From the NCBI GenBank assembly GCA_949127775.1, contig CASBQF010000378.1:1-42908 (forward strand): 42,908 nucleotides of DNA, in the 5' to 3' direction. The position numbers and the translations under genes are program-made. Positions within the stretch are counted from its first letter, which is position 1, and each line of letters opens with the position of its first letter. Origin of the DNA: Oscillatoriales cyanobacterium PMM_0080. GTDB taxonomy: Bacteria; Cyanobacteriota; Cyanobacteriia; Cyanobacteriales; Microcoleaceae. A model generated the notes under the pieces. That model was not told where the DNA came from, did not search any database, and saw only the letters and a list, made by a program, of their open reading frames with translations. This document shows, piece by piece, positions 1 to 42,908 of this stretch.

Positions 1-190
1 TCCCTACCGAAAATAATATTGTAGGGACACGGCACTGCCGTCTCCTAATTTTGGCTTGCCGGACTATTGGCTATACCTTAAGTTGACACCTATGGGCTCT
101 TGGAGTGTCCTTACCGAAAATAATATTGTAGGGACACGGCATCGCCGTGTCCTAGTCTTGGCTAATAATTGCGATGCTATCGGAAACGAT
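1..190. repeat. Two partial copies of the ~140-bp palindromic element
   Basis: Two direct copies of the same segment begin at about 1 and 108; both carry the word ACCGAAAATAATATTGTAGG followed by a GGGACACGGCA hairpin arm. They match the right half of the complete copies at 13267-13407, 22126-22265 and 31401-31540. The second copy runs on into the degenerate right terminal repeat near 175-190. The first copy is cut by the window edge. Confidence 0.7.
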
Positions 191-205
191 ATTACGGGTA
201 AAATC

Positions 206-1198
206 TTAAAACCGCTCAATTTCCCAGGCGGCTTTTGGAAGTTTGGCTTGGCGCTGTCCGATCGCCCTTGACCTAACATTCATTAGACCGATCGGCGTAT
301 CGAACAACTCTACCAGATCCTGGGATGCGATAGCTCTGTTGACCACAGCGATCGGCAATTCCTTCAACAGCCACCTGGCTAGCCGATAACAATATTCCTG
401 TGTTGTCAATTCTCGCATCAAATCGACACCGTGGAGTTCGTGCAAGTATTTGTTAGATTCGCCGTAGCGATACCATTGACTTTGTAACTGTTTCATTGTA
501 GAACGGTGGCGGTGTCGGACGATCGCATTTTCGGCAAAATGCAACTTATACGATGTTTCTCGCAAAATCCGCCAGCACAAATCCGCATCGCCACCACTCG
601 TCAGGTAAGGGCGAAACAAACCGACTGTTTCTAACACTTGTTTGCGTACAGCTAAATTGGCAGTTTGACCGTATGCACAAAAAGGGTGAGTGAGAGTATG
701 TTTTTGAGATAGAGTATTTTCGCGATCGGCGTGTTGTTCTAAAATAGTTTTACCGGGTAATGCGAGTATTTCCCCGGCTGAAAGCCCGATTTCGGGATTG
801 ACAAAGGGCTTAACTAAATTTTCCAACCATTCAGATTCCGGGCGACAGTCTGCATCGGTAAAGGCAATGATTTCACCTTTTGAACCGTGAATGCCTTTGT
901 TGCGGGCGGCGTAGGAACTTTGAATCTGGTTTTCGCTGAGATTGCGAATGGTGATTAGACTGCTACTTCCCTTCTTACCTCCCCCCCTTAGCAAGGGGGG
1001 GACTGAGGGGGAGTTAAAGGCTGTTGTTTCGAGGATACTGGAAGTGCGATCGAGACTGTTGTTGTCTACTAAAAGATATTCTACACGGTCTGGTGGATAA
1101 GTTTGCGATCGTAAACACTCAATTAAATCCGGCAAATCCCCCTCACCATTATAAATTGGCACAACCACCGAAACTTCCGGTAAAAACATTTTAATCAT
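206..1198 (-). CDS. Family 2 glycosyltransferase (GT-A fold)
   Basis: This 330-residue protein starts with the GT2 nucleotide-sugar binding strand (VSVVVPIYNGEG, residues 9-20), followed by LLVDNNSLD (42-50) and the metal/nucleotide-binding motif FTDADC (113-118). A second acidic motif, GGDADLCWRI, lies later and is typical of the acceptor side of GT2 enzymes. It should transfer a sugar from a nucleotide donor to a lipid or polysaccharide acceptor; the substrate cannot be read from sequence. No clear membrane segments are seen, so it is probably cytosolic or peripheral. Residues about 61-80 (SPSVPPLLRGGGKKG) are encoded by a G/C-run palindromic repeat and look like an in-frame repeat insertion. 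An alternative ATG lies three codons inside, at 1189. No strong ribosome binding site decides between them. Confidence 0.85.
   Translation of the reverse strand: MIKMFLPEVSVVVPIYNGEGDLPDLIECLRSQTYPPDRVEYLLVDNNSLDRTSSILETTAFNSPSVPPLLRGGGKKGSSSLITIRNLSENQIQSSYAARNKGIHGSKGEIIAFTDADCRPESEWLENLVKPFVNPEIGLSAGEILALPGKTILEQHADRENTLSQKHTLTHPFCAYGQTANLAVRKQVLETVGLFRPYLTSGGDADLCWRILRETSYKLHFAENAIVRHRHRSTMKQLQSQWYRYGESNKYLHELHGVDLMRELTTQEYCYRLARWLLKELPIAVVNRAIASQDLVELFDTPIGLMNVRSRAIGQRQAKLPKAAWEIERF
967..1020. repeat. Palindromic C/G-run repeat inside the GT2 gene
   Basis: The plus strand carries a run of C, the short spacer TTAGCAA, then a run of G, flanked by CTTACCT and CTGAGGGGGAG. The structure is an inverted repeat typical of dispersed cyanobacterial repeats. 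Here it is read through in frame by the glycosyltransferase gene. A related C7/G9 hairpin lies between genes at 13195-13219. Confidence 0.7.
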
Positions 1199-1245
1199 TC
1201 ATTAAGTTCTTGTGGAACAGGCATCTTGCCTGTTGCTTCAGAAAA
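1199..1245. repeat. AACAGGC/GCCTGTT dispersed repeat
   Basis: The segment contains TTGTGGAACAGGCATCTTGCC followed by TGTTGC, a short hairpin (CAGGCA/TGCCTG). The same word recurs at 2150-2265, 10539-10560 and 29120-29190, always between genes. Confidence 0.6.
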
Positions 1246-1267
1246 ACAAGTTATATAACAGTTTAGC

Positions 1268-1972
1268 TTATCTAACAATTTCCACTGCCGTTCCCTTCTG
1301 CACAAACTGATACAACTCATCAACATCCTTATTTTCCAACGAAACACAGCCCAAAGTCCAGTTAGACTTATTTTTGACAATATTCTGCGAATTAGCCGGC
1401 ACGCCGTGAATCCCGACTTCGCTACCCACACTGTCGCCCCACCCAATTGCACCATCTTGCTTAGCTTTGATATGTTTGCGCCAAGACTGTTTAGTTGGAT
1501 AATCCAGCCACAGAAACTTTGACCAGATTTCGTGAGGATAAAAGTCTTTAATCCTAAAAATTCCTTCAGGAGTGCGCGAATCCCCTGCTTTTAATTTATC
1601 ACCTGTGGGATTGCCACCAAGTACAACAGGATAAGACTTGATTGGCTGTTTGTCTGAATATAAAGTCAGTCTATATTTTGATTTTTCAACCAGGATGGAA
1701 ATTCTGTTTTTATCTAGTTTATCTGGTTCGCCTAAAACTTTTGCTAGTGGCTTGTCGTAGTTTAATAAACTATCTGGCGGCAATTTAGGATGCAAAGTAT
1801 TTAAATCATCAGCAGCACAATTATTTAAGCAGAAAACATCCAAAATGTAGGGAATTGGCACAGCATAACCGAGTTTGACAAGTTGCCAGTAAAAAATTGA
1901 GCTAGCAGCCACGAAGAGAAGGCTTATAGATGAACTAATTATCCAAATATTGACTCTTTTTTTAAGTTCCAT
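1268..1972 (-). CDS. L,D-transpeptidase (YkuD family), membrane anchored
   Basis: The C-terminal half (about residues 90-234) is a YkuD domain: it has the HGVPAN histidine segment and the catalytic cysteine in SNWTLGCVSLEN. Members form or modify peptidoglycan cross-links in the periplasm using this Cys and His. The N-terminus (ELKKRVNIWIISSSISLLF) is a positively charged stretch followed by one hydrophobic segment, so the enzyme is probably tethered to the inner membrane and faces the periplasm. I chose the ATG at 1972; an in-frame GTG at 1993 would add seven residues (MISPVNG) that look like read-through. The gene lies near mraY on the same strand, which fits a cell-wall role, but a 342-bp repeat-filled gap separates them. 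Confidence 0.88.
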   Translation of the reverse strand: MELKKRVNIWIISSSISLLFVAASSIFYWQLVKLGYAVPIPYILDVFCLNNCAADDLNTLHPKLPPDSLLNYDKPLAKVLGEPDKLDKNRISILVEKSKYRLTLYSDKQPIKSYPVVLGGNPTGDKLKAGDSRTPEGIFRIKDFYPHEIWSKFLWLDYPTKQSWRKHIKAKQDGAIGWGDSVGSEVGIHGVPANSQNIVKNKSNWTLGCVSLENKDVDELYQFVQKGTAVEIVR

Positions 1973-2314
1973 TCCATTAACTGGGGATATCACTTATAGC
2001 AGTTGACAGTTGACAGTTGACAGTTGACAGTTCCATAACGAGAATCAAACCATTGATGAAGTAAGGGTATCGGCTCTATTCATTAAGTTATTTATGTCCT
2101 CACCGATGTGGCGGTTGCTATATCAAAATTTTAACTTCTAGTCTTCCAACGGGCAAGATGCCCATTCCACAACTAAATTTAGTATTTGTACAACAGGCAT
2201 CCTGCCTATTACTTGACTAAATTTAGTATTTATGGAACAGACATCTTTCCTGTTTTTTTCTCAAGAAGAGAACCATCTGCTGCATCCCTATAAAATTTCT
2301 TACTCAATACTATC
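1973..2314. other. Intergenic region with 7-bp tandem repeat and CAGGC repeats
   Basis: No gene is visible. At 2001-2032 the 7-mer AGTTGAC is repeated four times and followed by AGTT. From 2150 to 2265 there are three short elements of the GGCAT...TGCC type (for example CAACGGGCAAGATGCCCATT at about 2148 and CAACAGGCATCCTGCC at about 2192). The region would hold the promoter of the L,D-transpeptidase gene and the end of mraY transcription, but no clear promoter boxes are seen. Confidence 0.6.
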
Positions 2315-3430
2315 TCAACTGTTGCCAGTCAACACAAGAATCATTAAAACCAAAACCCCGTTGGTTAAATAAAATATACCAACTACCTGAGTTTCCAACC
2401 AGCCACACAACTCTAAATGATGGTGAAGAGGAGCCATTTTCAAGAGACGCTTGCCTATGCCATCCGGGCCTTTTGTCGCTTTGTAATAACCTACTTGAGC
2501 AATTACTGACAACGTTTCTACCAAGAAGATCCCACTGATTATTAATAATATCCAAAGGCTATTACTTAATAAAGCTACTGCACCCAACGCGCCTCCCAAT
2601 GCCAATGCACCCGTATCACCCATAAACACGCGGGCTGGATTGCGATTGTGAGCTAGAAAACCCAAACAACTACCGCTAACGCAGGCGCAAAATATCATTA
2701 ATTCTGGTGAAGTTGCAGCTACAGATGCACCTAATCCTAAAAGTGCGATCGCCCCCAAGCCACCCATCAATCCGTCAACGCCGTCCGTAAGATTAGTAGC
2801 ATTGCTTTCGGCAACTAACACAAAACCAGCCAGTGGCCAAAACAGGAAACCCAAAGGTAATACCCAACCGAAAGGCAAAGCAATATTTGTAGAGATAGCT
2901 GGATTGTGGAATATCAGCCACAGACAAAATAGAGCAGCAAAACCCATTTGCAGAGCCAATTTCATCCGAGGTGAGATACCTTTGTTCGACTTGCGACGGA
3001 GAATTTGCCAATCGTCTAACCAGCCAATGAAACCATAAGCTAAAGTCAAAGCCGATACTGCTACAACATCTGAGTTAAATCTCGACCAAAGCAGGGCGAC
3101 TGCGACACCTGCGGGTACAAAAAATATGCCTCCCATTGTCGGGGTTCCCGCTTTTTTCAAGTGGGCTTGGGGGCCGTCTTCGCGAATTATTTGTCCTGCT
3201 TTTAGTTTTTGGAGTACGGGTATGACTATATAGCCCAACCCCGAAGCCACTAAAGCACAAACAACTAGAGGCATAAATAGCGATGCCGGTAAATTCAAAA
3301 ACCTACCCGCTGCTATATCTAAACCGATCGCTACAATCCCGATCCCCAAACCTAGCAGCAAGAATAAATTCCTGCCTGTAAGTTTGAAAGGCATACTAAA
3401 TGGGATTTTCTCATCAACGAAATTATCCAT
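2315..3430 (-). CDS. mraY: Phospho-N-acetylmuramoyl-pentapeptide-transferase MraY
   Basis: MraY transfers phospho-MurNAc-pentapeptide from UDP to undecaprenyl phosphate, making lipid I for peptidoglycan synthesis at the inner membrane. The sequence has all the family signatures: PTMGGIFF, the aspartate pair in GWLDDWQ, the NATNLTDGVDGL motif, MGDTGALALGG and the histidine motif APLHHHLE. About ten hydrophobic segments cover its length. I chose the ATG at 3430 (371 residues, normal for the family) because GAGGAG lies just upstream. The longer reading from 3493 adds 21 residues with no homologue-like character. The next gene toward lower coordinates on the same strand is the L,D-transpeptidase. 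Confidence 0.97.
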   Translation of the reverse strand: MDNFVDEKIPFSMPFKLTGRNLFLLLGLGIGIVAIGLDIAAGRFLNLPASLFMPLVVCALVASGLGYIVIPVLQKLKAGQIIREDGPQAHLKKAGTPTMGGIFFVPAGVAVALLWSRFNSDVVAVSALTLAYGFIGWLDDWQILRRKSNKGISPRMKLALQMGFAALFCLWLIFHNPAISTNIALPFGWVLPLGFLFWPLAGFVLVAESNATNLTDGVDGLMGGLGAIALLGLGASVAATSPELMIFCACVSGSCLGFLAHNRNPARVFMGDTGALALGGALGAVALLSNSLWILLIISGIFLVETLSVIAQVGYYKATKGPDGIGKRLLKMAPLHHHLELCGWLETQVVGIFYLTNGVLVLMILVLTGNS

Positions 3431-3571
3431 AACACTCCTCAACACACACACAATTAAAAAATAAGCAATTGACAATTGGGAAATAGGTTGCAATGTGGGA
3501 GATTGGGAAATCTCTTAGTTGTTCTTCCCTGTTTCCGGTTGATTCTTTCACCCTTCTCCTTCTACTACGAA

Positions 3572-3808
3572 TTATTCGTCGCTGGCACTCGTATCATCTT
3601 CTGCTTCCTCTTCGTCTTCGTAAGGAGTGTCGTCAACTGCCATCAACTCGGAGATTTCTTCTTCGTGCAGATAGTCGGGTTCTTGAACATCTCTTGCTAA
3701 CAAGCGATTGTTAGATTCCAACCAGTCTAAAAGAGAAGATTGCTGCTTTAATGGAATGACATCCGCAGGTAGGTGGCGAGGTATTTGGCGTAGAGATGGG
3801 TTGTACAT
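3572..3808 (-). CDS. DUF3134 family small acidic protein
   Basis: This 78-residue protein has the N-terminus MYNPSLRQIPRHLPADVIPL, then SSLLDWLESNNRLLARD and an EEEISELM segment. From memory these are the hallmarks of the cyanobacterial family DUF3134. The C-terminal 20 residues are almost all Asp, Glu, Ser and Thr and are probably disordered. No function is known. It sits upstream of mraY in the same direction, with about 140 bp between them, and could share its transcript. Confidence 0.75.
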   Translation of the reverse strand: MYNPSLRQIPRHLPADVIPLKQQSSLLDWLESNNRLLARDVQEPDYLHEEEISELMAVDDTPYEDEEEAEDDTSASDE

Positions 3809-4245
3809 AATTCTCGGTTTCTAAAGACAAAGACGCGATCGAGTGGAGGTAATATTTTGCCGACAGACTAATCCTTGGTCTAGCCTTGCCGATCGGGTAT
3901 CGGACATGGCTAAGGCATTATACCACAGGCCTGGTTTGGTTCCGGATCGCATAGGATGGCAGACCCGAAGGACGATCGACCCCTTGCTTCGCGCCTAGAT
4001 TAACATAAAATCTTTGCTTCGTCATCCTCCTTTTGGACATAAGTATCTTAATCTGAAATAATAGTTTTTAAGATATCGTGCGATACATTGCGATCGAGTC
4101 GATCGTGTATGCAACTCACACCATACATCAAGTCTTAAAAGCTAAAACTGTCTGTGAGTATAGCTTTGACAGACTAAGAGCCATCTCAATTTTCCAGACT
4201 AAAACCTCTGTGACTGACTCAAAAGCAAAAGCAATAAATCTCAGC
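3809..4245. other. Divergent intergenic region, DUF3134 / GT4
   Basis: This stretch must hold promoters for the minus-strand DUF3134/mraY genes and the plus-strand GT4 gene. An open frame extends upstream of 4246 to 4078, but its residues do not look like a glycosyltransferase N-terminus. I see GATCG-rich words and no convincing repeat, RNA or promoter box. Confidence 0.5.
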
Positions 4246-5922
4246 ATGGATACAACGGCGGCGGTTTTATACAACAAAGAGGGTTATGACACCGGAGGGC
4301 AAAAGCTTCTGGGGCGTCATTCAGCCGGAGAAGGATTTCTTAAAAGCTTAGTCCAACACGGCACTGCTGACTCTCTCTACTGTTGTGCAGATAGCGAAAA
4401 AACCTTTAAGGAGTTTTGTTCCCACATCCAACCTTGGCTGCAAAAACCTCGGAAAGTCCGCTGGATTCCCAACGAACGACCGGATTTGCTAGCTCAACCG
4501 GGGACAATTTATCGGCCAGACCCCAGCCTTGGGGACCTAGTTTGGGCGCGTAGATTTGTCGATCAGCGGGCTTACAGCGTTTGTGGCGTTACTCATACCA
4601 TAGGTACAAAATACGTCATGAAGTCGATCGGCGATTTGATCGCCGCACCGACGCAGCCTTGGGACGCCCTAATCTGCACCTCCATAGCCGTGAAAACCGC
4701 AGTATTCGGAGTTCTGACAGAGTGGTCTGAATATTTAGCGCAGCGCAACGGCGGTCAACCGGAAATTTTGGTCAAATTGCCCGTTATTCCCCTAGGAGTT
4801 GATTGCAGCGCGTTTCCGCAGGGTTTGGAAGCAGTTAATGCGGGTCGCCAACAGCGACAAGAACTCGGCATTTCTCCCGACGATATAGTCGTGTTATTTG
4901 TCGGCAGACTGACTTTTTCTGCCAAAGCCCATCCCGTACCAATGTACATCGCCCTAGAACGCGCGGCCCAACAGACCAAAGCCAAAATCCACTTAATTCA
5001 AGCCGGTTGGATCGAAGATCCGCGAGAAGAGCCCGACTTTAAAAATAGCGCCCAAATCTTTTGTCCCTCCGTGAATGCTATTTTTTTAGATGGCAGAAAG
5101 CCCGAAATTAGAATTAATATTTGGTCAGCAGCCGACATTTTCATTTCGCTTTCCGACAACATTCAAGAAACCTTCGGACTAACACCAATCGAAGCAATGG
5201 CTAACGGACTGCCGGCGATAGTCTCCGATTGGAACGGATACAAAGAATCAGTCCGCCACGAAATAGACGGATTCCGCATTCCCACAGTCATTCCACCCTC
5301 GGAATCTTGTTTAGATTTAGCGCTAAATTATCTCGATGGCAGCTTAAATTGGCCCACTTATATGGGTCACACTTCCCTAGCCACAGCAGTTGATATTGAT
5401 GCTTGCACTCGCGCATTGTGTCAATTAATTGAAAACCCCGAATTAAGAAAGCGGATGGGTGAAAACGCGAGACAAAGAGCGAAAGAGATTTATGATTGGA
5501 AAGTAGTAATTGCAGCTTACGAACAGTTGTGGCGAGAATTAGCAGAAATCCGGATTTTGGCACCGGAGTCAGCACCTTTAAAATCCGGGAAGCCACCTTA
5601 TCCGCTGGGCGACGATCCGTTTCGGGTACTGGGCCACTATTCCACTAAAGCTTTAAGCAATGAAATGATGCTGAGTATGGGGGGAATAGCTACACCAGAA
5701 TTTTTGCAGCAGTTGTACAAAATTTGGTTTACAAGTTTCGGTCAGGACAGAAGAATATCTGTTAAAATTCAGATGGAGATATTGGATACAATTAAACAAA
5801 AGGGTGCTGTCAGTGTCGGCGAAATAGTCGATCGCTATGCCAAAAACCAACAACAATTAGCCCACCTGTATCGGACTCTGCTTTATTTGGTGAAATTCGA
5901 TATTTTAGTTATTAATGATTAG
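4246..5922 (+). CDS. GT4-type glycosyltransferase with extra C-terminal domain
   Basis: The protein (558 residues from this ATG) is a GT-B fold glycosyltransferase of the GT4 type. The core of the donor-binding domain is visible: VVLFVGRLTFSAKAHP in the middle, then ADIFISLSDNIQETFGL and TPIEAMANGLPAIVSDWNG, which carries the E-x7-E nucleotide-sugar motif. The N-terminus includes a glycine-rich segment GYDTGGQKLLGRHSAGEGFL. After the GT domain about 100 extra residues follow, ending in a helical stretch (MEILDTIKQKGAVSVGEIVD) that resembles a winged helix; that is inference. The start at 4246 is preferred over the upstream 4078 because conserved-looking sequence begins there. Donor and acceptor sugars are unknown, and it stands alone rather than in a polysaccharide cluster. 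Confidence 0.85.
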   Translation: MDTTAAVLYNKEGYDTGGQKLLGRHSAGEGFLKSLVQHGTADSLYCCADSEKTFKEFCSHIQPWLQKPRKVRWIPNERPDLLAQPGTIYRPDPSLGDLVWARRFVDQRAYSVCGVTHTIGTKYVMKSIGDLIAAPTQPWDALICTSIAVKTAVFGVLTEWSEYLAQRNGGQPEILVKLPVIPLGVDCSAFPQGLEAVNAGRQQRQELGISPDDIVVLFVGRLTFSAKAHPVPMYIALERAAQQTKAKIHLIQAGWIEDPREEPDFKNSAQIFCPSVNAIFLDGRKPEIRINIWSAADIFISLSDNIQETFGLTPIEAMANGLPAIVSDWNGYKESVRHEIDGFRIPTVIPPSESCLDLALNYLDGSLNWPTYMGHTSLATAVDIDACTRALCQLIENPELRKRMGENARQRAKEIYDWKVVIAAYEQLWRELAEIRILAPESAPLKSGKPPYPLGDDPFRVLGHYSTKALSNEMMLSMGGIATPEFLQQLYKIWFTSFGQDRRISVKIQMEILDTIKQKGAVSVGEIVDRYAKNQQQLAHLYRTLLYLVKFDILVIND

Positions 5923-5953
5923 TTATTGATTATTGGTTATTGGTTATTTGTAG

Positions 5954-6016
5954 CAGCCAACAGCCAACAGTCAACAGTTAACAGCCAACAGCCAACAGTC
6001 AACAGTTAACAGCCAA
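5954..6016. repeat. 28-bp perfect tandem repeat, two units plus partial
   Basis: A 28-bp unit built from CAGCCAA, CAGTCAA and CAGTTAA words occurs at 5954-5981 and exactly again at 5982-6009, followed by seven bases of a third unit. It ends about 11 bp before the start codon of the PAP/fibrillin gene. TTATTGGTTATTGG words precede it. Confidence 0.85.
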
Positions 6017-6027
6017 AAAATAAAATT

Positions 6028-6612
6028 ATGATTGGAAAATCTGGACTATTAGAGATAATTGCTGGTAAGAATCGCGGTTTGCTGGCTACTCAGGACGACA
6101 AACAGGCGATTTTAAGTGCGATCGCCCAATTGGAAGATTACAACCCCACCCCGCGCCCGATCGAAGCCACAGAGCTTTTAAACGGCGACTGGCGGTTATT
6201 GTACACCAGCAGCCGCGCCCTGCTGAATCTTGACGGTTTTCCCTTGTTAAAATTGGGTCAAATTTATCAATCTATCCGCGTCAAAGAATCCAAAATATAC
6301 AATATTGCTGAACTTTACGGCTTGCCTTACTTAGAAGGAATAGTTAGTGTAGCAGCCAAATTTGAGCCAACTTCCGAACGTCGAGTGCAAGTAAAATTTG
6401 AGCGGTCAATTTTAGGTTTACGCAGCTTGATTGGCTATGAATCTCCGGTGAAGTTTATCAATGAGATTGAGTCAGGAAAAAAGTTCACTGCTGTCGATTT
6501 TGAGATCAAAGCACGGGAACAACAGGGATGGCTGGATATTACTTACTTAGATAGCGATTTGCGGATCGGGCGCGGGAATGAAGGAAGTGTTTTTGTATTG
6601 ACAAAAGAGTGA
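6028..6612 (+). CDS. PAP/fibrillin family protein
   Basis: This 194-residue protein matches the plastid lipid-associated protein/fibrillin family. It has the lipocalin-like opening LNGDWRLLYTSSRALL, the internal SVAAKFEP and VKFERS strands, and the closing LDITYLDSDLRIGRGNEGSV, where family members share LRI.RG..G..FVL. In cyanobacteria and plastids these proteins associate with thylakoid lipids and help photoprotection; that comes from the family, not from this locus. Length is normal. It has no signal peptide or membrane segment. The tandem repeat at 5954-6016 lies directly upstream and separates it from the GT4 gene. Confidence 0.88.
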   Translation: MIGKSGLLEIIAGKNRGLLATQDDKQAILSAIAQLEDYNPTPRPIEATELLNGDWRLLYTSSRALLNLDGFPLLKLGQIYQSIRVKESKIYNIAELYGLPYLEGIVSVAAKFEPTSERRVQVKFERSILGLRSLIGYESPVKFINEIESGKKFTAVDFEIKAREQQGWLDITYLDSDLRIGRGNEGSVFVLTKE

Positions 6613-6825
6613 TTTTGCGATCGAGTGCGATCGATCTTAATCATTCTCAAAATTTTACGCAATTGTCGATCGAATAAGCTGTTATACATTTAAATTGTGT
6701 GTCAAAAATCAATAACACTCTTGTGGGATGAGCTTCTAGCCTGTCCCGAATTTCCAACTTAAATGCGCAACAGCTTATCCCCCCTTATAATCATAAAAAA
6801 TATCACATCTAAAATCCTAAAAAAA

Positions 6826-7641
6826 ATGTTCCGACTCTCCCAAACCCAACTCAAAATCATCGAAGAATGCCCCCGGAAATTCCAGCACAGCTACCTAGAA
6901 CTACTCGCCACCACCGCATCCCCAGAGCACAAAGAAAAACTCACATGGGGAAGTCACTTTCACCTCTTGATGCAGCAGCGAGAGCTCGGACTTCCCATTG
7001 AATTCATCATCCAACAAGACCCCGAAATGGGACGCTGTGTGGCAGCCTTGATCAACACTGCGCCTGAACTTTTTACGAATTTAGCAAATAGCGAGCAAAT
7101 TTTCCGCCAAGCCGAACACCCCCGTACCCTAATTTTCCAAGACTACCTATTCACTGTTATCTACGACTTATTAATAGCCGAACCAAACGCCGCCCAAATT
7201 CTGGACTGGAAAACCTATCCCCGCCCTCAAAAATCAAAATGGATAGCCGAAAGTTGGCAAACTCGACTTTATTTATATGTGTTAGTAGAAAGTAGCGACT
7301 ATTCCCCCGAACAAGTTTCTATGACATACTGGTTTGTACAATTGCAAGGAGAAGAACCACCACAAAAACTCACATTTAATTATAACCAAACAGAACACGA
7401 TCGCACAAAACAAGATTTAACCGAGATATTGTACCAGCTAACCGACTGGCGACAGCGCTATACCGAAGGCGACGAATTTTTACCCCAAGTAGAAATTGGT
7501 TCCAATCGTTGCGATTCCTGTCAATTTGCCACTCGCTGTAACCGCACCCAAGACACCAAAGCTTCCTCCCCAATTTTTCTGGCAGAAACTCCCGCAAATT
7601 GGTTGCCAAATCTTGCTATGATTGAGGAAATGTCTATTTAA
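6826..7641 (+). CDS. PD-(D/E)XK nuclease, Cas4/AddB-like with Fe-S cluster motif
   Basis: The protein (271 residues from this ATG) opens with LSQTQLKIIEECPRKFQHSY, the usual start of RecB/AddB/Cas4-type PD-(D/E)XK nucleases, including the first cysteine of the cluster. The catalytic core AQILDWKT (D...K) lies in the middle. A C-terminal CDSCQFATRC supplies three more cysteines with spacing C-x2-C-x6-C, as in 4Fe-4S nucleases. I infer a DNA exonuclease-type activity. It lies just upstream of recJ on the same strand, which hints at a shared DNA-repair role, although a repeat array fills the 307 bp between. No cas1, cas2 or CRISPR is near. I chose 6826 because 21 residues read from 6763 are low-complexity and the conserved part begins at MFRLSQ. 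Confidence 0.82.
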   Translation: MFRLSQTQLKIIEECPRKFQHSYLELLATTASPEHKEKLTWGSHFHLLMQQRELGLPIEFIIQQDPEMGRCVAALINTAPELFTNLANSEQIFRQAEHPRTLIFQDYLFTVIYDLLIAEPNAAQILDWKTYPRPQKSKWIAESWQTRLYLYVLVESSDYSPEQVSMTYWFVQLQGEEPPQKLTFNYNQTEHDRTKQDLTEILYQLTDWRQRYTEGDEFLPQVEIGSNRCDSCQFATRCNRTQDTKASSPIFLAETPANWLPNLAMIEEMSI

Positions 7642-7948
7642 TATAAACCTTTTAGTGTGCCAACTATTAGGACGGTCGCCTGGTGGGAGTGGGTTTATAG
7701 ATATTGTGAATGTAAATGAGAGATTGTGGGCATCGCCTGCACCTTGTATCTTGAAAGTTGGTTGGGTTGGGCGGGTTTTCGAGATTATTGGTTTTAGGCA
7801 ATTATTGTTGGTAAAACCCGCCCCTTGTATATTGAATTTTAAGATGTACATGATGATTGTTGGTTGGGTTGGGCGGGTTTTCGAGATTATTGGTTTTAGG
7901 CAATTATTGTTGGTGAACCCGCCCCTACAGGAATTTATGAAATAACCG
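7642..7948. repeat. Tandem copies of GGGCGGGTTT...AAACCCGCCC element
   Basis: A unit of about 69 bp occurs twice, at about 7757-7825 and 7859-7927, roughly 102 bp apart. Each begins TTGGTTGGGTTGGGCGGGTT and ends AACCCGCCCC, so each can form a stem from its ends with a loop of about 45 nt. The interior (GAGATTATTGGTTTTAGGCA) is identical in both. The CTTGTAT words before each unit suggest that a ~100-bp segment was duplicated in tandem. Related GGGCGGGTTT/AAACCCGCCC elements lie at 37783-37840 and 39252-39315. Confidence 0.85.
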
Positions 7949-10513
7949 ATGACAGAACTACTTCAAAATTTGCCAACTCAACCCTTACCTGAACCTCCAG
8001 CTTGGCTAATTCAAGCTGTTAGGAATCATGCACCAGAACTTCCTGGAAACTATGCAGCTTCACTTCTTTGGGATAGAGGAATTCAAAATCCTGAAGAAAT
8101 ACCTGGTTTCTTAAATCCCCAACTTTACAAACCAGCAAGTCCTTTTGAATTCGGACTTGAAATGAACTGGGCAATAGAAAGAATCCAGCTAGCACGAAAT
8201 AGCGGTGAGAAAATTGCAATTTGGGGAGATTTTGATGCTGATGGGATTACCTCAACGTCAGTTTTGTGGGATGGATTGGGAGAATTTTTCGCTCAAAATG
8301 ACCAACTAACTTATTATATTCCTAACCGATTAACTGAATCTCATGGTCTCAATATTTCAGGAATAGACGCCTTAGCAAAATCTGGAATTAGCTTAATTAT
8401 TACCTGCGATACTGGCAGTACAAATATCGCCGAAATCGAATATGCTACTAGCTTAAATATCGATACAATTATCACAGACCATCATACATTGCCGGACGAT
8501 CGCCCGCCAGCGACAGCAATTATCAATCCCCGCTACTTTCCCCCCAACCACCAACTGTTTAACCTGTCCGGCGTCGCCGTAGCTTACAAATTAATCGAGG
8601 CATTATATCACACATTGCCGGATATTCCGCAACGACCGCTTACGGATTTATTGGAGTTAGTGGCGATCGGCTTAATTGCCGATTTAGTCCAACTTACGGG
8701 AGACTGTCGCTACCTAGCACAACTCGGAATCGAACAATTGCAAAAACAAACCACAAATCCCACCCGCCCGGGAGTTGCCAAATTGCTTGAATTGTGTAAG
8801 AGATCGGGCGATCGTCCAACCGACATTTCCTTCGGACTCGGCCCCCGAATCAACGCCGTCAGTCGCATTCAGGGCGACGCCAGCTTCTGCGTAGAACTCC
8901 TTACCAGCCGCGACAAAAAACGCTGCGAAGAACTAGCAAATCTAACCGAAATTGCCAACACCAGGCGCAAATCTTTGCAAAAAGATGTGGCAAAAGATGC
9001 GGCCGACAAATTAGCCAAACTCGACCTTTCAACCACCAGCGTCATAGTTCTTAGCGATCCTCAATGGCCCGTAGGAGTATTAGGATTAGTAGCAGGACAA
9101 ATCGCTCAAGAATACGGCCGCCCCGTGATTTTATTCAGCACAGAAGGAAGCGAAGAAATTAACGAAAGTCTTCCAGAAACACAATTTATCGATTCTTTAG
9201 ACAAAGAATCACAAATAGTTTCTCAATCTAAAATCCAAAATCCAAAATCCAAAATCGCGCGCGGTTCCGCCCGTTCCGCCAATCAAATCGACCTTTACAA
9301 ATTAGTCAAAGACCAAGCACATTTATTGGATAGATTCGGTGGTCATCCCTTCGCAGCCGGATTGAGTCTACCAGTTGAAAATATTCCTTTATTTACGGAT
9401 GCGGTCAATCAGCAACTGCGACAACAATACAGCATAGATAGTTTAACAGCAGCCCCGGTTCAACCAGACCTCAAAATTACTGTCTCCGAATTAGGCAAAG
9501 AGTTATTTCAAGAACTAAAATTGCTCGAACCCTGTGGTATGGGCAACCCCGCACCAAAATTGCTGATTGAAAATTGTTGGTTTGATAATCTCTGGAATCA
9601 GAAAATCAAAGATTTGAAAGGACAAAAAGTAGAATATATCAAGACAGAGTTTACAATTTCGGATGAATCTATAAATACTGGATTTCCCGGTATTTGGTGG
9701 GGACACTACCAAAATGAAGTTCCTCAAGGCCGCTGCGATGTCACCGTTGAACTGGATTTTAATACTTACAAATCGCGGTATGAAGTGCGCCTCATAGCAG
9801 TGAATGAATGCACGGAAGATCGCCAAAGCAATTCTCCGACTAAAATAGATTGGATTGTAGACTGGCGCAATAGAAATAGCGATGAAGAGCTGTTAGCAGC
9901 TAATACAAACTTCGCATCTCAAATGCCAGTTGACAATACAGATGTGGTCGATCGCGAAAACTCGATCGTCCTCAAAGAATGCCCCGCAAGCTGGGACGAA
10001 CTGCGAATCTGGTTTCGCCAAGCACAGCACAAGCAACAACAACTGGCGATCGCCTACACATTACCCCCACCCGTACCCCCGCAGCAAATCTGCCAACAAC
10101 TAATCGGCATCGCCAAATACCTCAGCCGCACCAACAAACCAGTCACCAGACAGCAACTGCGCCAAAAACTCGGCATCAGCGACACATCCCTGCAACTGGG
10201 GTTCAAAACCCTAACATATCTTGGTTTCAAAATCAATTATCGCGATCGAGCTTTCCACATTGCCAGACAACCCGAAACCGCACACCGTGAAGACGCGACA
10301 GAACAAATCCCCAAACCCTTATTAGATAGCGAATCCATTCAATTCTCAGAACCAAATTCACTCCAAGCCACCCGTTTTGCAGCGCAATTTTTAGCAGCAG
10401 TCTCCGAAGAACAATTCCGGCGGAAATATTTCTGCGAAGTACCTCTTTCGACTATTGTGTCGATCGCCCGAGAGACCATTTTCAAAGAAGATTCTACCGC
10501 AAATCTCTTTTAA
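7949..10513 (+). CDS. recJ: Single-stranded-DNA-specific exonuclease RecJ
   Basis: RecJ degrades single-stranded DNA 5' to 3' in recombination and mismatch repair. The DHH-superfamily motifs are clear: DFDADG (residues 94-99), CDTGSTN (153-159), ITDHH (175-179) and the DHHA1-type GGHPFAAG near residue 467. At 854 residues it is longer than the E. coli enzyme; the additional C-terminal region (from about residue 620) contains WIVDWRNR and a wHTH-like RQQLRQKLGISDTSLQLG segment, as I recall for cyanobacterial RecJ. Residues around 429-442 (SKIQNPKSKI) are encoded by the AAAATCCAAAATCC word found between genes in these organisms and look like an in-frame repeat insertion. It is preceded by the repeat array at 7642-7948. 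Confidence 0.96.
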   Translation: MTELLQNLPTQPLPEPPAWLIQAVRNHAPELPGNYAASLLWDRGIQNPEEIPGFLNPQLYKPASPFEFGLEMNWAIERIQLARNSGEKIAIWGDFDADGITSTSVLWDGLGEFFAQNDQLTYYIPNRLTESHGLNISGIDALAKSGISLIITCDTGSTNIAEIEYATSLNIDTIITDHHTLPDDRPPATAIINPRYFPPNHQLFNLSGVAVAYKLIEALYHTLPDIPQRPLTDLLELVAIGLIADLVQLTGDCRYLAQLGIEQLQKQTTNPTRPGVAKLLELCKRSGDRPTDISFGLGPRINAVSRIQGDASFCVELLTSRDKKRCEELANLTEIANTRRKSLQKDVAKDAADKLAKLDLSTTSVIVLSDPQWPVGVLGLVAGQIAQEYGRPVILFSTEGSEEINESLPETQFIDSLDKESQIVSQSKIQNPKSKIARGSARSANQIDLYKLVKDQAHLLDRFGGHPFAAGLSLPVENIPLFTDAVNQQLRQQYSIDSLTAAPVQPDLKITVSELGKELFQELKLLEPCGMGNPAPKLLIENCWFDNLWNQKIKDLKGQKVEYIKTEFTISDESINTGFPGIWWGHYQNEVPQGRCDVTVELDFNTYKSRYEVRLIAVNECTEDRQSNSPTKIDWIVDWRNRNSDEELLAANTNFASQMPVDNTDVVDRENSIVLKECPASWDELRIWFRQAQHKQQQLAIAYTLPPPVPPQQICQQLIGIAKYLSRTNKPVTRQQLRQKLGISDTSLQLGFKTLTYLGFKINYRDRAFHIARQPETAHREDATEQIPKPLLDSESIQFSEPNSLQATRFAAQFLAAVSEEQFRRKYFCEVPLSTIVSIARETIFKEDSTANLF

Positions 10514-10892
10514 CCAAATATCTGCCACCATGATTAAAAACAGGCTTTCGGGCCTGTTCCACAAAAGATGAGTTTTCTGATGGGGTGGACACGCGAGGCT
10601 CTTTTGTGGGTTGGGCTTCTAAGTTGTACTGCATTTTTAAATTCTAGAGATCCAATCCCATTCCTCCTTCTCTCCCACTCTCCCTAGCGCAGGCCTATTC
10701 CTGACACAGTTGCAACATCTCAGTTCTAAGAAATATCTGAGTTATGAATTCATACAGATAAAATAAGCTATATGACAATAGTAGTTATCCGTTGCGAGTC
10801 AGGCCCAAAACTCATAACGAATAACTCACCACCCCAAACCCAAAACTCCTCCACCCTCAAACCCGATCGCAAATCTCCAATTTAAAACCCCT
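10514..10892. other. Intergenic region between recJ and PP2C gene
   Basis: A hairpin at 10539-10558 (AACAGGC, loop, GCCTGTT) followed by CCACAAAAG belongs to the AACAGGC repeat family and may also end recJ transcription, though no T-run follows on the plus strand. On the minus strand the same hairpin is followed by T5. The rest is AT-rich and would carry the promoter of the downstream gene; I see no clear boxes and no open frame worth calling. Confidence 0.5.
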
Positions 10893-13139
10893 ATGCTCCT
10901 CTGTCCCCACTGCCAATTTGAAAATCCGAATCTAAACAAGTTTTGTCAACAATGTGGAAATTCCCTAACTTACAAACCTTGCCACCAATGCGGAACCCAA
11001 GTCGCTGTTGGCGCCGAAGAATGTCAAAATTGCGGAGTCGCAACAGGTCAAGTGTGGCGGGCGATTATCTGCGGTCGATCGAATTTTCCAGCAGTCGAGC
11101 CAGCCGAGCTTGGAGAAAAACCAGCTATTTTCCCAGAAACCGCACCAGCCCAAAACTCCCCTGAACCAATAACAGACGCGATTAAAACAGAAATTACCGT
11201 CGATGCACCTGGCTCAGGAGTCGAACCAACTTCTACACAGCCAAGTGACGGCGAAAATAACATCCTAGAAATAATTGATGCTGAGGTCATAGAGGCGATC
11301 GGAGTAACATCCTTTCAAACAGAACAAAAAATCTCTACAACAGCACCAGAGAGCCAAATAACCTTACCTGACAGCAATTCAATAACCGCACCACAAGCGC
11401 AAACCCCGCTCGCAACCAACAGCCCCGAATCCGCAGAATTCTCCGTCTCCAATGCCGAAGACGTAATCCCATCTGTGCCCGTAGGAGCTTATCTAGACAG
11501 CCAGCAGCGCTACCAACTTCTAGAAACCCTGCCATCAAGAAAACCTTCAGAGACAGTAGCAGCGATCGTATTGGACTGTCAGCCGCTGCAAATGTCACCC
11601 CTCAAAGCAATGCTAGCAGCCAACTCTGCCAGCGTCGCCAAACGAACCTCTCCCTACACCGCAGCAATCAAACCCGGAGAAAATTCGACCAATGTAGCCC
11701 TAGCAGAGCTTTGCCAAGGCATCGCTGAGCCCTATCTGGCGCTCAGGTGGCAATTTTCTCACAACCTGCCAGTCATTCACGATAGCTGGTCGGACGACAA
11801 ACAAGCAGTGCTGTTGCTAGAAGACTGCTCGCAATGGCCGCTGCTAGTAGAACGCTGGAGTCAGCCGGAAACTTCCACCCAGCAAATTGTGTACTGGCTG
11901 CACGAAATGACCGAACTCTGGGCGGCCCTAGAACCTTGGCACTGTCGTCAAAGCTTGTTGGAACTGACAAATTTGCGAGTCAACCCCGACTCTTCGTTTT
12001 CCTTTGCCTCTTTGCGGCTGCAATACCTCTATCCCGAGCCCGCCGGCTCAAACCTGCAACTGATTGATTTGGGGCAACTGTGGCAGGCGATATTTAACCA
12101 GTCCGATCGCACTCAATTTGGCGCCTTGCTCGAACTACTGCAACAAATGTACAGGGGTGAGATTAATACAATTGAAGAATTGCGATCGCGCCTAGAAACC
12201 GTTCCCCTCGAACTCCAACCCGCACCTTCACCAATCTCAACCCCAGAGAGAGATCACTACCAGAGTCCCGACGAGTCGCTCCCCGAGGTGGTTGACGAGG
12301 TTTTAACCCAGCCCATGCCAGTCCAGATTTACAGCCTACAAGAAGCAGGCCTCACCGATGTCGGTCGCACCCGCGATCACAACGAAGACTTTTTCAGCAT
12401 CTGGACTCAGCTTAACAAACTCGAAACCTCCTTCGGTCGCATCTTTCAAACCAAAGGACTTTACATTCTCTGCGACGGCATGGGCGGACACGACAGCGGA
12501 GAAGTAGCCAGTCAATTAGCCGCCGAAACCCTCAGAGAATTCTTTCAAACCAGTTGGGAAAATCAACTCCCCGACTCAGACACCATCCGCGAGGGAGTGC
12601 TGCTAGCCAACAAAGCCATCTTTGAAATAAATCAAAAGGACGGCCGTTCCGGCAGCGCCCGCATGGGTACAACCCTAGTCGCCGTCTTAATTCAAGGCAC
12701 CAAATTCGCCGTAGCCCACGTCGGCGACAGCCGCCTCTACCGACTCCGAAAGGGACAGCCCCTCGAAAAAATTACCTCAGATCACGAAGTTGGCCAGCGC
12801 GAAATTAAGCGCGGGGTTGACCCGGAAACAGCTTATTCCCGCCCCGACGCCTATCAACTAACTCAAGCCATCGGCCCGCGAGACGGTAATTTTCTCAAGC
12901 CTGATGTGCAGTTTTTAGACTTGTGCGAAGATACTTTATTGATTTTGGCCTCCGACGGGCTGACAGATAATGATTTATTGGAAACTCACTGGCGCAGCAC
13001 TCTCGAACCCCTGTTCAATCCCCAAGCTAATCTTGACGAGGGAGTTGCCGATTTGATTGAACTGGGTAACAAATACAACGGTCACGACAATATCACGGCA
13101 ATTATCGTTCGGGCACAGGTAGGCGCATTTCGATTTTAG
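10893..13139 (+). CDS. Zinc-ribbon / degenerate kinase-like / PP2C phosphatase
   Basis: The protein (748 residues) has three parts. Residues 4-50 form two zinc ribbons (CPHCQFENPNLNKFCQQCG and CHQCGTQVAVGAEECQNCG). A Pro/Ser/Thr-rich linker follows to about 200. Residues about 205-436 resemble a protein kinase fold without catalytic residues: LPVIHDSW, then AVLLLEDCSQWPLLVERW, WLHEMTELWAALEPWH and LQLIDLGQLWQ occupy the places of the hinge, helix E and DFG region. From about 484 to the end is a PP2C phosphatase with its metal aspartates: GLTDVGRTRDHNED, LCDGMGGHDSGE, AHVGDSRLYRLR, ASDGLTDND and GHDNITAIIV. It should dephosphorylate Ser/Thr residues in the cytosol. The next gene is an FHA/kinase protein that also has a zinc ribbon, so the two may act as a pair. 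The PP2C call is firm; the pseudokinase is inference. Confidence 0.9.
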   Translation: MLLCPHCQFENPNLNKFCQQCGNSLTYKPCHQCGTQVAVGAEECQNCGVATGQVWRAIICGRSNFPAVEPAELGEKPAIFPETAPAQNSPEPITDAIKTEITVDAPGSGVEPTSTQPSDGENNILEIIDAEVIEAIGVTSFQTEQKISTTAPESQITLPDSNSITAPQAQTPLATNSPESAEFSVSNAEDVIPSVPVGAYLDSQQRYQLLETLPSRKPSETVAAIVLDCQPLQMSPLKAMLAANSASVAKRTSPYTAAIKPGENSTNVALAELCQGIAEPYLALRWQFSHNLPVIHDSWSDDKQAVLLLEDCSQWPLLVERWSQPETSTQQIVYWLHEMTELWAALEPWHCRQSLLELTNLRVNPDSSFSFASLRLQYLYPEPAGSNLQLIDLGQLWQAIFNQSDRTQFGALLELLQQMYRGEINTIEELRSRLETVPLELQPAPSPISTPERDHYQSPDESLPEVVDEVLTQPMPVQIYSLQEAGLTDVGRTRDHNEDFFSIWTQLNKLETSFGRIFQTKGLYILCDGMGGHDSGEVASQLAAETLREFFQTSWENQLPDSDTIREGVLLANKAIFEINQKDGRSGSARMGTTLVAVLIQGTKFAVAHVGDSRLYRLRKGQPLEKITSDHEVGQREIKRGVDPETAYSRPDAYQLTQAIGPRDGNFLKPDVQFLDLCEDTLLILASDGLTDNDLLETHWRSTLEPLFNPQANLDEGVADLIELGNKYNGHDNITAIIVRAQVGAFRF

Positions 13140-13194
13140 AATTTGGATTCTCTAATACCAATTTCATAAAGTAGCGCTAGAGATTACCCCCCCA

Positions 13195-13219
13195 ACCCCC
13201 CCGCGAGTTCGGGGGGGGG
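13195..13219. repeat. C-run/G-run hairpin
   Basis: CCCCCCCG, a short loop (CGAGTT) and CGGGGGGG form a near-perfect stem. It could stall transcription from the PP2C gene that ends at 13139, but no T-run follows. It belongs to the same type as 967-1020. Confidence 0.6.
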
Positions 13220-13266
13220 CTAAGAGTTCATCCATAGCACATCTTTAAAAAAATGGTATAAACTTT

Positions 13267-13407
13267 TCAATTCCGGTTGCACTCAGACATGATCAGCGAG
13301 GAGACGGCGAGTGCCTTTGTCCCTACGCCCGATTAATTGTAGGGACAAAGGCACTCGCCGTCTCCGAATTTGGGCTACTAATAATTCCGATGCTACGGGA
13401 TTTGAGA
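13267..13407. mobile_element. MITE-like palindromic element, full copy
   Basis: The element begins TCAATTCCGGTTGCACTC and ends with the degenerate inverse near GGGATTTGA. Its centre is a long perfect stem: GGAGACGGCGAGTGCC... pairs with ...GGCACTCGCCGTCTCC around a GCCCGATTAATT loop. The arm sequence differs from the other copies, yet both arms changed together. No open reading frame for a transposase is inside, so it would be non-autonomous. Confidence 0.75.
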
Positions 13408-13697
13408 TCATTCGCACGATCGGCGAATCAGAATGCGTCGTCCTGAATTCACACCTGTAGACTAGAAAGAGCCGACTCCCTAATAAGTAGGAAATAAGTT
13501 TCCGATCGGTCTTATAGCGGCTTTCTTGTGAAGCGAGGTATGTCCAATTCAATTAAGACAAGGAAAAAGAAGCAACAATGCCCGATGCCCGATGCCCGAT
13601 GCCCAGAAGCACCTAATTTAGCTGAGAAAAGTTGTACGTATCAGTATTGTCCACTTTGTATCACTCTCATGTGGGAGATTAATCACATCTATCAAAA

Positions 13698-14939
13698 ATG
13701 CTGCTGACTCTTTTAGACCCAGAAAAACAGACCCCCCTGCAACAGTGGAGTTTCGAGAGCGAGTCCATTGTGCGCATTGGCCGCTCTCCTGAAAATCACG
13801 TTGTGATCCCCAATGCTCTAGTGTCGCGGGAGCACTTGGAGTTGCAAAGAGTTAAAAGCGGCACCTCCAGTCAGTGGTACTTAGTCAATTCCGGGACAAA
13901 TGGCACTTTTGTTAACAGTATTCTGATGTCTCAGGGTTGGATATCCGACGGTGCTCTGATCCAATTGGCGCGGGGCGGGCCAACTCTGCATTTCCAAGCT
14001 ACTACTATTGAACTCGGCGGCAAAATTGAGGCGAGTCCCAGCCTCAATCTCGCCACCCCGAGGTGCACCCACGCCGGAAACCCGCCGGGGAATTTGTTCT
14101 GCATCCACTGCGGCGAACCGATTAAAGTCGATCGGACTGTGCGCCACTACCAAGTCCTCCGAACTTTGGGCCAAGGTGGTATGGGGACAACAACTTTAGC
14201 CTGGGATCGAGAGCTCGCGAAAGCTCAAAAACCCGGAAGTTCCCCCGCAGCTTCTCTGGTAGTCCTCAAGGAAATGAATGCTGACATGGCTCAAATAGCC
14301 AAAGCTCAAGAACTGTTTGAACGTGAAGCTAAAACTCTTAAAGCCCTCCACCATCCGGGAATTCCTCAGTTTTTCGACTTTTTTGTGGAAGGGGGCAAAA
14401 AATACTTGGTGATGGAAATGCTCCACGGCGAAGATTTAGAAAAACGCATCTACAACCGCGGGCCTGTTCCTCCCCAACAGGCGATCGAGTGGATGATCCA
14501 AACCTGTGAAATTTTGGACTACATTCACTCTCAAAAACCCCCGATCGTCCACCGGGATATTAAACCTGCCAATTTGCTAGTGCGACACCGGGACAATGCC
14601 ATTACAGTGCTGGATTTTGGCGCCGTTAAAGAAATCGGCACTCCTCCGGGCACTCGCATCGGCGTTGAAGGCTACACCGCACCAGAACAAGACCGAGGAC
14701 AGCCTCTCCCTCAATCGGATTTATATGCTATTGGGCCTACTTTGATTTTTTTGCTGACGGCCGAAAGCCCTCAAAAGTTTTACGGAAAAATAGCTAGAGG
14801 TTACGGGTTTAAGCTCGAAAATATTCCGACGATCGCACCTGCGCTGCGGGAGATCATTTTGCGAACCACAGCAGCTAAACCGGGCGATCGCTTTCAAACT
14901 GCTCAACAATTAGCACGAGCTTTAGCAACTTGCCTGTAA
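13698..14939 (+). CDS. FHA / zinc-ribbon / Ser-Thr protein kinase
   Basis: This 413-residue protein has an FHA phosphothreonine-binding domain at residues 26-75 (IRIGRSPENHVVI, SREHLEL, NGTFVN), a small zinc ribbon around 123-138 (C123, C135, C138 with H125), and a kinase domain from 150 to the end. Kinase motifs are complete: GQGGMG loop (158-163), catalytic Lys191 in VVLKEMN, HRDIKPANLL (285-294), DFGAVKE (306-312) and APEQ (328-331). It should phosphorylate Ser/Thr and may recognise phosphorylated partners through the FHA domain. No membrane segment is seen, so it is likely cytosolic. It follows the PP2C gene on the same strand, but 558 bp of repeats make co-transcription uncertain. Confidence 0.93.
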   Translation: MLLTLLDPEKQTPLQQWSFESESIVRIGRSPENHVVIPNALVSREHLELQRVKSGTSSQWYLVNSGTNGTFVNSILMSQGWISDGALIQLARGGPTLHFQATTIELGGKIEASPSLNLATPRCTHAGNPPGNLFCIHCGEPIKVDRTVRHYQVLRTLGQGGMGTTTLAWDRELAKAQKPGSSPAASLVVLKEMNADMAQIAKAQELFEREAKTLKALHHPGIPQFFDFFVEGGKKYLVMEMLHGEDLEKRIYNRGPVPPQQAIEWMIQTCEILDYIHSQKPPIVHRDIKPANLLVRHRDNAITVLDFGAVKEIGTPPGTRIGVEGYTAPEQDRGQPLPQSDLYAIGPTLIFLLTAESPQKFYGKIARGYGFKLENIPTIAPALREIILRTTAAKPGDRFQTAQQLARALATCL

Positions 14940-14990
14940 GGGAAGGAAGAGGGAAGAAGGAAGAGGGAAGAAGGAAGAAGGAAGAAGTTA
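14940..14990. repeat. Purine-rich GGAAGA tandem repeats
   Basis: Directly after the kinase stop codon there is an array of GGAAGAAGGAAGAGGGAAGA words, a purine-only simple-sequence tract of about 50 bp. It is likely a slippage product; a role is not apparent. Confidence 0.7.
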
Positions 14991-15069
14991 GCAAGGGAAA
15001 ATTTATCGCTCAAATTTAGCCGATCGCCCTTTCATTTCTCCAAAACACCGAACTCCTGCGTCTGGTGTG

Positions 15070-15288
15070 TTATTCCTCGTCCCAAGCTTCTACAGCTATC
15101 AACTCGCTAACGGGGTCTTGCATAGAAAAATCAAACTCTAGGAGTTGCTGTTTCCAGTAAGGCCATTCGTCGCCATAAAGCAGAGCAATTTTCCAAATGC
15201 TATCTGTGGGCTTAATAATGTCAGACGTGACGAGAGAGTGCACCTGACGCTGAAACTTAACCATCGGCTGTATAACCTGCTGGCTCAT
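15070..15288 (-). CDS. DUF4327-like small protein
   Basis: From the ATG at 15288 the product has 72 residues: it starts MSQQVIQPMVKFQRQVHSLV, has IIKPTDSIWKIALLYGDEWP and ends in an acidic helix (DPVSELIAVEAWDEE). The pattern of a helix with SLV, PTDSIWK and W..W...LLEFDF...D matches my memory of DUF4327, a family of about 70 residues found in cyanobacteria. The start at 15288 has AGAGG just upstream; a start at 15327 would add 13 poor residues. The function is unknown, and no membrane segment or metal site is seen. Confidence 0.65.
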   Translation of the reverse strand: MSQQVIQPMVKFQRQVHSLVTSDIIKPTDSIWKIALLYGDEWPYWKQQLLEFDFSMQDPVSELIAVEAWDEE

Positions 15289-15439
15289 AATACCTCTTGA
15301 ATTGTTTAAATTTTGTGTAATTACCACTTAAGAGCTCACACTTTTTACCGCAGTTTCGCCAAGAACAGTCTCGCCAAGATACGTGTAGATTTTTGTCGGG
15401 AAGCTACATATTCAAGTTGTATCTTAACACAGTTCGTTT

Positions 15440-15740
15440 TGACAAGGAGTTTTGACATACCTCACCGCCCTAAAATTGCAGTGATTCCTTAACGCTTCAC
15501 AGCAAAGATGCTCCCTAAGTAGTCTGACCTTCGCTCCACGCTCGTTTAGAGTCTCCCAATGCCCGCTCGGCGACTTTCAGTGCACAAGTTTAACTTGTTT
15601 GTCTTCAGGGTTACACTCTTTGCATTGCCCCCCTGAACTGTCTAGGTGCGCTTCTCAACGTAGCTATTTCAACGTGTTTTGAGCCTGTAGACATTCTAGT
15701 TTTAACCCAAAGCCGTCCTAGAAGGACGGGGTTTTTACCC
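15440..15740 (-). mobile_element. Probable IS200/IS605-type remnant with possible omega-RNA
   Basis: Read on the minus strand, the end has AAGGAATCACTGCAATTTTA and then GGGCGGTGAGGTATGTCAA. This is a hairpin (TCACTGC/GCGGTGA, 15462-15484) of the style I associate with right ends of tnpB-carrying IS200/IS605 elements in cyanobacteria. Upstream of it the GC-richer, structured stretch (GAGCGTGGAGCGAAGGTC, GGGAGCATCTTTGCTGTG) is where a tnpB omega-RNA would lie. No intact tnpA or tnpB is present. A second hairpin at 15713-15729 bounds the segment. The assignment rests on recall of similar ends and is not proved. Confidence 0.4.
15713..15737 (+). terminator. Rho-independent-like hairpin with T-run
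   Basis: CCGTCCT (15713-15719), loop AGA and AGGACGG (15723-15729) form a perfect 7-bp stem, followed by GG and TTTTT. On the plus strand this is a standard intrinsic terminator shape. No plus-strand gene ends nearby, so it may instead be an end hairpin of the IS-like remnant. Confidence 0.55.
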
Positions 15741-16230
15741 AAATTTCTGATAAGCAAGACTAAAGAGTCTAGAGCGATTTCAAAGAATTAATGATCTTTA
15801 AAATGTCTCGTTGTGTGCAGTCGATATATGCAGTCGATCGGCAGTAGGAGGTTTGTCGCTTCGATTGTTTCCAAATAGTAGCATATGCAAGGACTGCGTT
15901 CGGCTTGTTTTTGACAAAGCTGACTTCGCCAGAAACAGCAATTACTGCTATGCGGCTGCTACAGCTTAATTTCGGGTTTCGGGTGAATAAACTGCACCTG
16001 TTTTAGTCTCGACGCTGGCGGAAGGTTTGAGAGTGGCGTTCTGAGCTACCCAAAATAATTATAACTCTACCAGCGACAAAGGTGGTCAAAAATTGTTGGA
16101 TACTGTTGATTGGAATCGCCTTGAATGGTCGATCGAACATTCTAGCCAGCCAAACACAGACGTACAGACAAGTTCCAAACTCATCAACCATCCGAATTCA
16201 GCAAATCTCAAATCTCAAATCTAAAATTGT

Positions 16231-17211
16231 ATGACTTGGACAAGGCGACACATTCTCACTCTGGCTGATTTTACCTCCGACGAATACGATACGGTGCTGC
16301 AAACTGCGGCCAGTTTTCGGGAGGTGCTCGGCCGCCGCACCAAGAAAGTGCCGGCTTTGCAGGGTCAAGTGGTCGCGAATTTGTTTTTTGAACCTTCTAC
16401 CCGGACTCGCAACAGTTTTGAGTTGGCGGCGAAGCGGCTGTCGGCGGATACGCTAAATTTTACCCCCGGCAGTTCTTCTCTGACAAAGGGGGAGACTATT
16501 CTGGATACGGCCAAGACTTATCTGGCGATGGGAACAGATTTGATGGTAATTCGCCACGGACAGGCTGGCGTTCCCAGTACAATTGCTTCAGAAATGGATC
16601 GTTTGGGTTCGAGAGTCAGCGTTCTCAATGCTGGAGATGGTCAGCACGAACACCCGTCACAAGGTTTGCTAGATTTATTTACTATCTGTTCTCTATTAGA
16701 TGCCGAAAGTCCCAGACTAAAACTTTTAGCGGGCAAAAAAATTGCATTGGTGGGGGATATCTTGCATTCGCGGGTGGCGAGGTCTAATATTTGGAGTCTC
16801 ACGGCTTCGGGGGCAGAGGTTCATTTGGCCGGGCCGCCGACTTTGTTGCCGCTGTTGTTTGCTGAATGCGGCGACGGTAGGGAAGGCAAGTTATTTTTGC
16901 ACTGGCAGCTTGAACCTGCTTTGGCCGATGCCGATTTTGTGATGACTTTACGGCTGCAAAAGGAACGGATGAGCGAGCATTTACTGCCGAGCTTACGAGA
17001 GTATCACTCTTTGTATGGGGTGACGCGCGATCGGCTCAAACACTGCAAGCCAAATGTGAAGGTGTTGCACCCTGGCCCAGTTAACCGGGGCGTCGAAATT
17101 AGTTCGGACTTGATGGACGACCCCCAGTTTAGCCTGATTTCTCAGCAAGTTACGAGCGGCGTGGCGGTACGGATGGCGTTGCTGTACTTGATCGGCGGCG
17201 GTAGAGTTTAG
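16231..17211 (+). CDS. pyrB: Aspartate carbamoyltransferase catalytic subunit
   Basis: PyrB joins carbamoyl phosphate to aspartate, the first committed step of pyrimidine synthesis, in the cytosol. The protein (326 residues) has the carbamoyl-phosphate motif [13 protein letters not shown] (residues 52-64), the [10 protein letters not shown] segment near 139-148 and the C-terminal [11 protein letters not shown] aspartate-binding loop. These, with SLTKGE around 88-93, separate it from ornithine carbamoyltransferase. No pyrI regulatory subunit or other pyr gene is adjacent, as is usual in cyanobacteria, where pyrimidine genes are scattered. The start codon gives the expected N-terminus [11 protein letters not shown]. 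Confidence 0.97.
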
Positions 17212-17362
17212 GTTGTTAGTTGTTAGTGATTTATTTCTGATCTTCGATTATTTTCCGGCTCGATCGTCGTTCCTTTAAAATAATCCTTAAAATAATCGTT
17301 ACCCGTCTGACCGAGTAACGATTACAACTTTTTCTAGAAATCTAAATTGTTCTAGTTAAGAA

Positions 17363-17740
17363 TTAGCCGAGCCACGCAGTAGAAACCCAGCCACCACCTG
17401 CAAGTTCTGCCCAGCCGTTTCTGTAGCGACCGGTCAATTTCACATTGTCTCCATTGTATAACTTGCCGATGACCGAAGAACACTTACTAGCCCGGTGGCG
17501 GATATTCAGCCGGCCACCATTAGTGGTAACTTCGCCGTAGCTGTGATGGCTATGGCTGCCGCCGCAGCGCTTGTAGTGGCAACTTGCCTGTGCTTCGCCA
17601 CTGATACTCAGAACAGACAGGGCTACTGCCATACCTGCAACGCCTATCACGGCAGATTTAGGAATTTTCAATTCCAGTTGGAGCTCGGACTCTGGAGATT
17701 CATAAGCAACAAAAGAGTGGCTCAATGCTAGTGCTTCCAT
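17363..17740 (-). CDS. Secreted SH3b-domain protein
   Basis: The 125-residue product has an unusual 25-30 residue polar leader, then a signal-peptide-like hydrophobic segment (SAVIGVAGMAVALSVLSISG) ending in EAQA, a likely cleavage site around residue 53. A His/Gly/Ser-rich piece (CGGSHSHHSYG) follows, then a bacterial SH3 domain: GGRLNIRHRASKCSSVIGKL, NGDNVKLTGRY and WAELAGGGWVSTAWLG. SH3b domains usually bind peptidoglycan or cell-wall ligands. The His-rich stretch could bind metal, which is inference. It is a single gene convergent with pyrB. Confidence 0.75.
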   Translation of the reverse strand: MEALALSHSFVAYESPESELQLELKIPKSAVIGVAGMAVALSVLSISGEAQASCHYKRCGGSHSHHSYGEVTTNGGRLNIRHRASKCSSVIGKLYNGDNVKLTGRYRNGWAELAGGGWVSTAWLG

Positions 17741-18371
17741 AGTTTCCTCGTGATTATTATTAAGGTTTTTTGGTGCAAACTCAGGTCAAAACCTCGATCG
17801 ACAGTCAAAACCATTAATTTGTATATCAGAAAATGCACAAGAGCGGGTACGGTCTTGCTTTTACTGAGTATCCAATAATTAGCCTGAAATCTGCACAGGT
17901 ACATCATGTCATTTAAGTAGCTTTCTGGAGCAAAAAAATAAATAAAGTTTACATATGCTTCTAAAAACTTGGGCGATCCGGATCGGTACTCCGCGCAAAA
18001 TTAAATTTAACTGTGTCTTTAAAAAGGGAATGAAGTAATCGCTTGGGGTTGGAGATTGCTTGCTGCGAGTTGGGAATGAGACTACTTAATTTTGGTCTGC
18101 TTACTTATTGATCTGCTACAGCCCGATCGACATTTATGCGATCGAACAAGTCTCCTGCTCATCTTTAAACTCTTAATTTTGTTCGGGCGAGTTATATTGG
18201 TTTGGATAGCATTGGTGCAGAAGTTCGGGATGATGACCCAGAACCCTCACCTGTGCTACGAGATTTTGCTAGAGATTAGCCTTGCTGTGGCCCAGACGAG
18301 GATGCAGATCAATCGATCGCGCCTTGATTTGTGTCAAGATCGATCAACTCCTCCAGCACCACCTCAAAGCA
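17741..18371. other. Intergenic region, SH3b / moaE
   Basis: Both neighbours point away from this 630-bp stretch, so it should hold two promoters. The centre (17900-18030) is AT-rich. An open frame at 18092-18421 overlaps the moaE start in another frame and is not gene-like. I see no repeat family, RNA motif or riboswitch. Confidence 0.45.
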
Positions 18372-18863
18372 ATGAGCTCTCTTTCTGCACTTTCGATCGG
18401 CACAATTCCTCAACGCCATGAATCAGACAGCCTCGCCATCACCTTAGCCCCTTTGTCTGTAGAGGAAATCTACACTTTGGCGGACGACCCCGCTAACGGA
18501 GCCGTAGTAATGATGAGCGGTACAGTCCGCAACCAAACAGACGGTCAAGCTGTGGTTTCCCTAGAATATCAAGCCTACGAACCGATGGCCGTGCGAGTAT
18601 TCCAGCAAATTGCGACTGAAATCCGCCGCCAGTGGGCAGATGTCAATCGGGTTGTCATTCACCACCGCGTCGGACATTTACACGTGGGAGAAATCAGCGT
18701 ACTGGTGGCTGTGGGCTGTCCGCACCGCGGGGAGGCGTTTGCAGCTTGCCAGTACGCCATAGATACGCTCAAACACAATGTACCGATTTGGAAAAAGGAA
18801 CATTGGGCCGATGGTTCTAGTAGTTGGGTTAGTATTGGAGCGTGCGAGGTTGTTGGTGATTAG
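18372..18863 (+). CDS. moaE: Molybdopterin synthase catalytic subunit MoaE
   Basis: MoaE, with the sulphur carrier MoaD, converts precursor Z (cPMP) to molybdopterin in the cytosol. The 163-residue product has the family pattern: GAVVMMSGTVRNQTDGQAV, LEYQAYEPMA, HHRVGHLHVGEISVLVAVG, HRGEAFAACQYAIDTLK and VPIWKKE, which includes the conserved active-site lysines. I chose the ATG at 18372; the frame is open to 18282 but the added residues are not MoaE-like. No moaD, moaA or moeA lies in the window, so it works with partners elsewhere. The next gene, sigG-like, begins about 110 bp later and is unrelated. Confidence 0.95.
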   Translation: MSSLSALSIGTIPQRHESDSLAITLAPLSVEEIYTLADDPANGAVVMMSGTVRNQTDGQAVVSLEYQAYEPMAVRVFQQIATEIRRQWADVNRVVIHHRVGHLHVGEISVLVAVGCPHRGEAFAACQYAIDTLKHNVPIWKKEHWADGSSSWVSIGACEVVGD

Positions 18864-18974
18864 TCTGAAAAGACTGTCTGATGATTGGAGTCGATCGCAA
18901 TTTCCGAGTGTAGGAACCAATCGCGATCGACCAGCGTCAAAAAAAGTGGAATGTTCGATGAGCTAATTCCACAC

Positions 18975-19634
18975 ATGAGCGACTTTATTTCTGTGTCCTG
19001 GTCTGCGGTTGTGGCGACCGTTCAAAGAGTGCAATTGCCAGCCGAAAAACTCTCTAACTATGACTTGGTGTTGCGGTGTCAGGAAGGAAATCGACCTGAG
19101 ACCACTGTTTTTTCAGAATTGTTAAAGCGGTATCAATCCCATGTAGACAGGGTTCTCTATCACTTAGCCCCTGACTGGCAAGACCGAGCAGACTTGGCTC
19201 AGGAAGTCTGGATTCGAGTCTATCGCAATGTTAACCGCTTGCAAGAGCCTGTTAAATTTCGGGGCTGGCTGAGCCGCATCGCAACTAATCTGTTTTACGA
19301 TGAGTTGCGAAAGCGCAAGCGGGTGCGAACTCCGCTATCGCTAGATGTACCCCGTGCTCTGGAAGATGGGGAGATTGATTGGGAACTTCCGGCTGACAGT
19401 CCGGGGCCTGATGAAGATTTGACGACTAGAGAATTTTACGATGAGTTGCGATCGGCGATCGCCGATTTGCCGGAAGTATTCCGCACGACAATTGTTTTGA
19501 GAGAAATTGAAGGTTTAGCCTATGAGGAAATAGCGGAAATGACTGGAGTTTCTCTGGGAACTGTCAAGTCGAGAATTGCTAGAGCTCGCCAAAGGTTGCA
19601 GTTGCAATTGCAAAAATATATCGACGGTAATTAG
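18975..19634 (+). CDS. sigG: ECF sigma factor, SigG-like
   Basis: The product (220 residues from this ATG) is a group 4 (ECF) sigma-70 factor that directs RNA polymerase to stress promoters. Region 2 reads YQSHVDRVLYHLAPDWQDRA then DLAQEVWIRVYRN and FRGWLSRIATNLFYDELRKRKR. Region 4 reads LPEVFRTTIVLREIEGLAYE and EIAEMTGVSLGTVKSRIARA, with a clear helix-turn-helix. The close fit to my memory of cyanobacterial SigG, and the anti-sigma gene directly downstream, support the symbol. Two in-frame alternatives exist: ATG at 18951 and TTG at 18885. I prefer 18975 since the start MSDFISVSW matches the family opening. Confidence 0.85.
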   Translation: MSDFISVSWSAVVATVQRVQLPAEKLSNYDLVLRCQEGNRPETTVFSELLKRYQSHVDRVLYHLAPDWQDRADLAQEVWIRVYRNVNRLQEPVKFRGWLSRIATNLFYDELRKRKRVRTPLSLDVPRALEDGEIDWELPADSPGPDEDLTTREFYDELRSAIADLPEVFRTTIVLREIEGLAYEEIAEMTGVSLGTVKSRIARARQRLQLQLQKYIDGN

Positions 19635-19777
19635 CAAGAGTGATTTCAGACGAGGCTCAAGAAGATTTGGTGATGTTTGCTGTGACATCAAAACTTCTAA
19701 TTTACAATATAAATAAGCAGTAAATCATCTTAATAGAGATCGCGTCTTTTCTTCTAATTGAACAAGTGGTATGAAAT

Positions 19778-20383
19778 ATGAATTCTAACTTTGAATCAGC
19801 TAAAGATCAGAATCAGCAAGGTATCGGGGATTCGCTCGCTGAGAATCAAGCTAACAACAACTATCCCCAAGGCAATGTAACTACTATGATGCGCGATCGC
19901 TTTGAATTGCTGAGTGCCTACATCGACGGCGAAGTGACGGCGGCAGAACGCCGAGAAGTTGAGGAATTACTGACAAATGATGCAACTACGAAGCGTTTGT
20001 ACTCGCGACTGATGATGATGCAGCGGAGTTTTCAGTCAATACCAGTGCCGACTTCCGAACAATCTGCACAGGAGTTGGCTGCGAAGGTTTTGCAGCGGGT
20101 GGAACGCAAGTCGAAACGCAATTTGATTTGGGGTGGAGGCGCTATCGCAGCTTTGTTGATTGCGACAGTGGCTGGTGTCGCTGGCGGCCGCCAATCGTTT
20201 GCTCCGCAGTTTGCTCGATCGCCCGTTCCTGCTGAATCTGACGGTTTGATTGTGGCTTTGAATGAGCCTTTAGTCGAGATTGTTAATCCCAACGATTTGA
20301 TGCTTGGGGTGAATGCACCGATCATGGATATTCCCAAAGCTGCTGTAGCAAGCCCTCACAAATCATTGCCAAAAGCGCAGTAG
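19778..20383 (+). CDS. Membrane anti-sigma factor, partner of SigG
   Basis: This 201-residue protein has an anti-sigma-type N-terminal helical domain (RFELLSAYIDGEVTAAERRE, residues 41-60, then VEELLTNDATTKRLYSRL). One transmembrane segment follows (LIWGGGAIAALLIATVAGVAGG, about 138-157), and a ~45-residue C-terminal tail would lie in the periplasm. It lacks the HxxxCxxC zinc motif of ZAS anti-sigma factors. It starts 143 bp after the sigma factor on the same strand, so it is the likely negative regulator, releasing SigG on a signal at the membrane. The first 38 residues are Asn/Gln-rich and of unknown role; an internal ATG run at residue 37-38 could be an alternative start. Confidence 0.78.
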   Translation: MNSNFESAKDQNQQGIGDSLAENQANNNYPQGNVTTMMRDRFELLSAYIDGEVTAAERREVEELLTNDATTKRLYSRLMMMQRSFQSIPVPTSEQSAQELAAKVLQRVERKSKRNLIWGGGAIAALLIATVAGVAGGRQSFAPQFARSPVPAESDGLIVALNEPLVEIVNPNDLMLGVNAPIMDIPKAAVASPHKSLPKAQ

Positions 20384-20413
20384 GATTTCTGTTTTGAGCA
20401 ATAACGAAGTTGT

Positions 20414-20442
20414 TAAGCTCCCTAAAAAAGGGGGCTTTTTCA
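20414..20442 (+). terminator. Rho-independent terminator after the sigG operon
   Basis: AAGCTCCC, loop TAAAAAA and GGGGGCTT form a stem with one G-T type mismatch, followed by TTT. It lies about 30 bp after the anti-sigma stop codon and would end the sigma/anti-sigma transcript. Confidence 0.75.
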
Positions 20443-20546
20443 ATTTTCACTAATTTTTGAAAGTGGATGTATTCTTTGATAATTTCCCGGTTTATAACCA
20501 GAAGATTTTCATCCTCACAAGGCTAAGATATCCCCATAGAACAGGT

Positions 20547-20807
20547 TTAACTGTATTTTTCTTTCAATGTAGCTATAGCTGTTTCCCCATCAATTCCTTC
20601 GCCACGTTCAAGCTGAGCTAGTCCTGCTGCTACTTTTGGACGAGTTTCATCAACCCATTCTTGATAACGATCGCTCTGTGGGTGTTCGCTTCTATCTGCC
20701 AGTAGTTCCAGCGCCGCCGCAATTACCTCATCCACCGAAGAATATTTACCGCTTTTGACTTGCGCTTCAATGAATTGATTATGATCGGGTTTTAGAGTAA
20801 TGTTCAT
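20547..20807 (-). CDS. ParD-like (RHH) antitoxin without a visible toxin
   Basis: The 86-residue product opens with a ribbon-helix-helix module (MNITLKPDHNQFIEAQVKSG, then KYSSVDEVIAAALELLADR), as in ParD/CopG antitoxins, and has a C-terminal tail (about 45-86) that would wrap the toxin. ParD proteins repress their own promoter and neutralise ParE. The usual parE gene would follow on the minus strand below 20547, but that space holds only the sigG terminator and about 100 bp. So the toxin is missing here. A short read-through of ParE-like sequence is not seen either. Confidence 0.78.
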   Translation of the reverse strand: MNITLKPDHNQFIEAQVKSGKYSSVDEVIAAALELLADRSEHPQSDRYQEWVDETRPKVAAGLAQLERGEGIDGETAIATLKEKYS

Positions 20808-20998
20808 GATCTTTACTTCTAATAACTTTTAGCCATTATATCATTTTCACTGCCTCTCAAGTGTTAAGGCGAAGGAGAGGGCGATCGCACTTTTGACCTG
20901 TTTTTTCGATATTGGCGATCTGCAACAACAATGTTTCTTCAATTTCCTGCTGTAGGGCAATGACAATTTACCAACATAATCGGCATTAACCATTGTTA

Positions 20999-21400
20999 TT
21001 AGGTGAAAAAGCGATTTTCCCACCTGCCATCGGGCAGCCAGATGCCTCCGAGAGCACGAACGCGATCGGGTAACATAAAGTAAGCCCAAGCCGTGGCTAA
21101 AGGTCTGAGGTGTCGATCGAAGATTTCAATTTCCTGCCGCTGATACTCGTTTTCCGTCGGTTCCCGCAGCGGATTGTAGTCTTCAAGTCGGTCTAAATCG
21201 TCCAAAATAGCGGAATTTGGGAAACAGAGGAGAAAACCTGAGACAGTCCCTTCTGCGGCCACCATCGCAGGATAGCCGATCGGCAGTGCAAAAAGTTCAC
21301 CCCGGGCGATCGCGGGACAAGCATCCACAACCTTTCCTTCGCAATAGCGGACGTAGTTGCACTCCCCCGGTTTGAGAGTGCCGTAGACAAAGACTTTCAT
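20999..21400 (-). CDS. Gamma-glutamylcyclotransferase-like protein
   Basis: The 133-residue protein starts MKVFVYGTLKPGECN, the YGTLKxG motif of the GGCT/AIG2 fold (residues 6-12), followed by GELFALPIGYPAMV and FLLCFPNSAILDDLDRLEDY, where the conserved acidic residue sits. Family members make 5-oxoproline from gamma-glutamyl compounds, but many homologues have no known substrate. No membrane or signal sequence is seen. It is a lone gene; the short DNA below it (20850-20998) is discussed in the findings. Confidence 0.85.
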   Translation of the reverse strand: MKVFVYGTLKPGECNYVRYCEGKVVDACPAIARGELFALPIGYPAMVAAEGTVSGFLLCFPNSAILDDLDRLEDYNPLREPTENEYQRQEIEIFDRHLRPLATAWAYFMLPDRVRALGGIWLPDGRWENRFFT

Positions 21401-21521
21401 CGGGTTCCGACCTAACCGCTAGTTTTTGCTAACATAGATGGCTAAGCTAATAGTTTAAGTCTCGCGGGCGATCGCGACTGCAATCTTCATAAATTTCGTT
21501 GTTTACCCTTGCTTATAATTC

Positions 21522-22121
21522 ATGATTCTAGTCGTTAGTTTTATTCCTTTTGGACTGGGGCCCTTGTACCTGAGTTCTTTTTTGCCCGACTTACCCCTGG
21601 ACAGCTTATTTTCGACTCAAGGGATTATGGTGATGCTGCTGGCCGCCTATGCGGGCGCGATGTGGATGTTTCTCACCAGTGCTCCGAAGGTACACACAGT
21701 GATGGTATCGGATCTCGGGCAAGCCAGAGAGTTCTATGAAGGTATGCTAAGCCTGCCTGTAGCAGAAGTGCCACTGCACTACTACTACAATTACGAGCAA
21801 ACCTTGGGGACAACTGGTATCGATCCCCTGTATTTGTCTCCGAATGTCGGGAGAGGAACGAGCACTCAAACGATGGGGAGTCCCGAGGGTTTGTGGTATC
21901 AGTTGATGAAAAATACCCAACTGCACATCATTAGCGGGGCTGGTGAAGGCGAAAAAAATCGCCAGCGTCATGTTTGTTTCGATCGCGATTGCTTGGATCA
22001 GCTATTGATGAGGGTACAAACTCGCGGCATTAGTTATAAAATTCGCCGGGAAAAGCCGCTGAATTTTTTGGTCAAGGATTATGATGGCCGCGTGATTGAA
22101 ATGGCCGAGGTTAGTAATTAG
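21522..22121 (+). CDS. Membrane-anchored VOC/glyoxalase-fold protein
   Basis: Residues 1-53 hold two hydrophobic segments (ILVVSFIPFGLGPLYLSSFL and GIMVMLLAAYAGAMWMFL). The rest is a vicinal-oxygen-chelate domain: PKVHTVMVSDLGQAREFYEG at the first beta-alpha-beta unit, and near the end RHVCFDRDCLDQLLMRVQTR and FLVKDYDGRVIEMAEV, which closes the second unit with its usual acidic residue. It may be an isomerase, dioxygenase or binding protein; the family does not say which. The start at 21522 includes the membrane part. Its stop lies a few bases before a palindromic repeat that separates it from the convergent desaturase/SDR gene. Confidence 0.8.
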   Translation: MILVVSFIPFGLGPLYLSSFLPDLPLDSLFSTQGIMVMLLAAYAGAMWMFLTSAPKVHTVMVSDLGQAREFYEGMLSLPVAEVPLHYYYNYEQTLGTTGIDPLYLSPNVGRGTSTQTMGSPEGLWYQLMKNTQLHIISGAGEGEKNRQRHVCFDRDCLDQLLMRVQTRGISYKIRREKPLNFLVKDYDGRVIEMAEVSN

Positions 22122-22125
22122 TTAG

Positions 22126-22265
22126 ATCAATTCCGGTAACACTCCTGATGATAGAAATGGAGGACACGGCAGTGCCGTGTCCCTACCCCAATTAATTGTA
22201 GGGACACGGCACTGCCGTGTCCTGATTGCGGGTAATATTAATTCCGGTGGTACCGGATTTGAGAT
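22126..22265. mobile_element. MITE-like palindromic element, full copy
   Basis: It begins ATCAATTCCGGTAACACTC and ends TACCGGATTTGAGAT, imperfect inverse ends of the family. The centre has a perfect stem: GGACACGGCAGTGCCGTGTC then CCTAC, pairing with GTAGGGACACGGCACTGCCG and TGTCC. The element sits exactly in the 140 bp between two convergent stop codons, so it could serve as a shared bidirectional terminator. The last base overlaps the stop codon of the minus-strand gene. Confidence 0.75.
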
Positions 22266-23542
22266 TAATTAATCTTAGCTTCAACACTGGATTTTTTCGA
22301 TGTCGCCGCTGCTTTAATGTCTGAAATTGCTTTCCGGCTAAAGATTTGAAAATAGAGAGAAACAAAGAATTCTTTAACTGGGAAAACAATAAAAGTCAAA
22401 GGATTAATTGTCACGATGATATTGCGAGCATCTGATGAAGCTTGTTTGACAATTTGCTGCGCTACCCAATCTGGCGACATAATGCCGATCGGGTTTAAGT
22501 TGCTTTTAAACGGCCCTAAAATCAGTTTACGCACGATGCACGGTGCATCCAGTCGGCGTAGGGTGACTAAATCTCCCAAGGCGCGTTTGCTTAGTTCGTA
22601 CAGGGGACTGACAGCGGGAATCACTTCTGCTTCTGAAGTGTTGATCCAGACTTCTTTGCAAGCAATGTTTTGGTTAGTGCGGACTGTTAAGAAAAACAGT
22701 TCCATCAGCCGCCACGCCGAAAAAGTGTTAATTTCGTATGAGTTGGCGATCGCCTCTCCAGTTCTCGATCCTTGTACATTAATCCCGTGATTGATCACCA
22801 GAATATCAATTTTTTCTAACAATTTGGCTAAATCCGCCTCTTCGCCAACTTGCCAAATTACGGTTTTTACAGGCAAAATCTCGCCGTCTACATTCAAAGT
22901 AATTTCCTCATTTCCAGAGGAGAGGGCGATCACTTTTGCACCAGCTTTGTGCAGATGTTTCAGAAGCAAACGCCCCAAAGTTCCCGATGCGCCGGTGACG
23001 GCTACAGTTTTGCCTTTGAGAGAAAGTGCTGTGCCCATAAGTTTATCTATTAAAGTGAAAGTACCGCAATAGTAAGCATTTTGATTGTCGAAATGATGCT
23101 TCCAGTGGTAAGGTTTATTCACGAACCAGTTGCCAGGGGGAGTCAAGAAGTCTCCCGGTTGGTGGGTGATGTCGGTTAACTCGTCTGCGCCTTTGATGCC
23201 GATCGCCCGGGCGATCGCACTCAACAAAAAGCCTAAAGTATAAATACAACCCGCTGCTGCGCCCCAGTGATATGTCGGCAACGCAAAATAAGCTAAAACC
23301 CACAGCAACAAGCCTAAAACCAACATTGCCGCAGCTTCGGGCACATCGTGACGCCAGTGTGCTTGCTTATAAATTTCCTCACTTACAGCCGTCAAGTTCG
23401 GGCGGAAAACGCGGTGATGCCAATTGTGTAGCTTTTGCAGCGGTGCCCAATAATGAGACGCGACGTGATAAAAGTCTCGTATGATTTCTGCCCAGCAGAC
23501 AGAAGCTATTGCTACAGCGCCGACTATCCAGTAATTTACCAT
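22265..23542 (-). CDS. Fatty acid/sterol desaturase-like and SDR fusion
   Basis: This 425-residue protein joins two domains. The N-terminal ~175 residues have membrane segments and His clusters of the fatty acid hydroxylase/sterol desaturase type: DFYHVASH, HNWHH and KPYHWKHHFDN, which would hold a di-iron centre. Residues about 178-420 are a short-chain dehydrogenase: TGASGTLGR (NAD(P) loop), LVINHG and the catalytic YELSK (Y-x3-K). Bifunctional proteins of this layout occur in cyanobacteria, so the fusion is not a sequencing artefact. A lipid-modifying role at membranes is likely; the substrate is unknown. It converges with the VOC gene, and its stop codon touches the palindromic element. 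Confidence 0.88.
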   Translation of the reverse strand: MVNYWIVGAVAIASVCWAEIIRDFYHVASHYWAPLQKLHNWHHRVFRPNLTAVSEEIYKQAHWRHDVPEAAAMLVLGLLLWVLAYFALPTYHWGAAAGCIYTLGFLLSAIARAIGIKGADELTDITHQPGDFLTPPGNWFVNKPYHWKHHFDNQNAYYCGTFTLIDKLMGTALSLKGKTVAVTGASGTLGRLLLKHLHKAGAKVIALSSGNEEITLNVDGEILPVKTVIWQVGEEADLAKLLEKIDILVINHGINVQGSRTGEAIANSYEINTFSAWRLMELFFLTVRTNQNIACKEVWINTSEAEVIPAVSPLYELSKRALGDLVTLRRLDAPCIVRKLILGPFKSNLNPIGIMSPDWVAQQIVKQASSDARNIIVTINPLTFIVFPVKEFFVSLYFQIFSRKAISDIKAAATSKKSSVEAKIN

Positions 23543-23734
23543 GCTCGCACCAGTTTCAAATTTGAGATATTAGATATTGTCTGCTTTGAAAGATAACTCA
23601 AAATGGCTTTTATTGCTAGTCTGGCAATTGACTCAGCCGTTTTATAATCTGCAAAACGCCAATGAAATACAGAACAAGTTAATTTTGTTGAGATGTCGGT
23701 TGATTAGGATTTACGATCAGAAATTTTCTGTAAA

Positions 23735-24676
23735 TCATTCTATTTTGGGGCCGATATACCCAATGATTATCTTTCCCGGCCCTAATTCCGTGCAGAAATG
23801 GAGTCGCCAAGCTCCCGGTGTCATGCGGATGTGCAAACTGAAAATACGCTTTTTGCCGTCAAGACACTGAATATTTAGTTGCTCTCTAAACTGCTTAAGC
23901 CTTGACTCACTCTCTGGAGATGCCTTACTAGGAAGATTATCTAAATTTAGTGCTCCGTCTGTCCAGATTTTAGATAATTCATCAAGCTCAAATAACTTTC
24001 TGACAACTTGTCGTAACATTTTGGGATCGATAAGGCTTTGTATTTGTTCGCTAGTGCGATCGCAAAATTCCAGGCAGGAGAATAACTCAACTCGACGGTT
24101 CCAAAGCTCTAAACCATTAGCCACCGCTGTTTTCTGACGTTTCTGAATCCAATCAGCGTGTTCGAGAACATGGTTTTTATGACTAGCATGAGAAACCTCT
24201 ACACTTTCTTGTATCAGTTCTCCCTGTTCATCAATTTGGAGCAATTCTAACTTAATGCGATTGCTATTCCATAGCGAGTCTGAAGTCAGACTAATTGCCA
24301 ATATTTCAAGGTAGTAAGCAAACTTAAAGCCTTCTGCTTGGCTACCCTCTAAACTCAACTCACAATCGGGATTTTCAACTTTTATTTTAATTTCTAGATT
24401 GGGAATATCAACGGACAAAGGAGATTTAGTTGCCAGAGTCCTCAGAAAAGTCCGCTCTTCTCTATTAACTTCATTATCATTACGCCAACGAGAAAGAGGA
24501 TAGTTTTCTGCAAGTACCATAGCATGAAAATCTGCTTGAGTGCGAATTCCCTTTAATCCACACCGTTTAGCTTCACGCATCGTACTAATCAAGTCTGACA
24601 TCCATTGTCGTGCTATAGAAATATCAGAAGCAAGATTTTGCGCGGATAGTTCATTAAACACCATCTCCAAATCCAT
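23735..24676 (-). CDS. Third protein of the DUF262/ATPase module, unknown family
   Basis: I do not recognise the family. The 313-residue product is largely helical at the N-terminus (ELSAQNLASDISIARQWMSD, DLISTMREAKRCGLKGI), has a beta-rich middle (EIKIKVENPDCELSLEGS, IKLELLQIDEQGELIQESV) and ends in a compact beta stretch at about 275-311: RIFSLHIRMTPGAWRLHF, then GKIIIGYIGPKI. That tail looks like the beta-sheet core of small RelE-type endoribonucleases; this is inference. No membrane or signal segment is seen. It starts 3 bp after the ATPase stop codon, and its ribosome site (AAGGAGAG) lies in the end of the ATPase gene, so the two are translated together. Its function should be linked to the ATPase and DUF262 protein. 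Confidence 0.85.
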   Translation of the reverse strand: MDLEMVFNELSAQNLASDISIARQWMSDLISTMREAKRCGLKGIRTQADFHAMVLAENYPLSRWRNDNEVNREERTFLRTLATKSPLSVDIPNLEIKIKVENPDCELSLEGSQAEGFKFAYYLEILAISLTSDSLWNSNRIKLELLQIDEQGELIQESVEVSHASHKNHVLEHADWIQKRQKTAVANGLELWNRRVELFSCLEFCDRTSEQIQSLIDPKMLRQVVRKLFELDELSKIWTDGALNLDNLPSKASPESESRLKQFREQLNIQCLDGKKRIFSLHIRMTPGAWRLHFCTELGPGKIIIGYIGPKIE

Positions 24677-24679
24677 CGC

Positions 24680-25828
24680 TTACTCTCCTTCCACCGCAGG
24701 TTCCAACAAAATCTCCAAGCTGTTATCCCATTCATCAAAAAAACCATCGGGCCAGCGATCAATTCGTCCGTTGCGATCGATTTTTGGCGATATTACCTCA
24801 GTCACAGCTTGTCCTTCTTTATTTTGACGCTGGAAGTAATGCAATTGAACATCTTTCGGGTCAAGTTTGCCCCCGTGAACCGCAAGACGAATCCCATTTA
24901 AAACATGATCGCTGTGAGTTTCTATCACAACTTGAACGCCACCGCTAGCAGCCAAACCTAATAATTGACCCATTTTAACTTGTCCTTTGGGGTGGAGATG
25001 CGCTTCTGGATTTTCAATTAAAATGATTGTACCAGGTGTTGATGCAAGTGCCGCTACAATAATTGGTAAAGTGTAGCTAATTCCAAATCCCACATTAGTT
25101 GCACGGTAAGGATTACTATCCCCATAAGAATATTGAAAACTCATCAAATCGACATCAGACTTGGCGTCAATTTTGAGACGCGTACCCGGACTAATTTCTC
25201 CCATCCATGCCTCAACTTGGTCGATTAAATCCATTGATTTTGCCGAAGATAGGTCTCTTTGAGTCTTTGATTTTACCTCGGGATGGCTGAGACCACTATT
25301 TGGAATAGCTTTCTGTCCATTAATAGCAAGAAAATGAGCAGCATATTCACCTTTGATACCCAATTGACCAAGCTGTCGTACTTGGTAATCTGACATTTCA
25401 TTAAATGGGCGCGGCCCGATCCGTTCGGCCTGAAGATAATGAAATTTATTGCCAAAAAGATTCGATTGATATACTTCCGAGCTAACTGGTTCTGAGTCAA
25501 TGCTCAACACATCTACCTCTCTATCATATTTGAAATGCCATACCGCTTTGTTGTTATTTTCCAAAACTATACCAAAACCAATCAAGTCCTCTTTTGCCCC
25601 CTCAAAAAGTGCATCTTGAGCAGTACCAACATTCACAAAATCTCCATTAAGTGCCAACCCTTTTTCTGGCAACAAACCCTGTTGATAAGATTGTCGTAGC
25701 AGCAGGAGCGATTGCATAACAGAAGATTTGCCAGTGCTGTTTAAACCGGAAAACAAAGTGAGTTTTTTGAATTGCAATAACTGACTCGCAAAAGGTTTGA
25801 AGTTGAGCAAGTGTAGCGAAGTAATCAT
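24680..25828 (-). CDS. AAA15/21-type ATPase with C-terminal DUF3696
   Basis: The 382-residue protein is an ABC/SMC-like ATPase. Walker A is GLNSTGKSS (28-36), the signature-like FGISYTLPIIVAALAS is at 248-263, Walker B with catalytic Glu is IILIENPEAHLHP (268-280), and the switch histidine is in ETHSDHVLNGIRLAV (303-317). The last ~35 residues (KIDRNGRIDRWPDGFFDEWD) match DUF3696. No Toprim domain is present, so it is not an OLD-type nuclease on its own; the effector must be another subunit. It overlaps the DUF262 gene by 4 bp (ATGA) and lies 3 bp from the third gene. Such ATPases are frequent in anti-phage cassettes, where they sense or regulate. Confidence 0.93.
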   Translation of the reverse strand: MITSLHLLNFKPFASQLLQFKKLTLFSGLNSTGKSSVMQSLLLLRQSYQQGLLPEKGLALNGDFVNVGTAQDALFEGAKEDLIGFGIVLENNNKAVWHFKYDREVDVLSIDSEPVSSEVYQSNLFGNKFHYLQAERIGPRPFNEMSDYQVRQLGQLGIKGEYAAHFLAINGQKAIPNSGLSHPEVKSKTQRDLSSAKSMDLIDQVEAWMGEISPGTRLKIDAKSDVDLMSFQYSYGDSNPYRATNVGFGISYTLPIIVAALASTPGTIILIENPEAHLHPKGQVKMGQLLGLAASGGVQVVIETHSDHVLNGIRLAVHGGKLDPKDVQLHYFQRQNKEGQAVTEVISPKIDRNGRIDRWPDGFFDEWDNSLEILLEPAVEGE

Positions 25829-26976
25829 GCCAGAACCTCTTTAATTATTTGTTCAATTATCATAAATCTGTACTCGATTTTTTCCGCTGCTTGAGAGATA
25901 GAAGTCGAAAAATCTCGATCGCTATCTACATATTTTCTAAAATTTTCCATCAAATTATCCTTTCGTTGTTTCAAAATGTCAATTTGCTCATCGTTAAGTA
26001 AACTGAGGTTGACTGACCAAACTTCAAATAATGCTTTATTAATTGGAAACATTTTGGTTTGGTATTCAGAAATTTTACGGAAGGCATTTTTCCCAAAGAT
26101 TTCCCATGCTGCAATCATAGCTTTTTTGAAAATATTTTCAATTTTTTGTAATTCCGATTCAGACATATTATTAATCTTAGACAACGCTTTACTTAAAAAT
26201 AAATTTCTAGTACCAGATTGATAATCTTTATAAGATGTAAGCGTAAATGCTAAAAAACCGAGTATGAATTCTCGATCGTCCATCCGCATTTTACGCAACT
26301 TGCTGAGATTAGTCACTTGCTCGAATTCATTAGATGTCGCAAGTTGAGCTAAAAACTTTGTTGCCTTACCGGGGTTGAGAGCATGGCGCAGTTCTTGGGG
26401 AGTCATGGGTAATCCCCCTGTATTAATGCGTTTAAAAATGTTATATTTAACTTCAGGAGGCGTACCTTTTTCAATCAAATAAACTGTCACCTGAGTTTCT
26501 TGAATGCGACGCTGGTATCGGCGTTCTATTTCATCATAAGTTTTGCCATCAAAATTGGTTAAATATTCTAGTCCGCATAACCTAAGTGTTTTATCGCTCA
26601 TAAATTGCTTGAGAGCAGATAGGCGCTGCAATCCATCCACAACCAACCATTTATCTTCATCAGTTGCATCAATATAAAAAGCTGGTAATGGAATCCGAAT
26701 CAGGATCGACTCAATCAGTCTGCTTTTAGCGTCATTTTTCCAGATGTTTGCATGACGCTGAAAGTCTGGTGCTAAGTCAAGAGCTGCCTCATCGATTCTT
26801 CTTAGGAGTTGCTCAATAGTTGGTTCTTTGGTAAAAATATTTATTTTTTCAGGATCATATATCAATCTGTCTGTTTCATAGGGTTCATCACCGTTATCTT
26901 CTTCTTGACTCCAATTTAAGTCATCAATCGAATCTGGGTTGGATACTTGCTGATATGGTTGTGACTGATTTACCAT
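25825..26976 (-). CDS. DUF262 family protein
   Basis: DUF262 is a ParB/sulfiredoxin-like fold found in GmrS-type restriction subunits and other defence proteins. Here residues 49-130 carry its marks: TIEQLLRRIDEAALDL, the DFQRHANIWK box (71-80), LIESILIRIPLPAFYID and DGLQRLSALKQF (114-125). In most members this last motif is DGQQR; Leu replaces the first Gln. The C-terminal half (about 190-383) is helical and has no HNH/DUF1524 nuclease motif, so any cutting would come from another subunit. The first 48 residues are acidic and probably disordered. The start has AAGGAG about 9 bp upstream. It is the first gene of a tight three-gene operon. Confidence 0.92.
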   Translation of the reverse strand: MVNQSQPYQQVSNPDSIDDLNWSQEEDNGDEPYETDRLIYDPEKINIFTKEPTIEQLLRRIDEAALDLAPDFQRHANIWKNDAKSRLIESILIRIPLPAFYIDATDEDKWLVVDGLQRLSALKQFMSDKTLRLCGLEYLTNFDGKTYDEIERRYQRRIQETQVTVYLIEKGTPPEVKYNIFKRINTGGLPMTPQELRHALNPGKATKFLAQLATSNEFEQVTNLSKLRKMRMDDREFILGFLAFTLTSYKDYQSGTRNLFLSKALSKINNMSESELQKIENIFKKAMIAAWEIFGKNAFRKISEYQTKMFPINKALFEVWSVNLSLLNDEQIDILKQRKDNLMENFRKYVDSDRDFSTSISQAAEKIEYRFMIIEQIIKEVLA

Positions 26977-27095
26977 AGGAAATACTCCTTTGTGTTGAAT
27001 TTGATTATAATCCCCTATTGTACTAATAAAACTTGGATGACGATCGGCTCCTAACAGAAAGGAACATTTTCAAAAATTATCGCACAAATTGCCCC

Positions 27096-27127
27096 TTGTA
27101 GAGACGCTACAAATCGCATCTCTACAA
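27096..27127. repeat. TTGTAGAGA inverted repeat
   Basis: TTGTAGAGA at 27096-27104 is the inverse of TCTCTACAA at 27119-27127. It lies between the DUF262 gene start and the stop of the GH10-like gene on the same strand, near the likely promoter of the defence-type operon. The word type is common in cyanobacterial intergenic DNA. Confidence 0.65.
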
Positions 27128-27137
27128 CTACAACTAT

Positions 27138-28769
27138 CTACAACCTACAAGTTTGCCGCGCCCTTTCATCCTCCGGTTCTTGCCATCCAAAAGAGAAATG
27201 GCTCACCGCATTAATTTGCGGCGTTGCAGAGCGAATTGCCTGCATTTGTATTTCCAAAGACGGCCGATTTTTTAGAGATTTCCCCCAGTCTCCGGCGATC
27301 GCCGGAATGATTTTTGCTCCCCGAGGTGCTAAACTCAACGTCCGCTGCACCTGTGGCACAATACAGCTTACATTCCCGCAATTTCCGTAAGACATCGCGT
27401 GGAATTCCACACCAGCCGGAAACCTGTCCCAAGGCTGCAATCTCGAATCAAATCCCCCTTGATTGATCTTTTGATTTCCATTGGGAAAAAATACCGCTCC
27501 TACAGGAATTCCCATCTTTTGAGCAGGTTGGGTTGCCATTCCGAAAAAATCTAAAATGCCTTGGACTGCGTGACCAATACTCAGTTGCCAGAGGTCTTTT
27601 TGCAGAGTACCAGTATCGGGAAGTTGTCGGGTAGGTGTTGGAGTATTTGGCGATTTTGTAGCGGGAGTTTTTGAAGCTGCTCTTGATGTAGGATTCTGCT
27701 TTCGAGAGGCTGGAGTTGCGATCGGCATTGGGCGGGGAATTCGTCCCTGCCAAAGAGGTTCTAGCTCGGTCGGATATTGTTTGACTACTGCTTGAACATC
27801 ATTAGTGTTGATAAATCCTTTAGTCAAATATCGCTGGATTAAATCTCGCCCTTGCTGATTGTTAGCCCGCTGTAAAAGCATTTGTTGTGATGCTGAACCG
27901 TAAATCCACAAGTCTTGAACTTTGGTAGCAACGGAAGCAGGCCCGACGCCCCTTACATAGCGAATGTAGTCGAATAACATTCCTTGCGGCTTGCGCTTGA
28001 CTATTTGATTGACCAATAAAGAATAGTCTTGCTTTGCTTGCGGATTGTAGGGGTCAACAAAGGCGTGTGTGGCGTGACTTTCTCCGGTTTGGTCGTCTAA
28101 ACCCGCGTCTTGAACTACTGTTAAACTTGTCTGATTTTTACCGTTGCGGGCAAGGGTTTGCTGTCTGTCGGAACGCTGAGCATAGGTATAGCCAAAGTTC
28201 ATGGTAAATAACCAGGCGTATACTTTTAATCCTCGCTGTTTGCCTTTGGCGATCGCCTTTTCCAACAAATCATACTTTTCATAGCCACGATTTCTTAAAA
28301 CCGAAGGCCAAGCAGTTGGGTTGTCCGCGACTGGGAGCAGCACTTGTCCGTCGTAAAATACCTCGATATAGACTTGGTTGTAGCCTTTATTCACAACTTT
28401 GTCTAATACGCGATCGATTTCTCCGGGCCTGACATCGCAGGGATACAAACGCAGCCAAACTGCTTGGGTTTCGGGCCAAGTTTTTTGGCGGCATTCTGCT
28501 ATTTCCCGCGCGTGTTTGCTCAAAACGGCAAAGTATGCTTGTTGAGATTCCGGCTTTCCTGACAGCGCGGCGCGGCGCAAGTCTTCTTTTTGATTTACCT
28601 GCTGTTTGGATAATTGGCAATAGGCTGATGTTTCGGCAAATGCTGGTTGATTTTCGATGAATGGCAAAACAAGCTGGCTGATGAAGCTACTGGTTAAAAC
28701 AGCAGTTACCGCACTTAAAAAGCGTCGCTGGTGTGGCAATTTGGCGATGCGAGTTGGTGCAATTTTCAT
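27138..28769 (-). CDS. Secreted GH10-like (GHL10/DUF187) protein
   Basis: The protein (543 residues from this ATG) has a signal peptide (RRFLSAVTAVLTSSFISQLV ... PAFA) with cleavage after about residue 44. The rest is a TIM-barrel of the GHL10 type: AVWLRLYPCDVRPGEIDRVL, KGYNQVYIEVFYDGQVLLPV, YDLLEKAIAKGKQRGLKVYA, HAFVDPYNPQAKQDY and GMLFDYIRYVRG. These are predicted glycoside hydrolases acting outside the cytoplasm. A Ser/Thr/Pro-rich linker (SRAASKTPATKSPNTPTPTR) interrupts the second half. I chose 28769 since the upstream 50 residues to 28919 do not fit a secreted protein. The substrate is unknown. Confidence 0.82.
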   Translation of the reverse strand: MKIAPTRIAKLPHQRRFLSAVTAVLTSSFISQLVLPFIENQPAFAETSAYCQLSKQQVNQKEDLRRAALSGKPESQQAYFAVLSKHAREIAECRQKTWPETQAVWLRLYPCDVRPGEIDRVLDKVVNKGYNQVYIEVFYDGQVLLPVADNPTAWPSVLRNRGYEKYDLLEKAIAKGKQRGLKVYAWLFTMNFGYTYAQRSDRQQTLARNGKNQTSLTVVQDAGLDDQTGESHATHAFVDPYNPQAKQDYSLLVNQIVKRKPQGMLFDYIRYVRGVGPASVATKVQDLWIYGSASQQMLLQRANNQQGRDLIQRYLTKGFINTNDVQAVVKQYPTELEPLWQGRIPRPMPIATPASRKQNPTSRAASKTPATKSPNTPTPTRQLPDTGTLQKDLWQLSIGHAVQGILDFFGMATQPAQKMGIPVGAVFFPNGNQKINQGGFDSRLQPWDRFPAGVEFHAMSYGNCGNVSCIVPQVQRTLSLAPRGAKIIPAIAGDWGKSLKNRPSLEIQMQAIRSATPQINAVSHFSFGWQEPEDERARQTCRL

Positions 28770-29443
28770 GGGAGAATTAAATGGGGTTTTTTGGTTTAAA
28801 CTGGGTGGCGATCGCCGGAAGTGCCGTAGCTTGCGGGGCGAGACGCCATCGCCCTTAACGAGCAGCCACTGATTTTCTGATTTTTTGGTTGACCTAGTTA
28901 TGGCACAAGTCGATCGCACAATGCAAATTCTGTCTGGCGGGAATTTATATCATTTCTAAGTATTGGTAGGGTGCGTCGCCATTCTTAAGCCCTCGCATTC
29001 AATCGACAATCTCTTTCTCGACGCACCTTACACGTGGGGCTAGTGGAAACAAACCCCAAGCTTGTTTTGTAGCACAAATTTTTATAAATGGTATTAGACC
29101 TATTGCAAAGATAACTAGGACAGGCAAGATGCCCGTCCCACACAAAAAATATTTCTTGTGGAACAGGCCGGAGAGCCTGTTACAAAATTTGATTGAAATG
29201 AATTTTGCAATCTTGTCTATTAGTTAAACCCTGTAACTACAGGTGCGTCGCTGCTCGAAAAGTCGATCTTTATTTATGGTTGTCGATGGCGACGCACCCT
29301 ACGGCTAAATGAAGCAAAAAAAGCGCCTAGGTACACTGGGCGCTAAAAACAGTTGATATTTCTACTAAAAATTGTTGATACTCAAATATTAAGGATGAAA
29401 GATTAACTATTAAAATTTATCTTTTATCCCTAAATTTTGAGAC
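28770..29443. other. Intergenic region with two GTGCGTCGC repeats and CAGGC repeats
   Basis: Two copies of a GTGCGTCG...CGACGCAC element lie here, at 28966-29030 and 29240-29303; the outer words TAGGGTGCGTCGCCAT (28967) and ATGGCGACGCACCCTA (29286) are inverses of each other. Between them, 29120-29190 carries two AACAGGC-type elements (GACAGGCAAGATGCCCGTCC and GGAACAGGCCGGAGAGCCTG). A terminator for psb27 follows at 29315-29346. I see no gene. Confidence 0.7.
29315..29346 (-). terminator. Rho-independent terminator after psb27
   Basis: On the minus strand AGCGCC (29344-29339) pairs with GGCGCT (29327-29322) around an 11-nt loop, followed by a run of seven T. It lies about 100 bp beyond the psb27 stop codon and has a standard intrinsic terminator shape. 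Confidence 0.75.
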
Positions 29444-29842
29444 TTAAGACCCTCTGGTGAGAGCATTTTCTACCTGCTGAAATTCTGACTCAAGACGCTT
29501 TTTCAACTTTTCAGGAACTGGACGGTTTGGATAGGAACTGTAATGTCCAGCCAAAGAGTTTAATGCGGTGCGCATTGTCGTGAAAGATGCGAGCTTAGTA
29601 AGAGCGGGATCGCGGCGGTACGCAGCAAAAAAATCGTTGATACTTGAACGAGCAGCGGCTTGAGCGGCTGCTTTTTCGGGCGCGCCCTCTGGCAAAGTGA
29701 GCGCTGTTCTCAAGCTTTTGACTAATGCTAATGTGTCTTGACCGTAATTTCCACTCAGAGTGGCCGGAACATTGGTACAGCCCGCTACGCCGATGACAAC
29801 AACTAATACCAGGGCTAACAGACGGGAAATGTAATGCTTCAT
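29444..29842 (-). CDS. psb27: Photosystem II assembly lipoprotein Psb27
   Basis: Psb27 binds CP43 on the lumenal side of photosystem II during assembly and repair. The 132-residue precursor has a lipoprotein signal (RLLALVLVVVIGVAGC, lipid on Cys22) and the four-helix domain: YGQDTLALVKSLRTALTLPE, AARSSINDFFAAYRRDPALT, FTTMRTALNSLAGHYSSYPN and PEKLKKRLESEFQQVENAL. I chose the ATG at 29842, which begins with the lipoprotein signal; the frame is open to 29878 but those residues are not signal-like. A terminator lies downstream. recF is upstream on the same strand but 300 bp away. Confidence 0.93.
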   Translation of the reverse strand: MKHYISRLLALVLVVVIGVAGCTNVPATLSGNYGQDTLALVKSLRTALTLPEGAPEKAAAQAAARSSINDFFAAYRRDPALTKLASFTTMRTALNSLAGHYSSYPNRPVPEKLKKRLESEFQQVENALTRGS

Positions 29843-30136
29843 AAGGTGTAGAAAAATGGAAGCGAAAGCGGCAATCAAAATTAATCTTTATCCTATCTCG
29901 AATTGAGCTAATTATGTCAAATTTTGATTAATTTTATCGCATTACCATGAAAAGTATAATTTGTCAATCTCACATAGATTGATATCATATCCGAAGAGAA
30001 CAACTACAATCAAATTGGTTGGTAGTAAGGACTTTAGTCCGCATCCGTCAGAGGACTAAAGTCCAAAGGATCAAACTGTTTTTACCCTGGGTAATTGAGC
30101 GGACATAATATGATTTATTAATATCAACTCTTAAAT
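29843..30136. repeat. Intergenic region with GGACTTTAGTCC repeat
   Basis: GGACTTTAGTCC (30029-30040) and GGACTAAAGTCC (30053-30064) are two near-palindromes that also form an inverted pair around GCATCCGTCAGA. The same unit recurs at 31555-31752 in several copies. The remainder is AT-rich and would include the psb27 promoter. Confidence 0.75.
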
Positions 30137-31369
30137 CTAAAATTGATTAATTTGTCCACCAACGACGGAGAGAATTTGGGTTTGTTGCAGCCACTGACTG
30201 TCAAAAGCGCCTAGGTGAGTTGTAGTAATCAGAGTTTGAAATCGTTCTTGAATTGTTTCTAATAGTTGATTTTGGCGGCTCAAATCGAGTTCTGCAAGTA
30301 CGTCGTCGAGTAAGAGTAAAGGTGCTTCGCCGACGACTTCTTCAATAAGCTGCAATTCGGCTAATTTTAATGCTAATACGAGAGTTCGCTGCTGGCCTTG
30401 GGAGGCGTATTGACGAGCTGGGGTATTGTTAATTGTAAATATAATATCATCGCGGTGGGGACCAACTAAGGTGGTTCCTTGAAACTTTTCGGCGATCGCC
30501 CTTTGCTGAATTTTCTCTAAAAATGCTTGCCGCACTCCTTCGAGATTGTCTTTAGCAATTAATTCCGGGCCTACTTCAATATTAGCATCGTATTTCACAT
30601 CTAAAATCTCTGCTGAACCGCTAATTGAACCGTGCCAATTGCGAGCTAAAGGCATCAAGCGCTCCAAAATGCGATCGCGCCTGCGGATCACACGAGCCCC
30701 GGCTGTCGCCAACTGCGCATCCCACAAAGCTAATTCTGAACTGGGAATGGGGGATTGGGAGTTGGGGATGGGGAATTCTGCGATATTTTGGTCTTCGGGA
30801 GTTTCAGATCCGATAAATGGGATTTTGTCAAAAGTCTCGGAAAATTCTGCTTTCCTGATTTCTCTAGACTGTTTCAACAGAGCGTTTCGCTGGCGCAAAA
30901 TTTGGTTGTACTGCTGCAAAATGTGAGCGTAAATCGGTTCTAACTGGATGACTAGCCGATCGATCCAATTGCGTCTTCCTTCGGGCCCGCCGCGCACTAA
31001 GTCTAAATCCAAACACGAAAATTGTACGACATTTAAGACGCTCAAAAAGTCTAAATGGCGGCGTAGTGGTTCGCCGTTGAGCTTGCAGGTGCGGCGCGCC
31101 TGGGAGCGCAGAGTCAAGGATAGCTCGATCGATCCTGTGAGGCGATCGAGTGTAGCGTCAATTTGCCCGATCGGCTTTGAGTCGAGGACTAAATCGCGAT
31201 CGCGCGATACTCTGTGGCTTTTTAATGTCGAAAGCAACTCCACTGCTTCTAATAAGTTAGATTTTCCTTGAGCGTTATTTCCTACTAAAATGGTTTTGGG
31301 AGCGTCAAACGTTACCTTTTGATCTAAGTAGTTCCGAAACTGCCGTAGGTGCAGTGTTTTCAAATACAT
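30137..31369 (-). CDS. recF: DNA replication and repair protein RecF
   Basis: RecF helps load RecA at gaps with RecO and RecR. The 410-residue protein has Walker A GNNAQGKSNLLEA (30-42), the QSRARRTCKLNG-like strand near residue 90, the SCLDLDLVRGGPEGRRNWID region (118-137), an SMC-type signature (QYASQGQQRTLVLALKLAE) and Walker B LLLLDDVLAELD. Residues about 195-211 (AEFPIPNSQSPIPS) are not RecF-like; they come from an AATCCCCCATTCCC-type repeat read in frame, at about 30737-30787. The RecF core on both sides is intact and normal in length. Confidence 0.96.
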   Translation of the reverse strand: MYLKTLHLRQFRNYLDQKVTFDAPKTILVGNNAQGKSNLLEAVELLSTLKSHRVSRDRDLVLDSKPIGQIDATLDRLTGSIELSLTLRSQARRTCKLNGEPLRRHLDFLSVLNVVQFSCLDLDLVRGGPEGRRNWIDRLVIQLEPIYAHILQQYNQILRQRNALLKQSREIRKAEFSETFDKIPFIGSETPEDQNIAEFPIPNSQSPIPSSELALWDAQLATAGARVIRRRDRILERLMPLARNWHGSISGSAEILDVKYDANIEVGPELIAKDNLEGVRQAFLEKIQQRAIAEKFQGTTLVGPHRDDIIFTINNTPARQYASQGQQRTLVLALKLAELQLIEEVVGEAPLLLLDDVLAELDLSRQNQLLETIQERFQTLITTTHLGAFDSQWLQQTQILSVVGGQINQF

Positions 31370-31400
31370 AATATTAGTAATAGGTTATTAGTTATTGGTT

Positions 31401-31540
31401 ATATCAATTCCGGTTGCACTCCTTATGATATAGAGGAGACGGCTTTGCCTTTGTCCCTACGCCAGATTAATTGTAGGGACACGGCACTGCCGTCTCCTCA
31501 TTTCGGGTAATATTAATTCCGATGCAACCGGAATTGATAT
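31401..31540. mobile_element. MITE-like palindromic element with perfect 18-bp TIRs
   Basis: This is the cleanest copy. It begins ATATCAATTCCGGTTGCA (31401-31418) and ends with its exact inverse, TGCAACCGGAATTGATAT (31523-31540), giving 140 bp. The inner arms GGAGACGG and CCGTCTCC also pair, but the inner part mismatches (TTTGCCTTTG against CACTGCCGTG partners). No open frame fits a transposase. Flanking target duplications are not clear. Confidence 0.85.
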
Positions 31541-31544
31541 TATT

Positions 31545-31760
31545 GTCCTCTGAATAATGCGGACTGAAGTCCTCACTACGAACCTACAAGGAGATGTTTG
31601 TAGTGAGGACTTTAGTCCAATGGCACTGAAAAAGTCTGAATGATTGGCTGGTATACAATGAGTTTCCAATGGTTTGAACCTCCGTGATTTACCAAATTTC
31701 AGTGCCATTGGACTTTAGTCCTCTGACTTTGCGCACTAAAGTCCTCACTACAAACCAAAT
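31545..31760. repeat. Composite cluster of GGACTTTAGTCC repeats
   Basis: The words GGACTGAAGTCC (31561), GGACTTTAGTCC (31607 and 31710) and a terminal ACTAAAGTCCTCACTAC near 31735-31750 form nested inverted repeats. A 17-bp outer pair, GTCCAATGGCACTGAAA (31615-31631) and TTTCAGTGCCATTGGAC (31697-31713), encloses about 65 bp of unrelated sequence. The cluster begins within a few bases of the MITE-like element and fills the gap between recF and the Ca2+-ATPase gene. Confidence 0.8.
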
Positions 31761-31774
31761 ATCGGCTAACAATA

Positions 31775-34600
31775 CTACTTTCGAGCTTTGTACAAACGCA
31801 CAAACAGTTTTTCCATTTCAATCCAGACAAACATCAGGGCACTGAAACCGAAGCAAACCAGTAACTCAAAAGGCGTCAAATAGTGAGTACCGAAAAATGC
31901 TCTCAGCGGCGGAACATAAATCAACATCAATTGCAAACCAGTAGTCACAATCACAGCTCCCCAAACAAAAACATTAGTGCGGGGGTCTAACTCGATAGTT
32001 AGCTGAGTGTTAGAGCGAATTGCGATCGCGTGACCCATTTGTGCCAAACAAAGAGTGGTAAATACCATTGTTTTCCAAGCTTCTGGATCTCCGAGATGGT
32101 TGGGGTTTGTGGTATATCCGTAAGCCCAGGACATCATGGCGATCGTCAAAATTGCAAAAATAATCCCGATCCGAATCATATAAGAACCCAAACCCCGCGC
32201 AAAAATACTTTCGCGCGGACTGAAAGGAGCCTTTTTCATCACGTTCGGTTCGGCAGGTTCCACCGCCAAAGCTAAAGCGGGAACGCCGTCTGTGACTAAG
32301 TTCATCCACAAAATTTGCAGTGGAGTTAGCGGCACTCCTCCCAAACCCATTAAAGGTGCGGCGGCAATTGTCAAAACTTCGCCAATATTACTACCCAAAA
32401 TGTACTTAATAAAGCGGCGAATGTTGGTATAAACAACTCGCCCTTCTTCAGCGGCGGCGACAATAGTTGCGAAGTTGTCGTCGAGGAGTACCATATCGCT
32501 AGCTTCTTTGCTGACATCGGTGCCGGTAATGCCCATCGCGATGCCGATATCGGCTTGTTTTAAGGCGGGCGCATCGTTAACGCCGTCGCCGGTCATCGCG
32601 ACAAATTCGCCTAAACTTTGCAAGGCTTGGACGATGCGTAATTTGTGTTCGGGGGAAACGCGGGCGTAAACGCTAACCTGTTTGACTTGCAGTTTGAGGT
32701 CTTCTTGGCTGAGCTTTTCTAATTCTTGACCTGTGAGAACTCGATCGCCCTCTGTGGCAATTCCTAAGTCATAGGCGATGGCTTTTGCCGTCAATTGGTG
32801 ATCTCCTGTAATCATCACCACCCGAATCCCTGCATCGCGGCATTTCACCACGGCTTCTCGCACTTCCGGGCGCGGCGCATCCAGCATACTCACGAGTCCC
32901 AGCCAAATCATCTCTTGTTCGCTGGTTTCCTCGGAACCTTCGGGTGGCACATCTTCCCAGATTTTGTAGCCAAATCCGAGGACTCGCAAACCGCCACTTG
33001 CCATGTTGTTGTTTTCGGCGAGGATGCGATCGCGCATTTCCTGAGTTAAAGGTTCAACTCGATCGCCAACTATAATGCCTTTGCAGCGCTCCAAAGTCAA
33101 CTCGGGAGAACCTTTTGTTAGCATCAAATAATTCTGCGGTTGTCCTTTTTCTGCGGGAAATCCCGAATGTCCCGAATGTCCAGGCACTTCGCAAATCACA
33201 CTCATCCGCTTGCGTTCGGAAGAAAAAGGAAACTCCGCCGTGCGTTGCAGCAATTGAGACTGTTGTTCCTTATAAATGCCTGCTTTTCCCGCTAAAGAAA
33301 GCAGAGCTCCTTCTGTAGGATCACCCAAAATCTTCCATTCTTGCTGTTCGTGCTGCAATACTGCGTCGTTGCAAACTGCACAGGCAATTAATAAAGATTC
33401 AAGTTCTGGGTATTCTTCTAAATTAGTAATTTTGGCCGAGGTATGCCGATCGGTAAAATCTCCAATCGGGGCATAGCCGTCGCCTCCAATGCCGATCGTG
33501 CAGTCGCCTGTAGAGACTAGCTGAACTACCATTTTATTTTGAGTCAGAGTACCTGTTTTGTCGGAACAAATAGTAGTAACTGAACCCAAAGTTTCTACAG
33601 CCGGAAGTTTGCGAATTAGAGCATTTCGCTTCACCATCCGCCTAGTTCCGAGTGCCAAAGTAACTGTCACAACTGCGGCAAGTCCTTCGGGAACCACAGC
33701 AACTGCCATGCTGAGAGAAACTTTTAACAGTTCTGGAAACCTGCTGGTATCAAACCCGATGCCGCCGTTATTGAAGGTGATCATGCCGCCGATGACAACA
33801 ACTGCGACTAAGGCTAGGGCACCGGAAACTAGAACATTTCCTAACTGTCCCATCCGTTGTTGGAGGGGAGTCGGTTCGGTTTCTACTGACTGAAGCATGG
33901 CGGCAATTTTGCCAATTTCAGTTTGCATTCCGGTGTTGGTGACGATCGCCTTAGCGCGTCCCTGAACCACTTCTGTGCCATGAAAAATCAGGTTAAGCCG
34001 ATCGCCCAAGGAAGCATCTTCGGGAAGTTCGAGATTAGCTTGCTTGGTAGCTGCGATCGCTTCTCCCGTCAAAGCAGATTCTCTGACTTGCAGGTTGTTC
34101 GATTCGAGCAAGCGTCCGTCTGCGGCTATTTTTACCCCAGCTTCTAACAGCATCACGTCTCCGGGTACGAGTTCCTTAGCTGCTATTTCCGAAGTTTTGC
34201 CGTCCCGCAGGACTCGGACTAGGGGAGAAGAGAGGTTTTTGAGGGCTGCGAGGGCTTTTTCTGCACTTTTCTCTTGGAAATAGCCGAGAATGCCGTTGAT
34301 CACTACGATCGCAAAAATGGCGATCGCATCTTTGGGAAAAGTATTCGACTGGATGTCCAAGAATCCTGAAATCACGGCCACACCCATCAGCATCAACAAC
34401 ATGATGTTGGTGAACTGATCGACAAAAATCGACCAAGAACTGCGGCCTCCTGTTTCTTCGAGTTCGTTGGGGCCGTATTGCTGCAAGCGTTCTGACACCT
34501 GTTGGCTGCTCAAGCCAGCGTCTTTGTTGCTGCTTAGCTGCTGGAGGGTTTTGTCAATTGCTACGGTGTGCCAAGAAGAGGGAGAATTTAAAGAAGACAT
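31775..34600 (-). CDS. PacL-type Ca2+-transporting P-type ATPase
   Basis: The 941-residue protein is a type II P-ATPase with all catalytic parts: the TGE actuator motif (178-180), the phosphorylated Asp in [13 protein letters not shown] (D347), and the [20 protein letters not shown] hinge. Ion-site helices look SERCA/PacL-like: PEGLAAV in TM4 (304-310), [10 protein letters not shown] in TM5 and [12 protein letters not shown] in TM6. About ten membrane segments are visible. It most likely exports Ca2+ from the cytoplasm, although some type II cyanobacterial pumps carry other ions. The N-terminal helical domain ([14 protein letters not shown]) is standard. The upstream region is long and repeat-bearing. 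Confidence 0.92.
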
Positions 34601-34785
34601 AAATTACGATCGAGCATAGGGCAATTAGGGGACTGCGGCCGAACAGCTACAGCCGATGAATGTGGCTGATGGCAGTGAAAGAGTTTTTAGTTTTGAGTTC
34701 TGAATATAAAACTGTTTAACTTGCGACTCTTATTGGGCCCCGGTTCGATGCCGTCTCCCAGGAAGCTTTTAACTTCACTGTGTCT

Positions 34786-35181
34786 GGCGGCTCGTTAGCG
34801 AAGCCCTCGAAGAGGATCGCGCCGTTTGTAGACCTACCGCTGACAGCACTTATCCACTTTACAAGAAAACTAGCAATTCCTTCGGCTTTTACTCAAGGCC
34901 CCAACGGCTGAGTTTTGTCTTTAAATGCTGATATTTCGGGCAAAATTTGAGGTTCTGCCGATCGACAATGGCAATCCGTTCGATTCTACCCACACCCAAT
35001 TCTGCTGGCATTCTCGATCGGACTGAATCCCGATCATTTCCCTTGCTTCTGGCTGCATCTTTTCCCCAAAAAATTAATTAATGTAATTTTTCTTAATACT
35101 TTTTTATTTTTTGGGAAAGTCAACAGGGGCGATCCTCTTCGTTGGCGCAGCCCCCGTAGGGGCGGGCTTCGCTAACGACCC
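34786..35181. repeat. Inverted pair of GGCTTCGCTAACG repeats
   Basis: The copy at 34786-34823, read on the minus strand, has GGCGCGATCCTCTTCG then GGGCTTCGCTAACGAGCC. The copy at 35126-35181, read on the plus strand, has GGGGCGATCCTCTTCG then GGGCTTCGCTAACGACCC with an 18-22 bp GC-rich insertion (GCAGCCCCCGTAGGGGCG, itself a hairpin) in the middle. The copies face each other about 300 bp apart. Confidence 0.75.
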
Positions 35182-35531
35182 ACGGGACAATTCGGAGCGG
35201 GCCCAGAGTCATAAAAAGGGCGATCGAATCAAACTCTTGTTTTACCAACCAACCCCCCATCTACCACAGGAACGAGAGTTGACCGCATTCGCCCAACCCC
35301 GGTTTACCTTCTCAGAGGTATAAGCTCCTGTAATAATTTGTAATAAACAAACGTGGAAGAGCATTGTATAAAGGTTATCAGAAGGTTGAAACGACACGCT
35401 CAAGTTAACAAAAATACTGATTAACAAGGTTTGTCGCATCTCATAAAAGGTGTAAAATTTTCTAAGGTTTCTTAAATGTCCGCTGCAATGTCACAATAGT
35501 ACAGGTAGCGGAAAAGGAAAGAACAAGCCGA

Positions 35532-35583
35532 CCAGCTACGCTAGCTGGCGTCAACATTCAAACCTTACAGGCACAAAAGCCTG
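35532..35583 (+). promoter_or_regulatory. Two hairpins in the cpcB 5' leader
   Basis: CCAGCT (35532-35537) pairs with AGCTGG (35543-35548), loop ACGCT. CAGGC (35568-35572) pairs with GCCTG (35579-35583), loop ACAAAA. Both precede the TAGGAGAG ribosome site at 35637-35644. Cyanobacterial cpc leaders are long and structured for mRNA stability; this placement fits, though the transcription start is not known here. Confidence 0.55.
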
Positions 35584-35651
35584 AACAAATTTAACTTAAC
35601 GGTTTTATACCGCTAGCAAACTCAATTAACTCAAAGTAGGAGAGTTCTTTC

Positions 35652-36170
35652 ATGTTTGACGCATTTACAAAAGTAGTTTCCCAAGCTGACGCCCGCGGCG
35701 AATTTTTGGCCACAGGCCAACTTGATGCCTTGAGCCAAATGGTTGCAGAAAGCAACAAGCGCATGGATACAGTAAACCGCATCACCAGCAACGCTTCCAG
35801 CATTGTTGCCAATGCAGCTCGCTCCTTGTTTGCTGAGCAGCCTCAGTTGATCGCCCCAGGCGGCAACGCATACACCAGCCGCCGCATGGCAGCTTGCTTG
35901 CGCGACATGGAAATCATCTTGCGCTATGTCACCTACGCGATTTTCGCAGGCGACGCCAGCGTACTAGATGACCGTTGCTTGAACGGCCTTCGCGAAACCT
36001 ACTTGGCATTGGGAACACCGGGCGCTTCCGTAGCAACCGGCGTTCAAAAAATGAAAGAAGCAGCTTTGGCGATCGCTAACGATCCTAACGGTGTAACTCG
36101 TGGAGATTGCAACTCCTTAATGTCTGAAGTCGGCAGCTACTTCGATCGCGCCGCTTCCGCAGTAGGCTAA
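35652..36170 (+). CDS. cpcB: C-phycocyanin beta subunit
   Basis: CpcB pairs with CpcA to build the phycocyanin rods of the phycobilisome on the thylakoid surface. The 172 residues are the normal length. The two bilin cysteines are present: Cys82 in [12 protein letters not shown] and Cys153 in [11 protein letters not shown]. Asn72, the usual methylated residue, is in [11 protein letters not shown]. The ribosome site TAGGAGAG lies 8-15 bp upstream. It is the first gene of the cpcBACCDEF operon. The subunit type is phycocyanin rather than phycoerythrocyanin, because the next genes are cpcA-type and cpcE/F rather than pecE/F. Confidence 0.98.
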
Positions 36171-36278
36171 ACCCCAGCCATTGCCACCAAATTTGTAAAG
36201 CAACGATTCGATATATCGATCGGGCTTTAACAAATTTCACTCGTACAAAAACCGCAAACATTAGGGAGAAAACAAACC

Positions 36279-36767
36279 ATGAAGACCCCATTGACTGAAG
36301 CAGTCACAGCAGCCGATTCTCAAGGCCGCTTCTTGAGCAGCACCGAAATCCAAACAGCTTTCGGTCGTTTCCGCCAAGCAACCGCCAGCTTAGAAGCAGC
36401 CAAAGCTTTGACAGCCAATTCTCAACGCTTGATCGACGGTGCAGCCCAAGCAGTGTACAACAAATTCCCGTACACCCAACAAATGCAAGGCCCTAACTAC
36501 GCTTCTACCCCAACCGGTAAAGCCAAGTGCGCCCGCGACATCGGCTACTACCTGCGCATGGTTACCTACTGCTTAGTTGCAGGCGGCACAGGCCCAATGG
36601 ATGAGTACCTGATTGCAGGCATCGACGAAATCAACCGGACATTTGAATTGTCTCCTAGCTGGTACGTTGAAGCTCTCAAGTACATCAAAGGCAACCACGG
36701 CCTGAGCGGCGACCCCGCAGTGGAAGCCAATTCCTACCTCGACTACGCAATCAACGCCCTTAGCTAG
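36279..36767 (+). CDS. cpcA: C-phycocyanin alpha subunit
   Basis: CpcA forms the alpha-beta monomer of phycocyanin with CpcB. The 162 residues carry the single bilin cysteine Cys84 in [18 protein letters not shown] and the globin-like helices of the family ([20 protein letters not shown] at the start). AGGGAGA lies about 10 bp before the ATG. It lies 108 bp after cpcB. A strong inverted repeat directly after its stop codon (36776-36839) should limit read-through to the linker genes. The CpcE/CpcF products encoded downstream attach phycocyanobilin to Cys84. Confidence 0.98.
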
Positions 36768-36775
36768 ATTTGCGT

Positions 36776-36839
36776 GATGCCCGGAATTGTAAGCTGCTGT
36801 TAGCTTTAGTGTTAACTGTTGTTTAGAATTCCGGGCATC
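36776..36839 (+). terminator. 13-bp perfect inverted repeat between cpcA and cpcC
   Basis: GATGCCCGGAATT (36776-36788) pairs perfectly with AATTCCGGGCATC (36827-36839), enclosing 38 nt that include GCTGCTGTTAGC, a possible inner stem. No clean T-run follows at once, so it may be a partial terminator or a 3' mRNA-stability stem. Family knowledge: cpcBA messages are more abundant than linker messages, which such a stem explains. Confidence 0.8.
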
Positions 36840-36915
36840 TGCGATCTGAGCCTAGTTTTCCAAATACTTTTTTTACAAGTTTTCAGTTTTTAAAGCAAAA
36901 AAGGGAGAAGCTCTG

Positions 36916-37731
36916 ATGGCAGGATTAGGTGCAGCAGAAAGATTGGGAATAAAAGCATTTGAAGAAGCGGGACAAGTAGAACTGCGCCCTTATTGGACGC
37001 AAGACGATGCGAAAGCAGTAATTCGCGCCTCTTACAGCCAAATTTTCGGCAACGAGTATTTAATGTCGAGCGAGCGAGTTACCAGTGCCGAATCTCTACT
37101 GATGCAAGGGCAGATTTCAGTTAGAGATTTTGTGCGATCAATGGCTCAGTCCGAAACTTATCGGAAAAAGTTTTTTTACCCGAACTCGCAAACGCGGTTA
37201 ATCGAGCTTAATTACAAGCATTTGTTGGGCCGCGCTCCTTACGACGAGTCGGAAATTGCTTTCCACGTTGATTTGTACAATGCCGAAGGCTACGAAGCTG
37301 AAATCAATTCTTATATTGACTCAGTTGAGTATCAAGAAAACTTTGGCGAAAGCGTAGTTCCTTACTATCGCGGTTTCGCAACTCAAAGAGGCCAAAAAAC
37401 CGTCGGTTTTAACCGGATGTTTCAACTGTACCGGGGTTTTGCTTCGAGCGATCGATCGCAAAACCAAACCCAAGCGCGGTTAACTTGGGAAGTAGCCAGA
37501 AATATGGCTTCGCCGATATACGCAGCATCCGGCGGACAATCTCTCGCTGGTGCTTCGGCAGGTTCTCGCGGACAACTTTACCGAGTCACCGCCATGCAAG
37601 GTTCGGCTAAGTTTGCGCCCCAAGTGCGACGCACAACCACCGAATATCTTGTACCTTACGAGCAGCTTTCGAGCCGCTTGCAACAAATCAACAAACGTGG
37701 CGGCAAAGTGGTAAGTATTACCGCAGCTTAA
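36916..37731 (+). CDS. cpcC: Phycocyanin-associated rod linker polypeptide (first CpcC)
   Basis: Rod linkers sit in the cavity of phycocyanin hexamers and join them in the rod. This 271-residue protein has the phycobilisome linker domain (about residues 20-165: [27 protein letters not shown]-type stretch, [34 protein letters not shown]) and a C-terminal CpcD-like domain (about 218-270: [29 protein letters not shown]). AAAAGGGAGAAG is the ribosome site. It shows strong similarity to the next gene, so the two are paralogues from duplication. Symbol numbers vary between genomes; I keep cpcC. Confidence 0.95.
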
Positions 37732-37782
37732 AGTTTGTAAAGACGTTTTTTGCAAGCGTCAGAAAACAAATTAGGACTTGTA

Positions 37783-37840
37783 GGGGCGGGTTTAGCCAAA
37801 ATATATGCAAACCGGCAGTAGATTGTGGCAAAACCCGCCC
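37783..37840. repeat. GGGCGGGTTT/AAACCCGCCC element inside the cpc operon
   Basis: GGGCGGGTTTAGCC (37784-37797) pairs with GGCAAAACCCGCCC (37827-37840) with one mismatch and a 29-nt loop. It is the same family as the two copies before recJ and the copy between cpcD and cpcE. It lies in the 146 bp between the two linker genes and may affect the linker message. Confidence 0.75.
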
Positions 37841-37877
37841 ACTTTAAACCTTTGTTATTAATTTAGGAGAAAATCTG

Positions 37878-38747
37878 GTGGCTATTACGACAGCAGCGTC
37901 CAGGCTGGGAACATCGGGATTGAGCGATTTGCCAAAGGTAGAATTGCGCCCTAACTACACCAAAGATGACGTAGAAACAGTAATTCGCGCTGTTTACCGT
38001 CAGTTGTTGGGCAACGATTATTTGATGAAGTCTGAGCGCCTGACAAGTGCCGAATCTCTCCTGCGAGATGGCAGCTTAACGGTGCGAGAATTTGTGCGCG
38101 CAGTAGCCAAATCGGAACTGTACAAAACCAAGTTTTTATACAGCAGCTTTCAAACTCGGACGATCGAGCTAAACTACAAACACCTGCTCGGTCGCGCTCC
38201 CTACGACGAATCAGAAGTAGTCTATCACTTAGATATGTACCAAACAAAAGGGTACGAGACTGATGTTGATTCTTACATTGATTCAGTAGAGTATCAAGAA
38301 AACTTCGGCGAAAGTATCGTGCCTTACTACCGCGGCTTTAACACGCAGCGCGGGCAAAAAACCGTCGGTTTTACCCGGATGTTCCGCTTGTATCGCGGCT
38401 ACGCAAACAGCGATACATCTCAACTAGAAGGCAATAACTCCCGCTTAGCAGTCGAACTCGGCACTAACAGCGCTACGGCAGTAGTTGGGCCTTCTGGCGG
38501 TAACGAAGGTTGGGCATATCGGCCTTCTGCCAGAAACGTGACTCCCGGTACCGGTTTCGGTGGCGCAGCAGCTTACGGCAAAGAAGGGCGGCTTTTCCGC
38601 GTGGAAGTTTCGGGAATTCGCACGGGTGGCTATCCCAGCGTTCGTCGCAGCAGCAAGGCTTTCATCGTACCTGTTGATGATTTGTCCTCGCAAATGCAGA
38701 AATTTCAACGCATGGGCGCGAAAATCGCCAGCATTACTCCAATTTAG
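37878..38747 (+). CDS. cpcC: Phycocyanin-associated rod linker polypeptide (second CpcC)
   Basis: The 289-residue protein is a paralogue of the linker encoded just before it: the linker domain (about 25-165: [60 protein letters not shown]) and the CpcD-like C-terminus ([39 protein letters not shown]) match throughout. A Gly/Ser/Asn-rich segment (about 185-230) differs most. It starts at GTG with TTTAGGAGA about 7 bp upstream. Two linkers of this size mean the rod can hold at least two phycocyanin hexamers beyond the core-proximal one, which is inference from the family. Confidence 0.95.
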
Positions 38748-38750
38748 TTA

Positions 38751-38855
38751 TTGGTAATTTGTTAGTTGTTATTAGTTATTGGTTATTAGAACCAACAAAT
38801 AACAACTAACAACTAACAAATAACAAGTAACAAATAACAAATAACAAATTACCAA
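38751..38855. repeat. Inverted repeat of TAACAA words between cpcC and cpcD
   Basis: TTGGTAATTTGTTA (38751-38764) is the exact inverse of TAACAAATTACCAA (38842-38855). The interior is built from TAACAA and CTAACAA words repeated many times. It fills the 115 bp between the second linker gene and cpcD and can form one long, AT-rich hairpin. Confidence 0.75.
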
Positions 38856-38862
38856 GAAGCTT

Positions 38863-39135
38863 ATGTTAGGTCAAATTGTAGCTGGAAAAAGTGGCAATAC
38901 AGCTTCCGCAGGTCGCTGTTTTCGGTACGAAGTTGTTGGCTTGCGCCAAAGCGATGATACGGAAAAGATGGATTATTCGATTCGATCGAGCGCGAGTACA
39001 TTTGTCACCGTGCCGTACAATCGGATGAATCAAGAAATGCAGCGGATTACTCGCATGGGCGGGAAAATTGTAGGCATTCAGGCCTTAAGTGCGATCGCAG
39101 AATCATCACCTGAATCATCGTCGGAAGATAATTAA
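38863..39135 (+). CDS. cpcD: Phycobilisome rod-capping linker CpcD
   Basis: CpcD caps the outer end of the rod. The 90-residue protein fits the small linker family: MLGQIVAGKSGNTASAGRCF, then RYEVVGLRQSD, RSSASTFVTVPYNRMNQEMQ and RITRMGGKIVGIQALS. The fold is the same as the C-terminal domain of the two linkers before it. The last 14 residues (AESSPESSSEDN) are an acidic tail not usual in CpcD. It is separated from the neighbouring genes by repeat-filled gaps. Confidence 0.93.
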   Translation: MLGQIVAGKSGNTASAGRCFRYEVVGLRQSDDTEKMDYSIRSSASTFVTVPYNRMNQEMQRITRMGGKIVGIQALSAIAESSPESSSEDN

Positions 39136-39159
39136 TAGCGATTGAAAAAGGCGATTGAA

Positions 39160-39372
39160 AAGGGCGATTGAAATCGCCGAGTTTCCCCAACCCGCGCAGG
39201 CAGGTTTTGTCTGTGTAAGTAGGTGGGTACAAATAAACATTAGATGGGGAGGGCGGGTTTTGCTTTGCGACGCAACTGGCTTGTATCTCCGTGATTCCGA
39301 AGCTCAACCCGCCCCTACCACATACTATTATTTTTTTCCAATGACCTACTTAGACGCGATTTCAATCGCCGA
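39160..39372. repeat. GGGCGGGTTT element and flanking GGCGATT words, cpcD-cpcE gap
   Basis: GGGCGGGTTTTG (about 39252) and CAACCCGCCCC (about 39304-39315) form an inverted pair of the family seen at 7757, 7859 and 37784. On its outside, GGGCGATTGAAATCGCC near 39162-39178 is itself a palindrome and is inverted again as CGCGATTTCAATCGCC near 39357-39372. The 277-bp gap thus looks like nested repeats inside an operon. Confidence 0.65.
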
Positions 39373-39412
39373 TTTTTCCTAATAACTAATAGCTAATCGC
39401 TAATAACTAACT

Positions 39413-40246
39413 ATGAATTCTTACGAATCCGACTCACCGCCGGCGGGTGTAGCTGAGGGCGAATCTTTAACAGTAGAACAGGCGATCGCAAATTTGCACT
39501 CCCAAGACTACAGTCTCCGGTATTACGCTGCTTGGTGGATAGGCAGATTTCGAGTCAAAGAACCGGCAGCAATTGCGGCTTTGATTGCCGCCTTGCAAGA
39601 AGAATCAGAACAAACAAAAATCGGCGATTATTCCCTACTACGAAATGCGGCGCGGGCACTGGGAAAATTGGGCGATAAACAAGCCTTGCCGGCTCTGACT
39701 AGCTGTTTGGAATGCGCGGATTATTACGTGCGGGAAGCGGCGGCTCAAGCTCTAGAAATGCTGGGCGAGATCGATTCCATTCCACCGCTAATGCAGCTAT
39801 TAGATGGGGGCGTAGCTGCGGCGGTGCGAGTCCCGGGCAAATCGCACCTCGTGCAGCCTTACGACTCGGTAATTGAAGCTTTGGGTACGCTGGAAGCGAC
39901 AGAAGCCATACCGCTAATTGCACCTTTTTTAGAGCATTCTGTGGAGCGGGTGCAGTACGCTGCGGCGCGGGCGATGTATCAGTTGACTGGCGATCGCATT
40001 TACGGAGAGCGGTTGGTGACAGCTTTGAATGGGGATAATTTGCAGTTGAGGCGATCGGCTTTGATGGACTTGGGGGCGATCGGCTATTTGCCGTCAGCGC
40101 CAGCTATTGCGGAAACTTTAGCAGAAAATAGCATGAAATTGATTGCGCTAAAAGGAGTTTTGGAGCATCACCTAAATCAACAAACATCACTATCTTTGTC
40201 CGATGAAGCGATCCAAGTTATGAACTTAATGGATAGTTTACTTTGA
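39413..40246 (+). CDS. cpcE: Phycocyanobilin lyase alpha subunit CpcE
   Basis: CpcE and CpcF together attach phycocyanobilin to Cys84 of CpcA. The 277-residue protein is built of HEAT-like helical repeats: AIANLHSQDYSLRYYAAWWI, PAAIAALIAALQEE, LPALTSCLECADYYVREAAA, IDSIPPLMQLLDG, AIPLIAPFLEHSVERVQYAA and LVTALNGDNLQLRRSALMDL. This and the neighbours make the assignment safe. No clear ribosome site precedes the ATG. A long repeat-filled gap to cpcD raises the chance that it has its own promoter. Confidence 0.94.
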   Translation: MNSYESDSPPAGVAEGESLTVEQAIANLHSQDYSLRYYAAWWIGRFRVKEPAAIAALIAALQEESEQTKIGDYSLLRNAARALGKLGDKQALPALTSCLECADYYVREAAAQALEMLGEIDSIPPLMQLLDGGVAAAVRVPGKSHLVQPYDSVIEALGTLEATEAIPLIAPFLEHSVERVQYAAARAMYQLTGDRIYGERLVTALNGDNLQLRRSALMDLGAIGYLPSAPAIAETLAENSMKLIALKGVLEHHLNQQTSLSLSDEAIQVMNLMDSLL

Positions 40247-40310
40247 ATAAAATAAGCTCATAACTGAAATAGGATTGCTGTAGCGATTCTCAATTGTCTA
40301 CCGTAGATTC

Positions 40311-40336
40311 AGGACACAGCAGTGCTGTGTCCCTAC
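40311..40336. repeat. Half copy of the palindromic element, cpcE-cpcF gap
   Basis: AGGACACAGCAGTGCTGTGT then CCCTAC matches one arm of the 140-bp element (GGACACGGCAGTGCCGTGTC), with paired changes G to A and C to T in the two inner arms (CAGCAGTGCTG), which keep the small hairpin. The other arm and the terminal repeats are missing. Confidence 0.7.
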
Positions 40337-40436
40337 CTATTTTGATGAGAATGTTGGTGGGTGAAGCTACAAAAGGTTCGATCGCGCGATCGACCCAACA
40401 TACAATTACAATGGTCATGGTAAATACTATAAATAA

Positions 40437-41063
40437 ATGGCATTAGAACTAATTCGCGCCGTAGAACAAGCAGATTCTTCCGAAGGCTTGTTAAACTCCG
40501 TCAAAGCACTGGCGGCAGCTTCCTCAACACAAGCAATTCCTACCTTAATTACAGTCCTCGGCTACAATAACCCAGGCGCTGCTGTGGCCGCCGTTGACGG
40601 ACTGATTCAACTCGGAGAACCCGCCGTACTGCCGCTGCTAGAACAGCTTGACGGCTACAATTACGGGGCGAGGGCTTGGGCTGTTCGGGCTTTGGCGGGA
40701 ATTGGCGATCCCAGGGGTTTAGAGATTTTGCTCGATGCGGCAGCGAATGACTTTGCTTTGAGCGTGCGGCGGGCGGCGGCTAGGGGTTTGGGGACGATTT
40801 GCTGGGAACTTATGCCGGCAGCACAAATTGCAGATGCTCAAAGAAGCGCTGCTAAAACGCTGCTGCAAGCATCCCGAGACCCGGAATGGGTGGTTCGCTA
40901 CGCAGCAGCGGGGGGTTTGCAAGCTTTGGCAGGTGCGGCTGCTGTGAAGCCAGATTGGTTGGTAGAAGTTTCCGCCAGACTTGAGGAAATTGCCCAAAGC
41001 GATGAAACTGTTTCAGTTAGAGCACGTGCCATGCTTGCCAAACAAAAATTGTCACTTGGCTAG
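40437..41063 (+). CDS. cpcF: Phycocyanobilin lyase beta subunit CpcF
   Basis: CpcF is the second half of the CpcE/CpcF lyase. The 208-residue protein has HEAT-like repeats: ALAAASSTQAIPTLITVLGY, NPGAAVAAVDGLIQLGEPAV, YNYGARAWAVRALAGIGDPR, FALSVRRAAARGLGTICWEL and DPEWVVRYAAAGGLQALAGA. Its length is normal. It is the last gene of the cpc operon, and its 3' end overlaps the convergent DUF2103 gene by 12 bp. Confidence 0.94.
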   Translation: MALELIRAVEQADSSEGLLNSVKALAAASSTQAIPTLITVLGYNNPGAAVAAVDGLIQLGEPAVLPLLEQLDGYNYGARAWAVRALAGIGDPRGLEILLDAAANDFALSVRRAAARGLGTICWELMPAAQIADAQRSAAKTLLQASRDPEWVVRYAAAGGLQALAGAAAVKPDWLVEVSARLEEIAQSDETVSVRARAMLAKQKLSLG

Positions 41064-41345
41064 GGTTTGGGCGATCATTTCTTCCAAGTCCCCTTGACTG
41101 AGAGTGGTTAATATAAAGACTTCTTGTACGGTTGTGCCCTGTCTGGCAATGATTTTAAATCCCCCGCGAATGGGTACTGACACTCTTAATGTCATGCGGG
41201 GGATGTGTCCTTTAACTTTGTTGATGACGCCTGGGGTAACGGTTTGAATGCCCATTTTTAGGGTGATGCGCTGTAAAATTGGTATCAAGCCGGGAAGGTG
41301 GGTAGAGTGATTCCAGACTAGGCGGCCTTTGGGTTGTGCGTTCAT
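41052..41345 (-). CDS. DUF2103 family protein
   Basis: The 97-residue product has the pattern RLVWNHSTHLPGLIPILQRI, then GIQTVTPGVINKVKGHIPRM and FKIIARQGTTVQEVFILTTL. From memory this is DUF2103, a small family of predicted metal-binding proteins in cyanobacteria and archaea; the H-x3-H and acidic residues could bind metal. No function is known. It converges on cpcF with a 12-bp overlap of coding ends (41052-41063), so no terminator can lie between the two stops. Confidence 0.72.
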   Translation of the reverse strand: MNAQPKGRLVWNHSTHLPGLIPILQRITLKMGIQTVTPGVINKVKGHIPRMTLRVSVPIRGGFKIIARQGTTVQEVFILTTLSQGDLEEMIAQTLAK

Positions 41346-41445
41346 GATTTTTTAACCTAATTCAACATACCCAGTCTAAGTCACCCCTGGCTGGAACCAA
41401 TTTGAAATTTCCTCAAGTTATGTATGAATAACGTTACTGTGCGCG

Positions 41446-41916
41446 TTATTGCCAGCAAACCGACGAAATCTCCAACCGAGATTTTTGATTCCTGGGGCGC
41501 AAGCTGGGATTTTGTGACGCAGAATTGTGTTGTACTTTTTGAGGTTGTGGGTTGGTAACTTTCGGTTTTTCTAGTTGATTTACGATCGCCCCGAGCATTT
41601 CGGCCGCACTGCAAGGTTTTTTGAGATAGCCGTCGGCTTTGAGTTCGATCGCCTTTTCCATTTCAGTAGCTGTCATGAAAATAAACGGAATACTGGCGGT
41701 TGCAGGGTGCGATCGCAAAGCCGCGAAAACTTCAAAACCATCCCGTTCTGGCATCATCACATCAGACAAAATCAAATCGGGAATTTGGGCGACGGCTAAC
41801 TGGATACCGACTTGTCCGTTTTCGGCGCCGATCGCTTCAAAACCGCGCAATTCCAGAAGTTCTAATAGGGTTTCTCTAATTAAGTTATCGTCTTCGATTA
41901 CTAATATTTTTGTCAT
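41446..41916 (-). CDS. Single-domain response regulator
   Basis: The 156-residue protein is a CheY-like receiver. The acidic pocket is EDDN at 8-11, the phospho-acceptor is Asp52 in LILSDVMMPERDG, the switch Thr is in FIFMTATEM, and the conserved Lys is in GYLKKPC. About 35 residues after the receiver are polar and low-complexity and hold no known output domain. No histidine kinase is near, so the partner is unknown. A role in phosphorelay or protein-protein signalling is likely. Confidence 0.92.
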   Translation of the reverse strand: MTKILVIEDDNLIRETLLELLELRGFEAIGAENGQVGIQLAVAQIPDLILSDVMMPERDGFEVFAALRSHPATASIPFIFMTATEMEKAIELKADGYLKKPCSAAEMLGAIVNQLEKPKVTNPQPQKVQHNSASQNPSLRPRNQKSRLEISSVCWQ

Positions 41917-42086
41917 TATTGTTACTTTTTGGTTGGATGTATGGGTGTTTATATGTTAAAATTATAGCAACATTATTTTAATAATTTCAAGTGGACTATT
42001 GCAGCTACCCATTTTTTTATCGGCTTGGGCGATCGCACTTCATAACGACTTTTCATAAATCAATCAAACAGCTTAGGAGAAATATC

Positions 42087-42908
42087 ATGAAATTTATCAG
42101 CCCTAAAACAGACTTTGCCTTCAAAAGAATCTTTGGTTCCACCGACAGCCAAGACATCCTCATCAGCTTCTTAAATGCTCTAATTTACGACGGTCAGCCA
42201 ATCATCCAAGACTTACAAATTATTGATCCTTACTCGGCTGGTACCGTTAGCGGACTCAAAGACAGTTATTTGGATGTCAAAGCTCAAATTACCGGCAACA
42301 AGACGGTAATTATTGAAATGCAAGTTTTGAATGTAGCTGCTTTTGAAAAACGAGTCGTCTACAACCTAGCCAAAACCTACGCCAATCAACTCAAAATCAG
42401 AGAAGGTTATCCTAGGTTAAAACCAGTAATTGCTTTGACGATTACTGATTTTGAAATGTTTAAAGAACAACCTGATGTTATTTCTCATTTCATTTTCAAG
42501 GAAAAAGAGAAACTATTTGATTATCCCCATCTCCAAGTGGAAATGTTTTTTGTCGAGTTGCCGAAGTTCAAAAAAGAGTTAAATGAACTCACAACTTTGA
42601 CTGATAAATGGATCTATTTTATGAAGCATACTCCCGATTTAGAAACAATCCCAGCCTCAATGGAAAGAGTTCCAGAACTAGAAAAAGCTTTTCAAATTGC
42701 CAATGCGGCTAACTTAAGCTTGAAAGAGTTCCAAGATATGGAAGCTCAAGAGATGGCGATCGAAGAACAGCGGGGAACAGTTTCTAGAGGTATAGAAGAA
42801 GGTTTGGAGCGAGCTAGGGCTCAATTGATGCAAGCAGGTCGTCAAGAAGGGATGCAAGCAGGTCGTCAAGAAGGGATGCAAGCAGGTCGTCAAGAAGGGA
42901 TGCAAGCA
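42087..42908 (+). CDS. Rpn/PD-(D/E)XK nuclease family protein, cut by the window end
   Basis: The frame starts at an ATG with GCTTAGGAGA just upstream and runs open to the window end (274 codons), so the product is partial. The opening KFISPKTDFAFKRIFGSTDS is the hallmark of the Rpn / PD-(D/E)XK transposase family, and the core has LKDSYLDVKAQ (Asp63) and TVIIEMQVLNVAAFEKRVVY (Glu77, Gln79, Lys88). Members are DNA nucleases linked to recombination; some are described as phage-defence genes in other bacteria. The C-terminus turns into repeated MQAGRQEG units (from codon ~248). There is no partner gene visible in the window. Confidence 0.88.
   Translation, partial: MKFISPKTDFAFKRIFGSTDSQDILISFLNALIYDGQPIIQDLQIIDPYSAGTVSGLKDSYLDVKAQITGNKTVIIEMQVLNVAAFEKRVVYNLAKTYANQLKIREGYPRLKPVIALTITDFEMFKEQPDVISHFIFKEKEKLFDYPHLQVEMFFVELPKFKKELNELTTLTDKWIYFMKHTPDLETIPASMERVPELEKAFQIANAANLSLKEFQDMEAQEMAIEEQRGTVSRGIEEGLERARAQLMQAGRQEGMQAGRQEGMQAGRQEGMQA
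42831..42908 (+). repeat. 24-bp tandem repeat in the Rpn-like gene
   Basis: A 24-bp unit (encoding QAGRQEGM) occurs at 42831-42854, 42855-42878 and 42879-42902, identical in all three, and continues into a fourth (CAAGCA) at the window end. The total number of units cannot be known from this window. Confidence 0.9.

Follow-up and report, generated by a model that had tools for sequence, protein, structure and literature searches.

Whether three adjoining minus-strand genes at positions 23735..26976 of a 42,908-nucleotide contig of Oscillatoriales cyanobacterium PMM_0080 (the whole stretch is hereafter called the window) form a new defence system, as an initial annotation had suggested, and which of their products would act as the effector, is the question raised by this locus. 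The genes, read from the window as open reading frames and designated nsnA, nsnB and nsnC, are listed with their features in Table 1.

Table 1. Features of the nsnABC locus, in positions of the window.
Feature	Position	Strand	Description
nsnA	25825..26976	-	383 aa; DUF262/GmrSD_N (ParB/Srx-like) domain and helical C-terminal half, without HNH
nsnB	24680..25828	-	382 aa; AAA_15 ATPase with C-terminal DUF3696, no Toprim match
nsnC	23735..24676	-	313 aa; two-domain protein, likely effector
nsnC, N-terminal alpha/beta domain	24125..24676	-	residues ~1-184, possibly PIN-like
nsnC, C-terminal RelE/YoeB/ParE-like (BECR) domain	23738..24088	-	residues 197-313, class 1 allele
Ribosome site of nsnC, AAGGAG	24685..24690	-	within nsnB; read directly
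ATGA, nsnA stop/nsnB start	25825..25828	-	4-bp overlap; read directly
Remnant tails of polysaccharide deacetylase and HSDR_N-like genes	23566..23731	-	empty sites aligned to the window by blastn

Membership and layout of the operon

All three proteins match PADLOC Menshen models over nearly their full length: NsnA matches PDLC03877 (E 6.1e-134, 445.1 bits, residues 23-382), NsnB PDLC03878 (E 4.8e-126, 419.2 bits, residues 1-376) and NsnC PDLC03879 (E 3.5e-98, residues 1-312). On the strength of these matches the operon is, as judged by sequence, almost certainly a member of the Menshen anti-phage system. Menshen itself is already named and not new; what is well supported here is a new cyanobacterial member. 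No NCBIfam family lies above cut-off for NsnA, NsnB or NsnC, and sequence searches of solved structures yielded nothing significant for any of them, the best matches of NsnC (E 0.78 and 0.11) being unrelated proteins. The lack of a significant Pfam or NCBIfam family in NsnC could be taken in favour of an unnamed new system, but with all three proteins matching Menshen models at E below 1e-97 this candidate is ruled out, its probability being negligible.

The initial annotation had described an anti-phage cassette, named Menshen as a possible relative and pointed to the third protein as effector. The first two proposals hold, the match to Menshen being gene-for-gene, and the third is likely to do so. 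The candidacy of the operon for novelty, on the other hand, is superseded by the exact match to a named system, an outcome listed beforehand as counting against it and returned by the very PADLOC comparison that had been proposed.

The window holds the same three proteins as Menshen, in the same gene order and operon form. According to the available text of a review (PMC10952713), Menshen contains DUF262 without DUF1524, and its protection is lost when the DUF262 gene is mutated or deleted; the same text ascribes an OLD-type Toprim nuclease to one component, whereas NsnB of the window combines AAA_15 with DUF3696 and has no Toprim match. A gap of 3 bp, read directly, separates the end of nsnB from the start codon of nsnC; coordinates, strand, the 4-bp overlap, this gap and the ribosome site inside the ATPase gene are all as first annotated. 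The operon is flanked by an FA_hydroxylase-like/SDR gene (the FA_hydroxylase match lies below the Pfam cut-off) and a GHL10 gene, in agreement with the desaturase/SDR and GH10-like neighbours assigned earlier, and, again as stated earlier, no transposase or integrase was seen by Pfam in the five window genes scanned. The G+C content of the cassette is 39.2% versus 45.6% for the window. A scan for promoters and terminators found sites no commoner than in shuffles.

In NsnA, Pfam detects GmrSD_N (DUF262) at residues 54-199 (E 2.9e-23) and no DUF1524/HNH, as had been read from the translation. Its AlphaFold model (pLDDT 81) has a helical C-terminal half, and the top Foldseek match is BrxU 7p9k (prob 1.00, E 9.3e-4). 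Residues D114, G115, Q117 and R118 are kept in 22 of 22 aligned rows; the motif of the window protein is DGLQR, its GmrS counterpart being given as DGQQR in the available text of the review (PMC10952713). NsnB matches AAA_15 (E 1.2e-21) and DUF3696 (E 3e-21) in Pfam, which, consistent with the earlier reading, finds no Toprim in it; the P-loop residues G28, N30, S31, G33, K34 and S35 and the ENPE residues E272, N273, P274 and E275 are invariant in all 15 aligned rows.

Known systems share single components with the operon. GmrSD, BrxU and SspE have the DUF262 domain, BrxU being the top structural match of NsnA, but NsnA is devoid of the DUF1524 HNH nuclease, and the ATPase and the third protein are separate; a GmrSD-type restriction enzyme is ruled out by the missing HNH. 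Septu PtuA, Gabija GajA, PARIS AriA and HEC-03 possess an AAA_15/P-loop ATPase domain as in NsnB, but their partners are unlike those in the window. In PADLOC, HEC-03B (121.6 bits) and AriA (84.8 bits) score far below the NsnB model (419.2 bits); the match to PtuA reaches 31.8 bits in NCBIfam (cut-off 500) and E 7.5e-11 in PADLOC. NsnA also matches PD-T4-2_A (131.7 bits), yet more weakly than its own model (445.1 bits), and the partners here are nsnB and nsnC.

Co-conservation of the trio and patchy carriage

A scan of genome contigs with the NsnC alignment led to 35 loci, all cyanobacterial by record title; the scan requires near-exact peptide stretches and therefore reaches close relatives only. 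The arrangement of the trio is not due to chance: nsnB adjoins nsnC in all 35 loci and nsnA does so in 32, a contig end truncating the remaining three. Internal deletions affect genes of three of these loci (L146, L158, L159). Among 59 genomes, the window's own included, an NsnC match was found in 12 and an NsnB match (E <= 1e-30) in 15, both being present, in the same order, in 11. In G055, G057, G028 and G034, NsnB is accompanied by a third gene whose product is matched by other NsnC models of PADLOC; the C-terminal halves of these NsnC types differ from that of the window and contain no toxin family of Pfam or NCBIfam. The survey of gene order suggested in the initial annotation thus finds the three genes conserved together, and the third gene, instead of occurring mostly without the other two, stands behind nsnB in 15 of 15 NsnB-positive genomes of the 59. 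In G049 only decayed pieces were detected, the N-terminal part of nsnA lying beside the C-terminal half of nsnC with nsnB missing (L023:3389-3916). At L013 (= L126), L153 and L160, where nsnA and nsnB matches cover most of their length, the nsnC reading frame is interrupted by a stop codon following 194, 283 and 231 residues, respectively, before or inside the toxin half; errors of MAGs or assembly are possible.

A profile of the C-terminal domain matched at least 9 of 242 genomes of the taxonomic class, these matches comprising the window's own, seven that adjoin nsnB and one weak (E 5e-4). The weak match to the toxin half (L188:1480-2721) is the C-terminus of a coiled-coil protein, by eye probably membrane-anchored, with no nsnA, nsnB or nsnC match within the 3.2 kb fetched. 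An NsnC-like gene (31% identity) lies on a Methylobacterium plasmid, suggesting a distribution of NsnC beyond cyanobacteria. No NsnC relative was encoded in any of 80 pattern stretches from viral contigs, and phage records gave no NsnC match; with this one plasmid match, there is no evidence for a phage or plasmid vector.

Within the genus, the operon is carried by 7 of 29 genomes (window included; some of the 29 are only 74-94% complete), and in the six relatives among them it is flanked by the GHL10 and SDR genes, as in the window. The site was fetched for 21 of the 22 non-carriers (all except G003), and 15 of these sites span both flanks without Menshen (the SDR gene of G024 being represented by its start alone). 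The 15 empty sites contain one or two HSDR_N-like ORFs (all 15), a polysaccharide deacetylase (14) and a whole or partial Uma2 gene (10), families being assigned by Pfam on one representative each (the HSDR_N match below cut-off) and otherwise by reading translations. Pieces of Uma2 are found beside nsnA in G011, G015 and G025, and a whole gene in G007. In the window, all that is left of the deacetylase and HSDR_N-like genes between nsnC and the SDR gene is their tails, the bodies being missing.

On a GHL10 tree of the 29 genomes, carriage takes 5 changes, each imposed by branches with good support, with gain and loss indistinguishable and the label "none" including G028, which holds a divergent Menshen elsewhere. 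Shuffled labels require 6.3 changes on average and are as low in 70 of 500 cases, so that carriage is hardly clustered; G010, the nearest relative of the window on this tree, is without the operon. Within the set of seven carriers, the window is nearest to G025 in nsnA and nsnB (92.2 and 94.5% DNA identity) and to G008 and G017 in its flanks (~91%). This difference in nearest relative indicates that the cassette, or its flanks, recombined between species.

A housekeeping or other non-defence operon fixed in the clade would account for the seven genus copies at one common site, and for the nsnA beside a GHL10 homologue in a member of another genus. It is nonetheless very improbable: 22 of the 29 genus genomes (some incomplete) have no NsnC match, 15 fetched sites hold both flanks and no cassette, and at least 5 changes are needed on the flanking-gene tree. 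Patchy carriage rules this candidate out. The initial annotation had asked whether the set is patchy or else syntenic and universal; it is syntenic within the genus, yet present in 7 of 29 genomes.

Several other loci were observed. The divergent Menshen of G028 (L123:6483-9778) lies off the window's site and its NsnC has a C-terminal half of another type. In G029, from another genus of the same family, an nsnA of 66% identity, truncated where the contig stops, follows shortly after a GHL10 homologue (L119:1144-3823), for which reason the site may predate the genus or be a hot spot. In G001, a 1573-aa ORF, TPR-CHAT-like by eye, takes the place of the deacetylase or Menshen of other genomes (L100:1239-5960); no SDR gene was found in the 10 kb that were fetched.

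The ptuXYZ layout and the two halves of NsnC

The available text of Gerdes 2025 (PMC11980606) describes a system named ptuXYZ, made up of a DUF262 protein lacking HNH, a PtuA-like ATPase recognised by structure and then a two-domain protein with a PIN-like N-terminus and a YoeB/HigB-like BECR C-terminus. The window has a DUF262 protein without HNH, a P-loop ATPase and a protein with a predicted BECR C-terminus in the same order, the difference being that the model shown in that text comes from Flavobacterium and the present operon is cyanobacterial. The words Microcoleus, cyanobacteri- and Oscillatoria are absent from its main text (PMC11980606). ptuXYZ and Menshen are probably the same thing; the available text of PMC11980606 does not contain the word Menshen or a link between the two, and cites Millman and others, by author list perhaps the Menshen paper. 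A literature search for ptuXYZ/PtuZ gave nothing related beyond PMC11980606. One operon would thus tie together two published names.

Pfam yields nothing significant for NsnC. With the whole AlphaFold model (pLDDT 80), Foldseek found nothing at E <= 0.001, RelE being at rank 13 (prob 0.69). The fold neighbours of the C-terminal domain are toxins, and the model of this part appears to have a BECR (YoeB-like) fold, as described for the third protein of ptuXYZ. The C-terminus of NsnC appears, from its model, to be a RelE-type toxin domain exchanged between strains, and the N-terminal domain is possibly PIN-like. Eight NsnC C-terminal domains, compared with Pfam to a limit of E 10 with HMMER filters on, showed no toxin family, and a profile comparison of the domain with nine RelE/ParE proteins of its own genome was negative, no better than the NsnA control. 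That it is a ParE-like gyrase inhibitor and no RNase is rather improbable.

Compared with G007 and G025, nsnC shows 79-89% DNA identity in three complete 150-column blocks and 56-58% in the next two, the drop beginning at ~24144 of the window. After removal of near-duplicates and of sequences with stops or truncated ends, the C-terminal halves of 31 NsnC proteins fall into two homologous classes of 23 and 8 rows, assigned by eye before tree building, with L022 intermediate and L141 (class 1) carrying a class 2-like tail. These classes are paired with unlike N-terminal halves: the window protein and that of L130 share 81% identity in the N-terminal half and 33% in the C-terminal half, those of L136 and L139 47% and 81%, respectively. 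On a tree of N-terminal halves the classes take 6 changes, 3 of them forced by starred branches, which is nearly the number needed by shuffled classes (mean 7.3; no more than 6 in 74 of 500 cases). A tree that keeps class 2 as one group is rejected (AU p 7.2e-5). The part of NsnC that undergoes modular exchange is its C-terminal half.

In two Okeania genomes (L149:6547-7902, L153:5456-7080) the 3' end of nsnC, coding for the toxin half, has tandem duplicates downstream at 78-96% identity, the first copies lying 365 bp apart; the L149 array holds a masked or unknown stretch and may be an assembly error.

The main rival to the toxin reading accepts Menshen and takes the swapped half for a sensor or specificity domain, the effector lying elsewhere (in the ParB/Srx-like NsnA or the complex). 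Swapping of this half between two classes at one locus is what phage pressure on it would be expected to produce, but toxins in polymorphic systems also undergo swapping. In its favour, PtuX is termed a putative nuclease in the available text of the ptuXYZ paper (PMC11980606). The toxin-like fold neighbours of the NsnC C-terminus and the missing HNH of NsnA speak against this rival, which we consider unlikely.

Proposed mechanism and its meaning

We propose, with a probability of roughly 0.6 for the statement as a whole, that the operon is a Menshen system with a sensing NsnA, a switch NsnB and a BECR-toxin effector NsnC. NsnA, which belongs with the DUF262 NTPase/ParB-like proteins of GmrSD-BrxU type but lacks the HNH nuclease, would contribute to sensing; the AAA_15/DUF3696 ATPase NsnB would serve as a regulatory switch that holds NsnC quiet or frees it; and NsnC would be the effector, with a RelE/YoeB-like BECR toxin domain upon a PIN-like scaffold. 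Upon infection, cleavage of mRNA at the ribosome by the toxin would halt the phage, probably through death or arrest of the cell. Domain polymorphism of Menshen is reportedly treated by Li et al. 2025; in the literature searched, which covered sources other than that work, no worked-out mechanism was met. An RNase of RelE/YoeB type in NsnC would offer a concrete effector hypothesis for Menshen.

More tentatively, NsnC may be a polymorphic-toxin-like component of an intracellular defence complex, in which NsnA-NsnB and the N-terminal half of NsnC are fixed at one site and the BECR half is swapped by recombination between two homologous classes, the tandem 3' copies of Okeania being a possible store of alternative halves. 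Of the findings, the swapping of the toxin half at an unchanging chromosomal site is the most interesting. Related cyanobacteria, having very similar NsnA-NsnB and two NsnC C-terminal halves at one site, represent a natural experiment, and a comparison of the two natural types can separate the roles of effector and specificity.
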